A stretch of 64,000 nucleotides of DNA. Origin: Promicromonospora sukumoe 327MFSha3.1 (GTDB lineage Bacteria > Actinomycetota > Actinomycetes > Actinomycetales > Cellulomonadaceae). The DNA is taken from the NCBI RefSeq assembly GCF_000385135.1, contig NZ_ARQM01000016.1, positions 62,001-126,000 on the forward strand. The letters are read 5' to 3'. The position numbers and the translations under genes were made by a program. The notes beneath the pieces were generated by a model. That model ran no database searches, was not told where the DNA came from, and saw nothing but the letters and a program-made list of their open reading frames with translations. This document shows, one piece after another, positions 1 through 64,000 of this stretch; positions within the stretch are counted from its first letter, which is position 1, and each line of letters opens with the position of its first letter.

Positions 1-282
1 CGCCGTCGGCAGCAGGCGGCTCATGCCGTCCAGCATGCCCAGGCCGGCGCGCAGGATCGGCACCACGAGCGGCGGCGGCGACGCGAGGCGGGTGCCGGTC
101 ATGGTGGTGATCGGCGTCTTCACCTCGTGCGGCTCGGTGGCGATCTCGCGGGTGGCCTCGTAGGCCAGGAGCGTGACCAGCTCGTCCACCAGCAGGCGGA
201 AGGTGGGCGAGTCCGTGGTCTCGTCCCGCAGGACGGTCAGCTTGTGGGCCACCAGGGGGTGATCGACGACGTGAAGGCGCAT
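1..282 (-). CDS. upp: Uracil phosphoribosyltransferase, N-terminal part
   Basis: The first 94 codons of a uracil phosphoribosyltransferase are present; the gene runs off the left edge. The enzyme salvages uracil to UMP using PRPP in the cytoplasm. The start region [20 protein letters not shown] and the segment [17 protein letters not shown] are characteristic of Upp and include the ILRAG motif of the family. The ATG is at 282-280. It is divergent from tadA, a common actinobacterial arrangement. The C-terminal PRPP-binding loop lies outside the window. Confidence 0.95.
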
Positions 283-361
283 GGGGGCAACGCTACCGGG
301 CGGCCGTGCGCCCCGACGGTGCGGAGGCCCGGAAAGTCGCCAGTCCCACACTCCGCCGCGT

Positions 362-403
362 TGTCAGACACACAGGTCACTAGGGTGACCTGTGTGTCTG
401 ACA
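362..403. repeat. Dispersed palindrome, copy A (perfect)
   Basis: A perfect inverted repeat with 19-nt arms (left arm TGTCAGACACACAGGTCAC, 362-380; right arm 385-403) and a TAGG loop lies between upp and tadA. Related palindromes occur at 3722-3767, 28712-28757 and 33742-33786. No T-run follows it. Its right arm overlaps two in-frame GTG codons upstream of tadA (385 and 394). Confidence 0.9.
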
Positions 404-450
404 CCGCAAGCCTGAGCGCCGCCGAGCGCCGCGCCCACTGGGAGCGGTGG

Positions 451-885
451 ATGGGCGTCGCGCTCGACGAGGCCCGCCACGCCCTCGACACCGGCGACGT
501 GCCGGTCGGTGCTCTGGTGCTCGACGACGCGGGCCGGGTGATCGGCGTCGGGCACAACGAGCGGGAGGCGACCGGGGACCCGACCGCGCACGCCGAGGTG
601 CTCGCGATGCGGGCCGCGGCAGCGGCCCGCGGCGAGTGGCGTCTGACCGGTTGCACCCTCGTGGTGACCCTGGAGCCCTGCCCCATGTGCGCCGGGGCGC
701 TCGTGCAGTCCCGGGTGCGGCGGCTGGTCCTGGGCGCGTGGGACCCCAAGGCGGGGGCCACCGGATCGGTCTGGGACCTGGTCCGCGACCAGCGGGCGCT
801 GCACGAGGTCGAGGTGCTCGGCGGGTTCCGCGAGGACGAGTGCGGCGCGCTGCTCCGCGCGTTCTTCGAGGCCCGGCGGGGCTGA
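451..885 (+). CDS. tadA: tRNA-specific adenosine deaminase TadA
   Basis: TadA deaminates adenosine to inosine at the wobble position of tRNA-Arg(ACG). The cytidine-deaminase fold is recognisable from the zinc and proton-shuttle motif TAHAEVLA and the second zinc motif PCPMCAGA. The product from the ATG at 451 is 144 aa, slightly short for the family. A GGAG lies 6 nt upstream of that ATG, which supports it. In-frame GTG codons at 385 and 394 would add about 20 residues, and the HWERW segment before the ATG resembles the start of longer homologues, so the true start is uncertain. Both GTG codons lie in the palindrome at 362-403. Confidence 0.93.
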   Translation: MGVALDEARHALDTGDVPVGALVLDDAGRVIGVGHNEREATGDPTAHAEVLAMRAAAAARGEWRLTGCTLVVTLEPCPMCAGALVQSRVRRLVLGAWDPKAGATGSVWDLVRDQRALHEVEVLGGFREDECGALLRAFFEARRG

Positions 886-897
886 GCGCCGGCCGTC

Positions 898-922
898 GCG
901 GCCCGGGACGGACCCGGGCCGC
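898..922. terminator. Bidirectional hairpin between convergent genes
   Basis: Ten-bp perfect arms (GCGGCCCGGG and CCCGGGCCGC) flank a 5-nt loop in the 44-bp gap between the tadA stop and the stop of the reverse-strand membrane gene. There is no clear T-tract, which is common in high-GC actinobacteria. The convergent position suggests transcription termination for both sides. Confidence 0.6.
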
Positions 923-929
923 ACCCGCG

Positions 930-1592
930 TCAGACCTGCGGCAGGGTCGCGTGCAGCTGGTCGAGCAGCGTGCGCAGTCGCAGCAGGTAGAGCCGCTCGT
1001 TGGCCAGGCTGGACATGTTCGCGACGGCGTCCGGCCGGTCCTGGTACTTGACGATCATGAGCTCGAACTCGGTGAGGTCCCGGCGCCAGTTGTACCCCTG
1101 GACCCGCTCCCGCCAGCGGTGCAGCTTCTCGACGAGCGCGCTGTCCGGCGCCCGGCTGAGCACGCCGGAGGCGAGCGCGACGTCGACCGCCGAGAGTGCG
1201 AGCCGGGGGCTCACCGAGAGGGCCCGGTCGCCGCCGGTCCGGAGCCCGGCGAGCCGGCGCTCCACGATCACGCGGTTCTGCCGCAGCTCGAAGATCACCG
1301 AGGCGACCAGCTCCGAGCGGCGCTCCGTCTCGGCGTTCTGCCGTTCCACGACGAGCCCGGTGACGCCCGCCAGCAGGGTCAGCGAGTTGACCCACGGCTC
1401 CCACTCGGGGCCGATGCCGAGGATCCACAGGACGCCCAGCACGAACGCGACCGCCAGCAGGGTGTAGGTCACGGCGGCGACGGTCACGCGCCGTCGTCGG
1501 GCCCAGCGCCGGTCCGACCATGCCCCCGCGACCCGCCGCCGCGCCAGGCGCACGCGCGCCCGGACCGCTTGTGCCGCCCGGGTCACTTCCAT
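930..1592 (-). CDS. Two-TM membrane protein, partner of the EgtD-family methyltransferase
   Basis: This 220-aa protein has an Arg-rich N-terminus (about residues 10-35), a hydrophobic helix at about 36-60, a second shorter one at about 67-82, and a long charged, probably cytoplasmic C-terminal part of about 135 residues with helical character. I do not recognise the family. Its ATG at 1592 lies inside the last codons of the upstream methyltransferase (10-bp overlap), so the two are translationally coupled and probably act together. An alternative is a sensor or anchor that recruits the methyltransferase to the membrane. No enzymatic motif is visible. Confidence 0.75.
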   Translation of the reverse strand: MEVTRAAQAVRARVRLARRRVAGAWSDRRWARRRRVTVAAVTYTLLAVAFVLGVLWILGIGPEWEPWVNSLTLLAGVTGLVVERQNAETERRSELVASVIFELRQNRVIVERRLAGLRTGGDRALSVSPRLALSAVDVALASGVLSRAPDSALVEKLHRWRERVQGYNWRRDLTEFELMIVKYQDRPDAVANMSSLANERLYLLRLRTLLDQLHATLPQV

Positions 1593-2719
1593 ACGTCGAA
1601 CGCGGGCAGGGCCGTCGGCGCGTTCTCGTCGGGCGCCAGGAGGCGCAGCTCGAGCCCGAACGGGTTCTGCCGCCGCGTGTACCGGAAGCGTTCCCGCTGC
1701 ACGTGGGTGGTCCGCAGGCCGGCGTCGGCGACCAGCTTGTCGATCCGCTCGGTCGTGTACTTGCGCGTCGTGTACAGGCGGATGGTGTCCAGCGGCTTGA
1801 GGTGCACGGGCCGGCTGCCGGGGATGGCCATGCGGAGGGTCTCGCTGCCGACGTTCTGCCAGAACACCTTGAGCAGGATGCTCTCGTCGTCGACCGCCCC
1901 GGTGAACCGGACCTGCTCCAGGTCGATCTTGAGGTCGGTGTTGTAGCGGACGGCGCTCGCCACGAACTCGACGAACCCGCGGGTCTGGCGGTACTCGGCC
2001 TCGGCGGCGTGGACGGCGTCCTCGGCCAGGCTCTCCGTGGTGGCGAACTCGACGAGCATCCGGTCCTGCGGGCGCAGCACCTTGGCGATGCCGTCGAGGA
2101 ACTCCGCGTCGTCGTCGAAGTTGGCGACCGTGTTGCCGACGAGCGAGAAGAGGATCGCCTCGTCGCCCACGAGGCGGTCCAGGAACTGCTTGAGCTCCTC
2201 GAGGTTGCCGTCCAGCGACAGGTCGATCTGCAGGCCCAGCGACCGGTCCAGGGGGAAGTGCGCGTCGCGCACGGCGGTGCGCGACCCGGTCCGGAGCATC
2301 TCGGCGCTCATGTCGACGGGCACATAGAACATCGAGGGGTTGGCCTGGTGCATCGTCTCCAGGAACATGCCGTCCTTGGCCCCGGTGCCGACGCCGAGGC
2401 TCACCAGGTGCACGCACTCGTCCGTGACCAGCGGCGAGAGACTGCGCCACTGCCGGCGGAACATCTCGGTGCCGACCTTGATCACCATGTAGGTCGGGTC
2501 GTTGGAGGCATTGAACCAGGCGATCGTCGGGCCGATGCCCCAGTAGGCGTACCCGGACGGGACGCGCTTGCCGTCGCCGGACGTCGAGTGGCCGTCGTCG
2601 AGGTACTGGGCGAGGGTCGCGAGCTTGTCCGACTGGTCCTCGCCGACCAGGGTCACGGACCAGGCGAAGTCGTCGCCCGCGAGGGTGCTGTCGATCCTTG
2701 AAATCGCTGAGTCGCTCAC
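1583..2719 (-). CDS. EgtD-family SAM-dependent methyltransferase
   Basis: The 378-aa product resembles the histidine-specific methyltransferase family (Pfam Methyltransf_33), whose best-known member, EgtD, trimethylates the alpha-amino group of histidine in ergothioneine synthesis. The SAM-binding loop SLGVGTGAKD is at about residues 107-116 and a family motif LVGNTVANF at about 193-201. No egtA, egtB, egtC or egtE homologue is nearby, so the substrate is unknown and a role in ergothioneine synthesis is not supported by context. The stop codon overlaps the start of a membrane protein gene. The family call is firm; the substrate is not. Confidence 0.82.
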   Translation of the reverse strand: MSDSAISRIDSTLAGDDFAWSVTLVGEDQSDKLATLAQYLDDGHSTSGDGKRVPSGYAYWGIGPTIAWFNASNDPTYMVIKVGTEMFRRQWRSLSPLVTDECVHLVSLGVGTGAKDGMFLETMHQANPSMFYVPVDMSAEMLRTGSRTAVRDAHFPLDRSLGLQIDLSLDGNLEELKQFLDRLVGDEAILFSLVGNTVANFDDDAEFLDGIAKVLRPQDRMLVEFATTESLAEDAVHAAEAEYRQTRGFVEFVASAVRYNTDLKIDLEQVRFTGAVDDESILLKVFWQNVGSETLRMAIPGSRPVHLKPLDTIRLYTTRKYTTERIDKLVADAGLRTTHVQRERFRYTRRQNPFGLELRLLAPDENAPTALPAFDVWK

Positions 2720-2831
2720 GCGGTCCCCTCCTGCTCCCGTGCAAAGAGATCCCAGGCTAGCGGGATGCGAGGCGGTGCGAAATGAAACACACCTCGGGTG
2801 CGGCAGGGCGTGGGCGGCATACCCTCAGAGG

Positions 2832-3716
2832 GTGTTTCCTCAAGCCCGCCCCACCACCTGGCAGCCCGAGGCCGTCGAGGTCGCCCGCACCACCGTGGAC
2901 GACGCCGTGGACGTGCTCTCGGGCCTCCGGTTCACCGCACTCACGGGCGCCGGGATCTCGACCGACTCCGGCATCCCCGACTACCGCGGCCCCGACTCCC
3001 CGCCGCGCAACCCGATGACGTACCAGCAGTTCGTGGGCGACGAGGAGTTCCGCCGGCACTACTGGGCGCGCAACCACGTGGGCTGGCAGCACGTGGATCG
3101 CACCGCGCCGAACGCCGGGCACCGCGCGCTCGTCGAGCTCGAGGAGCGCGCGCTGCTGACCGGGATCATCACGCAGAACGTGGACCTGCTGCACGAGGAC
3201 GCGGGCTCCCGCAACGTCATCGACCTGCACGGACGCTACGACCGCGTGATCTGCCTGACCTGCGGCCGGGTGATCTCCCGGACCCACCTCGCCGAGCGGC
3301 TCACCGAGCTCAACCCCGGCTTCCTGGAGTCCGTGGGCGACGTCGCGGACATCGAGATCGCGCCCGACGCCGACGCCGTCATCGAGTCGACCGCGCACTT
3401 CAAGCCGGCGCCCTGCGAGTTCTGCGGGGGTGTGCTCAAGCCGGAGATCGTCTACTTCGGCGAGAACGTGCCGCGCGAGCGGGTGGACCGGGCGTTCGCG
3501 CTGGTCGACTCCGCCGACGCGCTGCTCGTCGCCGGGTCGTCCCTGACGGTGATGAGCGGGCTCCGGTTCGTGCGGCACGCGGCCGAGGCGGGCAAGCCGG
3601 TCGTGATCGTCAACCGCGGCATCACCCGCGGCGACAAGTACGCGACCGTCAAGATCGACTCGGGTACGAGCGACGTCCTGACCGAGCTGGTCCGCCGCCT
3701 GCCCCCGCCCGCCTGA
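2832..3716 (+). CDS. Sir2-family NAD-dependent protein deacylase
   Basis: A sirtuin that should remove acyl groups from protein lysines using NAD. Visible motifs are the NAD-binding GAGISTDSGIPDYRGP, TQNVDLLHEDAG with the DLHG catalytic histidine, the zinc pairs CLTCG and CEFCG separated by a long insert, and VYFGENVP. The GAGISTDSGIPDYRG sequence and long zinc-region insert fit the SIRT4-like class II. I used the GTG at 2832; an in-frame GTG at 2775 is a possible alternative, and neither has a strong ribosome binding site. The gene is monocistronic and convergent with the transglutaminase gene, with a palindrome between them. Confidence 0.92.
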   Translation: MFPQARPTTWQPEAVEVARTTVDDAVDVLSGLRFTALTGAGISTDSGIPDYRGPDSPPRNPMTYQQFVGDEEFRRHYWARNHVGWQHVDRTAPNAGHRALVELEERALLTGIITQNVDLLHEDAGSRNVIDLHGRYDRVICLTCGRVISRTHLAERLTELNPGFLESVGDVADIEIAPDADAVIESTAHFKPAPCEFCGGVLKPEIVYFGENVPRERVDRAFALVDSADALLVAGSSLTVMSGLRFVRHAAEAGKPVVIVNRGITRGDKYATVKIDSGTSDVLTELVRRLPPPA

Positions 3717-3721
3717 CGCCC

Positions 3722-3767
3722 CGTGTCAGACGCACAGATCACTCCGGTGACCTGTACGTCTGACACG
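3722..3767. repeat. Dispersed palindrome, copy B
   Basis: Arms of 21 nt (3722-3742 and 3747-3767) with a TCCG loop and two mismatches. It sits in the gap between the convergent sirtuin and transglutaminase genes, so it may act as a bidirectional terminator. The right arm contains GTGACCTGTACGTCTGACAC, the best match to the four-copy consensus. Confidence 0.88.
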
Positions 3768-3772
3768 TGCGG

Positions 3773-4729
3773 CTAGCGGGTCGTCAGGTCCGTGATGCCG
3801 TCGTGGCCCGTCGGCGACAGCGTGAGCACGCGGTTGCCGGGGCGCAGTCGCTGGTCCCCGCGGTACAGCTCGGCGAGCTGGTCGGCCGCCTCACCGTCCC
3901 CGGAGTCGGCGGCGACGAGCAGGTAGGCGAGCTCGTCGGCCACGGCGTCGAACTCGGCGTCGGACATGTCCGCGCCGGGCAGGCCCGCCTCCTGGACCCA
4001 CGCCGCGGCCTGGCCGTCGGCGGCCTCGCGGACGGACGCCGTGCCGAGCTGCGGTCCCCAGAAGTCCCAGAGGAGCAGCTCGTCGCGGTGCCGGTGCGCC
4101 ACCTCGTACAGCACGTAGGAACGCACGAAGTCCTTGCCGTGCAGGTAGGAGACCTCCGCGGTGACACCGAACGTCGCCGGGTCCACGGTGCCGGCGCGGA
4201 TCGCCAGCCACGCCTCGGCCGCCGTCACGAACGGCGACTCCGGCCCCGTCGGCATGTCGTGCACGTCGAAGTCGAAGTCCTTCTGGTCCAGCTCGGGGTC
4301 GAACCGCAGCCAGCGCTTGCCGTCCCAGCGCTCGCCCACCACGTGGTCGGCGTTCCAGCCCGGCGAGAAGTACGTGGCGAAGCCGATCCGGGACCGCGCC
4401 GGGACGTCGTGCGTGCGCAGCACGCCGAGCGACAGGAGCGTGTGGTCGCGGCAGCACCCGGCGACCTGCTGCGCCTTCGTGCGCGGTCCGTCCAGCGGTG
4501 CGCGCAGCTCCGCGGCGTCCAGGATGGAGGTCAGCCAGCGGCGGTCGGGATCGGTCCGCTGCGCCTCGGTCAGCGTCGGGCCGCCGGCCCGGTAGTGGAC
4601 CACGGCCGTGCAGACGAACTGGTGCAGTGCTTCCGGGTCGGTACTCAGCTCGGTGAAGTATCCGGTGTGGTTTCCGGGGTTCGAGTACGGACTGTGGTCC
4701 GAGTAGTCGAAGAGCGTGGGCGCGGGCAT
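3773..4729 (-). CDS. Transglutaminase-like superfamily protein
   Basis: The 318-aa protein has the transglutaminase/protease-like catalytic triad pattern: Cys92/Cys93 in GCCRDHTLL, His129 in WNADHVVGERW and Asp144 in WLRFDPELD. It has no signal peptide, so it is probably cytoplasmic. Members of this superfamily are thiol proteases, amidases or transglutaminases; the substrate cannot be read from sequence. It lies downstream of the carbohydrate-binding lipoprotein gene on the same strand but is separated from it by a strong hairpin at 4798-4834, so it is probably transcribed separately. Confidence 0.82.
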   Translation of the reverse strand: MPAPTLFDYSDHSPYSNPGNHTGYFTELSTDPEALHQFVCTAVVHYRAGGPTLTEAQRTDPDRRWLTSILDAAELRAPLDGPRTKAQQVAGCCRDHTLLSLGVLRTHDVPARSRIGFATYFSPGWNADHVVGERWDGKRWLRFDPELDQKDFDFDVHDMPTGPESPFVTAAEAWLAIRAGTVDPATFGVTAEVSYLHGKDFVRSYVLYEVAHRHRDELLLWDFWGPQLGTASVREAADGQAAAWVQEAGLPGADMSDAEFDAVADELAYLLVAADSGDGEAADQLAELYRGDQRLRPGNRVLTLSPTGHDGITDLTTR

Positions 4730-4797
4730 CGGTGTCCTCCCTCAGCGGTGTCGGGAACACTACCCCGCGCCCCCCGAGAAATGACAGCCCGAAACAG

Positions 4798-4834
4798 CGG
4801 CCGTCCCGGGGCCGCGCGGGCCCCGGGACGGCCG
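4798..4834 (-). terminator. Terminator after the carbohydrate-binding lipoprotein gene
   Basis: Perfect 16-bp arms (4798-4813 and 4819-4834) with a 5-nt loop follow the stop codon at 4839 on the reverse strand. The reverse-strand sequence after the hairpin reads GCTGTTTCG, a short T-rich tail. It would end the cassette starting at 7971. Confidence 0.75.
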
Positions 4835-4838
4835 CCGG

Positions 4839-6506
4839 TCAGGGCATGCCGGTGGTGGCCGGGGACTCGCCCGCCGTCGCGGTCGTGAGGTCCGAGCCGT
4901 CCGCCTGGACCGTGTACGTCTCGCCGCTCGTCACGTCCGCGGAGGCCAGGACGACCGACTGCGTGTCCTTGGTCAGCGTCACCTCGGCCACGGTCGTGCC
5001 CGACGCGTCGGCCACGGTCAGCTCCGTGCCCGCCGTCAGGGTGTCGAAGGTCGCCGCGACCCAGCCCTCCGAGCCGTCGCCCGGCGTCTGCAGCATGCTC
5101 GACGTGCCGACGGCGAGCAGCGTGCCGCCGTCCACCGTGAGCGCCCCGGCGCTGTCGAGGGTGCCGTTGCCGCCGGTGGACGGGCCGAAGACCGTCACGT
5201 CGCCGCCCGAGACCGTCAGCGTGCCGTTCGAGTCGAGGCCGTCGCCGCCGGCGTCGACCGTGACGTCGCCGCCCGTGATCACCAGCGAGAAGTCGCCGGC
5301 CGCCTCGCCCGGCATGCCGCCGCCCCCGCCACCTCCGCCGCCCTGCGGCGGCTCGCCCTCCGGCATGGTGCCCGACGCCGGCGGCTCGCCTCCCTCGGGC
5401 ATCTCTCCGTCGGCAGGGGGCTCGGGGGCGGCGTCCGCGGCCTGGTCGGACGTCGCGGTGTCGTCGGACGTCGTGGCCTCGTCGGTCGTCGTGCTCGTGC
5501 CGCCCGCGGCGTTGAAGCCGTCGTCGGACGACGTGACGTCCACCGTGCCGCTCGCGACCAGGATGCGCGCGCCCTCGATGCCCTCGACGGACTCGGAGAC
5601 GGTGACCGTGGCGCCGTCGATCACGAGGTCGCTCTCGGCGTGCACGCCGTCGTCGCCGGCCGCGACGGTCACGGTGCCGCCGAGCAGGGCCGCGTAGCCG
5701 ACGGTCTCGCCGTCGTCGTTGGTGCCGTCCTCGTTGTCGGCCTTCAGGCCGTCGTCCGCGGCGTCGACGTCGAGGGTGCCGTCGGTGACGACCAGGAAGT
5801 CCTTGCCGCGGACGCCGTCGTCGACCGCGGTGACGGTGATGTCGCCGCCCGCGATGACGAGGCCGTCCTTGGAGGCGATGCCGTCGTTCGAGCGGCCGGT
5901 GACCGCCAGCGACCCGGTGCCCGAGATGACCATCGAGTCGGCCGAGAAGAGGGCGGAGTTGGGGGCGTCGTCGCTGGTGTCGGTATAGGTCTCGGCGTCG
6001 GTCAGGCTGTTGGACGAGCCGTCCGCGAGCACCACCGACACGTCGTCGGCCTGCGTGACGGCGATCGCGGAGCCGGTCGAGCTGGTGATGTCGGCGCCGT
6101 CGAGCACGATCCGGACCAGGCCGTCCGCCTCGGACGTCACCACGATCTGGCCGTCGTCGAGCGTGCCGCTGATCCGGTAGGTGCCCGGCGCGGAGATGGT
6201 CACGGTGGAGCCGTCGGCGGTGGCGCCGTCGCCCGAGACGGTGGCGCTGTCGCCGTCCAGCGAGACGCTGGTCTCGTCGGCGGTGTCCCAGGTCTCGTCG
6301 GCGAGGGCCGCGAGCTCGGTGTAGTCCTCGTCGTCGGCCAGCGCGTCGTCGACCGTGGTCGCGACCTCGGAGATGGTCGTGGTGCTGGTCGTGCCGGTGC
6401 CGTTCGTGGATCCGGCGGCGGTCGTGCTGCACCCGGCGAGGGCGCCGAGCACCAGGGCGCCGGAGATCGCGGCGGTCAGGAAGGGGCGGGGTCGGCGGAT
6501 CGTCAT
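4839..6506 (-). CDS. Carbohydrate-binding-domain lipoprotein (Cthe_2159-like)
   Basis: The 555-aa product has a lipoprotein signal with lipobox LAGC (Cys26) and a long repetitive beta-rich body with recurring motifs such as DDGVRGKD, ADDGLKADN and DDGVHAES. This resembles the carbohydrate-binding domain family typified by Cthe_2159 (DUF4353), which forms a beta-helix and binds acidic polysaccharide. A low-complexity linker rich in Pro, Glu and a run of nine Gly sits at about residues 350-420. It should be anchored outside the membrane. Its ATG overlaps the stop of the VTC-domain gene (ATGA), so it is the last gene of a three-gene operon. Confidence 0.82.
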   Translation of the reverse strand: MTIRRPRPFLTAAISGALVLGALAGCSTTAAGSTNGTGTTSTTTISEVATTVDDALADDEDYTELAALADETWDTADETSVSLDGDSATVSGDGATADGSTVTISAPGTYRISGTLDDGQIVVTSEADGLVRIVLDGADITSSTGSAIAVTQADDVSVVLADGSSNSLTDAETYTDTSDDAPNSALFSADSMVISGTGSLAVTGRSNDGIASKDGLVIAGGDITVTAVDDGVRGKDFLVVTDGTLDVDAADDGLKADNEDGTNDDGETVGYAALLGGTVTVAAGDDGVHAESDLVIDGATVTVSESVEGIEGARILVASGTVDVTSSDDGFNAAGGTSTTTDEATTSDDTATSDQAADAAPEPPADGEMPEGGEPPASGTMPEGEPPQGGGGGGGGGMPGEAAGDFSLVITGGDVTVDAGGDGLDSNGTLTVSGGDVTVFGPSTGGNGTLDSAGALTVDGGTLLAVGTSSMLQTPGDGSEGWVAATFDTLTAGTELTVADASGTTVAEVTLTKDTQSVVLASADVTSGETYTVQADGSDLTTATAGESPATTGMP

Positions 6507-7336
6507 GCGGAGGTCCTCTCGCTGGTCAGGATGTGTTTGTCGGGGGCGGGCAGGCTTGTCGTGAGCCGACGGCGGACGAGGCGGCGCCAGGGCATGTCCG
6601 GCAGGTCGGGGCGCAGCACGGCGAGCCCGGTGGCGTACTTGGAGATGCGGTCGGGGCGGTGGCCGGCGCGCCAGAGCAGGCGGTCGACCGACGAGGGTCC
6701 GGAGCCCACGGCGGTCTTGGTCTCGACCACCACGAGGTCGCCGATCGCGGCGGCCCGGTGCGCGGCGGCGCGGTGCGCGGTGGCGCGGTCTGCGGGGGGC
6801 ACGGCGTCGCGGGGGCCCAGCAGGTCCCAGACCAGGCCGGTGTCGAGGGTCACGCGGGCGTCGTCGAGCAGCAGGGTGGTGCGGCGGTACCGCGACCGCA
6901 GGGTCGGGGTGAGCACCGGCGCCGACGGCGCCCCGGCGTCGGCCAGGCGGTCCGAGACGAAGGCGCGGGCGACGCCGAGGTGGTCGGCGTCGTCGTGCGG
7001 CTGCCGCTCCTTGACCGTGGTGCCGCGGCCCGCGCGGGTCTTCACCTCGACGAAGCACGACCCGGTGTCGACGTAGGTCCGCGTGCGGACCTTGAACCGC
7101 CGACGGCGGCGCGTCGCCGCGAGGCGGTACGCGTCCAGCTCCGGGGTGTCGAAGTAGGTGGAGTCGTAGGCGAACGAGCGGGACCCGGCGATCTCGAGCA
7201 CCCGGGCCGGGGGCAGGCCCGCGAGCAGGCGGTCCAGCTCGTCCGGCGTCAGCACGTACTTGCGGTCGCGGCGAGTCTGGAGGGCGGCGGCGTCGTTCAG
7301 CTCGTCGAGGGTCACGGGGGCGAGGTCGGCGATCAT
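6503..7336 (-). CDS. VTC-domain polyphosphate polymerase-like protein
   Basis: The 277-aa product matches the VTC domain, a tunnel-shaped polymerase fold that in yeast VTC4 makes polyphosphate from ATP. Basic and acidic residues expected to line the tunnel occur in TRRDRKYVL, RRRRFKVRTRTYVD, SCFVEVKTR, SRYRRTTLLLDD and DLVVVETKT. Whether bacterial stand-alone versions polymerise phosphate is not established here. The gene overlaps both neighbours by 4 bp, so expression is coupled with the DUF4956 membrane protein and the carbohydrate-binding lipoprotein. Confidence 0.85.
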   Translation of the reverse strand: MIADLAPVTLDELNDAAALQTRRDRKYVLTPDELDRLLAGLPPARVLEIAGSRSFAYDSTYFDTPELDAYRLAATRRRRRFKVRTRTYVDTGSCFVEVKTRAGRGTTVKERQPHDDADHLGVARAFVSDRLADAGAPSAPVLTPTLRSRYRRTTLLLDDARVTLDTGLVWDLLGPRDAVPPADRATAHRAAAHRAAAIGDLVVVETKTAVGSGPSSVDRLLWRAGHRPDRISKYATGLAVLRPDLPDMPWRRLVRRRLTTSLPAPDKHILTSERTSA

Positions 7337-7971
7337 CGGGCCGCCGCCAGCTCCGGGCGGCCGCCGGCGACGGTTCCCTCGTGCAGGGTGGGGGCGCCGG
7401 TGCCGTCGTCGGTCAGGATCGGCAGGCGGCGCGCCTCGGAGTAGCGGACGTCCACCCAGGTGGAGTCGTTCACGAGGTCGAGGCGCTGCACGGACAGGGC
7501 GTGCACGCGCGCCCCCAGGAGCTGCTCCAGGTGGGCCGTCAGCTCGGTCCGGTCGGCGATCGCGCGGTCCAGGACCACCAGCTCGCTGTGGTGCCTTGCG
7601 AACAGTCGGGGATGGTCGGCCAGCGCCATGACCAGGAGGATCAGGCCGCTGCCCGCGAGGCCGAGCCAACCGGCGCTCGTCCCCAGCCCGCCCAGCAGAC
7701 CGAGCGCGAGCGACGCGAAGTAGTAGGCGACCTCGTGCTGCGACAGCTCCGTGGAGCGCAGCCGGATGATCGACAGCACGCCGAACAGGCCGAGCCCCAG
7801 GCCTGCTGCGACGGCGCTCGCGGACAGTGTCGCGGAGACCGCGAGCACGCCCACGTTGACGCCGAGGAAGGCGACGACGAGGTCGCGCCGACGGTGCCGC
7901 GGGAAGTACAGCGCGAAGGTCAGGATGGTGACGGCGACGAGGTCGACCGCGTAGAGCATGAGCTGGTTCAT
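7333..7971 (-). CDS. DUF4956 membrane protein
   Basis: The 212-aa protein begins with MNQLMLYAVDLVAVTILTFA and has about four hydrophobic segments in the first 120 residues, then a soluble C-terminal part. The conserved SIIRLRSTELSQHEVAYYF segment is typical of DUF4956. The ATG at 7971 has a good ribosome binding site (GGAGACCC), so a longer frame to 8040 is less likely. It is the first gene of the operon with the VTC-domain and carbohydrate-binding genes; it may export or anchor the product of the VTC protein, which is inference. Confidence 0.85.
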   Translation of the reverse strand: MNQLMLYAVDLVAVTILTFALYFPRHRRRDLVVAFLGVNVGVLAVSATLSASAVAAGLGLGLFGVLSIIRLRSTELSQHEVAYYFASLALGLLGGLGTSAGWLGLAGSGLILLVMALADHPRLFARHHSELVVLDRAIADRTELTAHLEQLLGARVHALSVQRLDLVNDSTWVDVRYSEARRLPILTDDGTGAPTLHEGTVAGGRPELAAAR

Positions 7972-8216
7972 CGGGTCTCCGAGGGTTGCGAGGTGATGAA
8001 CACCAGGCAAACGCACGGGTCGATCCGCATCCTGTGACACGGCTGGGCCACGCCTGTGGCTCTCTGTGTGGTTGCTGGGAAGGCGCTGGCGCGGGGGTTT
8101 CGGGGCGCTCCTGGCGGGGTGCCGAGGGCCCGGATCGCCTCGTCGGGGAACCGATTCGTGGAACCGGGGTCCGACCGGGTATCCTCCTACGGTCTGCTGC
8201 TGATGTGGCGGGCGAA

Positions 8217-8303
8217 GGTAGCGTGTCCGAGCGGCCTAAGGAGCACGCCTCGAAAGCGTGTGTGGGTGAAAGTCCACCGTGGGTTCAAATCCCACCGCTA
8301 CCG
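8217..8303 (+). tRNA. tRNA-Ser(CGA)
   Basis: An 87-nt class II tRNA with acceptor stem GGTAGCG/CGCTACC, a long variable arm typical of serine tRNA, T-loop GTTCAAAT, and anticodon loop CTCGAAA. The anticodon CGA (8251-8253) reads UCG. The discriminator base is G8303 and CCA is not encoded. Confidence 0.97.
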
Positions 8304-8310
8304 CACCCTG

Positions 8311-8348
8311 AAGGCCCCCAACCGCAACGCTGTGCGGTCGGGGGCCTT
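8311..8348 (+). terminator. Terminator after tRNA-Ser(CGA)
   Basis: A hairpin with arms AAGGCCCCCAACCGCA and TGCGGTCGGGGGCCTT (15 of 16 pairs) starts 7 nt after the tRNA and should end its transcript. Confidence 0.8.
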
Positions 8349-8393
8349 CGTCATGCCCGGGCGTTACGGCAACCGGCGCGCCCTCCGATTTGC

Positions 8394-8448
8394 CGACCAT
8401 GCACCTGCTGCCAGTCCGACGGCGGGTCTGGCAGCAGGTGCATGGTCG
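8394..8448. repeat. Perfect 21-bp inverted repeat downstream of the tRNA
   Basis: Arms 8394-8414 and 8428-8448 are perfect reverse complements (core CATGCACCTGCTGCCAG) around a 13-nt loop. It lies between the tRNA terminator and the VOC gene. No T-run follows. It is unrelated in sequence to the four-copy palindrome family. It could be a second terminator or an inserted element. Confidence 0.85.
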
Positions 8449-8545
8449 ACGGCCGAGCCTCACGGTCACAGATGCGGTACCCGTCTGGTCAGGTCGTCGA
8501 CCGGTGTGGCTCCGTGGAGGGCCGCGGAGGACAGGAGCAGCAGCG

Positions 8546-8992
8546 ATGACCGTCGACGACTTCCCAGCGCCCACTGAAGGGCTTGTCGTGACCCACTTTC
8601 TGACCGTGCGAGACGTCGAGGTGTCGCGGGAGTTCTACGCCGCGATCTTCGGCGGGCAGGTGGTCCGGGCGGAGAACCCCGCGACGGTCCGGGTCACCAA
8701 CACGTGGATCATCATGAATCCCGGCGGCGGACCCACGCCCGACAAGCCGGACGTCGTCCTGCGGCCGCCCGAGCCCGGCGACCCGGTCTCCGCGTTCCTC
8801 AACGTCCGCGTCGCCGACATCGCGGCGTTCTACGCCGACGCGCGGGCGAAGGGCGCGCACTTCCTCACCGAGCCGCAGGACCGCGGTGCGGAGCTGCGGT
8901 GCTACCTGAGCGACCCGGACGGGTACCTCATCGAGATCGGGCAGACGACCGGCCTGCTGCACGGCATCACCGCCGGTCAGGGCGGGGCGTGA
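8546..8992 (+). CDS. VOC-family (glyoxalase/dioxygenase superfamily) protein
   Basis: The 148-aa product has the paired beta-alpha-beta-beta-beta units of the vicinal oxygen chelate fold, seen in VTHFLTVRDVEVSREFYAAI near the N-terminus and CYLSDPDGYLIEIGQ near the C-terminus. The final Glu in LIEIG and the early His in THFL are the usual metal-ligand positions. The substrate is unknown; related proteins are glyoxalases, bleomycin-resistance proteins or dioxygenases. The ATG has an AGGAG 8 nt upstream. The downstream peptidase gene begins 20 bp later, so the two may be cotranscribed. Confidence 0.88.
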   Translation: MTVDDFPAPTEGLVVTHFLTVRDVEVSREFYAAIFGGQVVRAENPATVRVTNTWIIMNPGGGPTPDKPDVVLRPPEPGDPVSAFLNVRVADIAAFYADARAKGAHFLTEPQDRGAELRCYLSDPDGYLIEIGQTTGLLHGITAGQGGA

Positions 8993-9012
8993 GACCGGGT
9001 AACGTCCGGGCC

Positions 9013-9936
9013 ATGGCGCGCGTCCCACGGCTTCGACCTGACCTGGCACCCCTCAAGAGGCTGGAGCCCGGCGACGTCGTCGCCCTCGTCTCGCCCGCGA
9101 GCTGGAGCGACGAGTCGTGGGTGGACGAGAGCATCGCGACCGTCGAGTCATGGGGGTTCAAGGCGCGGCTCGGAAAGCACGCCGACAACAGGCTCGGCTA
9201 CATGGCGGGCGGTGACGCCGAGCGCGCCGCCGACCTCAACGACGCGATCCGGGACCCGGAGGTCCGCGCCATCCTGACCCTGCGTGGCGGTTGCGGCAGC
9301 CTGCGGCTGCTGGCGGACGTCGACACCGACGCGCTCCGGGCGGATCCCAAGCCGCTCATCGGGTTCAGCGACATCACGGCGCTGCACCAGGTGTGGCACC
9401 AGGCCGGCGTTCCGTCGGTCCATGGCGCGGTGGCCGGGACCCGGGCCGAGACGGTGCTGAACCTCCTGCGCGGCGAGACCGGGGAGCCCGTGCGCAGCGA
9501 TCGCGACCAGTACGGCGCGTACCTCACGACGTCGGGCACGGCCTCGGGCCCGCTGTTCGGCGGAAACCTCGAGATGCTGGCACGCAGTGTCGGCATCGTC
9601 GACAACGACCTCACAGGCCACGTCCTGCTGCTGGAGATCAACCGGACGGTCGGGCTGGGCATGGTCGACCGACCGCTGACCCAGCTCATCCTGTCCGGGG
9701 CGCTCGCGGGCATCACGGGTGTCGCCGTGGGCTCGCTCGAAGGCTTCGACGGCTACGAGGACCGCGGCTGGAACGTGCTCGACGTGCTCCGGGACCGGCT
9801 GGGCTCGCTCGGCGTGCCGATCCTCGCCGGGCTGCCGCTCGGGCACATCGAGAACCCGGTGTCCGTGCCGCTCGGCGTCCGGTGCGAGCTCGACGCCGAC
9901 GAGGGCACCCTGACCGTCGCGGCGCTGAGCGCCTGA
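9013..9936 (+). CDS. S66-family LD-carboxypeptidase
   Basis: The 307-aa protein belongs to peptidase family S66, which includes LdcA, the enzyme that cleaves the terminal D-Ala from tetrapeptides in murein recycling, and microcin-immunity MccF. The likely triad is Ser119 in IGFSDITAL, Glu208 in LLLEINR and His278 in GLPLGHIENP. It has no signal peptide and should be cytoplasmic. Murein recycling is the default role; MccF-type detoxification cannot be excluded. Confidence 0.9.
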   Translation: MARVPRLRPDLAPLKRLEPGDVVALVSPASWSDESWVDESIATVESWGFKARLGKHADNRLGYMAGGDAERAADLNDAIRDPEVRAILTLRGGCGSLRLLADVDTDALRADPKPLIGFSDITALHQVWHQAGVPSVHGAVAGTRAETVLNLLRGETGEPVRSDRDQYGAYLTTSGTASGPLFGGNLEMLARSVGIVDNDLTGHVLLLEINRTVGLGMVDRPLTQLILSGALAGITGVAVGSLEGFDGYEDRGWNVLDVLRDRLGSLGVPILAGLPLGHIENPVSVPLGVRCELDADEGTLTVAALSA

Positions 9937-9952
9937 CCCGGGCCGGCGGAGG

Positions 9953-10144
9953 TCAGGCCCCGGGGCGACCCGTCAGCTTGCCCGTCAGCCAGCGTCCGAC
10001 CTTGCGTACGTCGGCGGCCAGATAGCGGAACTGTCCGAGCTGCGTCCAGAACACGTTGACCTGACGTCCCGCCCACGAGGCCGGGGGCTGGGCGTCGGAA
10101 GGCCGGATGAGCTCGCCCTTGGGCTTCGCGTCGTCTGCAGACAT
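9953..10144 (-). CDS. Small 63-aa protein, first of two related copies
   Basis: A 63-residue hydrophilic protein with a helical C-terminus ending in RWLTGKLTGRPGA. A second 63-aa protein at 11602-11793 ends RWLANKLSGRREA and has a similar layout (acidic/polar N-terminus, amphipathic basic C-terminal helix). I do not recognise the family. The two copies flank the GntR locus in the same orientation. Confidence 0.6.
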   Translation of the reverse strand: MSADDAKPKGELIRPSDAQPPASWAGRQVNVFWTQLGQFRYLAADVRKVGRWLTGKLTGRPGA

Positions 10145-10260
10145 GGGGGGATCGTACTGGTGCGCGCGTTGCGCCTCCGCCGTGCCCGGCCAGGACGGAG
10201 GCTCATACTTCCGTCTCGGCCGCCGGCCCTCGGGCGCGGGCCACGTCGCGCGCCCGGCAG

Positions 10261-10560
10261 TCACACCGGCCACGACCGGACCTCGCGGGTGCTGCCGCGA
10301 AGGTCGCCGTAGACATACAGGTCCATGTCGTTCCAGGAACCCGTCCACAGTGTGAAGCCCGGCCTGGTCGCCGGATAGTCGGTCGCCACCGTGATCCCCA
10401 GCTGTGCCGCGATCGCCGCGCCCTCTGACCGCCGGCTCGGGTGCACCACCAGGTGATCGCGGAACACCTCGACCCATTTAGTCCTGTTGTCCCCAACTTC
10501 CGCCAGCAGCGCCGTGACGTGTGTCGCGGAGTCCGCGAGAGCTCGGTTCAGCGGCGCCAT
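10261..10560 (-). CDS. 99-aa protein of unknown function
   Basis: The product begins MAPLNRALADSATHVTALL and ends in an aromatic, beta-rich segment (FTLWTGSWNDMDLYVYGD). I recognise no domain. Its ATG at 10560 overlaps the end of a 27-codon membrane-peptide frame by 13 bp in a different reading frame, so translation is probably coupled to that peptide. It faces away from the GntR regulator at 10823 and probably shares its control region. Confidence 0.65.
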   Translation of the reverse strand: MAPLNRALADSATHVTALLAEVGDNRTKWVEVFRDHLVVHPSRRSEGAAIAAQLGITVATDYPATRPGFTLWTGSWNDMDLYVYGDLRGSTREVRSWPV

Positions 10561-10631
10561 GCGATCACCGCCCACGCCGCAGCTATGACGTCGAACACCG
10601 CATAGACGGCCAGCAGCTCCACCGGGATCAC
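10548..10631 (-). CDS. 27-aa hydrophobic peptide upstream of and overlapping the 99-aa gene
   Basis: A GTG at 10631-10629 preceded by a strong ribosome binding site (GGAGG, 7-nt spacing) opens a 27-codon frame. The product starts VIPVELLAVYAVFDVIAAAW and ends WRR: one membrane-spanning helix with a basic tail. The stop lies inside the next gene. Size and spacing suggest a translated small membrane protein or a leader peptide coupling the 99-aa gene. It is too short for automatic gene finding. Confidence 0.6.
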   Translation of the reverse strand: MIPVELLAVYAVFDVIAAAWAVIAWRR

Positions 10632-10688
10632 GATTCGCCTCCGTCGCTACCGACCACCATGACTGCTCCCTTGTTCGAGCGAGATGCA

Positions 10689-10761
10689 AACATCTTTAAA
10701 GAGGTGATAGCGCTCACTCTGGCCCACATCTTTAAAGAGGGCAACCGCATCTACAAAGAAG
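10689..10761. promoter_or_regulatory. Three direct repeats in the GntR divergent control region
   Basis: ACATCTTTAAAGAGG occurs at 10689-10703 and again at 10725-10739, and a weaker copy GCATCTACAAAGAAG at 10747-10761. Each of the first two contains the small palindrome CTTTAAAG. They are AT-rich islands in very GC-rich DNA, in the gap between the divergent membrane peptide and GntR genes. They are likely operator sites for the GntR protein, which is inference from position. Confidence 0.7.
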
Positions 10762-10822
10762 TTCGCTGGAGGAGCCCGAACCGAGTTGTCTCGGTCCCGG
10801 AGGGGACGCATAGGGTTGAGCC

Positions 10823-11572
10823 ATGTCTAAAGATGCGAAGCAGGGGGTGGCCGAGACGATCGCGGCCGAGCTCCGCGACGCCATCGAGCGTGGGGAGTAC
10901 GGGCCGGGCGACCAGCTGCCCGGGGAGAACTCGCTCATCGAGGACTACGGCGCTGCGCGTCTGACGGTGCGCAGCGCGCTCGGGATGCTGCAGGCCGAAG
11001 GGTTGACGACCACTCGCCGCGGTGTCGGAGTGTTCGTGCGGTCCTTCGACCCGATCGTCCGCAACGGCATCAGCCGCGTGAGCGCGCGAAAGTGGAACGC
11101 CGGCCGCAGCGTGTGGGACGACGAGACCAGCGGTCGTCGCCCGACCGTCGATCACATCGAGATCGTCGCGGAGGCCGATGCGCCTGCCGACGTCGCCGCC
11201 ATCCTCGACAGCGACGCGAAGGTCGCCACCCGTCGCCGGCGTTACCTGCTGGACGGCAAGCCCGTCATCGTGGCGACCTCATATCTCCCGGCGAAGCTCG
11301 TCGCTGAAAGCCAGGTGCTGGAGCAGGAGACGGGTCCGGGCGGCATCTACGCCCGCCTGGCCGAGCTCGGGCACGCTCCCGCGCACTTCCGCGAGGACAT
11401 CGTCGGTCGCATGCCCACCAAAGCTGAGAGCGAAGAGCTCGCCGTCCCGGCCGGCACGCCCGTCTTCGTGCTGACGCGCACCGCCGTCACCGAGCAGGGC
11501 GATCCGGTCGAGGTCAACGTCATGGTGATGGACGCGGGCTCCTACGTGCTGCGCTACGACTTCGACGCGTAG
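10823..11572 (+). CDS. GntR/HutC-type transcriptional regulator
   Basis: The 249-aa protein has an N-terminal GntR winged helix (about residues 5-75: ELRDAIERGEYGPGDQLPGE, then LTVRSALGMLQAEGL) and a C-terminal UTRA ligand domain (about 95-245). The HutC subfamily usually represses a neighbouring operon and is released by a small molecule. The candidate target is the divergent 27-aa/99-aa gene pair, through the repeats at 10689-10761. KorSA-type GntR proteins of actinomycete integrative elements have the same architecture, but no integrase, replication or transfer gene is visible here. Confidence 0.92.
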   Translation: MSKDAKQGVAETIAAELRDAIERGEYGPGDQLPGENSLIEDYGAARLTVRSALGMLQAEGLTTTRRGVGVFVRSFDPIVRNGISRVSARKWNAGRSVWDDETSGRRPTVDHIEIVAEADAPADVAAILDSDAKVATRRRRYLLDGKPVIVATSYLPAKLVAESQVLEQETGPGGIYARLAELGHAPAHFREDIVGRMPTKAESEELAVPAGTPVFVLTRTAVTEQGDPVEVNVMVMDAGSYVLRYDFDA

Positions 11573-11601
11573 CTCGGTCGGGCTGGATCGGTCCCGGCGG
11601 G

Positions 11602-11793
11602 TCAGGCCTCGCGGCGGCCTGACAGCTTGTTCGCCAGCCAGCGCGCAGCCTTGAGCAGTTCGGCCGCGAGGTCACGGAGGTCCCTGAACTCCGCGCGCAG
11701 CGAGTCCATCAGGCGGTCGGTCGGGGTGCCCTCGGGCGGGTCTCCCCGGCGACGGATGTGCCGCGCCTCGTGGGGCTCGTCTTCAGCGGGCAT
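11602..11793 (-). CDS. Small 63-aa protein, second related copy
   Basis: Sixty-three residues, charged N-terminus (MPAEDEPHEARHIRRRGD) and an amphipathic C-terminus ending RWLANKLSGRREA, matching the end of the protein at 9953-10144. Function unknown. It lies 9 bp downstream of the P-loop kinase gene on the same strand, so it may be the second gene of that unit. Confidence 0.6.
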   Translation of the reverse strand: MPAEDEPHEARHIRRRGDPPEGTPTDRLMDSLRAEFRDLRDLAAELLKAARWLANKLSGRREA

Positions 11794-11802
11794 GCACGGA
11801 TC

Positions 11803-12354
11803 TTATTGCTGGCTCGACGGGTGACCGCCGTCGAAGAACGCCTCCACCTCCCGCCGCGACCGCAGCCGGTGGAACGTCAGGTGGGCGTTCTCGGGGGCGC
11901 TCATCGCGTCCCCGAAGTGCCGCGGGTGCCGTCTGAGCTGCTGCAGCGACCAGCGGACGATCGAGTCCCGCTTCCAGGGCGCGAGCGCGTCGGTCCAGGG
12001 CTGGCGGAGGCCCGTGCCCGGCCAGAGCTCGGTCTGGTCGATCGCGCGCAGCAGCGTCCGGCGGTACACCCGCGCGAGCACGAGCGGCTTTGGCGGGTCG
12101 ATCCAGACGACGGTGTCGGCGCGGGCCCAGATCGCGGGCCGCAGCGCGGAGTAGTTGCCGTCGAGCACCCACACGTCGCCGGCCACGGCGGCCTCGGCGT
12201 TCCGCACGAAGTCTTCCTGCGGGCGCGGCGTCCACCCCGGGCCCCAGTAGAGCGCGTCCAGCTCCACGTGGCCGACGCCGAGGTGGGCCGCCAGGCGGCG
12301 CGCGAACGTGGACTTGCCCGACCCGGACGCTCCGACCACCGACACCCTGTGCAC
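11803..12354 (-). CDS. P-loop nucleoside-kinase-like protein (FlaR/topology-modulation type)
   Basis: The 183-aa protein starts MHRVSVVGASGSGKSTFARR, with the Walker A motif at residues 8-15, followed by ELDALYWGPGWTPRP and DGNYS. This pattern is typical of adenylate-kinase-like proteins annotated as FlaR or DNA topology modulation proteins. It probably phosphorylates or binds a nucleotide or other small substrate; none can be assigned. There is no signal or membrane segment. Confidence 0.82.
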   Translation of the reverse strand: MHRVSVVGASGSGKSTFARRLAAHLGVGHVELDALYWGPGWTPRPQEDFVRNAEAAVAGDVWVLDGNYSALRPAIWARADTVVWIDPPKPLVLARVYRRTLLRAIDQTELWPGTGLRQPWTDALAPWKRDSIVRWSLQQLRRHPRHFGDAMSAPENAHLTFHRLRSRREVEAFFDGGHPSSQQ

Positions 12355-12388
12355 CGGAAGAAGTTAGCCCAACGGGAGGTCCGAGCCC

Positions 12389-12595
12389 TCAGGAATTCTC
12401 GGCGCCCTCGGCGACCGGATCGTCCGGAGCCAGTTCCGCCGTGCCCACTTCAGCCGTGTCCGGGTCGGGCCCCGGCGGATCGGTCCACCGCGCCAGCTCC
12501 CGGTCCACCACCTCCTCGGCTCGCCGGATCCAGCACCGTTCCCACGGCCAGCGCAGCGGTCCCCAGCCCGCCCGCCCGAGGCCGTCGTCCCTCAT
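12389..12595 (-). CDS. 68-aa acidic protein coupled to a membrane protein
   Basis: The product begins MRDDGLGRAGWGPLRWPWER and has a strongly acidic Pro/Asp/Glu tail. It is unrecognised. Its ATG overlaps the stop of the upstream membrane-protein gene by 4 bp (ATGA), which is the main support for its being translated. The pair may form one functional unit. Confidence 0.55.
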   Translation of the reverse strand: MRDDGLGRAGWGPLRWPWERCWIRRAEEVVDRELARWTDPPGPDPDTAEVGTAELAPDDPVAEGAENS

Positions 12596-13053
12596 GAGCG
12601 CCCGGCCGGGAGCGTGAGCATCGCCAGCGAGCCCGCGACCAGGGCGAGCACCGAGAGCGACACGCACACCCAGGTCAGGACGTACGTCGTCCGGAGCACG
12701 TGCTCGTTGAAGGCGACCCGGACGTACAGGGCCCGGAAGAACTCCAGGTCGGTCTTGGCCGCGTCCCAGCCCTCGCGCCGGGACCGGGCGAGCGTGGCGG
12801 TGACGTCCGGCTCGCGGATGCGGTCGGCCATGTACAGCACGACCGTCGCGACGGCCGCCAGGGCCAGGACCGCCACCCCGACCGTGGGCCAGAGGCCGGT
12901 CGTGGCGCCGGCCTCCCAGGCCGTCGCGTTGATCGCGAGGGAGCCACCAAACGCGAACGTGGCGATGACCTTCTCCCCGTCGACGCGCCACCGCTGGTGG
13001 CCTAGGGATCGCTCCAGCGCCCGCTCTGCCGTTCCCCGCAACGCCGCGTCCAT
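12592..13053 (-). CDS. Three-TM membrane protein, PycTM/SLATT-like topology
   Basis: The 153-aa protein has hydrophobic helices at about residues 27-45, 54-75 and 122-147, with a soluble helical region between the second and third. Two close helices followed by a cytoplasmic helical section and another helix is the layout of small effector membrane proteins such as DUF5706 (PycTM) and SLATT domains, but I see no diagnostic motif and no nucleotide cyclase nearby. Function is therefore unassigned. It is the first gene of a two-gene unit with the 68-aa protein. Confidence 0.72.
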   Translation of the reverse strand: MDAALRGTAERALERSLGHQRWRVDGEKVIATFAFGGSLAINATAWEAGATTGLWPTVGVAVLALAAVATVVLYMADRIREPDVTATLARSRREGWDAAKTDLEFFRALYVRVAFNEHVLRTTYVLTWVCVSLSVLALVAGSLAMLTLPAGRS

Positions 13054-13334
13054 GAGGGTGATTCTTCTGCGCGGCCCGACGGCTGTCGAGATGTACCGAG
13101 ATGCCGGGTTCGGCCCTGACCAGGAACGTTGGGCCGCCTGACCTGCGCCACCCTCGAACCCGGAGGGGAATGTGGCCTCGGAAAGACTGGTTGACCTGGG
13201 CATATATCACCCGCGAGGTCTTGCGTCGCCCGCCGCCGATGGGCTGGACTGGCCCTCACGCCTACAGGCGTCTGCCCCGGTGGCAACCGAACGAGCCCAC
13301 ATCACCCATGCCGGCATTCCAGGAGGAGAAAACG

Positions 13335-13742
13335 ATGACGGACAACGAGACGTCGCGCGCGGAGAGATTCGCATCCGGCAAGGCGGCCCTCGATACGTAC
13401 CACGACGGCGCGGGCCACGGCGTCATCGAGTCGCTGGCCGACATCGCTCCCGAGCTCGGCCACCAGATCGTCGCGTGGGGCTACGGGGACATCCTGTCCC
13501 GGCCTGAGCTGGACCCGCGGGAGCGGCAGCTCGTGACCCTTGGGATGCTCACCGCGATGGGCGGCAGCGAACCGCAGCTCGAGGTGCACATCGGCGCGTC
13601 GCTGAAGGTCGGTCTCACGCCGCAACAGATCATCGAGGTCTTCCTGCACAGCTCGGTCTACTGCGGGTTCCCGCGAGCCCTGAACGCCGTCGCCGTCGCC
13701 AAGAAGGTGTTCGCCGAGCGCGGCCTGATGCCGCTGGCCTGA
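13335..13742 (+). CDS. Carboxymuconolactone decarboxylase family protein
   Basis: The 135-aa all-helical protein matches the CMD/AhpD-like family, with core LDPRERQLVTLGMLTAMGG and VGLTPQQIIEVFLHSSVYCG. It lacks the CxxC pair of AhpD peroxidase partners, so it is of the gamma-carboxymuconolactone decarboxylase type. No beta-ketoadipate genes are nearby, and a general redox or decarboxylase role is uncertain. A strong ribosome binding site (AGGAGGAG) precedes the ATG at 13335. It is convergent with the HxlR regulator gene. Confidence 0.88.
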   Translation: MTDNETSRAERFASGKAALDTYHDGAGHGVIESLADIAPELGHQIVAWGYGDILSRPELDPRERQLVTLGMLTAMGGSEPQLEVHIGASLKVGLTPQQIIEVFLHSSVYCGFPRALNAVAVAKKVFAERGLMPLA

Positions 13743-13780
13743 CCTGGGCCCGCTCCACGCGGACCACCCGGGCCGGCAGC

Positions 13781-14161
13781 CTACGGCCGCGGCAGCGCCG
13801 CCGCGTCGCGGTGCTCGACCAGCTCGGACCGCTCCCGGCGGATCCGGTCCACGCCCCAGGCGCCGAGCGGGGCGAGCGCCGCGTTGAGCGCCGCGCCGTG
13901 CTCGGTGAGCGAGTACTCGACGCGGGGCGGCACCTCGGCGTGCACGCGGCGGGTCAGGAGCCCGTCCGCCTCCATCTCGCGCAGGTGCTGGGTCAGCATC
14001 TTCTCGCTCACGCCCGGCAGCCCGCGGCGCAGCTCGGCGAACCGCCGCACGCCGTGCTCGTCGAGCTCCCAGAGGATCAGGCCCTTCCACTTGCCGCTCA
14101 CCACGTCGAGGGCGGCGTCGATGCCGCAGATGTAGGGGCCGTTGCGGGGTGCCTTCGCCAT
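13781..14161 (-). CDS. HxlR-family winged-helix regulator
   Basis: The 126-aa protein has the HxlR signature: CGIDAALDVVSGKWKGLILW near the N-terminus, recognition region GVSEKMLTQHLREMEADGLL and a beta-wing RRVHAEVPPRVEYSLTEHG. HxlR proteins often sense electrophiles or aldehydes through cysteine; one Cys (residue 12) is in the usual N-terminal position. It is divergent from two imine-reductase-like genes with a perfect palindrome between, so it very likely controls them and itself. Confidence 0.93.
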   Translation of the reverse strand: MAKAPRNGPYICGIDAALDVVSGKWKGLILWELDEHGVRRFAELRRGLPGVSEKMLTQHLREMEADGLLTRRVHAEVPPRVEYSLTEHGAALNAALAPLGAWGVDRIRRERSELVEHRDAAALPRP

Positions 14162-14180
14162 CGCGTGCTCCTTCTGCCTC

Positions 14181-14204
14181 GGTACTTACCAAAAGGTAAG
14201 TACC
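14181..14204. promoter_or_regulatory. HxlR operator palindrome
   Basis: GGTACTTACC AAAA GGTAAGTACC is a perfect palindrome with 10-bp arms in the divergent gap between the HxlR gene and the imine-reductase operon. A partial half-site (GGGTACTTCC) follows at about 14217. It fits the GTAC-rich sites typical for HxlR proteins. Confidence 0.85.
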
Positions 14205-14285
14205 CCAGTAATTAGTGGGTACTTCCACGATCGTACGTCCCCCGGTGAGCATGGTCAGGTCCCCATCGATCTGAGGAGAACCACC

Positions 14286-15203
14286 ATGACCACCCCCGAG
14301 AGCACCGGCGTCACGGTGCTCGGACTGGGCGCCATGGGCAGCGCCCTCGCCTCCGCGCTGCTCGACGCCGGCCACGCCACGACCGTCTGGAACCGCACCC
14401 CCGCGCGTGCCGCCGGCCTCGCCGCCCGGGGCGCCGCGGCGCCGTCGGACATCGCGGACGCCGTGACGACCCACCCTCTGGTGATCGCCTGCCTGCTGGA
14501 CCACGCCTCCGTGCACGAGACGCTCGACCCCGTGATCGGCACCCTGCGGGGCGCCACCCTGGTGAACCTCACGACCACCACGCCGAACGAGGCCCGCGAG
14601 CTCGCCGGCTGGGCCGCTGAGCACGGCGTCGCCTACCTCGACGGCGCGATCATGGCGACCCCGCCCATGATCGGCACCGCCGAGGCCTCGATCCTGTACA
14701 GCGGCCCCCGGGAGGTGTTCGACTCCGCGCTCCCCGTGCTCGACCGCTGGGGCACCAGCACCTACGACGGCGCCGACCCCGGCCTGGCCTCGCTGTTCGA
14801 CCTGGCGCTGCTCTCGGGCATGTACACGATGTTCGCGGGGTTCCTGCACGGTGCCGCGATGGCCGGCTCCGCCGGCATGACCGCCACCGAGTTCGCCGCG
14901 CGCGCCACGCCGTTCCTCAGCGCCATGACGGCGGGCTTCGCGCACGACGCCGCCGTGGTCGACGGCGGCGACTACACGGCCCCCGGCCAGCAGAGCCTCG
15001 ACTTCTCGGACCTGAGCCACATCGTCCGCGCGAGCGAGGAGCAGGGCGTCGCGCCCGGACCCGTCGCGGCCGTGCAGGAGCTGATCAGCGGGCAGATCGC
15101 CCAGGGGCACGGCGCCGAGGGCTTCGCCAGGATCTACGAGAGCCTGCGGGCCCACCTGGCCGAGAGCACCCACCACGACGACCGGGCGGAGGCCCTCCGA
15201 TGA
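14286..15203 (+). CDS. Imine reductase-like NAD(P)-dependent oxidoreductase (Asp type)
   Basis: The 305-aa protein has an N-terminal Rossmann domain (GLGAMG at residues 13-18, VWNRTP for NADP phosphate recognition) and the C-terminal helical domain of the 6-phosphogluconate-dehydrogenase-like/imine reductase group. In the segment GLASLFDLALL, Asp172 occupies the position of the catalytic Asp found in (R)-selective imine reductases. The physiological substrate is unknown. It overlaps the next gene by 4 bp (ATGA) and is under the HxlR operator. An AGGAGA site precedes the ATG. Confidence 0.88.
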   Translation: MTTPESTGVTVLGLGAMGSALASALLDAGHATTVWNRTPARAAGLAARGAAAPSDIADAVTTHPLVIACLLDHASVHETLDPVIGTLRGATLVNLTTTTPNEARELAGWAAEHGVAYLDGAIMATPPMIGTAEASILYSGPREVFDSALPVLDRWGTSTYDGADPGLASLFDLALLSGMYTMFAGFLHGAAMAGSAGMTATEFAARATPFLSAMTAGFAHDAAVVDGGDYTAPGQQSLDFSDLSHIVRASEEQGVAPGPVAAVQELISGQIAQGHGAEGFARIYESLRAHLAESTHHDDRAEALR

Positions 15204-16081
15204 CCACCTCTGTCACCCTCATCGGCCTGGGCCCCATGGGCCAGGCCATGGTCCACGCCCTCCTCGCCGCGGGCCACCCCGTCACCGTCTGGAACCGGAC
15301 GCCGAGCCGCGCCGCCGACGTCGTCGCGGCAGGTGCCCGGCTCGCGGAGACGCCCGCCGACGCCGTCGCCGCGAGCGACCTGGTGATCCTCAGCCTCACC
15401 GACTACCAGGCGATGTACGACATCCTCGGACCCACGACGGCGGCGCTCGCGGGCCGCACGCTCGTGAACCTCAGCTCCGACTCGCCCGACCGCACCCGCG
15501 AGGGCGCGGCCTGGGCCGAGAAGCACGGCGCGCGCTTCCTGACGGGCGGCGTGATGAACCCCGCGCCGATGGTCGGCACCGACGCGGCGTACGTCTACTA
15601 CAGCGGCCCGGCCGACGCGCTGGAGGCGCACCGGGACGCGCTGGGCACGATCGGCGCGCCGCGCTACCTGGGAGAGGACGCCGGGCTCGCGCAGCTCATG
15701 TACCAGGCCAACCTCGACGTGTTCCTCACCGCGCTCGCCGGCCTGATGCACGCCACAGCGCTGCTGGAGTCGGCCGGGTTGCGGCCGACGGCGGCGCTCC
15801 CGGAGCTGATGCAGACCCTGACCGGCACCCCGGAGATGCTGGACGCGGGCGAGGACACGGCGGCGCAGCTCGAGGCGGGCGAGCACCCGGGCCACCTGAG
15901 CACGGTCACGATGATGGGCGCCACCGCCGACCACGTGGTCGCGGCCAGCGAGGCGGTGGGCGTCGACACGGGCCTCCCGGCTGCGGTCCGGGCGTACTAC
16001 ACCTGGGCCCGCGAGCACGGTCACGGCGCCGACAACTGGACCCGGATCATCGACGCGATGCGGCCTCGGGCCACCGCCTGA
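15200..16081 (+). CDS. Imine reductase-like NAD(P)-dependent oxidoreductase (Tyr type)
   Basis: The 293-aa product is a paralogue of the preceding gene, with GLGPMG at residues 9-14 and VWNRTPSRAAD. Aligning GLAQLMYQANL to GLASLFDLALL of its neighbour places Tyr168 where the first protein has Asp172. In imine reductases that position is Asp in (R)-selective and Tyr in (S)-selective enzymes, so the pair may act with opposite facial preference. Beta-hydroxyacid dehydrogenase activity is an alternative. It is the second gene of the HxlR-controlled operon. Confidence 0.88.
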   Translation: MTTSVTLIGLGPMGQAMVHALLAAGHPVTVWNRTPSRAADVVAAGARLAETPADAVAASDLVILSLTDYQAMYDILGPTTAALAGRTLVNLSSDSPDRTREGAAWAEKHGARFLTGGVMNPAPMVGTDAAYVYYSGPADALEAHRDALGTIGAPRYLGEDAGLAQLMYQANLDVFLTALAGLMHATALLESAGLRPTAALPELMQTLTGTPEMLDAGEDTAAQLEAGEHPGHLSTVTMMGATADHVVAASEAVGVDTGLPAAVRAYYTWAREHGHGADNWTRIIDAMRPRATA

Positions 16082-16109
16082 TCAGCCCCGCCTGATCAGC
16101 TCCGCCCGA

Positions 16110-17063
16110 TCAGCCCCGCCCGATCCGCCGGCGCGGGTCCAGCCCCGAGTCGGCGAGGCTCGTCACCATGCCGCCCTGGGTGAACGCCCGCTCCGCGCGC
16201 AGGTCCTGCACCACGGAGCGGAGCAGCCCGGGCACGAAGTCCCGCCCTCGGCGCACGCACCACGGCAGCCCGGCCCGCACGAGCCAGACCAGCCGCTGCC
16301 GCGCCGACGGCGGGTCGGGCGCCCCGGGCAGCCGGGCGGCGTCGGGGGCGTAGGCCGGGTCCAGCCCGGCCAGCTCGCCCGCGACGCCGACCGCCAGCCG
16401 CCGGTGCCCCGCCGGCGAGGGGTGCACCCGGTCGACGTGCCAGGCCTTCTCCCCGGCGGGCGCGATGGCCTCGACGGCGTCCACGACGACCACCCGGCCG
16501 GCCGCGGCCGGGTTCGAGCTCGGTCCGTTGCACTGAGACCGGTCGGTTGACGGACCGGTCTCGGTGCGACCGACCGAGCTCGAAGGGGCAACGGACGCCC
16601 CAGCCACCTCGTCCACCGCCGCGTTGATCGACGCGACGCGGCGGCGCATCACGCGCCGGACCAGCCGCGGCGCGAGCTCGAACAGGCCGATCACCGGCAG
16701 CCGCACCAGCACCACGTCGGTGCCCGCCCGGCACAGCTCGCCCACGCAGCGGTGCAGGTCGGCGAGCGTGAACCGGGCGTCGAAGTCGCTGCGCAGCACG
16801 TCGTTGCCGCCCACGAGCACGGTCGCGAGCCGGGGCCGCAGGGCGAGGGCGGCATCCAGCTGGGTGTCCGCGACGTCGCGGGAGCGGGCGCCGTTGGTGG
16901 CGAGGTTCGTGAACTCGTCCACGCCGAGCACGGCGGCGAGGTGCGCGGCCCAGCCGGGACCGTGCAGGGCGTCCTGGCCGACGGTGTCGCCGACGCCCAC
17001 GGTGATCGAGTCACCGAGTGCGACCAGCCGGAAGCAGTCATCGCGTCCAGCCGGCCCCGTCAT
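16110..17063 (-). CDS. SGNH/GDSL hydrolase with an in-frame palindrome insert
   Basis: The 317-aa protein carries the SGNH blocks LVALGDSITVG (Ser nucleophile), LATNGA, VGGNDVL and WHVDRVHPSPAGH (catalytic Asp/His). There is no signal peptide. Members are esterases, lipases or acyl-transfer enzymes. Between blocks, about residues 157-186 encode a Ser/Pro-rich stretch that corresponds to a 72-bp imperfect palindrome (16513-16584) and looks inserted. The start is 1 bp from the stop of the upstream glycosyltransferase gene, so it is the third gene of an operon and may act on a glycoconjugate or glycolipid. Confidence 0.86.
   Translation of the reverse strand: MTGPAGRDDCFRLVALGDSITVGVGDTVGQDALHGPGWAAHLAAVLGVDEFTNLATNGARSRDVADTQLDAALALRPRLATVLVGGNDVLRSDFDARFTLADLHRCVGELCRAGTDVVLVRLPVIGLFELAPRLVRRVMRRRVASINAAVDEVAGASVAPSSSVGRTETGPSTDRSQCNGPSSNPAAAGRVVVVDAVEAIAPAGEKAWHVDRVHPSPAGHRRLAVGVAGELAGLDPAYAPDAARLPGAPDPPSARQRLVWLVRAGLPWCVRRGRDFVPGLLRSVVQDLRAERAFTQGGMVTSLADSGLDPRRRIGRG
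16513..16584. repeat. 72-bp imperfect palindrome inside the SGNH hydrolase gene
   Basis: Arms of 32 nt (16513-16544 and 16553-16584) match in 29 of 32 positions around an 8-nt loop. The ends read TTCGAGCTCGGTC and GACCGAGCTCGAA. It keeps the reading frame open. Part of the left arm (GTCCGTTGC) can also pair with GCAACGGAC just downstream of the right arm, giving an alternative structure. Confidence 0.88.
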
Positions 17064-17064
17064 C

Positions 17065-18270
17065 TCACCGTCGCCCCGCCGTGCCGGCGTCGGCCAGGTC
17101 GAAGGCCCGGCGCGAGTGCAGGTCCATCATCGCGTCGCCGGTGGCGCTCCACGGGAAGAGCTCCGCGCGGGCGCGGGCCTCCTTGCGCCGCCGGTCCACG
17201 TCACGGTCGAGCACCTCGTGCAGGGCGAGGGCGAGGGCGGACGCTTCCGGCGGCGCGGCGGCGCCCGCGGTGCCCACCACCTCCGGCAGCGCGCTCGACG
17301 AGCTGCAGACCACCGGCGTGCCCGAGGCCAGGGCCTCCAGGGCCGCGAGGCCGAAGGTCTCGATGGGTCCGGGGGCGATGACGACGTCGGCGCAGGTCAG
17401 CAGGGTCGCGAGCCGGTCGCGGTCGGGGATGAACGAGAGGAACCGGTGCGGCAGCCCGGCCGCCTCGGCCCGCTTCCGCATCTTCGGCAGCAGCGGTCCG
17501 GCACCCGCGACGACGAGCCGCACGGGGCGGCCGTCGCGCATGAGCTGGGCGGCGGCGTCGATCGCGAGGTCGGGCCGCTTCTCGGTGGACTGGCGGCTCG
17601 CGAGCACGATGAGCGCGGTGCCGGGCGGCGCGTACTCGGCGCGCGCCGCGGCCGAGTAGCGGTCGGGCCGGAAGCGTTCCAGGTCGACGCCGAGCGGCAC
17701 CCGGTACAGGGGCGGTAGCTCGGCGCTCCGCACACGCTCGGCGAGGCGCTCCACCTCGGCCCCGGCGAAGTGGGTGGTGGCCACGAGCCGGTCGAAGCGG
17801 GTGAGCGTGGCCAGGTTGTAGCGGTCGGCCAGCGCCGGCGTCGCCGTCGCGCCGAACGAGGCCGCGTGGCCGCCCTCGGCCCCGCCGGGGATCCAGGACC
17901 GCAGCACGCCGTCGACCCGCTCGTGCAGCATCATCAGCGACGGGACGCCGGCCTCGCGCGCCCAGTCGCCCAGGCCGGCCAGCGTGGTGCGGTCGCTCAC
18001 CTCGAGCCGGTCGGGTGCGAGCGTCTCGAGCAGGCCGCGCATCTTGCCGGGCCGCACCACGGCGCGGTAGCCGCCGGAGAACGGAACGCGCGGCGCCGCC
18101 AGGCTGACCACCTTGACCCCGTCCACGGTCGTGACCCCGTCCCGCTTGTCCGGCACGACGAGCACGGGTTCGTGCCCCCGGGACAGGTACTGCCCGGCCA
18201 TGGCGTGCATCGCGGTGCGGATGCCCCCGGAACGAGGGCTGTAGAAGTTCGCGACGTGGACGATTCGCAA
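17065..18270 (-). CDS. GT4-family glycosyltransferase
   Basis: The 401-aa product has the GT-B layout: an N-terminal acceptor domain (HVANFYSPRSGGIRTAMHAM, including the SGG loop) and a C-terminal donor domain with SRQSTEKRPDLAIDA and the ExxxxxxxE-type motif in PGPIETFGLAALEALASGTP. The start is TTG at 18270, chosen because GGAGG lies about 8 nt upstream and the encoded LRIVHVANFY is the usual beginning of the family. It follows the other GT4 gene by 1 bp. It probably adds a hexose to a lipid or cell-wall acceptor at the cytoplasmic face of the membrane. Confidence 0.9.
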   Translation of the reverse strand: MRIVHVANFYSPRSGGIRTAMHAMAGQYLSRGHEPVLVVPDKRDGVTTVDGVKVVSLAAPRVPFSGGYRAVVRPGKMRGLLETLAPDRLEVSDRTTLAGLGDWAREAGVPSLMMLHERVDGVLRSWIPGGAEGGHAASFGATATPALADRYNLATLTRFDRLVATTHFAGAEVERLAERVRSAELPPLYRVPLGVDLERFRPDRYSAAARAEYAPPGTALIVLASRQSTEKRPDLAIDAAAQLMRDGRPVRLVVAGAGPLLPKMRKRAEAAGLPHRFLSFIPDRDRLATLLTCADVVIAPGPIETFGLAALEALASGTPVVCSSSSALPEVVGTAGAAAPPEASALALALHEVLDRDVDRRRKEARARAELFPWSATGDAMMDLHSRRAFDLADAGTAGRR

Positions 18271-18271
18271 G

Positions 18272-19417
18272 TTATACCTCCGCTGAGCCGGCTCTCGCGT
18301 GCACCCGGATCGCGTCGTCGTAGTGCCCCATGAGCTCGGAGCAGATGTCGTGCCACGTACGGCCCTCGGCCCGTTCGCGGGCCGCGGTACCGAAGGCCCG
18401 CCGCTTGCGCTCGTCGCCCACCAGGTCGACGACGCGGGCCCGGAGCGCCTCGTGGTCACCTGGAGGGTACAGCCAGCCGTCGTGGGAGTGCCGGACGATG
18501 TCCAGCGGGCCGCCCGCCGCGGGCGCCACGACGGGCACGCCGCTCGCGTGCGCCTCCTGCAGCGTCTGGCCGAAGGTCTCCAGCTCGCCCGGGTGCACGA
18601 ACACGTCGAGGCTCGCCATGGCGCGCGACAGCTCGGCGCCGCGCAGCAGCCCGGTGAAGTGGGCGGCGGGGAGGGTGTGGCGCAGCTCGTCCCGCTCGGG
18701 GCCGTCGCCCACGATCACGAGGCGGACGTTCGGCAGGTCCTGCACCACGCGCAGCGCCTCGACCTGCTTCTCGGCGGCCAGCCGGCCCACGTAGCCCACG
18801 AGGATCTCGCGCCCTGCGCCGACCTTGCGCCGCCAGGCCTCGTCGCGGAACTGCGGGTGGAACGCCCGCGTGTCCACGCCCCGGCCCCAGAGCCGCAGGT
18901 TGGGGATGCCGTGGTTCTCCAGCTGCCGCATGGTCGCGGTGGACGGGGCGAGCGTCATCGTCGCGCGCTCGTGGATGTCCTTGACCCGCTTCCACAGCAG
19001 GGGCTCGAAGTGGCCCAGGCCGTACCGCGCCGCGTAGCCCGGCACCTCGGTCTGGTAGACCGCGACGCTCGGCAGGCCCAGCCGCTCAGCCGCGAGGATG
19101 CCGCGCCAGCCGAGGATGAAGGGCGACGCCAGGTGGACGACGTCGGGCGCGAACGTGGCCAGCGTGCGCTCGGTGCGCCACTTCTTGCCGACCACGAGCC
19201 GGACGTCCGGGTACCCGGGGAAACCGATGGAGCCGAGCTCGACGACGGGGGCGCCGCTCACGAAGGGCGGCACGTGACCGATCGACGCGTCGGCGTCGGG
19301 CGCGAGGACCATGGCCTGGTCCCCCCGCTCGTGGAGGTGCTCGAGGACCCGCAGGACGGAGTTGGTGACCCCGTTCACCTGCGGGAGGAAACTCTCCGCA
19401 ACGATGGCTACTCGCAC
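18272..19417 (-). CDS. GT4-family glycosyltransferase, MgtA-like
   Basis: The 381-aa protein starts MRVAIVAESFLPQVNGVTNS, the hallmark of the actinobacterial MgtA/PimB-like mannosyltransferase group. The donor-site motif is in HPGELETFGQTLQEAHASGVPVV. Homologues use GDP-mannose on glycolipids such as glucuronosyl-diacylglycerol or mannosides. It is the first gene of a tight operon with a second GT4 and an SGNH hydrolase. The specific acceptor is inference. Confidence 0.9.
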   Translation of the reverse strand: MRVAIVAESFLPQVNGVTNSVLRVLEHLHERGDQAMVLAPDADASIGHVPPFVSGAPVVELGSIGFPGYPDVRLVVGKKWRTERTLATFAPDVVHLASPFILGWRGILAAERLGLPSVAVYQTEVPGYAARYGLGHFEPLLWKRVKDIHERATMTLAPSTATMRQLENHGIPNLRLWGRGVDTRAFHPQFRDEAWRRKVGAGREILVGYVGRLAAEKQVEALRVVQDLPNVRLVIVGDGPERDELRHTLPAAHFTGLLRGAELSRAMASLDVFVHPGELETFGQTLQEAHASGVPVVAPAAGGPLDIVRHSHDGWLYPPGDHEALRARVVDLVGDERKRRAFGTAARERAEGRTWHDICSELMGHYDDAIRVHARAGSAEV

Positions 19418-19577
19418 GCTACGAACCTGCCGGTCGTCGATGTCCGGACGAAGTCTTCTGTACGGCGAGTCGGGGAACGGGTGGCGTCGAGACGGTTACC
19501 GCTACACACGAGATCACAATCCCGACCGTAGCGGAGCCGCCGTGCCCCTGGCATGGGGAACACCCCTGAAGTGACCC

Positions 19578-20888
19578 TCAACTCGTCAAGGTCGGCACCT
19601 TGCGGGCAAAGGCGAGCTGGGAGAGCCGGACGAGCGCGCCGACCAGGAGCGCCACGAGCAGCGCGTTGCGCAGGGCGCCGACGCTCGTGGCGAACCACCA
19701 GCCGCCCAGGAACTCGCCGTAGCGCAGCGGGTAGAGCTCCATGGTCAGGCGGGCCACGATCAGCGTGCCGACGGCGGGCACGAACCACGTGCGCTTCGTG
19801 CCCTGGCTGCGGCTGCCGAGCGCGATGGCGGCCGCGACCGGCGGGCCGATCCACGCGATGAACTGCGGCGAGCCCACCTTGTTGAAGACGATCAGGGCCA
19901 GCAGCTCGGCGGCCGCGCCGACCAGCAGGATGTCGCCCACGCGCTCGGGGCGGCGGCGGGCCGCCCACCAGATCAGCGCGGCGATCAGGAGCGCGGCGAG
20001 GGGCAGGGCCACGTCGAGCACCTGCGCGGTGATGTCGGCGCCGTCGCCGAGCACCTCGTAGGTGTAGATGACGTCGTCGTACTCGACCTTGATCGAGGGG
20101 TCCCAGATCCGGGCCACCGTGAACGGCGTCGCGGCGACCGCCTCGACCTGGAGCTGCCGGTCGCCCTGCTCGCCGAACACGTCCAGCACGTTGGCCTGCC
20201 CGCCGCCCGCGAAGGCGAGACCGACGACGACGGCGCACACCGCCGCGCCCGGCAGCACCACGTTCCGCACGAACGCCCTGAGGTTCGACGCCGTGGCGGC
20301 CAGCGCCAGGGCCACCGCGCCCGGCGCGATCTTGATCCAGGCGCCCACGGTCGCCAGCGCCATCGCGAGGGCCGGCCGTGGGACCGCGATCAGCAGCGCC
20401 ACGAGGATGATCGGCGCGAGCAGGCCGTCGAGCCGCCCGATCCAGATGGGTCCGAGCATGACGAGGAAGAACAGCCAGTACCAGGAGGCGGCGCGGCCGT
20501 GCGGCTTGGCCCGGCCGAGCAGGGCGACGGCGCCGGCGTTGGCGGCGGTCACGATGCCCATCCACCACCAGTCGTAGCCGACGGTGGTCTGGGTGAACAG
20601 CGCGGGGATCGTCATCGGCCCCAGCGCGCCCAGCGGGTAGACCCAGGCGTAGTCGAGCACGGGCCACGAGCCCGTGTTCATGCCGTTGCGAACCCACCAC
20701 TCGTACAGGTTCACGTCCCCGAGGATCTGCCCCCCGAAGACCCAGGCCTGAAAGATGATCCAGGCGTGGGCCAGCACGAAGCCGACCCACAGGGCCGGCC
20801 AGGAGGAGAACACACGGGTGGCGGACCGCAGGAGGTCCACGGCCTTGGGCGTTGTCGACAGGTCTGACGGGCTCGGCACGGGCCACAT
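19578..20888 (-). CDS. GT87/DUF2029-like membrane glycosyltransferase
   Basis: The 436-aa protein is highly hydrophobic with about ten membrane helices and a large loop after the first one (WVFGGQILGDVNLYEWWVRN) containing acidic residues typical of polyprenyl-phosphate-sugar-using GT-C enzymes. Sections WYWLFFLVMLGPIWIGRLDG and KVGSPQFIAWIGPP match the GT87 pattern. It probably mannosylates or arabinosylates a lipid or polymer on the outer face. It is upstream of, and on the same strand as, the GT4 operon, with a 160-bp gap in which I see no clear element. Confidence 0.82.
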   Translation of the reverse strand: MWPVPSPSDLSTTPKAVDLLRSATRVFSSWPALWVGFVLAHAWIIFQAWVFGGQILGDVNLYEWWVRNGMNTGSWPVLDYAWVYPLGALGPMTIPALFTQTTVGYDWWWMGIVTAANAGAVALLGRAKPHGRAASWYWLFFLVMLGPIWIGRLDGLLAPIILVALLIAVPRPALAMALATVGAWIKIAPGAVALALAATASNLRAFVRNVVLPGAAVCAVVVGLAFAGGGQANVLDVFGEQGDRQLQVEAVAATPFTVARIWDPSIKVEYDDVIYTYEVLGDGADITAQVLDVALPLAALLIAALIWWAARRRPERVGDILLVGAAAELLALIVFNKVGSPQFIAWIGPPVAAAIALGSRSQGTKRTWFVPAVGTLIVARLTMELYPLRYGEFLGGWWFATSVGALRNALLVALLVGALVRLSQLAFARKVPTLTS

Positions 20889-20958
20889 CCTTGCACTGAT
20901 CGGCGGCCGGGTCGGCGATCGGTCGATACGGGTACAAGTTCGGCCATTCGCGAGTTAG

Positions 20959-20976
20959 AGTTCGGGTACCCGAACT
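20959..20976. promoter_or_regulatory. Palindromic operator before the Nramp gene
   Basis: AGTTCGGGTACCCGAACT is a perfect 18-bp palindrome 13 bp upstream of the Nramp ATG, in the gap between the Nramp and GT87 genes. Position and symmetry suggest a repressor site, for example a DtxR/MntR-type metal regulator; the regulator itself is not in this window. Confidence 0.75.
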
Positions 20977-20989
20977 TTCTGGAGACCCG

Positions 20990-22219
20990 ATGACTCGCAC
21001 CGCCGCTGGGCCACGCACCGGCCGCGCCCGCCTCTTCGTCCTGCTCGGACCCGCTTTCGTGGCGGCCATCGCCTACGTGGACCCCGGCAACGTGGCCGCC
21101 AACCTCACCGCGGGAGCCCGGTTCGGGTACCTGCTGGTCTGGGTGCTCGTGGCGGCCAACGCGATGGCGGTGCTGGTGCAGTACCTGTCGGCCAAGCTCG
21201 GCGTGGTGACCGGCCGGTCGCTGCCCGAGGTGCTGGGGGAGCGGCTGCCCCGCCGCGCCCGGCTCGCCTACTGGATGCAGGCCGAGGTGGTCGCCGCCGC
21301 GACCGACCTCGCCGAGGTGATCGGCGGCGCCATCGCCCTGAACCTGCTGTTCGGCGTGCCGCTCGTGCTGGGCGGCATCATCACCGGGGTGGTGTCCCTG
21401 CTGGTGCTGGGCGTGCAGCAGCGGCGCGGCCAGCGGGCGTTCGAGGGGGTCGTCACCTCGATGCTCGCCGTGCTCACGGTCGGCTTCTGCGCCGGGCTGT
21501 TCTTCTCCCCGCCCGACCCGGCCGCGATGCTGGCCGGCCTCGTGCCCCGGCTGGAGGGCGCGGACTCCGTGCTGCTCGCGGCCTCGATGCTCGGTGCCAC
21601 GGTGATGCCGCACGCGATCTACCTGCACTCCTCGCTCGCCCGCGACCACCTGCACGCGCCGTCGACGTCGGTGCCGCGCATCCTGCGCGCCACGCGGGTG
21701 GACGTGGTCCTCGCGCTGATCCTGGCCGGGAGCGTGAACATCGCGATGCTGCTGCTGGCCGCCGCGAACCTCGCCGGCCGGGAGGGCACGGACACCATCG
21801 AGGGCGCGCACGCCGCCATCGCCGGCACGCTCGGGCCGGTCGTGGGCGTGCTGTTCGCGGTCGGGCTGCTGGCATCGGGGCTCGCGTCCACGTCGGTCGG
21901 GGCCTACGCGGGGGCCGAGATCATGTCTGGCCTGCTGAAGGTGCGCGTGTCGCTGCTGACCCGGCGCGTGGTCACGCTGCTGCCCGCGATCCTGCTGCTC
22001 ATGACCGGGATCTCGCCCACCTGGCTGCTGGTGGTGAGCCAGGTGGTGCTCAGCTTCGGCATCCCGTTCGCGATGATCCCGCTGGTGAAGCTCACCCGGG
22101 ACCGCGAGCTGCTCGGCGAGCACCGCAACGCCCTGACCACCCAGGTGCTGGCCTGGGTGGTCGCGGGCGTCATCGTGGCGCTGAACGTCACGCTGCTCTG
22201 GCTGACGTTCACCGGCTGA
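20990..22219 (+). CDS. mntH: Nramp-family divalent metal transporter
   Basis: The 409-aa protein has about eleven membrane helices. The metal-binding motif DPGN in helix 1 (AYVDPGNVAANLTAGARFGY) and the second-site motif MPHAIYLHSSL in helix 6 identify an Nramp proton-coupled Mn2+/Fe2+ importer. An 18-bp palindrome sits directly upstream. The 3' end overlaps the convergent DUF4097 gene by 11 bp. Confidence 0.95.
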   Translation: MTRTAAGPRTGRARLFVLLGPAFVAAIAYVDPGNVAANLTAGARFGYLLVWVLVAANAMAVLVQYLSAKLGVVTGRSLPEVLGERLPRRARLAYWMQAEVVAAATDLAEVIGGAIALNLLFGVPLVLGGIITGVVSLLVLGVQQRRGQRAFEGVVTSMLAVLTVGFCAGLFFSPPDPAAMLAGLVPRLEGADSVLLAASMLGATVMPHAIYLHSSLARDHLHAPSTSVPRILRATRVDVVLALILAGSVNIAMLLLAAANLAGREGTDTIEGAHAAIAGTLGPVVGVLFAVGLLASGLASTSVGAYAGAEIMSGLLKVRVSLLTRRVVTLLPAILLLMTGISPTWLLVVSQVVLSFGIPFAMIPLVKLTRDRELLGEHRNALTTQVLAWVVAGVIVALNVTLLWLTFTG

Positions 22220-23123
22220 GGTAGGCGACGTCCCCGTTCGAGGTGCGCATCTCGACGGTGCGCTCGGCGTCCGGGTCGGTGCGCCCCTCGATGACCTCGT
22301 CGCCGTTCGACGTCTGGATCGTCAGGGCCACCGGCTCGTCGTCGCCGTACACCGTGATGTCGCCGTTGCTGGTCTCGGCGAAGACGTCGCCACCGACCGC
22401 CGAGATCTCCACGGAGCCGTTGCTGGTGTGCGCCGACGCGTCGCCCGAGACCGCCTCGAGCGTGATCCGCCCGTTGTTGGTGTCACTGGTGACGCTGCCG
22501 TCCACCTCGCCCACGGAGACCTCGCCGTTGGAGGTCGAGACCTCCACGTCGGAGCCGGCGTTCGCGACGGTGACGTCGCCGTTGCTCGACCGGGCCGAGA
22601 ACGCGCCGCCGACGTCGGTGGCCTCGACCCGGCCGTTGTCCGTCCGGATGTCGATCTCACCGGCCACGCCGCTCGCCACGACGTCGCCGTTCTCGGCGCG
22701 CACCACCACCTCCGTGTCGGCGGGGAGCGTCACGTCGAGCTCGCCCGAGCAGCGGGGCAGGAAGGCCGACCAGCCGCAGCGGTGCGTGATCTCGAGCCGG
22801 TTCGCCGACTCGTCCGCGGAGTACCGGGGGTGGCGGATGCCGCTGTGCGCGACGGCGTCCACCTCGACGTCGCCCTCGGTGGCCGTGACGGTGACGTCGC
22901 CGTCGGTCACCAGCTCCACCGTGTCCACGGCGTCGTAGGACCTGTGGGTGGTGGTCGTCTCGGACACCATCAGGTCCACCAGGAACAGCGCGCCGAAGCC
23001 CACGACGACGACGCCGAGCACCACGCCGAGCGTCGTCAGCACGCGGGCGGTCGCGCCGCGCTGCGGGGGTCCGGGCGCGTACCCGGCGTCCTGGGGGTAG
23101 CTGTCGGGAACTGGCTGGGTCAT
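22209..23123 (-). CDS. DUF4097 beta-repeat membrane-anchored protein
   Basis: The 304-aa protein has one N-terminal membrane helix (about residues 25-50, ARVLTTLGVVLGVVVVGFGA) and an extracytoplasmic beta-helix-like domain built of repeats with TSNGDV, SSNGDVTV or TDNGRVEA motifs, as in DUF4097. Family members are often found beside two-component systems and envelope-stress genes. Its ATG overlaps the stop of the response-regulator gene (TGATG), so it is the last gene of the kinase-regulator operon and may be a sensor partner or target. Confidence 0.88.
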   Translation of the reverse strand: MTQPVPDSYPQDAGYAPGPPQRGATARVLTTLGVVLGVVVVGFGALFLVDLMVSETTTTHRSYDAVDTVELVTDGDVTVTATEGDVEVDAVAHSGIRHPRYSADESANRLEITHRCGWSAFLPRCSGELDVTLPADTEVVVRAENGDVVASGVAGEIDIRTDNGRVEATDVGGAFSARSSNGDVTVANAGSDVEVSTSNGEVSVGEVDGSVTSDTNNGRITLEAVSGDASAHTSNGSVEISAVGGDVFAETSNGDITVYGDDEPVALTIQTSNGDEVIEGRTDPDAERTVEMRTSNGDVAYLSR

Positions 23124-23782
23124 CAGCGGGATCCGTTCTGGTCGAGCCAGCGCAGCACGGCGAGCACCCGGCGGTGGTCGTCGGCGGCCGGCGGGAGGCC
23201 GAGCTTGGTCAGGATGTTGGTGACGTGCTTCTCCACGGCGGCCAGCCCCACGACGAGGCGGTCCGCGATGGCGGCGTTGGAGCGGCCCTCGGCCATCAGC
23301 GCGAGCACCTCGCGCTCGCGGCGGGTCAGGACGTCGAGGTCGGAGCCGGGGTGGCGCGCGATGATCTGCGTGACGACCTCGGGGTCCACGACCGTGCCGC
23401 CCCCGGACACCCGGGCGACGGCGTCGAGGAACTCGTCGACATCGGCCACGCGGTCCTTGAGCACGTAGCCCAGGCCGCGCGCGCCCCGCGCGAACAGCTC
23501 GCTCGCGTAGCTCTGCTCCACGTACTGCGAGAGCACCAGGACGGGCAGCCGGGGGTGCAGGCTGCGCAGGTGCACCGCGGCGCGCAGCCCCTCGTCGGTG
23601 TGCGACGGCGGCATGCGCACGTCGGTGACCAGCAGGTCGGGCAGCTCGGCGTCGGGCGTCGACAGCGCCAGGACCAGCTGGTCCGCCGTGCCGTACCCCG
23701 TCACCTCGTGCCCCTCGGCCACCAGCAGGCGGGTCAGGCCGTCCAGGAGGAGGACGGAGTCCTCCGCGATCACGATGCGCAC
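23123..23782 (-). CDS. NarL/LuxR-type response regulator
   Basis: The 219-aa protein has a receiver domain (phospho-acceptor Asp54 in LLVTDVRMP; acidic pocket AED at residues 6-8) and a C-terminal LuxR helix-turn-helix (LTRREREVLALMAEGRSNAA). The start is GTG at 23782, preceded by GGAGGT and overlapping the kinase gene by 13 bp. It should be phosphorylated by the adjacent kinase and regulate this operon or envelope genes. Confidence 0.95.
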   Translation of the reverse strand: MRIVIAEDSVLLLDGLTRLLVAEGHEVTGYGTADQLVLALSTPDAELPDLLVTDVRMPPSHTDEGLRAAVHLRSLHPRLPVLVLSQYVEQSYASELFARGARGLGYVLKDRVADVDEFLDAVARVSGGGTVVDPEVVTQIIARHPGSDLDVLTRREREVLALMAEGRSNAAIADRLVVGLAAVEKHVTNILTKLGLPPAADDHRRVLAVLRWLDQNGSR

Positions 23783-25173
23783 GGGACCTCCACGGTCAGG
23801 CGGGTTCCCGCGCCGGGCGGGCTGTCGAGCTCGAAGGTGCCGTCCAGGGCCGCGACCCGGCCGCGCAGGCCCGCGAGCCCGCTGCCGGGGGACAGCTCGG
23901 CGCCGCCGCGGCCGTCGTCGGACACCGCGACGCGCAGGCGCGCCGGGTGGTCGTCGGGCACGAGGCTCGCGTGCACCCGCACCAGGTCGGCCGCGGCGTG
24001 CTTGGCCACGTTGGTCAGCGCCTCGGCGACCACGAAGTAGGCGGCGGCCTGGGCCGCCGGGCTGGCCGGCGTGAGGTCGCCGCTGACCTCCACACGGACC
24101 GGGACCGGGCTGCGGCCCGCCAGCGCCGACAGCGCGGCGTCGAGCCCGCGGTCGGACAGCACGGCGGGGTGGATGCCGCGCACCAGGTCGCGCAGCTCGG
24201 CCAGGGTCTCCTTGATCTCGCGGTGCGCCAGCTCCAGGGCGGCGACCGCGTGCTCGGGGTCCTTGTCTGCCAGCCGGCGGGCCACGCCGAGCTCGACGCC
24301 CAGGGCGACCAGGCGCTGCTGGGCGCCGTCGTGCAGGTCGCGCTCGATGCGGCGGCGCTCGTTGTCGGCGGCGGAGATCGCGGCCGTGCGCGACTCGGTG
24401 AGGACCACCGCGCGCTCGCGGGCCGTGTGCGCGGCGGCCTCCGCCACGCGGGTCTCCCGCTCGGCGGCGGCGGCACGGGCGCGGGCCAGCTCGGTCGCGG
24501 ACGGGCCGAGCAGCGCCCCGGCGAGGCGCACCATGAGGTAGGACCCGTATTGTGCGAGGGCGGCCGCCGCCCAGACGAGCACGACGGCGCCCGCGAGCGC
24601 GCCGACGACCGTGGCGGGCCACGGCAGGCCGGGCCACCCGGCGAGCGCGGTGTCGCGGCCGACGAACGTGAAGATCACCGCGGCGACCGCTGCCGCCGCC
24701 AGGGCCGTCACGGCGCCGAAGAACAGCGACGAGGTGAGCATCCCGAGGAAGGCGTAGAGCGCGGTCGCCCACGCCCGGTCGTCGCGCACCGAGGCCCACA
24801 GCCTGGACCAGACACCCGGGCGGTGCGGCGCGGGCGCCGGGCGGGGCGCGGGGACCCGGACGCCGGTCTGGCGGGCCACGCGGGCGCGCTCGGCGGTGCC
24901 GAACCGGCGGGCGATGCCGAGCCAGAACGCCAGCGCCGGTACCCCGATCCCGAGCGCGGGGACGAGCCCGGCCGAGACCAGGACGAGGATCCAGAGGACC
25001 AGCCCCGCGGTCAGGTGCCACACCCACCCCACGGCCAGCGCGGCGACGGCGCGCCGGGTGGCGGGGTGGAAGGGCGCCCGGAGGAAGCCCGCACCCGACG
25101 TCAGTGCGGGCGCGACGTGCTCCGCGAGGGTGCGGAGCGGGGGCGCCGGGCCGTCATCGCTGGTCATGGTCAT
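23770..25173 (-). CDS. HisKA_3-type sensor histidine kinase
   Basis: The 467-aa protein has about five or six hydrophobic segments in the first 225 residues, a coiled-coil linker (about 226-265), a HisKA_3 dimerisation domain with His281 in RIERDLHDGAQQRLVALG, and an HATPase_c domain with DDGRGG and GSGLAGLRGRV. This is the architecture of LiaS/DesK-type kinases that sense envelope conditions. ATGs at 25173 and 25167 are both possible starts. It is first in an operon with the response regulator and DUF4097 protein. Confidence 0.93.
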   Translation of the reverse strand: MTMTSDDGPAPPLRTLAEHVAPALTSGAGFLRAPFHPATRRAVAALAVGWVWHLTAGLVLWILVLVSAGLVPALGIGVPALAFWLGIARRFGTAERARVARQTGVRVPAPRPAPAPHRPGVWSRLWASVRDDRAWATALYAFLGMLTSSLFFGAVTALAAAAVAAVIFTFVGRDTALAGWPGLPWPATVVGALAGAVVLVWAAAALAQYGSYLMVRLAGALLGPSATELARARAAAAERETRVAEAAAHTARERAVVLTESRTAAISAADNERRRIERDLHDGAQQRLVALGVELGVARRLADKDPEHAVAALELAHREIKETLAELRDLVRGIHPAVLSDRGLDAALSALAGRSPVPVRVEVSGDLTPASPAAQAAAYFVVAEALTNVAKHAAADLVRVHASLVPDDHPARLRVAVSDDGRGGAELSPGSGLAGLRGRVAALDGTFELDSPPGAGTRLTVEVPCAS

Positions 25174-25253
25174 GACCCTAGGCGGCCCGGCACCCCCGGC
25201 ACACTGAGTGATCCCACCGGGTGGGGGTGGGGTTTTCCCTACCCCGGTACTGC

Positions 25254-26483
25254 TCAGGCGAAGGCGCTGGTGCCCGTGATCTCGCGGCCGATGATCAGGG
25301 CCTGCATGCTCTCGGTGCCCTCGTACGTGTGCAGGGCCTCGATGTCGGCGAAGTGCCGCGCCACGCGGTTCTCCAGCAGGATGCCGTTGCCGCCGAGCAG
25401 GTCGCGGGCGATCGCCGCGATCTCCCGCGCGCCGCGCGTGCAGGTGTACTTGGCGAGTGACGCCTGCGGGCCGGTGAGCTGCTCCGCCTCGTCGAGCCGC
25501 GTCATCTGCTTCACGAGGAGCTGCATCTGCGTGAGGATCGACAGCATCTTGGTGAGGCGCTCCTGCACCATCTGGCTGGCGGCGAGCGGCCGGCCGAACT
25601 GCACGCGCTGCTTGGAGTAGGCCACGGCCGTCTCGTAGCAGGCGATGGCCTGCCCGACGGCGCCCCAGGCGACCCCGAGGCGCGTGGCGAACAGGACGCG
25701 GCCGGTGTCCTTGAACGAGCGCGACTTCGGCAGCAGGCTGTCGGCCGGCACGAACACGTCGTCCAGCACGATGTGCGCCTGGTGGATGGCGCGCAGCGAG
25801 AGCTTGCCCTCGATGGTCGTGGCCCGGTAGCCGGGGGTGTCCTGCGGGACGATGTAGCCGTGCACCTGGCCGTCCTCGCCGCGTGCCCAGACCACCGAGA
25901 TGTCGCCGATCGAGCCGAAGCCGATCCACTTCTTCTCGCCGTTGATGACGTACCCCTCGACGCCGTCGCGCGTCGCCTTCACGGCGGAGGTCTCCAGGCC
26001 CACGGAGTCCGAGCCGTGCGTGGGCTCGGTCAGCGCGAACGCGCCCAGGACCTCGCCGCGGGCCATCGGGCCGGCGTACTTCTCGACCTGCTCGTCGGAG
26101 CCCAGCATCACGATCGAGCGCAGCGCGAGGCCGCCCTGCACGCCGCAGATCGTGGTCACGGAGCCGTCGCCGCGCGACATCTCCATCGCGGACAGGCCCT
26201 CGGCCATCTTCGAGATCTTCGGGAAGCCGGGCACGTCCACGCCGTCGCGCAGGAAGTCGAGCTCGGCCATGCGCTTGACCAGGTCCATCGGCACCTCGTA
26301 CCGCTCCCAGTAGCCGTCGATGACGGGGAGGACCTCGTCCTGCACGAACCGGCGGACGGCGAGCTGCTGCGCCCGCTCCTCCTCCGTGATGTCGGCGAAC
26401 ACGCCGGCGAAGTCGATGTCGAGCGGCTGCGTGAGGTCGTAGTCGGGCGCCGTCACCCCTGGGGTCTGAGTCATGCTCCCCAT
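25254..26483 (-). CDS. Acyl-CoA dehydrogenase
   Basis: The 409-aa flavoprotein has the N-terminal helical domain, the FAD/substrate strand AFALTEPTHGSDS, and the C-terminal domain with RVQFGRPLAASQMVQERLT and the catalytic Glu in LHTYEGTESMQALIIGREITG. That position of the base and the TYEGT sequence resemble glutaryl-CoA dehydrogenase. A broad acyl-CoA dehydrogenase name is safest. ATGs at 26483 and 26474 are both possible. It appears monocistronic. Confidence 0.93.
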   Translation of the reverse strand: MGSMTQTPGVTAPDYDLTQPLDIDFAGVFADITEEERAQQLAVRRFVQDEVLPVIDGYWERYEVPMDLVKRMAELDFLRDGVDVPGFPKISKMAEGLSAMEMSRGDGSVTTICGVQGGLALRSIVMLGSDEQVEKYAGPMARGEVLGAFALTEPTHGSDSVGLETSAVKATRDGVEGYVINGEKKWIGFGSIGDISVVWARGEDGQVHGYIVPQDTPGYRATTIEGKLSLRAIHQAHIVLDDVFVPADSLLPKSRSFKDTGRVLFATRLGVAWGAVGQAIACYETAVAYSKQRVQFGRPLAASQMVQERLTKMLSILTQMQLLVKQMTRLDEAEQLTGPQASLAKYTCTRGAREIAAIARDLLGGNGILLENRVARHFADIEALHTYEGTESMQALIIGREITGTSAFA

Positions 26484-26524
26484 GGTGCGCCGGTACCGGA
26501 TCTCAGGTCAAGCGATACTAGGTC

Positions 26525-27676
26525 TCACAGATCGGGGCTCCCGGCGTGCCGGCAGGCACGCCCGTGCGCCCAGGCCTGGGGCCGGGTCCGCACCCGCTCG
26601 CCCGACGCCGCCGCACGCCGCACCTCGAGCTGCAGGTACTGGTCCTGGGCCGCCTCGGCGACGGAGTACGGCGGCGGCGCGCCGTGCAGCACGTGGTCGG
26701 CCATGTCGGCGACGATGCGCGCGATCGACAGCTCGTCGTCGGGCAGGCGGGCCGGGCGGAACGCGTTGCGGTGCACCCACTCGCCGTCGAGCGTGTACCC
26801 CCGCAGGAACATGCCCTCGTGGCTGCCCGCGCCGCCCGCGGCGACCCGCTCCAGCGTGGCGCGCCGGGGCTGCCCGTCGGCGCCGACCGTGCGGACGACG
26901 TCGTCGCGCAGCTCGCCGCGCTCGCCGCGGACCAGCAGCGCGGGGGAGCGCACCCAGGAGCGGTACTGGACGTCGTCGAACTCGTAGGTGCCGAGCCGGT
27001 CGCCGAAGTCCAGCCACGCCGTCGCGTGCACCGTGTCGACCAGGGCGAGGTCGTCGGGGTCGGCCGCCCGGCTGGGGCTCGGCAGCACGCGGCGGGCGTC
27101 GCGCCGGGCGGTGATCTCGGCGTCCTCGAAGCCCGCGCCCAGGGCCCGGCGCAGCACGCTGATCCCGTGGTAGTCGTGCGCCACCGCCACGTGGGCGTCG
27201 GTCACCGCGCCGAGCCGGCCCGACGCCGCGACCGCGAGCTGCGCGCCGATCAGCGGCTCCAGGTGGTACTGCTCGGCGACGTGCACGCAGGCGCCGTCGT
27301 CGACGAGCCGCTGCAGCGCGGCGAGCTCCTCGACCGTGCCCGCCGCCGGCGTCTCCGTGAGCACGGGGACACCGGCGGCGGCGAGGTCGCGGATCACGGG
27401 CTGGGCCGCGCCCGCCGGCAGGGTCAGCAGCACGACGTCGGGCCGGCCCGCGGCGAGCAGCTCGGCCACCGTGGCGAAGGCCGGGGCGGGGAGACCGGGC
27501 AGGCCCGCCGCGACCAGGCCACGGGTCGCCAGCACTTCCCGGTCCGCCGCGTTGCGGGTGGCCACGCCGGCCACCTCGAAGCGGTCGGGCAGGGCGTGCA
27601 GCACCCGCAGCATGGTGCGGGCGCGGAAACCCGAGCCGACGATCCCGATCCTGGCCGTGCGCTCCTGTGCGTTCAC
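26525..27676 (-). CDS. Gfo/Idh/MocA-family oxidoreductase
   Basis: The protein has an N-terminal Rossmann fold (RIGIVGSGFRARTMLRVL), an EKP-like segment (PVLTETPAAGTVEELAALQ, with ETP replacing EKP) and a C-terminal alpha/beta domain. Such enzymes oxidise sugars or inositols with NAD(P). The lysine of the EKP motif is not present, so activity may differ from the norm. GTG codons at 27682 and 27676 could both start it; I chose the second. The substrate is unknown. Confidence 0.85.
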   Translation of the reverse strand: MNAQERTARIGIVGSGFRARTMLRVLHALPDRFEVAGVATRNAADREVLATRGLVAAGLPGLPAPAFATVAELLAAGRPDVVLLTLPAGAAQPVIRDLAAAGVPVLTETPAAGTVEELAALQRLVDDGACVHVAEQYHLEPLIGAQLAVAASGRLGAVTDAHVAVAHDYHGISVLRRALGAGFEDAEITARRDARRVLPSPSRAADPDDLALVDTVHATAWLDFGDRLGTYEFDDVQYRSWVRSPALLVRGERGELRDDVVRTVGADGQPRRATLERVAAGGAGSHEGMFLRGYTLDGEWVHRNAFRPARLPDDELSIARIVADMADHVLHGAPPPYSVAEAAQDQYLQLEVRRAAASGERVRTRPQAWAHGRACRHAGSPDL

Positions 27677-27707
27677 GAGCACCGACGCTACGCGACCGGC
27701 CGGGCGG

Positions 27708-28394
27708 TCAGGCGGCCGCGACCGCCACCTGGTCCGGCCCGGCGTTCTCCCGGCGGCTGATGCGCCACCACGCGAAGAAGCCGAACAGCGTGAACGCGCC
27801 GTAGATCACGTACATGAGCGCGGTGGCCCAGTACCCGGCGGAGAACAGGAGCGGCACGCCCACGAGGTCGACGGCCACCCAGATCAGCCAGAACTCGACC
27901 CAGCCCTTGGCCATGCCGTAGGTGGCGAGCACCGAGCCGGTGAAGATCCAGGCGTCGGCCCAGACCGGCTCGTACGAGCCGAGGGTCCGGAAGAGGGGGG
28001 TCAGGAGCAGGGTCCCGGCGAACATCCCGGTCACCAGGCCGATGCGGACCCGCCACGAGGCCCAGCGCGGGTGCACCGCGACCGTGCCCGCGCCGCCGGC
28101 GCGCTGGGTCTGCCGCCAGCGGTACCAGCCGTAGACCGAGACGGCGATGAACATGATCTGGCGGGCGGCCTGGCCGAGCATGTCGGCCCGGCCGGTCTCG
28201 CCGAACCAGGAGCCCATGAAGACGGTGAAGAGCAGGATGTTGCCGACGATGCCCACCGGCCAGGCCCACACCTTGCGGCGCAGGCCGCCCAGGGCGGAGG
28301 CCAGGCCGAACAGGTTGCCGATGACCTCGCGCCAGTAGATCTGCTGGTCGCCGACCAGGAACGTCGCGTCGTAGGCGGCGCGGAACCAGTCCAT
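27708..28394 (-). CDS. ribM: PnuC-family riboflavin transporter RibM
   Basis: The 228-aa protein has about seven membrane helices with PnuC-family segments (EVIGNLFGLASALGGLRRKV, VYGWYRWRQ and AKGWVEFWLIWVAVDLVGV). The family transports nicotinamide riboside, but members preceded by an FMN riboswitch, as here (28509-28644), are the RibM/PnuX riboflavin importers of actinobacteria. The ATG at 28394 has a good ribosome binding site (GGAGAGGG). Regulation by FMN is strongly supported by the leader. Confidence 0.93.
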   Translation of the reverse strand: MDWFRAAYDATFLVGDQQIYWREVIGNLFGLASALGGLRRKVWAWPVGIVGNILLFTVFMGSWFGETGRADMLGQAARQIMFIAVSVYGWYRWRQTQRAGGAGTVAVHPRWASWRVRIGLVTGMFAGTLLLTPLFRTLGSYEPVWADAWIFTGSVLATYGMAKGWVEFWLIWVAVDLVGVPLLFSAGYWATALMYVIYGAFTLFGFFAWWRISRRENAGPDQVAVAAA

Positions 28395-28508
28395 TTCTCT
28401 TCCCTCTCCAGGTCCGCACACGGGGACTCCGGGGTGAGGGCCGGCGCGCCACGACGGCGCCGACGACGACGCGGTACCGGCGCCCCGAGGGGTCGACGGC
28501 GCGCGCCG

Positions 28509-28644
28509 CACGTGCTTCCTCCCATCCGGACTTTCACCGTCGGTCCTGGAGTTCCACCAGGTCAACCGGGCTTCCCCCGAAGGAGTCACCCGGGTCGCGG
28601 ACTGTCACCGCCGGCTCGGAATTTCACCGACCCCGGAGCACGTG
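28509..28644 (-). promoter_or_regulatory. FMN riboswitch (RFN element)
   Basis: On the reverse strand the conserved RFN blocks are all present: GGTGAAATTCCGAGCCGG, CGGCGGTGACAGTCCGCGA, AGCCCGGTTGACCTGGTGGA and CGGTGAAAGTCCGGATGGGA. Stem P1 is formed by CACGTGCT (28644-28637) and AGCACGTG (28516-28509). It binds FMN and turns down ribM expression, either by termination or by blocking translation; the 114-nt stretch to the ribM ATG is GC-rich and I do not see a clear T-run terminator in it. Confidence 0.96.
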
Positions 28645-28711
28645 TGCAACTGCTGCACGATGTCTAGCGGAACACAGGATGCCACGGCGGCATTCCCGCC
28701 GGAACCCGCCC

Positions 28712-28757
28712 CGTGTCAGACCTACAGGTCACCCGAGGGAGCTGTACGTCTGACACG
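28712..28757. repeat. Dispersed palindrome, copy C
   Basis: Arms 28712-28732 and 28737-28757 around a CCGA loop, with four mismatches. It lies just downstream of the TetR gene stop (reverse strand) and upstream of the riboswitch leader, consistent with a terminator for the TetR gene. Confidence 0.85.
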
Positions 28758-28760
28758 TCG

Positions 28761-29510
28761 TCAGACCAGCGCCTCGCGCACGGCGCGGGCCACCTCGTCG
28801 GGCCCGGCACCACCCTCGACGACCGCCACGACGACGCGGCGGGTGACCGGCGTGCCGCCGTCGGCCAGGGGGCCGGCCGCCGTGCCCAGGACGGCGGCGC
28901 GGCGCAGGTCGGCGAACGCCTCCTCCAGCTCGGGCCGCAGCTCGAGCGAGGGCGTGCGCAGCCAGCGCCGCAGGATCGCGTTGTGCACGGCGACCACCGA
29001 GGCCGCGAAGGCGATCGACGCCGTGGAGGCGGACCGCTCCGGCGGCAGGGTGTCGCGCAGGTAGTGCGTGAACGCCCGCTCGTAGCGGTGCGTCGTGATG
29101 AGCTCACGGTCGCGCAGCGCCGGCACCTGCTGCAGCAGTGCGTACCGGGCGAGCGACGTGTCGCGCTGGCCCACGTGGTGGTCGAACACCATGCGCGCCG
29201 CGCGGCACACCTCGAGGTACGGGTCGACGTCCGGGTCCCAGCCGCGGCCCAGGTCGTGGCCGGACTCCTCGCTCGCCCGCGCGTCGGGGCGCGTCGCGGC
29301 GAGCATGACCACGACCTCTTCGAGCAGCAGCTCGTGGTCGGCGAAGACCACGTCCTCCTTGGAGCGGAACCGGCGGAAGAACGTCGCACGGCTCACCTTC
29401 GCGGCGTCGGCGATCTCCTCGACGGTGGTTCCCTCGTACCCCTGCCGGGTGAACAGGTCCACCGCGGCGTCGACTGCCTGCGCGTGCGTGTGGGTCCGTA
29501 CGGCGGTCAT
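28761..29510 (-). CDS. TetR-family regulator
   Basis: The 249-aa protein has a TetR helix-turn-helix in the first 60 residues (GTTVEEIADAAKVSRATFFRRF, with the FF variant of the usual YYH). The C-terminal ligand domain is unassigned. The ATG at 29510 was chosen because the TetR domain begins soon after it. It follows a small membrane protein gene by 10 bp on the same strand, which may be part of the same transcript. Confidence 0.9.
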   Translation of the reverse strand: MTAVRTHTHAQAVDAAVDLFTRQGYEGTTVEEIADAAKVSRATFFRRFRSKEDVVFADHELLLEEVVVMLAATRPDARASEESGHDLGRGWDPDVDPYLEVCRAARMVFDHHVGQRDTSLARYALLQQVPALRDRELITTHRYERAFTHYLRDTLPPERSASTASIAFAASVVAVHNAILRRWLRTPSLELRPELEEAFADLRRAAVLGTAAGPLADGGTPVTRRVVVAVVEGGAGPDEVARAVREALV

Positions 29511-29520
29511 GCCAGGCAGG

Positions 29521-29778
29521 CTACCGCGTGCCCCCCGGGCGCCGTGAAGAGTCTTTGAGCGAAGAATGGGGTTCATGATGCGAATTTTCCCGTTTGCCGG
29601 AGATCTTCCCTGACTGCAGTCTGCGCAGGTAGCGCACCTCGCGCACGGCCGTCAGCAGGCCGAGGACACCGGGCACCGCGGCCCACGGGTGACCGAGGAT
29701 CACGCCCACCAGGCACACCAGAAAGATCACCCCGCCGGCGACGACGGTGGCGAGGCTTCCCCAACGGATCCCGGTCAC
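29521..29778 (-). CDS. 85-aa two-TM membrane protein
   Basis: From GTG 29778 the product reads VTGIRWGSLATVVAGGVIFL and continues with two adjacent membrane helices (about residues 8-45) and a basic hydrophilic tail. I do not recognise it. It is divergent from the DsbA-like gene and directly upstream of the TetR gene. No strong ribosome binding site is seen, so confidence is moderate. Confidence 0.6.
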   Translation of the reverse strand: MTGIRWGSLATVVAGGVIFLVCLVGVILGHPWAAVPGVLGLLTAVREVRYLRRLQSGKISGKRENSHHEPHSSLKDSSRRPGGTR

Positions 29779-29802
29779 GCAGGTGAGCGTAGTCTGCTGC
29801 GC

Positions 29803-30420
29803 GTGACCGAGACCGCTGACCGTCCCGTCGTCGACGTCTACGTCGACCCCATGTGCCCCTTCGCCTGGATCACGTCGCGCTGGGCCCTCGAGGTGGCCCA
29901 GATCCGCGACGTCGAGCTCACCTTCAAGCTGATGAGCCTCTACCTGCTCAACAAGGACCGGGACATCGACGACGGCTACCGCGCGCGCATCGAGCGCTCC
30001 CGCGGCATCGGCCGCGTCGCCGCCGCCGTCCAGACCGACCACGGCCCCGAGGCGTTCTCCGCCTTCTACACCGCCGCCGGCACGCGCATCCACAACCAGC
30101 AGGACAAGGCGTTCGACGACGTGGCCGTCGCGGCGCTCGCCGAGGCCGGCCTGCCCGCCGAGCTCGCGCGCGCGGCGACGTCCGAGGACTACGACGAGGA
30201 GCTCGCGGCCTCCCACGAGGCCGGCATGAAGCCCGTCGGCGACGACGTCGGCACGCCCACCATCCACGTCGACGGCGTGGCCTTCTTCGGCCCCGTGCTC
30301 ACGCGCATCCCGCGCGGCGAGGAGGCCGGCGCCCTGTTCGACGCCTCCGTGGCGCTCGCGCGGTACCCGTACTTCTACGAGATCAAGCGGTCGCGCACCA
30401 CAGATCCCCAGTTCGACTGA
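29803..30420 (+). CDS. DsbA-fold mycothiol-dependent nitroreductase (Rv2466c family)
   Basis: The 205-aa protein begins with a thioredoxin-like strand and the active-site motif DPMCPFAW (Cys18), followed by a helical insertion and the cis-Pro loop GTPTIHVDGV. This matches the Rv2466c family, mycothiol-dependent oxidoreductases that reduce nitro compounds and respond to oxidative stress. Only the first active-site Cys is present in the CPFA motif. Start is GTG 29803. The LLM oxidoreductase gene follows 36 bp later. Confidence 0.88.
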   Translation: MTETADRPVVDVYVDPMCPFAWITSRWALEVAQIRDVELTFKLMSLYLLNKDRDIDDGYRARIERSRGIGRVAAAVQTDHGPEAFSAFYTAAGTRIHNQQDKAFDDVAVAALAEAGLPAELARAATSEDYDEELAASHEAGMKPVGDDVGTPTIHVDGVAFFGPVLTRIPRGEEAGALFDASVALARYPYFYEIKRSRTTDPQFD

Positions 30421-30456
30421 CCCACCGGCACCAGACCCACCGGCACCAGAGGAAAC

Positions 30457-31386
30457 ATGACTCTCGACCTCCGCATCTTCGTCGAGCCCCAGCAGGGCGC
30501 GACGTACGACGACCAGCTCGCCGTCGCCCAGGCGACCGAACGGCTGGGGTTCAGCGCCTTCTTCCGCTCCGACCACTACCTCGCCATGGGCGACCGGGAC
30601 GGCCTGCCCGGGCCCACCGACTCCTGGATCACGCTGGCCGGCCTGGCCCGCGAGACCTCGACCGTGCGGCTCGGCACGCTCGTCTCCTCGGCGACGTTCC
30701 GGCACCCCGGCGTGCTCGCCATCCAGGTGGCGCAGGTGGACCAGATGTCCGGCGGCCGCGTGGAGCTCGGGCTCGGCACCGGCTGGTTCGCCGCCGAGCA
30801 CGCCGCCTACGGCATCCCGTTCCCCGACAAGCGGTTCGGCATCCTCGAGGAGCAGCTCGCCGTCGTCACCGGCCTGTGGGGCACGCCCGTCGGCGAGACC
30901 TTCTCCTTCTCGGGCGAGCACTACCAGATCACCGACTCGCCCGCGCTGCCCAAGCCCGCGCAGTCGAAGATCCCCGTGCTGGTCGGGGGCGGCGGCCCGC
31001 GCCGCACGCCCGCCCTGGCGGCGCGGTACGGCGACGAGTACAACCAGTCCTTCCCGGAGATCAGCGAGGTCGGCCCCCGGATCAAGGTCATCGAGAAGGC
31101 CCTGTCCGACGCCGGGCGCGACCCCGGTTCGATCGTCCAGTCGGTGGCGCTCGTCGCCGCGGTCGGCACGGACGAGGCCGAGTTCACGCGGCGTGCGGCG
31201 GCGATCGGCCGCGAGCCCGCCGAGCTGCGCGAGCACGGCATCGCCGGCACCGTCACCGAGGTGGTGGACCGCCTCAAGGCCCTGGAGGCCGACGGCGTCC
31301 AGCGCGTCTACCTGCAGGTGCTCGACCTGGCGGACCTCGACCACCTCGACCTGGTCGCGCGCGAGGTGCGCCCGCAGCTCGGCTGA
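30457..31386 (+). CDS. LLM-class flavin/F420-dependent oxidoreductase
   Basis: The 309-aa TIM-barrel protein shows the luciferase-like monooxygenase pattern: LGFSAFFRSDHYLAM, the LGTLVSSATFRHP region, GRVELGLGTGWFAAEH and PVLVGGGGPRRTPALAA. In actinobacteria such enzymes usually use F420. Substrate unknown. It is the second gene of the DsbA-like unit, and a strong hairpin follows (31406-31437). Confidence 0.9.
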   Translation: MTLDLRIFVEPQQGATYDDQLAVAQATERLGFSAFFRSDHYLAMGDRDGLPGPTDSWITLAGLARETSTVRLGTLVSSATFRHPGVLAIQVAQVDQMSGGRVELGLGTGWFAAEHAAYGIPFPDKRFGILEEQLAVVTGLWGTPVGETFSFSGEHYQITDSPALPKPAQSKIPVLVGGGGPRRTPALAARYGDEYNQSFPEISEVGPRIKVIEKALSDAGRDPGSIVQSVALVAAVGTDEAEFTRRAAAIGREPAELREHGIAGTVTEVVDRLKALEADGVQRVYLQVLDLADLDHLDLVAREVRPQLG

Positions 31387-31405
31387 CGCGACCACCGCCT
31401 GTGAC

Positions 31406-31437
31406 CGGGCCGCCCCGCCGTCGTGCGGGGCGGCCCG
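31406..31437 (+). terminator. Terminator after the LLM oxidoreductase gene
   Basis: Perfect 13-bp GC arms (CGGGCCGCCCCGC and GCGGGGCGGCCCG) with a 6-nt loop, followed by TTCGCTTCC. Confidence 0.8.
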
Positions 31438-31516
31438 TTCGCTTCCGCAGGCCGCCGGGGTGAAATTTCCTTAGGGTCTTCCCAGCCGCTCCTCGCGACA
31501 GACCCAGGAGAAGTCC

Positions 31517-32380
31517 ATGCAGAGCATGTCTCGTGTTGCCCGTGCTTCTCTGGCCGCGGCGGTGCTGGCCGCCGGGGCGCTCGCCGCCGGCCCGGCCGCG
31601 GCCTCCGCCGACGACGGCTTCCGGCGCGGCCCGGACCCCACGGAGGCGAGCATCGAGGCGCCGCTGGGCGCGTTCGCCGTCGAGCAGCTCGTGATCCCGC
31701 GCGCCGCCGCCGAGGGGTACGGCGGCGCCACCGTCTACTACCCGGCCGACACGTCCGAGGGGACGTTCGGCGCGGTCGCCGTCGCGCCGGGCTACACGGG
31801 CACGCAGGCGAGCATCGCCTGGCTCGGACCGCGGATCGCCTCGCAAGGCTTCGTCGTCGTGACCATCGACACGAACAGCCCGGGCGACTCGCCCGACCGC
31901 CGCGGCGACCAGCTCCTCGCCGCGCTGGACCAGCTCCGGGACACCGCGGTCGCGGACCGCGTCGACCCCGCGCGGCTGGCCGTGATGGGCCACTCGATGG
32001 GCGGCGGGGGCAGCCTGGAGGCGGCCAAGGACCGCCCGACGCTCCGGGCGGTCGTCCCGCTCACGCCGTGGAGCGTCGACAAGACGTTCCCCGAGGTCGC
32101 GGCGCCGACCCTGATCATCGGCGCCGAGGACGACATCGTCGCCCGGGTCCGCCTGCACGCCGAGCCGATGTACGAGTCGCTCCCGGCGGGCGGCGACAAG
32201 GCCTACCTCGAGCTGCGGCACGCGACGCACGACGCCCCGGTCCTGCCGGACACGACGATCGCCCGGTACGGCATCTCGTGGCTCAAGCTTTACGTGGACG
32301 ACGACGAGCGGTACGCCCGGTTCCTCTGCCCCGCGCCGGAGCCGGACGACGCGATCAGCGAGTACCGCAGCACCTGTTGA
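31517..32380 (+). CDS. Secreted cutinase / PET-hydrolase-like polyesterase
   Basis: The 287-aa protein has a Sec signal peptide (about residues 1-31, ending AAASA) and an alpha/beta-hydrolase body very like actinobacterial cutinases such as TfCut2. The oxyanion and substrate tyrosine is in APGYTGTQASIAWLG (Tyr93), the nucleophile Ser160 in MGHSMGGGG, the substrate-site Trp185 in PLTPWSV, Asp206 in IGAEDDIVA and His238 in ATHDAP. Cys271 and Cys287 match the C-terminal disulfide of the family. It should hydrolyse cutin or other polyesters outside the cell. The residue after the catalytic His is Asp rather than the usual Phe or Ser. The start at 31517 has AGGAGA upstream. Confidence 0.9.
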   Translation: MQSMSRVARASLAAAVLAAGALAAGPAAASADDGFRRGPDPTEASIEAPLGAFAVEQLVIPRAAAEGYGGATVYYPADTSEGTFGAVAVAPGYTGTQASIAWLGPRIASQGFVVVTIDTNSPGDSPDRRGDQLLAALDQLRDTAVADRVDPARLAVMGHSMGGGGSLEAAKDRPTLRAVVPLTPWSVDKTFPEVAAPTLIIGAEDDIVARVRLHAEPMYESLPAGGDKAYLELRHATHDAPVLPDTTIARYGISWLKLYVDDDERYARFLCPAPEPDDAISEYRSTC

Positions 32381-32446
32381 CGGGGCGGCACCGGCTGACC
32401 GATAAGATCCGCGCGACCCTCACGTTGCGAGATCAAGGACAACACA

Positions 32447-33733
32447 ATGCGACTCGGCTGGACGCTGCACGGTGATGGCGCGCGCATCACCCCCGGAGAG
32501 GTGGTCGCCCCGCACGAGCGGCTGAGCTGGCCGCGCACGGTCGGGATCGGCCTGCAGCACATCGTCGCGATGTTCGGCGCCACGTTCCTCGTGCCGACCA
32601 TCACCCAGTTCGACGCGGCGACGACGCTGTTCTTCTCGGCGATCGGCACCATCGGGTTCCTGCTCATCACGGGCAACAAGCTGCCGAGCTACCTGGGGTC
32701 GAGCTTCGCGTTCATCGCGCCGATCCTCGCGGCCACGGCGTCGGCCGGGCAGTCCGCCGCGATCGGCGGCATCCTCGCCACCGGTCTGCTCCTGGCGCTG
32801 GTCGGCGTGATCGTGCACTTCGCCGGGGCGCACTGGATCCAGATCGCCATGCCGCCCGTGGTCACCGGCGTGATCGTGGCGCTCATCGGACTCAACCTGG
32901 CGCCGGTGGCCTGGGGGTCGTGCACCGCCGACGGCTGCACCGGCTTCCAGGCATCGCCCGTCACGGCCGTGATCACCCTCGCCTCGATCATCCTGATCCA
33001 GGTGCTGTTCCGGGGCATCGTCGGCCGCCTGGCGATCCTGCTCGGCGTGGTGATCGGCTACGTCGTCGCCACCCTGCGCGGCGAGGTCGACTTCACCCCG
33101 GTGGCGGAGGCCGACTGGTTCGGCCTCCCGCACTTCACCGCGCCGTCGTTCGACCCGAGCGTGCTCGGCCTGTTCCTCCCGGTCGTGCTGGTGCTCATCG
33201 CCGAGAACGTGGGCCACGTGAAGTCGGTGGCCGCGATGACCGGCCGCGACTACGACAAGCTCACCGGTCGCGCCCTGTTCGCCGACGGCCTCGCGACCAC
33301 GCTGGCCGGCCTCGGCGGCGGCTCCGGCACCACCACGTACGCCGAGAACATCGGCGTCATGGCCGCCTCCCGCGTGTACTCCACGGCGGCCTACTGGGTG
33401 GCCGCGTTCGGCGCGCTCGTGCTCAGCATGTCGCCCAAGTTCGGCGCGCTGATCAACACCGTGCCGCAGGGCGTGCTCGGCGGCGTCACCACCATGCTCT
33501 ACGGGATGATCGGCATCCTCGGCGCCCGGATCTGGGTGCAGGCCAAGGTCGACTTCTCCGACTCGGTGAACCTGACCACGGCGGCCGTGCCGCTGATCAT
33601 CGGCATCGCGAACTTCACGTGGACGGCCGGCGACCTCGAGTTCGGCGGCATCGCGCTGGGCACCGCCGCCGCCCTGGTCATCTACCACGTGATGCGCGCG
33701 ATCGGCCGCTGGCGGGGGACCGCCCAGGGCTGA
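32447..33733 (+). CDS. uraA: NCS2-family uracil/xanthine permease
   Basis: The 428-aa membrane protein with about 14 helices matches the UraA/PyrP uracil-proton symporters: GIGLQHIVAMFGATFLVP, GSSFAFIAP, AENVGHVKSVA and the GGGSGTTTYAENIGVM segment. It imports uracil or a related base for salvage, complementing upp at the left end. No pyrR-type leader was recognised. A copy of the dispersed palindrome follows it. Confidence 0.93.
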   Translation: MRLGWTLHGDGARITPGEVVAPHERLSWPRTVGIGLQHIVAMFGATFLVPTITQFDAATTLFFSAIGTIGFLLITGNKLPSYLGSSFAFIAPILAATASAGQSAAIGGILATGLLLALVGVIVHFAGAHWIQIAMPPVVTGVIVALIGLNLAPVAWGSCTADGCTGFQASPVTAVITLASIILIQVLFRGIVGRLAILLGVVIGYVVATLRGEVDFTPVAEADWFGLPHFTAPSFDPSVLGLFLPVVLVLIAENVGHVKSVAAMTGRDYDKLTGRALFADGLATTLAGLGGGSGTTTYAENIGVMAASRVYSTAAYWVAAFGALVLSMSPKFGALINTVPQGVLGGVTTMLYGMIGILGARIWVQAKVDFSDSVNLTTAAVPLIIGIANFTWTAGDLEFGGIALGTAAALVIYHVMRAIGRWRGTAQG

Positions 33734-33741
33734 TCCCACCC

Positions 33742-33786
33742 CGTGCCAGACGTACAGGTCACTCTGGTGGCCTTACGTCTCACACG
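33742..33786. repeat. Dispersed palindrome, copy D (degenerate)
   Basis: Left arm 33742-33762 (CGTGCCAGACGTACAGGTCA) matches the consensus best; the right arm 33767-33786 has lost one base and has further changes. It lies downstream of the uracil permease gene and just before the TetR operator. Confidence 0.8.
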
Positions 33787-33798
33787 GGTATGGACAGC

Positions 33799-33840
33799 CG
33801 ACTGAACGCGTGGTTAGCATCTTAAACATGCGTTCAGTCG
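33799..33840. promoter_or_regulatory. TetR operator overlapping the regulator start
   Basis: CGACTGAACGC (33799-33809) and GCGTTCAGTCG (33830-33840) form a perfect 11-bp inverted repeat with a 20-nt spacer. The right arm covers the start codon of the TetR gene, which suggests direct autorepression of the whole exporter operon. Confidence 0.85.
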
Positions 33841-34487
33841 ACGACGTCGAGGACCTCACCTCCCGCGCCAGGATCCGGGACACGGCGATCAGCAGGTTCG
33901 CGGTGGGGGGCTTCGGCGCCTCGATCCGCACCATCGCGGCCGACGCCGGAGTCAGCGCCGGCCTCGTGATGCACCACTTCGGCTCCAAGGACAAGCTGCG
34001 GGCCGAGTGCGACGCGCAGGTGCTGGCCACGATCCGGCGGCTCAAGCGCGAGAACGTCGCCGACGCCGCCGCGAACCAGAGCTTCTTCTCGAAGTTCGCG
34101 GCCGCGGAGGAGAACGCGAGCCTCGTCGGCTACATCCTGCGGTCCATGCAGGACGGCGGCCCGCTCGCCCGGGAGTTCATCGACCACATGGTCACCGACG
34201 CCGTCGGCTACACCCGGGAGGGGGTCGCCGCCGGCGTCATCGTGCCCAGCCGGGACGAGGCCGCCCGTGCCCGCTACCTCACGCTCTCCGCCCTCGGCGC
34301 CCTGCTGCTCGAGGTGACGCTCGACCCGCCGGAGGACCCGGCCGACCTCGCCGGGATCGTCCGCGGCTACCTGACCAACAGCTACCTGCCGATGATGGAG
34401 CTGTTCACCGAGGGGTACCTCACCTCCCGCAGCATGCTCGACGACTACCTCATGTACGTGCCGGAACCGGGAGCGAGCAACTCATGA
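33828..34487 (+). CDS. TetR-family regulator of the ABC exporter operon
   Basis: The 219-aa protein has a TetR DNA-binding domain ([21 protein letters not shown]) and a C-terminal ligand domain typical of multidrug-responsive members. The ATG at 33828 follows the operator spacer. Its stop overlaps the ABC ATPase start (ATGA), so it is the first gene of a regulator-ATPase-permease operon and probably represses it until a drug or metabolite binds. Confidence 0.93.
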
Positions 34488-35428
34488 CCGTCACACCCGC
34501 GATCGAGATCCAGGACCTGCACAAGTCCTTCGGCGCCGTTCAGGCGCTCGACGGCCTGAACCTGACCGTCCGCCCGGGGGAGGTGGCCGGGTTCCTCGGC
34601 CCCAACGGGGCGGGCAAGTCCACCACCATCCGCGTGCTGCTCGGCCTGCTGCGGCCCGACGCCGGCCGGGTCGGCCTGCTGGGCGGCGACCCGTTCGCCC
34701 AGGCGGTGGACCTGCACGGGCGCCTCGCCTACGTGCCGGGCGACGTCACGCTCTGGCCCAAGCTCACCGGCGGGGAGGCCATCGACCTCCTGCTCCGGCT
34801 CCGCGGGGTCAAGGTGGACCGGGCGCGCAAGGAGCGCATGCTGCAGCGCTTCGAGCTGGACCCCACCAAGCGGGCCGGCACCTACTCGAAGGGCAACCGG
34901 CAGAAGGTCGCCCTGGTCGCCGCGCTGAGCGCCGACGCGGAGCTGCTGGTGCTCGACGAGCCCACCTCCGGGCTGGACCCCCTCATGGAGGCCGTGTTCC
35001 AGGACTCGATCCGCGAGGCGACGGCGCAGGGCACCTCGGTGCTGCTGTCCAGCCACATCCTCGGCGAGGTCGAGGCGCTGTGCGACACCGTCACGATCAT
35101 CCGCAACGGCAAGGACGTGCAGTCCGGCACCCTCGCCGAGCTCCGGCACCTCACGCGGTCCAAGGTCTCCGCCGTGGTCACGGGTGACGTCGGCGTGCTG
35201 GAGTCGCTCACGGGCGTGCACGACCTGCTGGTGAGCGACGGCGGGGGTGCCGGGACGCGCGTCGCCTTCCACGTGGACGACGACGCGCTGCCCCGCGTCA
35301 CCAAGGCCCTCGCCGGCCTGGAGCCGCACGGCCTGACCGTCGAGCCCCCGTCGCTGGAGGAGCTGTTCCTGCGCCAGTACGGCGACGAGCTCGAGCGGCT
35401 CGAAGAGGCCCCGGCAGGCCGGTCATGA
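34484..35428 (+). CDS. ABC exporter ATPase subunit
   Basis: The 314-aa protein has Walker [10 protein letters not shown], a non-standard signature region [15 protein letters not shown] in place of LSGGQ, Walker [15 protein letters not shown] and the switch His in SSHILGEV. It belongs to the drug-exporter DrrA-like group. It powers the following permease, with which it overlaps by 4 bp. Confidence 0.95.
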
Positions 35429-37095
35429 CCACGACGGCGCTGCCGGCGGTCCCGGCGCTGGAGCGCCCGGCGCTCGCACTGCGTGGTGCGTTCGCCGGCA
35501 CGGGGGACCTGCTGCGGCTCGCGCTGCGTCGCGACCGCGTGCTGCTGCCGGTGCAGCTCGTGGTCTGCGCGCTGCTGTTCGTCAGCACGCTGAGCTCCGT
35601 GTCCGAGCTGTACGGCACGCAGGAGCAGCGCGACACGATCCAGGGCACGCTGGTGGCCAACCCGGCGTTCCTGGTGCTGCTCGGTCCGTACGAGAACACG
35701 GGCTCGGTCGCGTCCACGGTCTCGTGGCGCGTGGGCATCTTCATGATCACCGTGTTCGGCGTGCTCGCCGTCATGGCCGTGGTGCGGCACACCCGCAAGG
35801 AGGAGCAGCTCGGCCGCCTGGAGCTGGTGCGCGCCGCCCGCGTGGGCTCCCTGGCGCCGCTGGTCACCGGCCTGGCGGTCGGCGCGATCTTCGCCGTCGC
35901 CTCGGGCGTGCTGACCGCCGCCGTGGTGTGGTCCCAGGGGCCGTCCGCGGGCGCGGTCGCCCTGGGCGCGCAGGTCCTGGGCGTGGGGCTGGCGGCGTCG
36001 GGCATCGCGGCGGTCACGGCGCAGGTCGCGTCGTCCTCGCGCGGGGCCAACTCGCTCGGCGTCTGGATCGTCATCGGTGGCTACCTGCTGCGCGGCGGGG
36101 CCGACGTCGACCCGGACGCCCTGGGCTGGCTGCACTGGGTGACGCCGGTCGGCTGGGCGCAGCAGATCGACCCGTACGGCGCGAACGACTACCTGCCGTT
36201 CCTGCTGTGCGTCGCGCTGTTCGTCGTGGGCGGGCTGGCCGCCGGCTGGCTCACGCTGCACCGCGACCTCGGAGCGGGCCTGATCGCGGAGCGCCGCGGG
36301 CCGGCCCACTCGACGTCGCTCACCTCGACGTCGGCGCTCGTGGCGCGCCTGACCCGCTCGTCGTTCGTGATCTGGGCGGTGTCCGTCGGCGTCTACATGT
36401 TCTTCGTCGGCTACCTGATGGCGACCGCCGGCACCATGGTCACCGAGAACGAGCAGTTCGCCCAGTACGTCACGGCGATGGGCGTCCAGGGCTCGGACAT
36501 CGCGGCGGGCTTCGCCGCGCTCATCATGTCCTGGACGGCGTACGCGGGCGCCGGGTACGGCGTCACCGTGGTCCAGGACATCCGCACGGAGGAGGCGCTC
36601 GGTCGTACCGAGGCGACGCTCGCCACCCGCGTGTCCCGCACCCGGTACCTCGCCGCCTGGCTGACGGGGGCGATCGGCGGCGCGGTCCTGCTGCTCGGCC
36701 TCGCGGGGCTCGCGCTCGGCGCGGGCAACGCCCTGTCGTCCGGCACGAGCTGGGGCGACTCGATCGCCGACGGCCTCGGCGCGGCGGTGGTCCACGTGCC
36801 GGCGGTCCTGGTCGTGATCGGACTCACGTCCGCGCTCTTCGGCTGGTTCCCGCGGCTGGTCGGGCTGGGCTGGGCGGTCATCGCGGCCAGCTTCCTGGTG
36901 ACCTTGCTCGGCAGCCTGCTCGACCTGCCCGACGCCGTGACCGACCTGTCCCCGTTCGCGCACGCCCCCGCCGTCCCCGCGGTGGCCTGGTCCGACGTGG
37001 ACTGGGCCCCGCTGGGCTGGCTCCTGCTCATAGCGGCCGCGTTCCTCGCGCTCGCTCTCGCCGGGTTCCGGCGCCGTGACGTGCCGGTCGTCTGA
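35425..37095 (+). CDS. ABC exporter permease (polyketide-antibiotic exporter type)
   Basis: The 556-aa protein has about 12 membrane helices in two similar halves, with the conserved cytoplasmic stretch [19 protein letters not shown] (first half) and [20 protein letters not shown]-like segment (second half). This is the large fused permease that accompanies DrrA-type ATPases in actinobacteria and exports hydrophobic compounds. A hairpin terminator follows at 37101. Confidence 0.93.
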
Positions 37096-37100
37096 CCCCC

Positions 37101-37120
37101 GCCGGCCCTGCTGGGCCGGC
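37101..37120 (+). terminator. Terminator of the ABC exporter operon
   Basis: GCCGGCCC TGCT GGGCCGGC: 8-bp arms with a 4-nt loop, 5 bp after the permease stop. Confidence 0.7.
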
Positions 37121-37241
37121 GTCAGGCCAACTGTTGTCGACACTCGCGTTCCGGTAGGGTTCGGGACGCCGTCCGGTGTCAGCAGGCAGGTTCGACAGCC
37201 GCTCCCGGACGTGCCCCGCCGAGTCCAGTGAGGACGGACCG

Positions 37242-37538
37242 ATGATCTTCAAGGCCGTAGGAGACGGCCGCCCGTACCCCGAGCACGGGCGGTCGCGCAC
37301 ACGCGACTGGGTCGACGTGCCCCCACGGCAGGTACGCCTCGACGAGCTCGTGACCACCAAGCGCACGCTCGACCTCGACCAGCTCCTGGCCGAGGACTCC
37401 ACGTTCTACGGCGACCTGTTCGCCCACGTCGTGGAGTACGAGGGCACGCTCTACCTGGAGGACGGCCTGCACCGCGCCGTGCGCGCTGCCCTCCAGCAAC
37501 GTCCAGTCCTGCACGCTCGCGTGCTCACCATCCGCTGA
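37242..37538 (+). CDS. Conserved actinobacterial protein (VapB-annotated type, ParB-like motif)
   Basis: A 98-aa protein starting MIFKAVGDGRPYPEHG with PPRQVRLDELVTTKRTLDL and YLEDGLHRAVRAALQQR. Homologues are often annotated as VapB-type antitoxins, but no PIN toxin is adjacent; the EDGLHRA segment looks more like the (D/E)GxHR motif of ParB/Srx-fold proteins. It sits directly upstream of the LytR_C gene, 19 bp apart, suggesting cotranscription. Role unknown. Confidence 0.78.
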   Translation: MIFKAVGDGRPYPEHGRSRTRDWVDVPPRQVRLDELVTTKRTLDLDQLLAEDSTFYGDLFAHVVEYEGTLYLEDGLHRAVRAALQQRPVLHARVLTIR

Positions 37539-37557
37539 GCTCAGGTAGGTTCATCGC

Positions 37558-38220
37558 GTGACATCCCCCGGGTACGACCAGGCGCGCGTCGAGCGCCGGC
37601 GTCGAGAGCACGAGCGCCAGGCCGTGGTCTTCGGCGTGCTCATCGCGTTCCTCGCCGTGTGCGGCATCTTCGCGCTCGCGGTCTACTCGGGCGCCATCAG
37701 CTCGCCCTTCAACCGCCCGTTCACCACGGTGGGTGCGGCGGAGCAGAAGACCTACCCGGTGCCCTGCCTGCCCGCGGTCAAGGGGCAGCCCGACGGCGCG
37801 CTGCCGGCCACCTACTCGGACGTCCAGATCCGCCTGCTGAACGCCTCGGAGGAGATCGGCCTGGCCAGCGCGCACGAGACCGTGCTCGCCGACCGCGGGT
37901 TCAGCATCATCTCCAAGGGCAACGTGCCGGTGCAGCTCCAGGAGTCGGAGATCCGGTTCGGCCGCAAGGGGATCGTGCAGGCCTACACGCTGGCCGCGCA
38001 GTTCCCCGAGATCCGCCTGGTCCTCGACGACCGCAGGGACCGCAAGATCGACCTGCTCATCGGCGAGGAGTTCGAGGCGCCGCTCGACGTGGAGGACGTC
38101 GAGCTGACCGCCGACAAGCCGCTCATCAACGCCGAGGACTGCGTGCCGTCCGGGGAGATCGAGCCCGAGAAGCGCATCGAGCCGAGCGCGACCGATGACG
38201 AGGACCAGCCCGCGAAGTAG
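37558..38220 (+). CDS. LytR C-terminal domain membrane protein
   Basis: The 220-aa protein has a basic N-terminus (RRREHERQ), one membrane helix (about residues 23-46) and an extracytoplasmic LytR_C domain recognisable by VQIRLLNASEEIGLASAHE. It ends in an acidic tail. The LytR_C domain is found with cell-wall polymer ligases, and stand-alone versions probably bind envelope polymers. Start is GTG at 37558. Confidence 0.88.
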   Translation: MTSPGYDQARVERRRREHERQAVVFGVLIAFLAVCGIFALAVYSGAISSPFNRPFTTVGAAEQKTYPVPCLPAVKGQPDGALPATYSDVQIRLLNASEEIGLASAHETVLADRGFSIISKGNVPVQLQESEIRFGRKGIVQAYTLAAQFPEIRLVLDDRRDRKIDLLIGEEFEAPLDVEDVELTADKPLINAEDCVPSGEIEPEKRIEPSATDDEDQPAK

Positions 38221-38230
38221 GGTCTGTGCC

Positions 38231-38851
38231 GTGCTGACGCCGTCCTCGGGAGCAGTGGGCCTCGGCCGCGCGCTCCTCTGGGCGTCGGTCGTGCTCGGGC
38301 TTGCCCTGACCGCGCACTCGGAGGCGGGCGGCCACGTGCCGCCCGTGGCGGCTATCGCCCTGCTGGGCGCGCTGCTGCTCGCCGTCGCCGCGGGCGCCGT
38401 GCGGCGGCAGATCCGCTGGCCGGGCGGCCTCGCCCTGGCGGGCCTCGGCCAGCTCGGCGCCCACCAGGCCTTCTCCTGGTTCGCCGGCGCCTGCCCGTCC
38501 CCGCTGCCCGACGGCGGCGCGGCGCACGGCCACCTGACCGCGCCGGCGGCCGGGGTCTACGGGTCCTGCGCCGGTGCGGCCGAGCCGGCGGTGCTCGCTC
38601 CGGAGATGCTCGCGTGGCACGTGCTGGCCACGGTCGTCGCCGTCGCGCTGCTCGTGGGCGTCGAGCGCGGGGTCTGGCTGCTCGCGTCGTGGCTGGTGCG
38701 GCCGCTCGCCGTGGAGCCCCTGTGGTTGCCCGTCGTCCGCCGCGCCCTCGTGCCGGCGGCGCTCCGTGCGCTGCCGGGTCGCGTGGACGTGCACGTGGCG
38801 CCGGAGCGGGGACCGCCGTCGTCGGCCCTGGTGATGCGCCTCGCGGCCTGA
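38231..38851 (+). CDS. Membrane protein upstream of the YcnI copper protein
   Basis: About 206 residues with four to five membrane helices and a loop containing AHGHLTAPAAGVYGS, with His residues that could bind metal. An ATG at 38195 would add 12 residues and overlap the LytR_C gene. It lies 66 bp before the YcnI gene and both may work in copper handling, as occurs in other actinobacteria; this is inference. Confidence 0.75.
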   Translation: MLTPSSGAVGLGRALLWASVVLGLALTAHSEAGGHVPPVAAIALLGALLLAVAAGAVRRQIRWPGGLALAGLGQLGAHQAFSWFAGACPSPLPDGGAAHGHLTAPAAGVYGSCAGAAEPAVLAPEMLAWHVLATVVAVALLVGVERGVWLLASWLVRPLAVEPLWLPVVRRALVPAALRALPGRVDVHVAPERGPPSSALVMRLAA

Positions 38852-38917
38852 CGGAGTCGGGCGGGTGGCGTGTCGCCGCACGCCCTCCCGACCACTCCGT
38901 ACCGAAGGACCGAGCAC

Positions 38918-39634
38918 ATGACTCGCTTCAGCCTGCCCGCCCGCCGCGCCCTCGCGGCGGTCCCCGCCACCGCCGTCCTGGTGCTGCTGCCCACCGTGGC
39001 GTACGCCCACGTGACCGTGAACCCCGACACGACCGCCGCCGAGAGCTACGCGAGCCTCGCGTTCCGCGTGCCGACGGAGTCGGACTCCGCCTCCACCGAG
39101 AAGCTCGTCGTCGACCTGCCCACCGACACCCCGTTCCTCAGCGTCACGCCCCGCACCCTGCCGGGCTGGGACGTCGAGGTCGAGGTGGCCGAGCTCGACG
39201 AGCCGTTCGAGGTCGAGGGCGCGACCGTCGACGAGGCCCCCGTCCGCGTGACCTGGACCGCCCAGGAGGGCAACGAGGTGCCGCCGCACGAGTACCAGGA
39301 GTTCGCCGTCCGGGTCGGCGCGCTGCCCGCCGAGGGCACCGACGTGGTGCTGCCCGCGCACCAGACGTACACGGACGGCAGCGTCGTCGACTGGGACGAC
39401 CTGGCCGGCGACGACGGCAAGGAGCCCGAGGCGCCCGCCCCGGTGTTCACCACGACCGCCGCCGAGGGCGACGGGCACGGCGGGGCGGCCCACGCGGAGG
39501 CGGCCTCGGACGGGGCCGCCGTGGCCGGTGACGAGCCCGCCGTCGACCCCGTGGGCCGCTGGCTGGGCGCCGCCGGGATCGTGGTCGGCGCCGTCGGGAT
39601 CGGCGCCGCCCTGGTGACGCGCCGCCGCGCCTGA
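38918..39634 (+). CDS. YcnI-family (DUF1775) copper-binding protein
   Basis: The 238-aa protein has a Sec signal cleaved after AYA (residue 30), leaving His31 as the mature N-terminus (HVTVNPD), as required for the histidine-brace copper site of YcnI. The DUF1775 beta-domain follows, with W and E residues in GWDVEVEVAELDEP and WTAQEGNEVPPHEYQEF. A His/Ala-rich linker and a C-terminal membrane helix with RRR tail anchor it to the outer face of the membrane. Confidence 0.92.
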   Translation: MTRFSLPARRALAAVPATAVLVLLPTVAYAHVTVNPDTTAAESYASLAFRVPTESDSASTEKLVVDLPTDTPFLSVTPRTLPGWDVEVEVAELDEPFEVEGATVDEAPVRVTWTAQEGNEVPPHEYQEFAVRVGALPAEGTDVVLPAHQTYTDGSVVDWDDLAGDDGKEPEAPAPVFTTTAAEGDGHGGAAHAEAASDGAAVAGDEPAVDPVGRWLGAAGIVVGAVGIGAALVTRRRA

Positions 39635-39672
39635 CCTCGTCGGGGTGGCGGCCGCGCGTGCAAGACTGGAGC

Positions 39673-40425
39673 GTGCCCGCCGCCACCCCGACCCGCAGGC
39701 AGCGACTGCGCGCAGAGCTGCTGCATGAGGCGCGCGCGGCGGCCCGCCGGCTCCTCGCCGAGCACGGCGCGGACGGCGTCACGATGGTCGCGGTCGCCAA
39801 GGAGGTCGGGATCGCCGGGCCGGGCATGTACCGCTACTTCGAGGGACGCCCCGGCCTGCTCACCGCCGTCTACGACGACACGCTGGACGAGCTGATCGCC
39901 TACCTGGAGCAGGCGGTCGCGCGGCAGCCGGCCGACGACCAGGCCGCACGGCTGCACGCCGCGACGCACGCGCTGTTCGTGTGGTGCCGCACCCACCGGA
40001 ACGAGTTCGACCTGCTGCTGGGCGCCGACGCGCAGCACGCCGTGGGGCAGTCCGGCACGAGCCGGCCGCACTTCGTGCACCGGCTCGGCTCCGTGTTCGT
40101 GCCCACCTTCGCCGCCCTGTGGCGGGCCGGGGTCCCGTTCCCGGCCGACGCCGACGTCGCGCCCGGGCTCGCCCCGGAGCTCGACACGTACCGCGCGGTG
40201 CTCACGCAGGACAGCCCCGGGGTGGCTGAGGAGGTCCCCGTGGGCGTGGTGCACACGATCATGGTGTTCTGGCGCCAGGTCTACGGCCTGCTGTGCATGG
40301 TCGCGTACGACCAGCTCGACTACGCGTTCGGCAACTTCGACGCGATGTTCGACGACATGATGCGCAGCCTCCTGGCGTCCCTGGGGCTCGAGCCCAGCCC
40401 GCGGGTGGTGCTCGTCGAGGCCTGA
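39673..40425 (+). CDS. TetR-family regulator, first of two tandem paralogues
   Basis: The 250-aa protein has a TetR helix-turn-helix (GVTMVAVAKEVGIAGPGMYRYF) and a WHG-type C-terminal domain with HALFVWCRTHRNEFDLLLG and VFWRQVYGLLCM. The same segments appear in the next gene. GTG codons at 39658 and 39673 are both possible starts. No obvious target gene lies beside it. Confidence 0.88.
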   Translation: MPAATPTRRQRLRAELLHEARAAARRLLAEHGADGVTMVAVAKEVGIAGPGMYRYFEGRPGLLTAVYDDTLDELIAYLEQAVARQPADDQAARLHAATHALFVWCRTHRNEFDLLLGADAQHAVGQSGTSRPHFVHRLGSVFVPTFAALWRAGVPFPADADVAPGLAPELDTYRAVLTQDSPGVAEEVPVGVVHTIMVFWRQVYGLLCMVAYDQLDYAFGNFDAMFDDMMRSLLASLGLEPSPRVVLVEA

Positions 40426-40494
40426 GCTCCTGGCCCGGAGTCGGCTGTCCGGATAGTGTTCTGCGCCGGTACCGGGGGCGTGGGAGGGAGTCCG

Positions 40495-41226
40495 ATGGAG
40501 CGCGATCTGCGGACGGACGTGCTCGCCGCGGCGAGTCGCCTGCTGGTCGCCGACGGCGTCCGGGGCGTCACCGTCCCCGCCGTCGCCCAGGACCTCGCGC
40601 TGCCCGAGGCCGACGTCGCGCGCGCCGTCGGGGACCGCGTCGGGCTGCTGGAGGCCCTGTACGAGGCGACGATGGACCGCCTGCTGGCGTTCCTCGGCGC
40701 GGCGGTGGCGCAGCAGGGCCCGGACGACCTCGCGGCCCAGGTCGAGGCGGGCACGCACGCCGTCGTCGTGTGGTGCGGCACGCACCGGGCCGAGTTCGGC
40801 CTGCTGATGGGGCCGGGCTTCCGGGACGCCGTCGGCGCCCGCGCGTCGGTGCGGCAGAGCGTCGCCTCCCGGCTCGGCGGTGCCTGGGCGCCCCTGTTCG
40901 ACCGGGTCCGCCGCGCGGGCGCGCCCTACCCGTCCGACGTCGACCTCCCGGCCGACCTGGCGCAGCAGCTCGACGTGTACCGGCGGCTGCTCCTGCGGGC
41001 CAACCCCGGGATGGGCGACGACCTGCCCCTCGGCGTCGTCTACCTGATGACGGTCGGCTGGCGGCAGATCTTCGGCGTCCTGTGCATGCTCTCGTTCGAC
41101 CCCGAGGCCCCGCCCGTGAGCGAGTTCGGCGACTCCATCGCCCAGCTGAACCGGTCGCTCCTGGAGCTGGTGGGCCTGGCGCCGAGCCCGGTGGTGCGCC
41201 TGGTCGAGGTGCCCGGGGCGGCCTGA
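40495..41226 (+). CDS. TetR-family regulator, second tandem paralogue
   Basis: The 243-aa protein resembles its neighbour, including VVVWCGTHRAEFGLLMG and VGWRQIFGVLCMLSF. Its helix-turn-helix is diverged (GVTVPAVAQDLALPEADVARAV), and it lacks the usual aromatic YRYF end of the recognition helix, so DNA specificity may have changed. The ATG at 40495 has GGGAGGG upstream. It is convergent with, and 3 bp from, the arginase-family gene. Confidence 0.85.
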   Translation: MERDLRTDVLAAASRLLVADGVRGVTVPAVAQDLALPEADVARAVGDRVGLLEALYEATMDRLLAFLGAAVAQQGPDDLAAQVEAGTHAVVVWCGTHRAEFGLLMGPGFRDAVGARASVRQSVASRLGGAWAPLFDRVRRAGAPYPSDVDLPADLAQQLDVYRRLLLRANPGMGDDLPLGVVYLMTVGWRQIFGVLCMLSFDPEAPPVSEFGDSIAQLNRSLLELVGLAPSPVVRLVEVPGAA

Positions 41227-41229
41227 GAC

Positions 41230-42153
41230 TCAGCCGAGGACGTCCACCAGGAGGTCCGCCAGGCTCGCGGCCAGCGTGCCGTCCGGGTCGAGGTCGGGGT
41301 CGAAGACCGTGAGCTGCAGCCCCACGCAGCGCGGGGACGCGCACAGGGCCGTCAGCAGCTCCAGCACCTCCGGCCGGTCGAGCCCGCCGGGGTCGGGGCT
41401 GTCGACGGCCGGCATGACCGTCGGGTCGAGCACGTCGGCGTCGACGTGCACCCAGAACCCGTCCAGCCCGGGGCGTTCGAGGCGGTCCAGCGCGGCGCGG
41501 CCGACGGCGGCCGCCCCCGCCTCGCGGACCGCGGCGACCGGTCGGACCAGCAGCTCGGTATCAGCCAGCTCGGCGGTGTACTCGTCGTCGTCCCGGATGC
41601 CGAGCAGCGCGACGTCGTCGTCGCGGACGTACGGCCGCAGCCCACCGATGTCGGTGAGATCCGGCTGGCCGCGCCCGGTGACCAGGGCGAGGTCCTCGCC
41701 GGCGGCCGCCCCGACCGCGGGTGCGTTGCCCGGATGGCGGAAGTCCGAGTGGCCGTCCAGGAACGCGAGGCCGAACCGGCCGCGCTCGCGCAGGGCCAGG
41801 CCCGCCCCGAGCAGGATGCTGCAGTCGCCGCCGAGGACCAGCGGGAAGGCACCTGCGTCGAGCAGCGCCGTCACGCGGTCCGCGAGCCGCCGGGAGTAGG
41901 CGGCGAGCTGCGGTGCGTGCGCGACGCCGTCGCCCGGCCGCCAGCCGTTCCGGTCGTAGCGGGGCGGGGTGACGCACCCGGCGTCCTCGGCCCCGGTCCG
42001 GTCCAGCAGCCGCTGGTCCCGCAGCGCGCCGGGCGCCTTGTACGTCCCGGGGACGACGCCGGGCGCCGGCGGGCGGAGCCCGAGGTTGGACGGAGCGTCG
42101 AGGACGGCGACGCGCCGGGTGGCGGCGTCTTCTGTGCGGGTGGGTGCGGGCAT
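41230..42153 (-). CDS. Arginase/agmatinase-family ureohydrolase
   Basis: The 307-aa protein carries the binuclear manganese motifs GGDCS (Asp110), LDGHSDF (Asp133, His135, Asp137) and VHVDADVLDP. The first metal motif has Cys rather than His in GGDHS, a variation also seen in formiminoglutamase-like and other ureohydrolases. The substrate (arginine, agmatine, guanidino acid or formiminoglutamate) cannot be fixed from sequence. It appears monocistronic. Confidence 0.9.
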   Translation of the reverse strand: MPAPTRTEDAATRRVAVLDAPSNLGLRPPAPGVVPGTYKAPGALRDQRLLDRTGAEDAGCVTPPRYDRNGWRPGDGVAHAPQLAAYSRRLADRVTALLDAGAFPLVLGGDCSILLGAGLALRERGRFGLAFLDGHSDFRHPGNAPAVGAAAGEDLALVTGRGQPDLTDIGGLRPYVRDDDVALLGIRDDDEYTAELADTELLVRPVAAVREAGAAAVGRAALDRLERPGLDGFWVHVDADVLDPTVMPAVDSPDPGGLDRPEVLELLTALCASPRCVGLQLTVFDPDLDPDGTLAASLADLLVDVLG

Positions 42154-42197
42154 GCGCCCATGCTGCCCGGTGCGGGCAGCATGGGCACCATCGTTTC

Positions 42198-43145
42198 TCA
42201 GCCGATGCGGAGCAGGGCCTGGACCGGCGTGTGGTCGCTCGGGTAGCGGCCGTCCCGGGTCCAGGTGTTGATGGCGGCCGAGCGCACCTCGACGCCAGGG
42301 GTGGCCAGGATCCAGTCGATCCGGGTGCCCTCCGGGTCCGGGGTCCCGTAGTTGGGGAACGTGCCCACGTACGGCGTGAGCTGCCGGTCGGCGGCGAGCC
42401 AGGTGTCCTGCAGCCCGCCCTCGGTGACCAGCACGTCGTACGGCGTCGAGGCCTCCGCGGCGGCGTTGCAGTCCGCGGTGAAGACGACGGGCAGGCCCGC
42501 CTCGGCCACCTGGTCGCGCACCACCTGGGCGCTGCGCACCCGGGCGTTCTCGGCCTGGTGGTCGAAGTGCGAGTTGATGTGCACGAAGTCGCGGCCGGTC
42601 GCCTCGTCGTGGAACTCGGCCCAGGTGACGATCCGGGTCACGGTGTTGCCCCAGGTGGCGGAGCCGATCAGGTCCGGGGTGTCGGACAGCCAGAACTGGT
42701 CCCACCACTTCACGGTCAGGCGGCGGGCGTCGTAGAAGATGCCGGAGTACTCGCCGCCGGCGCCGCCGTCCCGCCCGAAGCCCACCATCCGGTAGTGCTT
42801 GCCCAGCCCGGCCTCGATGGCGGGGAGCTGGTGGAACAGCACCTCCTGGACGCCCAGGACGGTCGGCTGCTCCAGCTTCAGGAACGCGGTGGCCAGCGGG
42901 GCCCGCTCCGGCCAGTAGTCGGGCTGGCCCGGCTGCGTCTGCCCCACCCGGTCGTAGCGGACGTTGAAGCTCATGGCGTGCAGCAGGTCGCCGCGGGCGG
43001 GGCCGATCACCGGCTTGCCGCCCGGCGCGGTCCGCGCCACGGCCGGGCTCGCCAGCGCGGCCGAGACGCCGAGGGCGCCGACCGCGCCGGCGGCCGTGAG
43101 CATGGTGCGGCGCGAGACTCCAGCGCCACCAGGGATGACGGACAT
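42198..43145 (-). CDS. Tat-exported endonuclease/exonuclease/phosphatase-family protein
   Basis: The 315-aa protein begins with a Tat signal (SRRTMLTAAGAVGALGVSA, RR at residues 12-13). The EEP fold follows, with MSFNVRYD, GVQEVL (catalytic Glu), HINSHFDH, FTADCNA (Asp/Asn) and SDHTPV (catalytic Asp-His). The D-C-N variant in place of GDFN is common in secreted phosphodiesterase or sphingomyelinase-like members. It acts outside the cell, perhaps in phosphate scavenging. Confidence 0.9.
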   Translation of the reverse strand: MSVIPGGAGVSRRTMLTAAGAVGALGVSAALASPAVARTAPGGKPVIGPARGDLLHAMSFNVRYDRVGQTQPGQPDYWPERAPLATAFLKLEQPTVLGVQEVLFHQLPAIEAGLGKHYRMVGFGRDGGAGGEYSGIFYDARRLTVKWWDQFWLSDTPDLIGSATWGNTVTRIVTWAEFHDEATGRDFVHINSHFDHQAENARVRSAQVVRDQVAEAGLPVVFTADCNAAAEASTPYDVLVTEGGLQDTWLAADRQLTPYVGTFPNYGTPDPEGTRIDWILATPGVEVRSAAINTWTRDGRYPSDHTPVQALLRIG

Positions 43146-43265
43146 GCGCTCTCCTCCGGGTCAGGGGGTTGGTGCCGGTCCACCCGACCAGGTGAAAGTG
43201 AGCGTGTCCAGAACGTCGTGTGACGTGTGGGCGAATTGCGCGGCTTGTGCGGCCTGCGCGTCGGG

Positions 43266-43697
43266 TCAGGCCGTCTGGGTACGGGCGGCTCGCGCGCGGC
43301 CCACCAGGTGGTCGACGCTCCACGCGCCGGGGCCGGTGGCCGCCAGCACGAGCGCGCCGGCGCCGAGGGCCGCGACCAGCTCGAAGCCGCCCTGGTCGAC
43401 GAAGATGCCGTTGCCGAGATGCACCAGCACGAGCGCCCCGAGCATGTTCAGCACCACCAGCAGGCCGACGACGGGGGTGGCCGCGCCGAGGATCAGCGCC
43501 GCGCCGCCGACGAGCTCGACCACGGCCGCGAAGACCGCGGCGGCCTGCGGCACGGGGATGCCCATGCCGGCGAAGGAGTCGATGGTGCCCGAGATGCCGA
43601 AGGTGAAGAACTTCTGGGCGCCGTGCGCGACGAGTACCGCCCCGATGGCGATGCGGGCGACGAGCGTCGCGAGGTCCCTGGTCCACGGAAACGTCAT
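43266..43697 (-). CDS. DoxX-family membrane protein
   Basis: The 143-aa protein has four membrane helices and the DoxX pattern ARIAIGAVLVAHGAQKFFTFG and VVELVGGAALILG. DoxX proteins are linked to redox and thiol stress, often with MarR control. A MarR gene is divergent, and a near-perfect palindrome lies between them. Confidence 0.9.
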   Translation of the reverse strand: MTFPWTRDLATLVARIAIGAVLVAHGAQKFFTFGISGTIDSFAGMGIPVPQAAAVFAAVVELVGGAALILGAATPVVGLLVVLNMLGALVLVHLGNGIFVDQGGFELVAALGAGALVLAATGPGAWSVDHLVGRARAARTQTA

Positions 43698-43765
43698 GAG
43701 AGAACTCCTGTGCTTGTTCTGGCCGGTGTGTTCTGGCAGGTGGGCGTGGGGCTAGGGGGTGAATC

Positions 43766-43783
43766 AAGTTGTAGCTTCAACTT
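43766..43783. promoter_or_regulatory. MarR operator between doxX and marR
   Basis: AAGTTGTAGCTTCAACTT is an 18-bp palindrome with a single mismatched pair. AT-rich symmetrical sites of this kind are typical MarR targets. It lies 68 bp upstream of the doxX ATG and 60 bp upstream of the marR GTG. Confidence 0.8.
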
Positions 43784-43843
43784 TTGCGGCACGCTAGCAC
43801 GGGGTGAATTGAGGCGACAACCATCGCGTGAGAGCCTGTCGCC

Positions 43844-44356
43844 GTGACCGACACCCCGTGGCTCGACCGTCGTCAGATGGCGGCCTGGGTCCGCTTCGTC
43901 GCGGTGCTGGAGCTGCTCCCCGGCGTCTTCGACAGCCAGCTCCGCCGCGACTCCGGCGTGACGCACTTCGACTACTTCGTCATGGCGGTGCTCTCCGAGT
44001 CGCCCAACCGCACCCTTCGGATGGCCGAGCTGGCGGGGGCGACGAACGCGACGCTGTCCCGGCTCTCGCACGTCGTGCAGCGCCTGGAGGAGCGTGGCCT
44101 GGTCGAGCGGATCCCCGGTCCGGGGGACCGCCGGGTGACCAACGCGCGGCTCACGGAGGAGGGCTGGGCCATGATGCGCGAGGCCGCGCCGGGCCACGTC
44201 GCCACCGTGCGCCGCCACGTCATCGACGTGCTGACGCCGGAGCAGGTGGACCAGCTCGCCGCGATCAGCGACGCCGTCCTGGCGAGCATCGACCCGCCGG
44301 GCCCGATGGCCGCGGGCTACCAGCGTTACGACGGGCCCGCCGGGTCAGGCGAGTAG
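43844..44356 (+). CDS. MarR-family regulator
   Basis: The 170-aa protein shows the MarR winged helix: LRMAELAGATNATLSRLSHV followed by LEERGLVERI and the wing GPGDRRVTNARLTEEG. It probably represses the divergent doxX gene and itself. Its 3' end overlaps the convergent SDR gene by 12 bp. Start is GTG. Confidence 0.92.
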   Translation: MTDTPWLDRRQMAAWVRFVAVLELLPGVFDSQLRRDSGVTHFDYFVMAVLSESPNRTLRMAELAGATNATLSRLSHVVQRLEERGLVERIPGPGDRRVTNARLTEEGWAMMREAAPGHVATVRRHVIDVLTPEQVDQLAAISDAVLASIDPPGPMAAGYQRYDGPAGSGE

Positions 44357-45193
44357 CGCCTCGGTCGCGTCCCACAGCTCCCGCTGCACCGCCGCCGCGC
44401 GTCCCGGCTCCGGGCAGTCGAGCGGCCGGGCATCGCGCACGGAGTAGTAGCCGCCGGTCCGGGTCGCGAACGCTGGATCGGTCGCCAGTCGCGTGATGAT
44501 CCCGGCGCCGCGTGCGGGATCGCCCACCCGCAGCCGGTGCAGCGTCCGTTCCAGTGCGCCGGCGAACGGCAGCTCGCGCCCGAGTCCGGTGGTGTTGAAC
44601 CCGGGGTCGCAGCAGTTCGCGGTGACGCCTGTCCCGGCGAGCCGCCGCGCCAGTTCCTGGCTGAACATGATGTCCATCAGCTTGGTCCGCCCGTAGTGGG
44701 CGGCCGAGGCGCGCCGGCCGAACGTCCCGGTGAACGAGAGGTCACGCGCCGGTTCGATGCTCCTGGCCTGCCGGGCCGCCTCGGACGCGACGATGACCAC
44801 GCGGGCCGGCGCCGCCGTCGTGAGCCGGTCGAGCAGTATGTTCGTCAGGATCCACGGTGCGAGGTAGTTCACCGCCGTCATCTCGGCGAGGCCGTCGGCG
44901 GTGACGCGCTGGCTGAACGCATGCAGCCCGGCGTTGTTGACCAGCACGTCGATCCGCTCGTAGTGCGCGGCGACGTCCTGGCCCACGCGGCGGACCTCGG
45001 CCAGGGACGAGAGATCGGCCAGGAACGTGTCGACGGCGGCGCCAGGAGTGGTTCGTGCGATCTCGGCGCGCAGATCGTCCGCCTTGGCGGCGTCGCGAGC
45101 CACGATCCCGAGGTGGAAGCCGCGCCGCGCCAGGTCGAGGGCGACGAGTCTGCCGAGCCCGTGGGTCGCTCCGGTGATGACGGCTGTGGTCAT
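44345..45193 (-). CDS. Short-chain dehydrogenase/reductase
   Basis: The 282-aa protein has the SDR cofactor motif TGATHGLG, the structural NNAG (VLVNNAGLHAFS) and the catalytic YxxxK in HYGRTKLMD, with Ser in VIVASEAA. The size and TRVTAN-like CCDPGFNTTGL region resemble the retinol-dehydrogenase-like group. Substrate unknown. It is divergent from a MarR gene with two perfect operators between. Confidence 0.93.
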   Translation of the reverse strand: MTTAVITGATHGLGRLVALDLARRGFHLGIVARDAAKADDLRAEIARTTPGAAVDTFLADLSSLAEVRRVGQDVAAHYERIDVLVNNAGLHAFSQRVTADGLAEMTAVNYLAPWILTNILLDRLTTAAPARVVIVASEAARQARSIEPARDLSFTGTFGRRASAAHYGRTKLMDIMFSQELARRLAGTGVTANCCDPGFNTTGLGRELPFAGALERTLHRLRVGDPARGAGIITRLATDPAFATRTGGYYSVRDARPLDCPEPGRAAAVQRELWDATEALLA

Positions 45194-45211
45194 GGTGGCT
45201 CTCCCTTATCG

Positions 45212-45250
45212 TGAGGTACCTCAATGATTGCATGATGCTGAGGTACCTCA
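45212..45250. promoter_or_regulatory. Twin MarR operators between SDR and marR genes
   Basis: The perfect 12-bp palindrome TGAGGTACCTCA occurs at 45212-45223 and 45239-45250, 27 bp centre to centre, in the short divergent gap. Two identical sites on nearly the same face of the helix suggest cooperative binding by the MarR dimer. Confidence 0.9.
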
Positions 45251-45267
45251 CGAAAATGGGAGCGGAT

Positions 45268-45738
45268 ATGGGTGAGACGGTCGACGCCGGCGAGATCGGC
45301 CTGCGCTACCTGACGACGTCGGCGCGGCTGCGGCGGACCGTGGACGAGCACCTGGCCGGGGGCGGGGTGTCGCTGGCGCAGACCAAGATCCTGCAGGCGC
45401 TTGCCCGGAGCGGCCCGATCCGGCAGGCGGGGCTGGCTGCCGAGCTCGGGTACGCAGCGCGCTCGGTCACCCAGGCGGTCGAGGTCATGGAGCGAGACGG
45501 CTTGGTGCGCCGGACGTCGGACGACGCCGACCGCCGGGCCAAGGTCGTGACCATGACCGGGGAGGGTGCTCGCGCGCTTGCCGCCGGGGAGGCTGCGGGT
45601 GACGAGATCCTGCGCCGGATCTTCGGCGGCCTCGGCGCGGACCGGCTCGCGGCCCTGGGCGAGGCGCTCGCCGTCGTCGACGCCGCCGCGCGGGCGCTGG
45701 ACCGGCCCGGAAACGACGATGACGCGGGACATCGGTGA
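45268..45738 (+). CDS. MarR-family regulator of the divergent SDR gene
   Basis: The 156-aa protein has a MarR winged helix (IRQAGLAAELGYAARSVTQAVEVMERDGLVRR, wing SDDADRRAKVV). I chose ATG 45268 because GGAG lies 8 bp upstream; an in-frame ATG at 45256 also exists. The stop codon lies within the terminator hairpin at 45718. Confidence 0.92.
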   Translation: MGETVDAGEIGLRYLTTSARLRRTVDEHLAGGGVSLAQTKILQALARSGPIRQAGLAAELGYAARSVTQAVEVMERDGLVRRTSDDADRRAKVVTMTGEGARALAAGEAAGDEILRRIFGGLGADRLAALGEALAVVDAAARALDRPGNDDDAGHR

Positions 45739-45752
45739 TGTCCCGCGTCATC
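45718..45752. terminator. Hairpin overlapping the marR stop, facing the tRNA gene
   Basis: Perfect 16-bp arms (GATGACGCGGGACATC and its complement) with a 3-nt GGT loop. It sits between the convergent marR and tRNA-Ser(GGA) genes and can serve both. Confidence 0.8.
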
Positions 45753-45759
45753 GAAACTG

Positions 45760-45844
45760 CGGAGGATGGGGGATTCGAACCCCCGAGGGCGTTAACCCAA
45801 CACGCTTTCCAAGCGTGCGCCATAGGCCACTAGGCGAATCCTCC
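45760..45844 (-). tRNA. tRNA-Ser(GGA)
   Basis: An 85-nt class II tRNA on the reverse strand, acceptor GGAGGAT/ATCCTCC, long variable arm, T-arm GGGGGTTCGAATCCCCC, anticodon loop TTGGAAA. The anticodon GGA is at 45810-45808 and reads UCC/UCU. CCA is not encoded. Confidence 0.97.
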
Positions 45845-46022
45845 TCGCGCGCCGCACAACGGCAGGCGCGCGACCACGGACCGGAGTCTGGCGCGGCCTG
45901 ACGAGGATACCGGACGCCGTGCTCGGACAACGAATCGGAATCCGGGTGGGTCGATGTGAGGTGGCGAACAGCGGGTTCTGCCCGGTTCGGTCCGGGCGTC
46001 CGGATCGGTTAGGCTTGCGGCA

Positions 46023-46110
46023 GACCCCTCGTGCGGCACCATCTCGCCGAACTCCCCCAGGGCCGGAAGGCAGCAAGGGTAAGTGAGCTCTGGTGGGTGT
46101 GCGGGGGGTC
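46023..46110 (+). ncRNA. ffs: Signal recognition particle RNA (4.5S type)
   Basis: The domain IV hairpin that binds Ffh is intact: CAGGGCCGGAAGGCAGCAAG followed by GGTAAGTGAG, containing the conserved GGAAGG loop region. The outer stem pairs GACCCCTCGTGCGGCACC with GGTGGGTGTGCGGGGGGTC. CTTTC follows the stem. The neighbourhood of a serine tRNA upstream and dnaX downstream is typical for actinobacteria. Ends are approximate. Confidence 0.95.
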
Positions 46111-46497
46111 CTTTCTTGCCCGGAATCTGGCGGGCCCGCCACCATGTGGACGGATTTTGGTCCGCATCGTGGGATTTACCCCGCAGGGATTGGCTTCGAC
46201 GTCGTCCGGTGACGCACGATGTCCGCATGACCCGCACCCGGACCTCCGCAACGACGTCGCGCACCTGTCGCGACGCGATGTGTCGCGGCCGCGTGCGCGG
46301 CGGGCGAATGCGCGAGCGCTGACAGCGCCGCACGTTCCCGCGGTCCGTCCAGGACCGCCCCCGCATCGTCCCGAGCTCGCCACGTTGCTGATGGCCGTGG
46401 CCCGCCGTCGTCTTTCACCCTCGGCCTGCGCCCGACGCAGGCCCCCCGCATCCTGAGCACAGGCATACCCGCGCCCGTGCGCCCGAGAGGACCACCC
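46111..46497 (+). other. 387-bp metQ leader region with hairpins
   Basis: No confident gene lies here. Hairpins are seen at 46340-46358 (GCGGTCC/GGACCGC) and 46423-46443 (GGCCTGCG/CGCAGGCC, followed by CCCCCGC). A 31-codon Arg-rich frame with three internal or initial Met and two Cys runs from 46227 to 46322 but has no good ribosome binding site. A regulatory leader for the methionine transporter is plausible; I could not match a known SAM riboswitch. Confidence 0.4.
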
Positions 46498-47385
46498 ATG
46501 TCTCGTTTCACCTCCGTCCTGACCACCGGCCTCGCCGTCACGGCCGTCCTCGCGCTGAGCGCCTGCGGCGGCGCCGACGAGGCCGCGCCCGCCACCGGCT
46601 CGGCCGACGACCCGGTCCGCATCGGCGTCGTCAACTCCGGCGACGACTACTGGACCACGTTCTCCGACCTGGCCGAGGAGGAGGGCATCAGCGTCGAGCT
46701 GGTGAACTTCAGCGACTACCAGCTCCCCAACCAGGGGCTGACCGACGGCGACCTGGACCTGAACCAGTTCCAGCACCTGCAGTTCCTCGCGAACTACAAC
46801 ACCGCCACCGGCTCGGACCTCACGCCGATCGCGGCCACCGCCGTCTACCCGCTGGGCCTCTACTCGCTCAAGCACGACGGCGTGGAGGACATCCCCGAGG
46901 GCGGCGAGGTGGCCATCCCGAACGACGACACGAACCAGGCCCGCGCGCTGCTCGTGCTGCAGGAGGCCGGCCTGGTCGCCCTGCGCGACGGCGGCAGCGC
47001 GTTCTCCACGCCGGCCGACGTGCTGGAGGACGAGTCCAAGGTGACCGTGACCCCGGTCGACGCCGCCCAGACGGCGCTCGCGCTGCAGGACGTCGACGCC
47101 TCGATCATCAACAACGACTTCGTGGGCGACGCCGACCTGACCTCCGAGGACGCCATCTTCTCGGACGACCCGGACTCCTCCGCCGCCGAGCCGTACATCA
47201 ACGTGTGGGTGGCCCGCGGGGCCGACGCCGACAACGAGGTGTTCCAGCAGCTCGTCGAGATCTACCACTCCCCGGAGGTCGAGGAGGGCGTGCTCGAGGC
47301 CTCGGGCGGCACGGGTGTCATCAAGGACAACTCCGCGGCCGAGCTGCAGGAGATCCTGGCCGGCATCCAGGAGGACGCCTCCTGA
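46498..47385 (+). CDS. metQ: Methionine ABC transporter substrate-binding lipoprotein
   Basis: The 295-aa protein has a lipoprotein signal (lipobox LSAC, Cys23) and a NlpA/MetQ body with VELVNFSDYQLPNQGLTDGD and FQHLQFLANYN. It binds D- or L-methionine outside the membrane. The stop overlaps the MetN start (TGATG). The order metQ-metN-metI forms a complete importer operon. Confidence 0.95.
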   Translation: MSRFTSVLTTGLAVTAVLALSACGGADEAAPATGSADDPVRIGVVNSGDDYWTTFSDLAEEEGISVELVNFSDYQLPNQGLTDGDLDLNQFQHLQFLANYNTATGSDLTPIAATAVYPLGLYSLKHDGVEDIPEGGEVAIPNDDTNQARALLVLQEAGLVALRDGGSAFSTPADVLEDESKVTVTPVDAAQTALALQDVDASIINNDFVGDADLTSEDAIFSDDPDSSAAEPYINVWVARGADADNEVFQQLVEIYHSPEVEEGVLEASGGTGVIKDNSAAELQEILAGIQEDAS

Positions 47386-48581
47386 TGCCTGCGGCGACCA
47401 GCGGCATCATCCGGTTCGAGGGTGCCACCAAGGTGTTCCCGGGCCGGGGGAAGGGCGCAGAGGTGCGCGCCGTCGACGAGGTGACCCTCGACATCCGTGA
47501 GGGCGAGATCTTCGGCGTCATCGGGCAGTCGGGGGCCGGCAAGTCCACGCTGGTGCGCCTGATCAACGCGCTCGAGCGGACCACCGGCGGCGACGTCGTG
47601 GTCGACGGGGTCTCGCTCGGCTCGCTGAGCGAGGCGCGGCTGCGGCCTGTCCGGGCCGGGATCGGGATGGTGTTCCAGCAGTTCAACCTGCTGGCCTCCC
47701 GGACCGTCTCGGGGAACATCGCCTACCCGCTGGAGGTCGCCGGCTGGCCGCGCGCCAAGCGGGAGGCGCGGGTCGCCGAGCTGCTGGACTTCGTCGGCCT
47801 GGCGGACAAGGCGGGCGTGTACCCGTCCACGCTGTCCGGCGGGCAGAAGCAGCGCGTCGGGATCGCCCGCGCGCTCGCCACGAACCCGCGCATCCTACTG
47901 GCGGACGAGGCGACGTCGGCCCTGGACCCCGAGACCACGCGCGACGTGCTGGACCTGCTCCAGCGCGTCAACCGTGAGCTCGGGATCACCGTGGTCGTCA
48001 TCACGCACGAGATGGACGTGGTGCGCTCGATCTGCCACCGCGTCGCGGTGATGGAGCGAGGGCGCGTCGTCGAGGTGGGGGAGGCCTACCAGGTCTTCAG
48101 CTCGCCCCGGCACGACACCACGCGGCGGTTCGTCGCGACGGCGCTGCGCGACCGGCCCTCGCCCGAGGTGCTGGCTCGCCTGCGGACGCGGCACACCGGG
48201 CACATCGTGACGGTCGGCGTGGACGAGGTGGCCGGCTCGTCGGCCGTGCTCACGCGCACGCTGCGCGAGCACGGCGTGGACGGCACGGTCGTGTTCGGCG
48301 GCATCACCGAGGTCGCGGAGCGGCCGTACGGGTCGCTGACGGTGGAGCTGGTCGGCGACGGCGGCTCCGTGGAGGCCGCAGTGGCCGCCCTCCGCGCCGT
48401 GACCTGGGTGGACGATCACGGCACCGCGGCCGACCCGCGCAAGGTGCGCGGCGTCGGGCAGCAGGACGCCCCGGACGCCGACCCGGCCGGTCCGCCGGAC
48501 CCGGGCGCGCCCGGGGAAGGTCTGCCCGGGAACGGGCCGTTCGGCGGGCAGACGTGGCTGACGGGAGGGATTGACCTGTGA
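47385..48581 (+). CDS. metN: Methionine ABC transporter ATPase
   Basis: The 398-aa protein has Walker A GQSGAGKST (about residues 47-55), signature TLSGGQKQRVGIARAL, Walker B ILLADEATSALDP and the switch His in ITHEMDVV. The C-terminal NIL domain (about 265-345) binds methionine for feedback inhibition. A Pro/Gly-rich tail of about 45 residues after the NIL domain is unusual for MetN. Confidence 0.95.
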   Translation: MPAATSGIIRFEGATKVFPGRGKGAEVRAVDEVTLDIREGEIFGVIGQSGAGKSTLVRLINALERTTGGDVVVDGVSLGSLSEARLRPVRAGIGMVFQQFNLLASRTVSGNIAYPLEVAGWPRAKREARVAELLDFVGLADKAGVYPSTLSGGQKQRVGIARALATNPRILLADEATSALDPETTRDVLDLLQRVNRELGITVVVITHEMDVVRSICHRVAVMERGRVVEVGEAYQVFSSPRHDTTRRFVATALRDRPSPEVLARLRTRHTGHIVTVGVDEVAGSSAVLTRTLREHGVDGTVVFGGITEVAERPYGSLTVELVGDGGSVEAAVAALRAVTWVDDHGTAADPRKVRGVGQQDAPDADPAGPPDPGAPGEGLPGNGPFGGQTWLTGGIDL

Positions 48582-49234
48582 ACTGGGACTACTTGACCCC
48601 GCTCCTCTGGGAGGCCGCGGGCCAGACGGCCTACATGGTGCTGATCACCCTGCTGATCGGCGGGTTCCTGGGCCTGGCGCTCGGGCTCGGGCTGTACCTG
48701 ACGCGGCCGGGCAACCTGCTGCAGCACCGGTTCGTCTTCGCCGTGCTGAACCTCGCGGTGAACATCGTGCGGCCCATCCCGTTCATCATCTTCCTGGTGG
48801 CGCTCGGCCCGCTGACCCGTGCCGTCATCGGCTCGACGATCGGCATCGAGGCGTTCACGTTCGCGATGTGCTTCATGGCCACGTTCGTCTTCGCGCGGCT
48901 CGTGGAGCAGAACCTCGTGTCGATCGACCCCGGCGTGGTCGAGGCGGCCCGGGCCATGGGCGCGTCGCCGTTCCGGATCGTGCGGACCGTGCTGGTCCCG
49001 GAGGCGCTCGCGCCGCTGATCCTCGGATACACCTTCCTGTTCGTCGGCGTGCTCGACATGTCCGCGATCGGCGGCTACCTGGGTGCCGGTGGTCTCGGTG
49101 ACTTCGCGATCGTGCAGGGCTACCGGCAGTACGACTGGGCGGTGACCGCCGTCGTCGTGGTGATCATCGTGGTGATCGTGCAAGCGGTGCAGTGGCTCGG
49201 CAACGGCCTGGCGCGACGGGCGCTGCGGCGCTGA
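48578..49234 (+). CDS. metI: Methionine ABC transporter permease
   Basis: The 218-aa protein has five membrane helices and the EAA loop EAARAMGASPFRIVRTVLVPEALAPLI that contacts MetN. GTG start at 48578 overlaps the metN stop by 4 bp. It completes the MetQNI importer. Confidence 0.95.
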   Translation: MNWDYLTPLLWEAAGQTAYMVLITLLIGGFLGLALGLGLYLTRPGNLLQHRFVFAVLNLAVNIVRPIPFIIFLVALGPLTRAVIGSTIGIEAFTFAMCFMATFVFARLVEQNLVSIDPGVVEAARAMGASPFRIVRTVLVPEALAPLILGYTFLFVGVLDMSAIGGYLGAGGLGDFAIVQGYRQYDWAVTAVVVVIIVVIVQAVQWLGNGLARRALRR

Positions 49235-49252
49235 CGTGGGAGAGTGTGGCCC

Positions 49253-49588
49253 ATGTCGGACCAGCCGCAAGCCCCGTACCCGGCCCAGCACCCGCCTGCG
49301 CCGCAGCCGATCAGTCCCGCCTACCGGAAGTGGGCCACCGCCCTCCTCTGGATCGCGGTGATCCTGCTGGCCTTCGTGGTCGTCGCGACCGTGGCCAGCA
49401 TCGTGCTGCTCGTCCTGGCGGACAGCAGCCCCAGCGGTGGGGCCGGCGCGTACGGCTACCTCGCGATCTTCCTCTGGTTCGCGATCTTCGCCGTGTTCCC
49501 GTTCCTCCTGGGCGCCGGGATCCCCGGCCTGGTCATGCGGGCGCGCGTGCGGCGCACCCCGCAGGCCCTCGGCGGCACCGCGCCGTGA
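49253..49588 (+). CDS. Small two-TM membrane protein
   Basis: A 111-aa protein with a Pro/Gln-rich N-terminal tail (about 20 residues), two membrane helices (about 28-56 and 68-95) and a short basic C-terminus. No known domain is recognised. It is 18 bp after metI and may be cotranscribed; a long hairpin follows it. Confidence 0.75.
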   Translation: MSDQPQAPYPAQHPPAPQPISPAYRKWATALLWIAVILLAFVVVATVASIVLLVLADSSPSGGAGAYGYLAIFLWFAIFAVFPFLLGAGIPGLVMRARVRRTPQALGGTAP

Positions 49589-49590
49589 CC

Positions 49591-49630
49591 TGACGACGTG
49601 GCCGTCCACCTGTGGACGGCCACGTCGTCA
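49591..49630. terminator. 19-bp perfect hairpin before dnaX
   Basis: Arms 49591-49609 (TGACGACGTGGCCGTCCAC) and 49612-49630 are perfect complements with a 2-nt loop. It separates the met operon from dnaX and probably terminates transcription; no T-run follows. Confidence 0.8.
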
Positions 49631-49660
49631 GTGTCGGTGGTGGCGTCTATCGTTGCGGGG

Positions 49661-52333
49661 GTGAGCACCGCCCTCTACCGCCGCTACCGGCCCGAGACGT
49701 TCGCCGAGGTGATCGGCCAGGACCACGTCACGGGCCCCCTCATGCAGGCCCTGCGCAGCGGACGGGTGAACCACGCCTATCTGTTCAGCGGCCCGCGAGG
49801 CTGCGGCAAGACGACGTCCGCCCGGATCCTCGCGCGCACGCTGAACTGCGCGAAGAACACGCCCGAGTCGCCCATCGACACCCCGTGCGGCGAGTGCCCC
49901 TCGTGCGTCGAGCTGGCGCGCGGCGGCCCCGGGTCCCTCGACGTGGTGGAGATCGACGCCGCCTCCCACAACGGTGTGGACGACGCACGTGACCTGCGTG
50001 AGCGCGCCACGTTCGCCCCGGCCCGCGACCGCTACAAGATCTTCATCCTCGACGAGGCGCACATGGTGACGCCGCAGGGCTTCAACGCGCTGCTCAAGAT
50101 CGTCGAGGAGCCGCCGGCCCACATCAAGTTCATCTTCGCGACCACGGAGCCGGACAAGGTGATCGGCACCATTCGGTCGCGCACCCACCACTACCCGTTC
50201 CGGCTGGTGCCGCCGGACGTGCTGTCGCCCTACCTGGAGCACCTCTGCGGCGCCGAGGGCATCGAGGTCGGCGGGGGAGTGCTCCCGCTGGTCACCCGTG
50301 CGGGCGGCGGCTCGGTGCGTGACTCGCTCTCGGTGATGGACCAGCTCATCGCGGGCGCCACGGGCGGCGTCGTGGACTATGACCTCGCGGTCGGCCTGCT
50401 CGGCTTCACCCACGCCACCCTGCTCGACGACGTCGTGGACGCGCTGGCCGCGCGCGACGGCGGCTCGATCTTCCGGGTCGTGGACCAGATCATCGCCACG
50501 GGGCACGAGCCCCGCCGGTTCGTCGAGGACGTCCTGGAGCGCCTGCGCGACCTCATCGTCATCGCGGTCTCGGGCGACGCCGCCGACGCCGTGCTGCGCG
50601 GCATCCCCAGCGACCAGCTCGAACGGATGCGGGCCCAGGCCGGCCGGCTCGGCGTGGCCGAGCTCTCCCGGGCGGCGGACCTCGTGAACGCGGCCCTCAC
50701 CGAGATGACGGGCGCCACCTCGCCGCGCCTGCACCTCGAGCTCCTGTGCGCCCGCCTGCTCCTGCCCGGTGCCGACGACGGCGCCGCGGGCCTCGCCGCC
50801 CGCATCGACCGCCTCGAGCGGGGCGGCATCGTCGCGTCGGGTGCGCCGGCTGCTGCCGCGCCTGGTGTCGGCGGCGGTGGCGGCGCGGCCGCACCGACCC
50901 AGGACTCCCCGGCGAGCGGCCTCGCCGGTGCCGCCGCCGCGCGGGCCGTGCTCGACGCCCGCAGGAAGCGCACGGAGCAGCCGGCCGGTGCGAGCCGGCC
51001 CGCGGAGAAGCCGGCGGCCTCGGCGCCGACGCCGGCCCCGGACCCGGAGCCGACGCCGGAGCCGACCTCCACCCCGCCCGCTCCGGCCGAGCAGCCCGCA
51101 GCCCAGGAGCCCACCCCGGCACCCGAGCCGACCGCGCCCGAGCCGACGACGCCGGAACCGGCCGCGCCCGAGCCGGAGCCCGCTCCTACCCCGGCCCCCG
51201 TGGCGACGGTTCCGGCGCCGGCGGCCGTCACGCCGCCGGGCGGCACCGAGCCCGAGGTCACCACCGAGACCGTCCGCCGGCGCTGGCAGGAGGTGCTCGG
51301 CGCCCTCGCCGCCGCCCGCGTGACGTGGTCGCTCGTCGGCCCGAACGCGCAGGTCGCGGCCCTGGAGGGCGGCACGCTCAAGCTCGGCTTCGGCGCGCCC
51401 GGCCTGGCCCGCGCCTTCTCCAACGCGCGGCACACGAGCGCCGTCGAGGAGGCGGTCTACCAGACCCTCGGCATCCGCGTGCGCGTCGAGGCGACGCTCG
51501 ACGAGGGCCCGTCGGGTGGCGGCGGCCCGTCCGGCGGCGGCCCCTCGGGCGGCGCCCCGGGCCCCGGGCCGTCCTCGGGCGAGCCGCGCGGCGAGGCTCC
51601 CGTCGCGGCGCCGGCCCCCGCCGCGGCTCCCGAGCCGGACTGGCCCGACGTGCCCGCGCCGGGTGGCGGCGCCGTCACGGTCTCGGCGCCCGCGACCGCC
51701 ACCGTCTCCGCGGCGAACGCCTCGGTCCCGGGACCGGTCGTGGCGCAGGGGAGCGTCGCGGTCGTCGAGCGGCCCCAGCCGTCCCGGTCCGAGCCGTCCC
51801 GTCCCGAGCCCTCCCGCCCCGCGCCGTCCGGCCCCGAGGCCGGGCGTCCTGAGCCGACCCGCTCGCCGTCCGCGGCCAGCGCGGCCGACCAGGCCTGGCT
51901 GGCGGGCGCCAGCGCGACCGAGCCGCCCGCGGACTACGACATGCCGGAGCCCGAGCCGGTCTACGAGGACTCCGCCCCGGCGAGCCGGCCCGCCCGGCCG
52001 GCGGCCGCCGCACCGTCGGCGCCGTCCGCCCCTCCGGCCCAGTCCGCCCCTCCGGCCCAGTCCGCGCCGGTCACCGGTGCCGGGAGCGCCCGGGAGGCCC
52101 TCCGGCAGGCGGCCGAGCGCCGCGCCCGCGCCGCCGCTGCCGGCGGTGCGCAGTCGGCCCCTCGCACCGCGCAGACCGCAGACCGGGGATCGGCGCCGGG
52201 CGACGGGCAGGACTACTACGACGAGCCGTCCGACGACGACCCGGACATCGTCACCGGGGGGCTGGCGGGCGTGTCGCTCGTGGTGCAGGTGCTGGGTGGC
52301 ACGGTGATCGACGAGATCGTGGAGCAGGCATGA
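49661..52333 (+). CDS. dnaX: DNA polymerase III subunit gamma/tau
   Basis: The 890-aa clamp-loader ATPase starts VSTALYRRYRPETFAEVIGQ. Walker A is GPRGCGKTT (about residues 44-52), the zinc cysteines are C63, C76, C79 and C82, and Walker B is IFILDEAHMV. The AAA+ and lid domains end near residue 375. A very long Pro/Ala/Glu-rich low-complexity linker then surrounds a conserved tau-like block (about 540-610, RRRWQEVLGALAAARVTWSL). The final segment GVSLVVQVLGGTVIDEI is conserved in actinobacterial tau. It loads beta clamps at the replication fork. Confidence 0.97.
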   Translation: MSTALYRRYRPETFAEVIGQDHVTGPLMQALRSGRVNHAYLFSGPRGCGKTTSARILARTLNCAKNTPESPIDTPCGECPSCVELARGGPGSLDVVEIDAASHNGVDDARDLRERATFAPARDRYKIFILDEAHMVTPQGFNALLKIVEEPPAHIKFIFATTEPDKVIGTIRSRTHHYPFRLVPPDVLSPYLEHLCGAEGIEVGGGVLPLVTRAGGGSVRDSLSVMDQLIAGATGGVVDYDLAVGLLGFTHATLLDDVVDALAARDGGSIFRVVDQIIATGHEPRRFVEDVLERLRDLIVIAVSGDAADAVLRGIPSDQLERMRAQAGRLGVAELSRAADLVNAALTEMTGATSPRLHLELLCARLLLPGADDGAAGLAARIDRLERGGIVASGAPAAAAPGVGGGGGAAAPTQDSPASGLAGAAAARAVLDARRKRTEQPAGASRPAEKPAASAPTPAPDPEPTPEPTSTPPAPAEQPAAQEPTPAPEPTAPEPTTPEPAAPEPEPAPTPAPVATVPAPAAVTPPGGTEPEVTTETVRRRWQEVLGALAAARVTWSLVGPNAQVAALEGGTLKLGFGAPGLARAFSNARHTSAVEEAVYQTLGIRVRVEATLDEGPSGGGGPSGGGPSGGAPGPGPSSGEPRGEAPVAAPAPAAAPEPDWPDVPAPGGGAVTVSAPATATVSAANASVPGPVVAQGSVAVVERPQPSRSEPSRPEPSRPAPSGPEAGRPEPTRSPSAASAADQAWLAGASATEPPADYDMPEPEPVYEDSAPASRPARPAAAAPSAPSAPPAQSAPPAQSAPVTGAGSAREALRQAAERRARAAAAGGAQSAPRTAQTADRGSAPGDGQDYYDEPSDDDPDIVTGGLAGVSLVVQVLGGTVIDEIVEQA

Positions 52334-52767
52334 GCGGGAACGGGGAGAGCATGGGCGGATCGGACGGCCGGACGACGCTGCGGATCGTCGCGGCGGTCGT
52401 GGAGCGTGCCGACGGGCGGCACCTGCTGGTCCGCAAGCGCGGTACCCAGGCGTTCATGCAGGTGGGCGGCAAGATCGAGCCCGGTGAGGAGCCGCTGGCG
52501 GCGCTGCTGCGGGAGTTCGAGGAGGAGGTCGGGGTCCGGCTCGACCCGGCCGACATCGAGAGCATCGGGCGGTTCGGCGCACCCGCCGCGAACGAGCCCG
52601 ACCACGTGGTCGACGCGCACGCCTACCGGGTGCGGCTGCGCGACAGCGAGCGGATCGCCGTCCAGGCGGAGCTCGAGGAGCTCGTCTGGATCGACCCCGC
52701 GGACCCGGTCGCCAGCTACCCGCTCGCACCGCTGTCGCGCGACCTGCTGGCCGCGGCCGGGCACTGA
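52330..52767 (+). CDS. NUDIX hydrolase
   Basis: The 145-aa protein contains a full Nudix box, GGKIEPGEEPLAALLREF followed by EEEVG. It hydrolyses a nucleoside-diphosphate-linked substrate; which one is unknown (oxidised nucleotide or ADP-sugar are possible). The ATG overlaps the dnaX stop (ATGA), so it is coupled to dnaX. Confidence 0.92.
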   Translation: MSGNGESMGGSDGRTTLRIVAAVVERADGRHLLVRKRGTQAFMQVGGKIEPGEEPLAALLREFEEEVGVRLDPADIESIGRFGAPAANEPDHVVDAHAYRVRLRDSERIAVQAELEELVWIDPADPVASYPLAPLSRDLLAAAGH

Positions 52768-52777
52768 GCCCTGGCAG

Positions 52778-52954
52778 TCAGTCCTCGGCCTGTTGTGCCC
52801 GGTACCGGGCGACCTTCTCGGCGCGCTCGCGTTCGAGCCTGCGCCGCGGATCGCGGTCCTCGGACTGCTCGGCCGGCCCCGCCACGTGCAGCAGCAGCCA
52901 GTTGAGCCGCCACAGCACGCGGTAGCCCAGGGTCAGACCGTCGCGGTTGCGCAT
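52778..52954 (-). CDS. 58-aa basic/acidic small protein divergent from the OhrR-like gene
   Basis: The product starts MRNRDGLTLGYRVLWRLNWL and continues as a highly charged helix (about residues 30-58, Arg/Glu/Asp-rich). A good ribosome binding site (GGAGG) precedes the ATG at 52954. Function unknown. It shares its control region with the OhrR-like regulator, so it may belong to that regulon. Confidence 0.65.
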   Translation of the reverse strand: MRNRDGLTLGYRVLWRLNWLLLHVAGPAEQSEDRDPRRRLERERAEKVARYRAQQAED

Positions 52955-52970
52955 GCCCTGCCTCCATTTG

Positions 52971-52999
52971 GTTGGTGTACCAATAGTTTGCACACCAAC
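52971..52999. promoter_or_regulatory. Operator of the OhrR-like regulator
   Basis: GTTGGTGT (52971-52978) and ACACCAAC (52992-52999) form an inverted repeat with a 13-nt AT-rich spacer that includes a second partial site (TTGGTGTACCAA). It lies in the divergent gap between the 58-aa gene and the regulator. Confidence 0.8.
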
Positions 53000-53047
53000 T
53001 GTTAGCCTGGTCAAGAACGACCCCGGTCACGAGCCGAGAGGAGCCGC

Positions 53048-53512
53048 ATGACCGCCACGTCCCACGCCGGCGTCGCGCCCGACCCCGAGGACCTCCTGGC
53101 CCTCGACCGTCAGGTGTGCTTCGCCCTCGCCGTCGCCTCGCGCAGCGTCATCGCGCTCTACCGGCCCCTGCTCGAACCGATGGGCATCACGCACCCGCAG
53201 TACCTGGTCATGCTCGCCCTGTGGGAGCAGTCGCCGCTGTCGGTCAAACAGCTCAGCGGGCTGTTGCAGCTCGACCCCGGCACCCTCTCCCCGCTGCTGA
53301 AGCGCCTCGAGGCGATCGGCTACGTGACCCGGCGCCGCGACCCGCGCGACGAGCGCGCCCTGGCCGTGGAGCTCACCGAGGAGGGTCGCGCGCTGCGCGA
53401 GCAGGCCCTGCGCGTGCCGCCCGCGATCATGGAGCGCCTGGGCATGTCCGCAGAGGAGCTCGGCCTGCTCCACCGCAGCCTCACCCGCGTCATCGCGGCG
53501 GCCGCCCCGTGA
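53048..53512 (+). CDS. OhrR-like MarR-family redox regulator
   Basis: The 154-aa protein begins with the OhrR signature LLALDRQVCFALAVASRSVI, with the redox-sensing Cys24, then LYRPLLEPMGITHPQYLVML and the winged helix (LDPGTLSPLLKRLEAIGYV). OhrR is oxidised by organic peroxides and releases DNA. The usual target ohr is absent; the downstream overlapping gene encodes a VOC protein instead. Confidence 0.93.
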   Translation: MTATSHAGVAPDPEDLLALDRQVCFALAVASRSVIALYRPLLEPMGITHPQYLVMLALWEQSPLSVKQLSGLLQLDPGTLSPLLKRLEAIGYVTRRRDPRDERALAVELTEEGRALREQALRVPPAIMERLGMSAEELGLLHRSLTRVIAAAAP

Positions 53513-53901
53513 GCCGCGGGCGCCTGCACCACGTCGAGCTCTGGGTGCCGTCTCTCGCGCGCGCCGAGGTGTCCTGGGGCTGGCTCCTGACGACGCTCGG
53601 CTACGCCGAGCACCAGCGCTGGTCGGCCGGTGTGAGCTGGATCATCGACGGCACCTACGTCGTCGTCGAGCAGAGCCCCGCGATGGGGGCCGGTGCGCAC
53701 GACCGCCTGGCGCCGGGGCTGAACCACCTCGCGTTCCACGGCGGCACCCGTGCCGAGGTGGACCGGCTGACCGAGGCCGCGCCCGCGCACGGCTGGTCGC
53801 TCATGTTCGCCGACCGGCACCCGCACGCCGGCGGGCCCGACCACTACGCGGCCTACCTGGAGAACGAGGACGGCTACGAGGTCGAGGTCGTCGCTAGCTG
53901 A
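53509..53901 (+). CDS. VOC-family protein coupled to the OhrR-like regulator
   Basis: The 130-aa protein shows the glyoxalase/VOC fold: GRLHHVELWVPSLARAEVSW, LNHLAFHGGTRAEVDRL and YAAYLENEDGYEVEVVA, with His and Glu in metal-ligand positions. It overlaps the regulator gene by 4 bp (GTGA), so the two are expressed together and probably respond to peroxides or electrophiles. The substrate is unknown. Confidence 0.9.
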   Translation: MSRGRLHHVELWVPSLARAEVSWGWLLTTLGYAEHQRWSAGVSWIIDGTYVVVEQSPAMGAGAHDRLAPGLNHLAFHGGTRAEVDRLTEAAPAHGWSLMFADRHPHAGGPDHYAAYLENEDGYEVEVVAS

Positions 53902-54400
53902 CCCGCTCGCCGGCCGGTTCGGCCGGGGCGGCCGAGGTGAGTGGGCGGACCGCCAGGAGCATGATCATCCACAGCATGGTGAACGGGATCACCGTGACGT
54001 TCTTGATCGCGAGCTCCCACGCCAGCCAGGTCTCCCGGTCGATGCCGCCGACCCGTCCGGCCAGCGCGTCGGGGATCACCTTGAACACGACGAGGAACAG
54101 CGCCAGCAGACCCATGGTCGCCAGGACCGTCGGCCAGTTCCGCGTGTTCCACGCCGACCACCGCGCCCCGGCGCCCTGCCAGGCGGTGCCGCGCAGGAGC
54201 GTGGCCGCCGCCCACACGACGAAGGCGATGCGGGCCACCGCCGTGAAGATCTCGCCGCCCGCCCCACCCGCCCAGTCGGCGGTGCCGCTCACCGAGAGGA
54301 AGCGCTGCGCCGAGGCGAGTGCGCCGAGGGCGAGCACGACCAGGTAGTGGCGGGCGAAGAACCGCCAGGTCTCGACAAGGATCGCGACTGCTCCGGACAT
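53894..54400 (-). CDS. Four-TM membrane protein divergent from a MarR gene
   Basis: The 168-aa protein has about four membrane helices, with FFARHYLVVLALGALASAQR near the start and WPTVLATMGLLALFLVVFKV in the middle. It is unrecognised. Its 3' end overlaps the convergent VOC gene by 8 bp. A palindrome between it and the divergent MarR gene suggests it is the regulator's target, possibly an efflux or stress protein. Confidence 0.8.
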   Translation of the reverse strand: MSGAVAILVETWRFFARHYLVVLALGALASAQRFLSVSGTADWAGGAGGEIFTAVARIAFVVWAAATLLRGTAWQGAGARWSAWNTRNWPTVLATMGLLALFLVVFKVIPDALAGRVGGIDRETWLAWELAIKNVTVIPFTMLWMIMLLAVRPLTSAAPAEPAGERVS

Positions 54401-54428
54401 GACGGACTCCGTTCGCTCGACTGAATGA

Positions 54429-54442
54429 TTTAGTGAACTAAA
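54429..54442. promoter_or_regulatory. MarR operator palindrome
   Basis: TTTAGTGAACTAAA has perfect 6-bp arms and a 2-nt spacer, an AT-rich site in the gap between the membrane protein and MarR genes. Confidence 0.8.
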
Positions 54443-54469
54443 CCATATCGTCGAGTGCACAATGGGTTC

Positions 54470-54925
54470 ATGTCAACACCCGCCGATCCCGGGGCGCGGC
54501 TCGGTACCGAGCTGAGCGACGCCGTCGTGATGTTCCACGAGGCGCTCGGCGCCCTGATGGGTCTCTCCGCCGCGGACAACAAGGCGCTCGGCGTCATCCG
54601 CCGCGAGGGCCCGATGTCGGCGCGCGAGCTCGCCGACCGGACGGGGCTCACCGCGGGCGCGGTCACGGGTCTGGTGGATCGCCTGGAGCATGCCGGCTAC
54701 GCCCGGCGCACCCGCCACGAGACGGACCGGCGCCGGCTCGTGATCGAGGCCACCGCCCCGGCGTCACCGCAGGTCAACGAGGCTGCGGGCGAGATGGCGC
54801 AGGCCATGGCCCGGGTGACCGAGCAGTTCTCCCCGGACGAGCTGCTGGTCGTGGCGCGGTGGGTGGAGCTGACCACGGCGACCATGCGGGAGCAGGCGGT
54901 CCGCACCGCCGCCCGGACCACCTGA
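54470..54925 (+). CDS. MarR-family regulator
   Basis: The 151-aa protein has a MarR winged helix (MSARELADRTGLTAGAVTGLVDRLEHAGYARR, wing HETDRRRLVIE). The ATG at 54470 was preferred to the GTG at 54455. It likely controls the divergent membrane protein gene. Confidence 0.92.
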   Translation: MSTPADPGARLGTELSDAVVMFHEALGALMGLSAADNKALGVIRREGPMSARELADRTGLTAGAVTGLVDRLEHAGYARRTRHETDRRRLVIEATAPASPQVNEAAGEMAQAMARVTEQFSPDELLVVARWVELTTATMREQAVRTAARTT

Positions 54926-54972
54926 CCGGTCCCGCACGGGCCGTGTCGGTGGCTCCTGGCACACTTCCCGGC

Positions 54973-55551
54973 ATGTCCCACGACGTCACGCTCCGGCCCG
55001 CCTCCGCCCGCTCCGTCGACGAGCTCCGGGTGCTCGTCGATGCCGGTGCGACGCCCAAGTACCTGCACTTCTGGGGGCACCAGCCCGAGGCGGACGGCAC
55101 GGTCGGCCGGGGCAGCCTGAGCCAGTGGTTCGAGGCCCCGTTCACCGTGGACGGCGTGCACTACCGCACGGCCGAGCACTGGATGATGGCGCAGAAGGCC
55201 CGCCTGTTCGGCGACCCGGAGGCCGAGCGCGCGGCGGTCGACGCCCTGAACCCCGCGCTCGCGAAGGCCGCCGGCCGCACGGTCCGCGACTTCGACGACG
55301 AGGTGTGGGTCCGGGAGCGGTTCGAGATCGTGGTGCGCGGCAACGAGCACAAGTTCGCCTCCCGGCCCGAGCTGCGCGACTTCCTGCTGCGCACCGGGTC
55401 CCGGGTACTGGTCGAGGCCAGCCCGCGTGACCGGGTGTGGGGCATCGGGATGGGGGCCAGGAACGAGAACGCCGAGCACCCGGCCGCCTGGCGCGGCCTC
55501 AACCTGCTGGGCTTCGCGCTGATGGAGGCCAGGGAGCGGCTGCGGAGCTGA
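54973..55551 (+). CDS. NADAR-family (YbiA-like) protein
   Basis: The 192-aa protein has the NADAR signature: YLHFWGH, LSQWFEAPFTVDGVHYRTAE with HWMMAQKARLFGD, and WGIGMGARN. NADAR proteins act on ADP-ribose-like or riboflavin-intermediate N-glycosidic bonds; recent work shows members that remove ADP-ribose from guanine bases placed by DarT-like toxins. A RlaP-type nucleotidyltransferase gene follows 56 bp downstream, suggesting a shared role in nucleic-acid repair or conflict. No DarT-like toxin is visible here. Confidence 0.9.
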   Translation: MSHDVTLRPASARSVDELRVLVDAGATPKYLHFWGHQPEADGTVGRGSLSQWFEAPFTVDGVHYRTAEHWMMAQKARLFGDPEAERAAVDALNPALAKAAGRTVRDFDDEVWVRERFEIVVRGNEHKFASRPELRDFLLRTGSRVLVEASPRDRVWGIGMGARNENAEHPAAWRGLNLLGFALMEARERLRS

Positions 55552-55607
55552 GCCGGGCCGGCGAAATGAGCACGACTCCGCGGCCGCCCGGGCGCTAGCT
55601 TCCGGTG

Positions 55608-56423
55608 ATGCGGAGCATCCCTGGCTCGATGGACCCGGACGTCGTCCGGGCCATCGACGCGCGCCTGGACCGGGTCGAGCAGGAGTACGACGTGCGGGTG
55701 CTCTGGGCGATCGAGAGCGGCAGCCGGGCCTGGGGCTTCCCGTCGCCGGACTCGGACTACGACTGCCGGTTCCTGTACGTGCGCCGCGTCGACGACTACC
55801 TGGGCCTGCGCGCGCGGCGCGACGTGATCGAGACGCCGCTGGACAGGGTCTTCGACGTCAACGGCTGGGACGTGCGCAAGGCGCTCGCCCTGATGGTCAA
55901 GGGGAACGCCACGGTCGGGGAGTGGCTGCGCTCGCCGATCGTGTATCGCGGCGACGCCGCCGTGCGCGACGACCTGCTGGCCCTCGCCGGCCGCACGGTG
56001 GACGGGCGCGCGCTGATGAACCACTACCTGCACGTCGGCCGGAGCAGCCTGGGCCTGTACACCTCGACCGGGGTGGCCAAGAAGTTCCTCTACGCCCTGC
56101 GGCCGGCGGTCACGCTGCGCTGGATGCGGGTGCGAGAGAGCGCCACCCCGCCGATGGACCTGCCCACCCTCGTCGCGGGCTCCGCGGTGCCCGGCGATGT
56201 CCGGGCCGCCGTCGACGAGCTGGTCCGCCACAAGTCGGCCGCCCGGGAGATGGGCGCCATCGCCGTGCCGCGGGTCCTGCCGGACTTCGTCGAGGCCGAG
56301 CTCCGTCTCGCGGAGGCGGCGCTGGCGGAACCCGGGCGGGCACGCGAGGGTCGCGAGAGCGCCTGGTCGCTCGCGGACGGCGCGTTCCGGCGGCTGGTCG
56401 ACAGGCGCGAACCCGTGGGGTGA
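55608..56423 (+). CDS. RlaP-type predicted nucleotidyltransferase
   Basis: The 271-aa protein has the polymerase-beta-fold nucleotidyltransferase motif ESGSRAWGFPSPDSDYDCRF (Asp50 and Asp52 as metal ligands), followed by VNGWDVRKALALMVKGNATV and HYLHVGRSSLG, matching the PF10127/RlaP family, predicted to act in RNA repair. A start at Met8 (55629) is also possible. It is adjacent to NADAR on the same strand and may share an operon. Confidence 0.88.
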   Translation: MRSIPGSMDPDVVRAIDARLDRVEQEYDVRVLWAIESGSRAWGFPSPDSDYDCRFLYVRRVDDYLGLRARRDVIETPLDRVFDVNGWDVRKALALMVKGNATVGEWLRSPIVYRGDAAVRDDLLALAGRTVDGRALMNHYLHVGRSSLGLYTSTGVAKKFLYALRPAVTLRWMRVRESATPPMDLPTLVAGSAVPGDVRAAVDELVRHKSAAREMGAIAVPRVLPDFVEAELRLAEAALAEPGRAREGRESAWSLADGAFRRLVDRREPVG

Positions 56424-56460
56424 GAATGTCGCGTCGCCCAGCGAAAGGACGTGCTCAAGC

Positions 56461-57882
56461 ATGTCGCGGATCCTGCCCCGCTCCACCCCCGAGGCCGAGG
56501 GAGTCGACCCCGCGGCGCTGCGGCGTCTCGTCGACCGCCTGGACGCGCTGGAGGACGTGCACAGCCTGATGGTGCTGCGCCACGGTCAGGTGATCACCGA
56601 GTCCTGGTGGCACCCGCACACGGCTGACCGCCCGCACGTCATGTTCTCGGTGAGCAAGAGCTTCACGTCGACCGCGGTCGGCATCGCGGTCCACGAGGGG
56701 CTGCTCGCCCTGGACGACAGGGTCGTCGACCTCCTGCCCGCCGATGCCCCCGCCGACCCGGGTGAGCACCTGCGCGCCATGCGCGTGCGCGACCTGCTGA
56801 CGATGACCACGGGCCACAGCGCCTCCACGATGGAGGGTATCGACCGCACCATCTCGCTGCCGGGCGCGGGCTGGGCGCGCGCGATCCTGGCGCAGCCCGT
56901 CGAGCACGAGCCGGGCACGCACTTCGTCTACAACACGGGCGCGACCTACCTGCTCTCGGCGATCCTGCACCGGCTCACGGGCGAGCGGCTGCTCGACTAC
57001 CTGACGCCGCGCCTGCTGGCGCCGCTCGGCATCACGCACGCCACCTGGGAGCAGGACCCGGACGGTATCGACGTGGGCGGGTTCGGCCTGTCGATCACTA
57101 CCGAGGAGATGGCGGCGTTCGGGCAGCTCTACCTGCGGGGCGGCGTCTGGCAGGGGCAACAGCTCGTCCCCGCGGAGTGGGTCGCGGCCGCGACCGCCGC
57201 GCAGGTGCCGAACGGCCCGCACGGCTGGCCCGACTGGAACGAGGGCTACGGCTACCAGTTCTGGCAGTGCCGGCACGGCGCCTACCGGGCCGACGGCGCG
57301 TTCGGCCAGTACGTCGTCGTCCTGCCGGAGAAGGACCTGGTCATCACCATGACCTCCGGCCTCTCCGACCTGCAGTCCGTGCTCGACGTCGTCTGGGAGA
57401 CCCTGCTGCCGGACGACGTCTGGGCGCGCCCCGCCGGGACCGAGCCCGGAACGGCACCCCGCGAGACCGCCCTGCCGACGCCGGCGGGCGCGGCGTCGTC
57501 CCCGCTGGACCTGCACGGCGTGACCTACGAGCTGGAGGCGAACCCGCACGGCCTGGGCGCACTGTCCGTCGGTCGAGCGGCGGACGGCGGCACGGAGCTG
57601 ACGTTCACGACGGCCGGCGCGGACCAGTGCATCCGGTTCGGCCACGGCGAGTGGGTCCCGGCGACCTGCGCGCTGCTGGGCGCCCCGGCCGACGTCGCGA
57701 CCGCCGCGGCCTGGGCCGACGAGTCGACGCTGCGCGGCCGGATGATCTTCCTCGGCACCCCGTTCGAGTGGCGCCTGGAGCTGAAGTTCTTCGGGGACGA
57801 CGTCACGGTGACGATCGACCAGAACGTCGCCTTCGGCGAGCGCGAGCTGCTGCGGGTCACCGGCAAGGCGCGCCGGGACTGA
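56461..57882 (+). CDS. Class C beta-lactamase-fold serine hydrolase
   Basis: The 473-aa protein has the SxxK motif in MFSVSKSFTS (Ser63, Lys66), a YNT motif in FVYNTGATYLL (Tyr157) and a DGAFGQ third motif, the pattern of esterase or DD-peptidase members of the family rather than true beta-lactamases. A C-terminal beta domain (about 330-473) follows. No signal peptide is seen, so a cytoplasmic esterase or peptidase role is likely. Confidence 0.9.
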   Translation: MSRILPRSTPEAEGVDPAALRRLVDRLDALEDVHSLMVLRHGQVITESWWHPHTADRPHVMFSVSKSFTSTAVGIAVHEGLLALDDRVVDLLPADAPADPGEHLRAMRVRDLLTMTTGHSASTMEGIDRTISLPGAGWARAILAQPVEHEPGTHFVYNTGATYLLSAILHRLTGERLLDYLTPRLLAPLGITHATWEQDPDGIDVGGFGLSITTEEMAAFGQLYLRGGVWQGQQLVPAEWVAAATAAQVPNGPHGWPDWNEGYGYQFWQCRHGAYRADGAFGQYVVVLPEKDLVITMTSGLSDLQSVLDVVWETLLPDDVWARPAGTEPGTAPRETALPTPAGAASSPLDLHGVTYELEANPHGLGALSVGRAADGGTELTFTTAGADQCIRFGHGEWVPATCALLGAPADVATAAAWADESTLRGRMIFLGTPFEWRLELKFFGDDVTVTIDQNVAFGERELLRVTGKARRD

Positions 57883-57884
57883 CC

Positions 57885-58373
57885 TCAGGCCGGGTCGGGC
57901 GGAGCGGGCCGGAACGCGACCAGCGGCAGCCGCCCGACCAGACGCCGCCGGTCCTCGTCGGTGCCGCGGTACTCGAACCCCGCGAACAGGGTGAGGGTGC
58001 GGCGCAGCACCGGCTGCAGGATCCCGTAGCGTCGCTCGTACCCGGTCATGGCGTCGAACGCCTCGTCGGCCCCCAGGAACCGCACGGTCGCGCGGCGCGG
58101 GCCACGACCGAAGCTGATCCGGGCGTCCTGGTTCGCGCGCAGGTTGCGCAGCCACTGGGCGTCCTCGCCGAACCCGGAGACCACGACGGCCTCGCCCGTC
58201 GCCGCGTCGTACCGGACCACCTCCAGCACCACGGTGTGCGCGGCGCCGGTCCGGCGTCCGACGTGCGTGAGCTGCAGGAACCGCCGGCCGAGCACGCGGC
58301 CCAGGCCGTGCCGGTACAGGGCGTTCGGCGCGGCGAACGTCCTGCGGAGCCAGGGGGATGGGGTGAGCGTCAT
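57885..58373 (-). CDS. DDN-like deazaflavin-dependent nitroreductase-family protein
   Basis: The 162-aa protein fits the split-barrel F420-dependent oxidoreductase family of Ddn: LGRRFLQLTHVGRRTGAAHT, VVSGFGEDAQWLRNLRANQD and GRGPRRATVRFLGADEA. Such enzymes reduce quinones or nitro compounds. GTG 58382 and ATG 58373 are both possible starts. Its stop is 2 bp from the convergent hydrolase gene. Confidence 0.88.
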   Translation of the reverse strand: MTLTPSPWLRRTFAAPNALYRHGLGRVLGRRFLQLTHVGRRTGAAHTVVLEVVRYDAATGEAVVVSGFGEDAQWLRNLRANQDARISFGRGPRRATVRFLGADEAFDAMTGYERRYGILQPVLRRTLTLFAGFEYRGTDEDRRRLVGRLPLVAFRPAPPDPA

Positions 58374-58475
58374 GCTCCCCACCGTAGGTGACCTGCGACG
58401 TCATCCCCAGGTCGTACGCGCGGTTCATCCCGGGGCCTGACGGCCCGGGTCCGCGGGGCGCGCTAGTGTCCCCGC

Positions 58476-59396
58476 ATGACACCAGACGGTGGTATCCGCG
58501 CGCAGGGCGTGCGGCGTTCGTTCGGACCGGTCCACGCCGTGGCCGACGTCGACCTGGTCGCCGCGCCGGGCCGGGTCACCGCGCTCATCGGCCCCAACGG
58601 GTCGGGCAAGACGACACTCCTGCTCATGCTCGCGGGGCTGCTGACGCCCGACGCGGGCACCATCAGCATCGCCGGGGCCGACCCGGTGACGCAGAACTAC
58701 GCCGCGCGCTCGCGGACGGGCTGGATGCCGGACGTCTTCGGCACCTGGGACTCGCTGACCGCGCGCGAGGTGCTGACCACTGTCGCGGCGGCCTACCGGA
58801 TCGACGCCGCGACCGGCCGTGCCCGCGCCGGCGAGCTGCTCGAGCTGGTCCACCTCTCCGAGTTCGCCGACCAGCCCGCGCACGTCCTGTCCCGCGGCCA
58901 GAAGCAGCGGCTGGGCCTCGCCCGGGCGCTGGTGCACGACCCCGACGTCCTGCTGCTGGACGAGCCCGCCTCCGGGCTGGACCCGCGCTCCCGCGTGGAC
59001 CTGCGCGTGCTCATGCGCCGGCTGGCCGCCGAGGGCAAGACGGTGCTGGTCTCCTCGCACGTGCTCACCGAGCTCGACGAGATGGCCGACGACGCCGTGT
59101 TCATCTCGCGCGGGCGCACCGTCGCCACCCAGTCGGTGGCCGACGGCGACCGGCCCCGCGAGTGGCGCCTGACCGCGCTGGACGCCGAGGCGCTCACGGC
59201 CTGGCTGGACGAGAACGGCCCGGCCTACCGCCGGGAGTCGGACAGCCCCGCGGTGCTCGTCGAGCTGACCGGCGACGCCGCGGCCGCGGCGCTGCTGCGG
59301 TCGGCGGTCGAGGCCGGGATCGACGTGTCGAGCCTCGCCCCCGCGGGCGGCGTTCTGGAGCAGGCCTACCTGGCCCTTGAGGAGGAGCGGCGATGA
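58476..59396 (+). CDS. ABC transporter ATPase
   Basis: The 306-aa protein has Walker A GPNGSGKTT, a variant signature VLSRGQKQRLGLARAL, Walker B LLLDEPASGLDPRS and the switch His in SSHVLTEL. It resembles ABC-2-type exporters (CcmA/NatA group). It overlaps the permease gene by 4 bp and powers it. Confidence 0.95.
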   Translation: MTPDGGIRAQGVRRSFGPVHAVADVDLVAAPGRVTALIGPNGSGKTTLLLMLAGLLTPDAGTISIAGADPVTQNYAARSRTGWMPDVFGTWDSLTAREVLTTVAAAYRIDAATGRARAGELLELVHLSEFADQPAHVLSRGQKQRLGLARALVHDPDVLLLDEPASGLDPRSRVDLRVLMRRLAAEGKTVLVSSHVLTELDEMADDAVFISRGRTVATQSVADGDRPREWRLTALDAEALTAWLDENGPAYRRESDSPAVLVELTGDAAAAALLRSAVEAGIDVSSLAPAGGVLEQAYLALEEERR

Positions 59397-60532
59397 GCGC
59401 TGAGGTGGAAGTGGTGGAGCAGGCACCGGCCCCCGTGCCCGGCACGCGCGGCACCTGGTCCCTGTCCTGGCACGGCCTGCGCACCGTCACGGTGCTGGAG
59501 CTGCGCCAGCGCGTGCGCTCCACGCGGTGGAAGACCGCGCTGATCGTCTGGTTCCTCGTGGTCGGCCTGATCACGATGCTGACCACCGGGGCGTTCGCCA
59601 TCATCTCCGGCGACGGCGGCACCGACGAGACCTTCGGCGGGATGGTCTACAGCATCGTCGTCGGCTTCGTGCTGTTCCTCGGGCTCCTGGTGGCGCCCAC
59701 CCTGTCGTCGGGGGCGATCAACGGCGACCGGAACGCGGGCACGCTCGCGACGCTGCAGGTCACCCTGCTGACGCCCGCGGAGATCGTGCTCGGCAAGCTC
59801 GCCGCGGCCTGGATCGCGGCGCTCGCGTTCCTCGTGGCCAGCATCCCGTTCCTGGTCTGGGCCCTGGTCGGCGGAGGCGTGTCCTGGCTCGCCCTGCTCA
59901 CCACGGTGCTCATGCTCGCGCTCGTGCTCGGCGTGGTGTGCGCCATCGGGCTCGGCTTCTCGGCCGTGGTCTCCAAGACCTCGGGGTCCGCGGTGCTCAC
60001 GTACCTCACGGTCGGCGGGATCACCGCCGTGCTGCCGATCCTGTTCGGCCTGCTCGTCCCGGCGACGACCACGACCGAGAGCGTGCGGGTGTGGGCCGTC
60101 GAGGCCGGGTACACCTGGGAGGAGACCACCGCGCCCGAGTGCGAGTGGCAGACCCAGGAGACCCAGGTGTGGCACAGCGAGCACACGTGGTGGCTGCTCG
60201 CGCCCAATCCGTTCGTCGTGGTCGCCGACGCGCAGCCGCTCGGCGACCCGGAGACGCTCGGCGAGGACGAGAACATGCTCGCCGTGCTGCAGTACGGCGT
60301 CCGGTACGCGCGCACCGGCGACTCCGGGCCGCAGGACTGGTGCACGGGGGTCTACATGGGTGAGGGCCCGCAGCCCGAGTCGCCCGTGGAGCCCGTCCAG
60401 GTGACGGACCAGCTCGTCTGGCCGTGGGGCCTCGGGTTCGACCTGCTGCTCGGCGCGGCCGGCGTGATCGTCGCCGTGAACCGGCTGCGGGTCCCGACCG
60501 CGCGGCTCGCGCAGGGGACCCGCGTCGCCTGA
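59393..60532 (+). CDS. ABC-2-type transporter permease
   Basis: The 379-aa protein has about six or seven membrane helices (VLELRQRVRSTRWKTALIVW and LVAPTLSSGAINGDRNAGT typical of ABC-2 permeases) and a soluble loop with several Cys/Trp (about residues 230-330: ECEWQTQETQVWHS, QDWCTGVYMG) before the last helix. The substrate is unknown. Confidence 0.9.
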   Translation: MSAEVEVVEQAPAPVPGTRGTWSLSWHGLRTVTVLELRQRVRSTRWKTALIVWFLVVGLITMLTTGAFAIISGDGGTDETFGGMVYSIVVGFVLFLGLLVAPTLSSGAINGDRNAGTLATLQVTLLTPAEIVLGKLAAAWIAALAFLVASIPFLVWALVGGGVSWLALLTTVLMLALVLGVVCAIGLGFSAVVSKTSGSAVLTYLTVGGITAVLPILFGLLVPATTTTESVRVWAVEAGYTWEETTAPECEWQTQETQVWHSEHTWWLLAPNPFVVVADAQPLGDPETLGEDENMLAVLQYGVRYARTGDSGPQDWCTGVYMGEGPQPESPVEPVQVTDQLVWPWGLGFDLLLGAAGVIVAVNRLRVPTARLAQGTRVA

Positions 60533-60535
60533 CCG

Positions 60536-61105
60536 TCAGGAGTGGAGGGCGTCGTACTCCGCCTCGGCGGCGACGTCGTCCTCCACGTCCAGGCGCAGGT
60601 GCGCCAGCAGCACCTGCAGCACCCGCAGGGCCGACGCCGCGCGCTCGCCCCACAGGGAGAAGTAGGAGAACTGCCACCACCACAGGGCCTCGAGCTCGTG
60701 GCCGCCGTCGAAGTGCTGCAGGCCCTTCGCCAGGGCCTCGGCGACGCAGGCCAGGTCGCCGGACAGCGACGCGGCGCCGACGTCCTCGCCCAGCACCGGG
60801 TCCACGACCTCGGTGTAGTCGTCGAACCCGTCGAACATCTTGGACAGGGCCTCGCGCAGCGGGTCGAGGTCGGTGTCGGGGCCGGCGTCCGGCTCGTAAC
60901 GCTCCTTGGGCACCACGTCCACGATCGCCGCGAGCCGCGCCCCGGCGGCCAGCAGGTCGGACGTCGCCAGCACGAGCAGCGAGAGCTCTGCCCCGGGCAT
61001 CCCGCCCGAGGCGACCTGCGTCACCGTCGACAGGAACGTCCGTGCCTGTACGGACACCTGGTCAGCGACCTCTCGGAGGTCCGACCCGGGCGTGATCTCG
61101 CTCAT
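60536..61105 (-). CDS. DUF5063 protein
   Basis: The 189-aa all-helical protein is the DUF5063 that follows recR in many actinobacteria. It contains LEALWWWQFSYFSLWGERAA, a Trp-rich conserved block. The ATG at 61105 has AGGTGGGG upstream; a GTG at 61117 is in frame. It starts 12 bp after the recR stop, so cotranscription is very likely. Function unknown. Confidence 0.88.
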   Translation of the reverse strand: MSEITPGSDLREVADQVSVQARTFLSTVTQVASGGMPGAELSLLVLATSDLLAAGARLAAIVDVVPKERYEPDAGPDTDLDPLREALSKMFDGFDDYTEVVDPVLGEDVGAASLSGDLACVAEALAKGLQHFDGGHELEALWWWQFSYFSLWGERAASALRVLQVLLAHLRLDVEDDVAAEAEYDALHS

Positions 61106-61117
61106 CGTGATCCCCAC

Positions 61118-61741
61118 CTACTTGTCGTTGCCGATGCTCTTGTCGTTGGCGATAACCCGGCGGCCTTCGAACGCGCGACCGAGCGTCACCTCGTCCGCGT
61201 ACTCCAAGTCTCCACCCACGGGCAGACCCGAGGCCAGCCGCGAGACAGTGATACCCATATGGCCCATCAGTCGGGAAAGATAGGTCGCCGTGGCCTCTCC
61301 CTCGACGTTCGGGTCGGTGGCGAGGATGACCTCCTTGACCGTCCCGTCCGCGAGCCGGGCCATGAGCTCGCTGATGCGCAGGTCGTCCGGGCCGACGTTC
61401 TCGATGGGATTGATGGCCCCGCCGAGCACGTGGTAGCGGCCCCGGAACTCGCGCGTGCGCTCGATGGCGACCACGTCCTTGGGCTCCTCCACGACGCAGA
61501 TCACCTCGTCGCTGCGCCGCGGGTCGAGGCAGATGCGGCAGCGCTCGGCCTCGGCCACGTTGCCGCACAGCTCGCAGAACCGCACGCGCAGCTTCACCTC
61601 GGTGAGCGCGTCGACCAGCCGCTTGACCTCGTGGTTGTCCGTGGCAAGCAGGTGGAACGCGATGCGCTGCGCACTCTTGGGCCCGACGCCGGGAAGCCGG
61701 CCGAGCTCGTCGATCAGGTCTTGGACCGCGCCTTCGTACAC
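61118..61741 (-). CDS. recR: Recombination mediator RecR
   Basis: The 207-aa protein begins [20 protein letters not shown] (helix-hairpin-helix DNA-binding), has a zinc finger [16 protein letters not shown], and a TOPRIM domain ([15 protein letters not shown] to EATATYL). It acts with RecFO to load RecA on gaps. GTG start at 61741. It is on the opposite strand from dnaX, not in the common dnaX-ybaB-recR operon. Confidence 0.97.
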
Positions 61742-61767
61742 AAGAGGTCAGCCTACGGGGCGGCACA

Positions 61768-62550
61768 ATGCAACACGTGCCCGAACTCGACGTCCTGACC
61801 ATCGTCCTGCTCCTGCTCGCCGGCCTCGCCGCCGGGTGGGTCGACGCCGTAGTCGGCGGGGGAGGTCTCATCCAGCTGCCCGCGCTGCTGCTCGTGCCCG
61901 GGATCAGCCCCGTGCAGGCCCTGGCGACCAACAAGTTCGCCAGCATCATGGGCACCTCGACCAGCGCCATCACCTACTACCGGCGCGTCCAGCCCGACAT
62001 GCGCACCGCGGGGCCGATGGCGCTCGCGGCCCTGGCCGGCGCGTTCGGCGGCGCCATCGGCGCCTCGCACATCCCTGCCCAGCTCTTCAAGCCGATCATC
62101 CTCGTGGTGCTCGTCGGCGTGCTGGCCTGGACCCTGCTCAAGCCGAACGTCGGCCAGCACGACGACCTGCGCTGGGTCGGCAACGGCCACCGGCGCATCG
62201 CCGCCCTGATCGGCCTGCTCATCGGCGCCTACGACGGCCTGCTCGGCCCCGGCACCGGCACGTTCCTGGTCATCAGCCTGGTCAGCGCCCTCGGGTACTC
62301 GTTCCTCCCGGCGTCCGCCATCGCCAAGATCGTGAACTTCGCGACCAACCTGGGCGCGCTGCTCTTCTTCGTGCCCAGCGGCGCCGTCATCTGGGCCCTC
62401 GGCCTCGGGATGGGCGTGGCCAACCTCGTCGGCGCCTACATCGGCGCCCGGATGGCCGTGGCCAAGGGATCGAAGTTCGTCCGCGTCGTCTTCGTCGTCG
62501 TGGTCGGGGCCCTGATCGCCCGCCTGGCCTGGGACGTCTTCGCCGGTTAG
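61768..62550 (+). CDS. TauE/SafE-family sulfite exporter-like permease
   Basis: The 260-aa protein has about eight membrane helices and the family motifs DAVVGGGGLIQLPALLLVPG and ALATNKFASIMGTST, with a second half GAYDGLLGPGTGTFLVI. Members export sulfite or sulfonate-linked anions. The start is 26 bp from the divergent recR start. Confidence 0.92.
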   Translation: MQHVPELDVLTIVLLLLAGLAAGWVDAVVGGGGLIQLPALLLVPGISPVQALATNKFASIMGTSTSAITYYRRVQPDMRTAGPMALAALAGAFGGAIGASHIPAQLFKPIILVVLVGVLAWTLLKPNVGQHDDLRWVGNGHRRIAALIGLLIGAYDGLLGPGTGTFLVISLVSALGYSFLPASAIAKIVNFATNLGALLFFVPSGAVIWALGLGMGVANLVGAYIGARMAVAKGSKFVRVVFVVVVGALIARLAWDVFAG

Positions 62551-62589
62551 GACGGGCGGTAGCCGCCGCGAGATCTGCGGTAGAGGTTG

Positions 62590-62647
62590 CGCGGATTTGT
62601 AGGTACACCTGCCGCGGATTCGCAGGTGTAGTTTCGAAACCGCGGAT
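62590..62647. promoter_or_regulatory. Repeats upstream of the DUF4143 ATPase gene
   Basis: CGCGGAT occurs at 62590, 62613 and 62641. An inverted repeat TACACCTGC (62604-62612) and GCAGGTGTA (62622-62630) with a 9-nt spacer surrounds the middle copy. It is the likely control region of the ATPase gene, 12 bp from its ATG at the right end. Confidence 0.65.
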
Positions 62648-62658
62648 AGGATCGCGGT

Positions 62659-63924
62659 ATGTCTGACCACGTTCCTCGTCGAGCCCTTGCCGATCTCGTA
62701 CGGCGCGTAGGTGCGTTCCGGGTCGTCGTCGTGGGAGGACCTCGACAGGCAGGCAAGACGACGCTGCTGCGAGAGCTGCACGGGGAGTCGGGTGGGACCT
62801 TCTCGACCCTGGACGACGCCACGACGCTCAGCACCGTTCGTGATGACCCGACCAGTTTCGCCGCCTTCGGTGAGACGCCCCGGATCATCGACGAGGTTCA
62901 GCGCGGCGGCGACGGACTACTGCTCGCAGTCAAGGCGGTCACCGACAGGAGCGATGCCCCCGGACAGTTCGTGCTCTCCGGGTCGACGCGGTTCCTGACG
63001 GTCCCCACGCTCTCCGAGTCCCTGGCGGGTCGCGCGGTCTTTCTCGACCTCTGGCCGCTCAGCGCGGCGGAGCTCACCCGGACAGATGCGGATGCGATGG
63101 CCGAGCTGTTCGAACCCGATCGGCTGACGTCGCGCACTCTGCCGACCGTGTGGACGCGAGAGCAGTACTTCTCCCTGATCTGCGCCGGCGGATACCCCGA
63201 GGCGATCCGTCTCGGTCCCGAGCTGCGTGACGACTGGTTCGACAGCTATGTCTCGACCGTCGTCCTGCGGGACGTCGCGAGCTTCGCGGACGTGCGTCAC
63301 GTGAGCACCGTCCCGCGACTGCTGCGGATCGTCGCTGCTCGCTCGGGCTCCGGCCTGGTCGTCACCGACATCTCGCAGAGCCTCGGCATCGCCCAGCCCA
63401 CGGTTCGCGACTATCTCGGTTACCTCGACATCGTCTACCTGACGTCGCGTCTGCCGGTCTGGTCCAACAACCTGACCTCCAGGCTGACCAAGACCGCCAA
63501 GGCCTACGTCACGGATTCGGGACTGGCCGCGTCACTGGTGGGTGCGGAGGCCCGCACGGTCGCCCAGCCGGGGCACCAGCTGTCCGGCATGCTCACGGAG
63601 ACTTTCGTCTTCACGGAGCTCACAAGGCAGCTCGCCACCAGCGCCGTGCGTGCGGACCTGTCCTACTACCGCGACCGCGAAGGGCGTGAGGTCGACTTCG
63701 TGCTCGAACGACGCGACGGCTCTGTCGTAGGGATCGAGGTCAAGGCGTCCGGCTCGGTGAGGAGCGACTCGTTCTCCCATCTCGCCTGGATGCGCGACAA
63801 GCTGGGCGAGCGATTCAAGGCCGGGTACGTGGTCTACCTCGGTGAACATGTCCGACCGTTCGGCGACCGGCTCGCCGCCCTGCCCCTCTCAGCGCTGTGG
63901 GGCGGGCGCGAGCTGCCCCAGTGA
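62659..63924 (+). CDS. AAA ATPase with DUF4143 and C-terminal nuclease-like domain
   Basis: The 421-aa protein has Walker A GGPRQAGKTT (about residues 26-35), Walker B in PRIIDEVQR, a DUF4143 middle with a winged-helix-like segment (VTDISQSLGIAQPTVRDYLG), and a C-terminal EVDFVLERRDGSVVGIEVKA stretch that resembles a PD-(D/E)XK nuclease core (D...ExK). Function is unknown; members sit in mobile or accessory regions. Its codon use is less extreme than the neighbours, consistent with transfer. Confidence 0.9.
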   Translation: MSDHVPRRALADLVRRVGAFRVVVVGGPRQAGKTTLLRELHGESGGTFSTLDDATTLSTVRDDPTSFAAFGETPRIIDEVQRGGDGLLLAVKAVTDRSDAPGQFVLSGSTRFLTVPTLSESLAGRAVFLDLWPLSAAELTRTDADAMAELFEPDRLTSRTLPTVWTREQYFSLICAGGYPEAIRLGPELRDDWFDSYVSTVVLRDVASFADVRHVSTVPRLLRIVAARSGSGLVVTDISQSLGIAQPTVRDYLGYLDIVYLTSRLPVWSNNLTSRLTKTAKAYVTDSGLAASLVGAEARTVAQPGHQLSGMLTETFVFTELTRQLATSAVRADLSYYRDREGREVDFVLERRDGSVVGIEVKASGSVRSDSFSHLAWMRDKLGERFKAGYVVYLGEHVRPFGDRLAALPLSALWGGRELPQ

Positions 63925-64000
63925 CGGCATGAGCGTGACCCGCCGTCCCGCACGGTGAACGCCGAAGCGCCCGGAATTCCCGCCGTCGTACCATCGATTC

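Follow-up and report, generated by a model that had tools for sequence, protein, structure and literature searches.

The window, meaning the whole stretch of 64,000 nucleotides analysed from the soil bacterium Promicromonospora sukumoe 327MFSha3.1 (genome of 6.25 Mb, 98.99% complete), carries on its forward strand a gene for a putatively secreted hydrolase. The open reading frame starts with ATG and spans exactly positions 31517 to 32380 (287 residues), as the earlier note had read it. The nearest named relative at the locus was Promicromonospora kroppenstedtii (90% identical). The features are listed below, with the evidence for each in brackets.

30457 to 31386, forward strand: upstream neighbour, a luciferase-like (LLM class) oxidoreductase (domain scan, locus comparison)
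31506 to 31513, forward strand: putative ribosome-binding-site-like sequence AGGAGAAG, upstream of the reading frame (by eye)
31517 to 32380, forward strand: PETase-family (PF12740) secreted polyesterase-like hydrolase, Asp239 variant, 287 residues (reading frame, profile, structure model)
31517 to 31609, forward strand: putative Sec-type signal peptide, about residues 1 to 31 (hydrophobic Ala/Leu core, AxA-like end; cleavage site predicted)
31793 to 31795, forward strand: Tyr93, subsite I, equivalent to IsPETase Tyr87 (alignment)
31889 to 31891, forward strand: Ser125, replacing Gln; equivalent to LCC Tyr127 and TfCut2 Gln92 (alignment)
31988 to 32002, forward strand: nucleophile elbow Gly158-His159-Ser160-Met161-Gly162 (alignment)
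32069 to 32071, forward strand: Trp185, subsite I tryptophan (alignment)
32132 to 32134, forward strand: catalytic Asp206 (Asp in 186/186 aligned rows)
32168 to 32170, forward strand: Met218, replacing Phe; equivalent to IsPETase Ile218 and LCC Phe222 (alignment)
32228 to 32230, forward strand: catalytic His238 (His in 186/186 aligned rows)
32231 to 32233, forward strand: Asp239 (GAC), replacing Phe; equivalent to IsPETase Ser238, LCC Phe243, TfCut2 Phe209 and PHL7 Leu210 (alignment; PHL7 equivalence from an excerpt of PMC10076380)
32327 to 32329, forward strand: Cys271, probable C-terminal disulfide (conservation; pairing by family likeness)
32375 to 32377, forward strand: Cys287, probable C-terminal disulfide (conservation; pairing by family likeness)
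32447 to 33733, forward strand: downstream neighbour, xanthine/uracil permease family (domain scan, locus comparison)

The window protein matched Pfam PF12740 ('PETase') with E 1e-102 and 343.5 bits against a gathering cut-off of 28, over positions 3-262 of the 263 in the profile. Its best PDB chains were PET hydrolases and actinobacterial cutinases, down to E 7.9e-104. The AlphaFold2 model (mean pLDDT 91.1; 95-99 per ten-residue block from residue 41) had low confidence at the N-terminus, in the region of the putative signal peptide, from which we infer export of the enzyme. The model predicted an alpha/beta-hydrolase fold with a Ser-His-Asp triad, as expected of PF12740. The closest solved folds were an ancestral PETase mutant (61% identity) and Streptomyces exfoliatus lipase 1jfr (rmsd 0.6), and PHL7 was fourth (rmsd 0.8). 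No match to the classical cutinase family PF01083 was found in the window protein (Pfam, E 0.001) or anywhere in the genome. The phylogenetic check proposed by the earlier note placed the protein inside the PETase/bacterial-cutinase family and not among other lipases, in agreement with Pfam, PDB and structure comparison; a lipase outside the PETase family was rejected by profile, tree and structure. The BHET hydrolase BdeA (NCBIfam NF051441) belongs to the same superfamily (E 3.7e-129), and identity with it was rejected because the score of 430.4 bits was below the curated cut-off of 520.

The ratio dN/dS was 0.21-0.36 in six pairwise comparisons within the group of Asp239 proteins, indicating purifying selection, and was somewhat lower (0.10-0.27; three pairs) among the Promicromonospora copies with Phe at this position. 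These ratios in the Asp group, together with the Pfam and PDB matches, show that the reading frame did not arise by chance; a pseudogene was likewise rejected, as the triad is intact and internal stops are absent. The only two cysteines of the protein, 271 and 287, were both kept in at least 90% of 49 aligned sequences, which agrees with the C-terminal disulfide that had been claimed for it, the pairing being that expected from the family. Residues 36-287 had a pI of 4.63 and a charge of -13.9, versus pI 9.44 for IsPETase and 9.36 for LCC; with 28 of 185 sequences more negative (rank 29), this acidity is not extreme.

Alignment found Tyr93, Ser160 in GHSMGGGG, Trp185, Asp206 and His238 at the residue numbers claimed for them, with Met161 also present. 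All three triad residues were invariant across the 186 aligned rows. In fold, triad, GHSMGGGG motif and Trp185 the protein resembles type I PET hydrolases and actinobacterial cutinases (TfCut2, LCC, Cut190, PHL7, 1jfr). Joo et al. 2018 define type I by His and Phe/Tyr at the positions of IsPETase W159 and S238, without the extended loop or second disulfide (excerpt of PMC5785972). The window protein has His159 before the nucleophile, a single C-terminal pair of cysteines and no loop insertion relative to TfCut2, and it departs from type I in having Asp239 at the Phe/Tyr site, where PHL7 is also known to deviate, having Leu (excerpt of PMC11219463). Type IIb, the IsPETase type (Trp159, Ser/Thr at 238, loop and second disulfide), was rejected: the protein has His159 and Asp239, and lacks both the loop and the second cysteine pair. 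The likeness to IsPETase is limited to two points: in the whole lineage described below the catalytic His is followed by a polar residue that is not aromatic (Ser in 6/10 members), and 3/10 have Ile218.

The claim of the earlier note that all features of the TfCut2 group are kept stood for the triad and the fold, but not for subsite II. TfCut2 Gln92, Phe188, Phe209, Asn212 and Asn215 correspond to Ser125, Met218, Asp239, Val242 and Asp245; the claim is only partly true because conserved cleft positions other than 239 have also changed, at 95, 125, 242 and 245 and, in part, at 218.

The residue after the catalytic His was counted in an alignment of 186 rows (185 distinct), which included the window protein and four references, and in which the copy of the window protein in its own genome (L110) was counted once. 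Matching open reading frames numbered 211, and 30 with an identical core were merged before counting. Position 239 was Phe in 140 of the 185 distinct sequences, Leu in 18, Ser in 11, Gly in 5, Asp in 4, Met in 4, and Tyr, Ile and Asn in 1 each. The Asp that had been noticed there (GAC, 32231-32233) is thus rare (4/185), and the range is wider than the Phe or Ser presumed to be its natural choice. All four Asp sequences were from Promicromonospora: the window protein, G010 (core identical to P. kroppenstedtii L002), G006, and G007 (core identical to Promicromonospora sp. MEB111 L003). Of the 11 rows with Ser, 6 were from Promicromonospora, and the others were IsPETase, Kineococcus xinjiangensis (L014) and three further members of the class (L180, L198, L200). 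Departure from Phe is not unusual in itself, because Ser also occurs in these four other actinobacterial rows and in IsPETase.

A survey of the host family (221 genomes, E 1e-60) located 48 PETase places in 44 genomes, with Asp in 4, Ser in 6, Leu in 1 and Phe in 37; the Asp and Ser places were all in Promicromonospora. Across the class (394 genomes, 78 with a match at E 1e-40), Asp occurred in 0/99 places other than the window. The codons read at the site were TTC (Phe), TCC or TCG (Ser) and GAC (Asp). Two genomes (G299 and G403) each had six PETase-family places, some of them with a residue other than Phe after the catalytic His (e.g. L199, L209, L210, L212).

Among 13 Promicromonospora genomes, the Asp form was present in 4 and the Ser form in 6, two of which (G004 and G012) also had the Phe form; G002 had the Phe form only, and a full-length PETase match was not found in G003 and G005. 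Both neighbours of the window gene were shared by the 7/7 Ser/Asp loci examined, and this pair flanked the gene at 0/3 loci of Phe copies and at 0/1 Cellulomonas loci. By coordinates, the permease gene lay directly downstream in 10/10 Ser/Asp genomes. The oxidoreductase and permease genes were also present in G002 (L269, 8.5 kb) without a PETase gene between them, the site being empty or emptied, and a permease match was not found in G003 and G005 at E 1e-150. A GC-rich hairpin read by eye at 31406-31437 parts the PETase gene from the upstream gene, and the PETase gene may therefore be transcribed alone.

Phylogeny was based on a main tree of 38 rows chosen by the authors, with trait columns removed, and on a quick tree of 92 rows, of which 75 were others. 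The ten Ser/Asp sequences formed one group on a branch of 0.32 (support 100/100 in the main tree, 100 in the quick tree), and the Asp group had a single origin within it (99/98 and 98, respectively). The Ser/Asp group stood beside the Promicromonospora Phe copies (wider group 91/76 and 95, respectively), a grouping with only moderate support. By this tree, Ser is the likelier ancestral state of the lineage, the Ser rows forming a single clade in only 7% of 200 bootstrap trees. A strict order from Phe to Ser to Asp was not shown, because a tree constrained to hold the Ser rows together was not rejected (AU p = 0.518); its log-likelihood was 1.09 higher than that of the free search. Asp239 belongs to a lineage of single origin that is confined to Promicromonospora, occupies a chromosomal site of its own and has altered residues in the cleft.

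The cleft of this lineage was compared with the rest of the family by mapping LCC positions onto the window protein from the subsite I/II table in an excerpt of PMC11219463. The comparison set was 140 of the 171 non-lineage rows (at least 52% identity; 31 dropped) and included the three Phe copies. With the four Asp rows given first and then the six Ser rows, position 125 (LCC Y127) was S S S S S A S S S A, against Gln in 131/140 others; position 218 (LCC F222) was M M M M I F I I F F, against Phe in 124/140; and position 239 (LCC F243) was D D D D S S S S S S, against Phe in 125/140. Position 214 (LCC H218) was His in all others (140/140) and in the lineage except for Tyr in two members. Asn was kept in only 1/10 lineage members at position 242 (LCC N246; 124/140 others) and in 1/10 at position 245 (LCC N249; 115/140 others). 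The window protein has Val242 and Asp245, and retains His214.

Positions were taken as clade-changed when altered in at least 90% of the lineage, and as conserved when kept in at least 80% of the others (cut-off 0.8). This gave 137 conserved positions, of which 13 were clade-changed, and 5 of these were among the 13 cleft positions (hypergeometric P = 0.0029); the remaining 8/13 lay outside the cleft list. The enrichment is only moderate, because P varied with the conservation cut-off (0.024, 0.0057 and 0.16 at 0.6, 0.7 and 0.9, respectively). The three Phe copies together had one change in the 0.8 set, outside the cleft, and one of them had Ser at 242. The P. citrea Ser-type orthologue (L119 / L008) had Phe at 185, where the subsite I Trp is otherwise near-invariant.

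Ile218 occurred in three Promicromonospora enzymes, all with Ser239 and two with Tyr214, and also in L193, L222 and L264. S214 and I218 are called unique to IsPETase among known PET hydrolases in an excerpt of PMC10080609; the aligned sequences show, compatibly with that excerpt, that the IsPETase pair I218/S238 also arises elsewhere in nature. The two enzymes with Tyr214, Ile218 and Ser239 (L116 and L117, from G004 and G012; cores identical to P. iranensis L015 and L007) come near the engineered combination of LCC-A2 and TurboPETase; a Phe-type copy is present in both genomes as well.

We consider it reasonably probable that the gene encodes a secreted carboxylester hydrolase, acting through Ser160, His238 and Asp206, of a lineage with a remodelled cleft, an acidic subsite II and a shifted substrate. 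The lineage would have arisen when an ordinary Phe-type (type I) polyesterase gene was duplicated, duplication being presumed over loss or transfer, and the copy came to lie between the LLM-class oxidoreductase gene and the xanthine/uracil permease gene. Bulky cleft residues would then have given way to smaller or polar ones: at 125 Ser or Ala for Gln, at 239 Ser (Asp in four genomes) for Phe, and at 218, in 7/10 members, Met or Ile for Phe. Cleavage of ester bonds would follow the usual acyl-enzyme mechanism. With an acidic subsite II, preference would most likely shift from hydrophobic aromatic polyesters to shorter, hydroxylated or soluble esters, an argument from charge that draws on one residue and a generally acidic protein sequence. 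The candidate substrates are plant cutin or suberin fragments and glycerides, which is a guess, and PET hydrolysis would be at most a side activity.

That Asp239 alters polyester specificity, as the earlier note proposed, is plausible by analogy, because variants of PHL7 L210 show that the site influences activity (excerpt of PMC10076380). PET hydrolysis is reported to rise with smaller residues at PHL7 L210 and TfCut2 F209 and to fall with Phe in PHL7 (same excerpt). No acidic residue at the PHL7 L210 site is mentioned in that excerpt, and no acidic S238 variant appears among the in silico IsPETase variants in an excerpt of PMC9143596. Searches of the open-access literature for S238D, F243D, F209D, F238D, L210D and S238E gave none on PET hydrolases by title among the matches listed. 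No paper on a Promicromonospora PETase, or on PETase with Cellulomonadaceae, was found there; Promicromonospora with cutinase gave only endophyte work by title, and with polyester none on such an enzyme by title.

The same observations could be read as a competent PET hydrolase, the Ser/Asp lineage having independently reached a widened, flexible cleft like that of LCC-ICCG, TurboPETase and LCC-A2. TurboPETase is LCC H218S/F222I/F243T, and LCC-A2 is Y127G/H218Y/F243I (excerpt of PMC11219463). At the four positions altered in these enzymes, LCC 127, 218, 222 and 243, the lineage also deviates from what is usual in the family (window 125 and 239 in 10/10 members, 218 in 7/10 and 214 in 2/10), and its Tyr214 and Ile218, which two members combine with Ser239, are the very residues introduced. 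The boost from small residues at the PHL7 site points the same way. However, the residues at 125 and 239 differ from the engineered ones, Asp is absent among the variants described in the excerpts, and the window protein itself keeps His214, has Met218 and lacks the introduced disulfide. The Ser-type orthologues are closer to LCC-A2 and TurboPETase than the window protein is. The subsite II Asn corresponding to IsPETase N241, whose Ala variant kept 18% of BHET activity (excerpt of PMC5785972), was lost in 9/10 lineage members, and the acidic core contrasts with the basic IsPETase and LCC.

Terephthalate dioxygenase large subunits belong to the Ring_hydroxyl_A family, PF00848, of which no match was found in the genome. 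MHETase belongs to the tannase/feruloyl-esterase family, and one protein of that family is encoded elsewhere (L228, C10:508330-509583). The four neighbours scanned were the LLM-class oxidoreductase, a mycothiol-dependent nitroreductase-like protein, a TetR regulator and the permease. A PET-catabolic operon was rejected on the identity of these neighbours, the lack of a PF00848 match and the location of the tannase-family protein elsewhere. A natural ester would be a likelier substrate than PET because the N241-equivalent Asn is lost in 9/10 members, PF00848 and PF01083 gave no match in the genome and the protein is acidic. A competent PET hydrolase is unlikely.

An ordinary lipase or cutinase in which residue 239 has drifted, Asp having no effect on specificity, is equally improbable. 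In its favour, other family members have Leu, Gly, Met, Tyr, Ile, Asn or Ser at this site, IsPETase S238A has similar BHET activity (excerpt of PMC5785972), and dN/dS in the Asp group was somewhat above that of the Phe copies; yet Asp was kept in 4/4 of its group, Phe was absent in 10/10 of the lineage, and several cleft sites changed together.

Judged from its sequence, the window protein is a natural, genus-specific variant of the PETase-family esterases with a remodelled cleft, and its activity on PET or cutin is putative. A broader account, which we advance tentatively and regard as somewhat doubtful, is of a duplicated and relocated type I polyesterase, its cleft rebuilt at engineer-targeted positions, giving a natural Phe/Ser/Asp series whose substrate is distinct and whose subsite II may be acid-gated. 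Such gating is not described for PET hydrolases in the excerpts of PMC10080609, PMC10076380, PMC9143596, PMC5785972 and PMC11219463. If this account is true, the Phe, Ser and Asp forms would be a natural series, so far unexplored, for polyester specificity. PET-hydrolase activity is known to respond to the residue that follows the catalytic His (excerpt of PMC10076380), and one genus has Phe, Ser or Asp there, along with changes at other sites favoured in engineering; with 4 Asp, 6 Ser and 3 Phe enzymes, it offers a ready set for comparing cleft effects on natural and synthetic polyesters.
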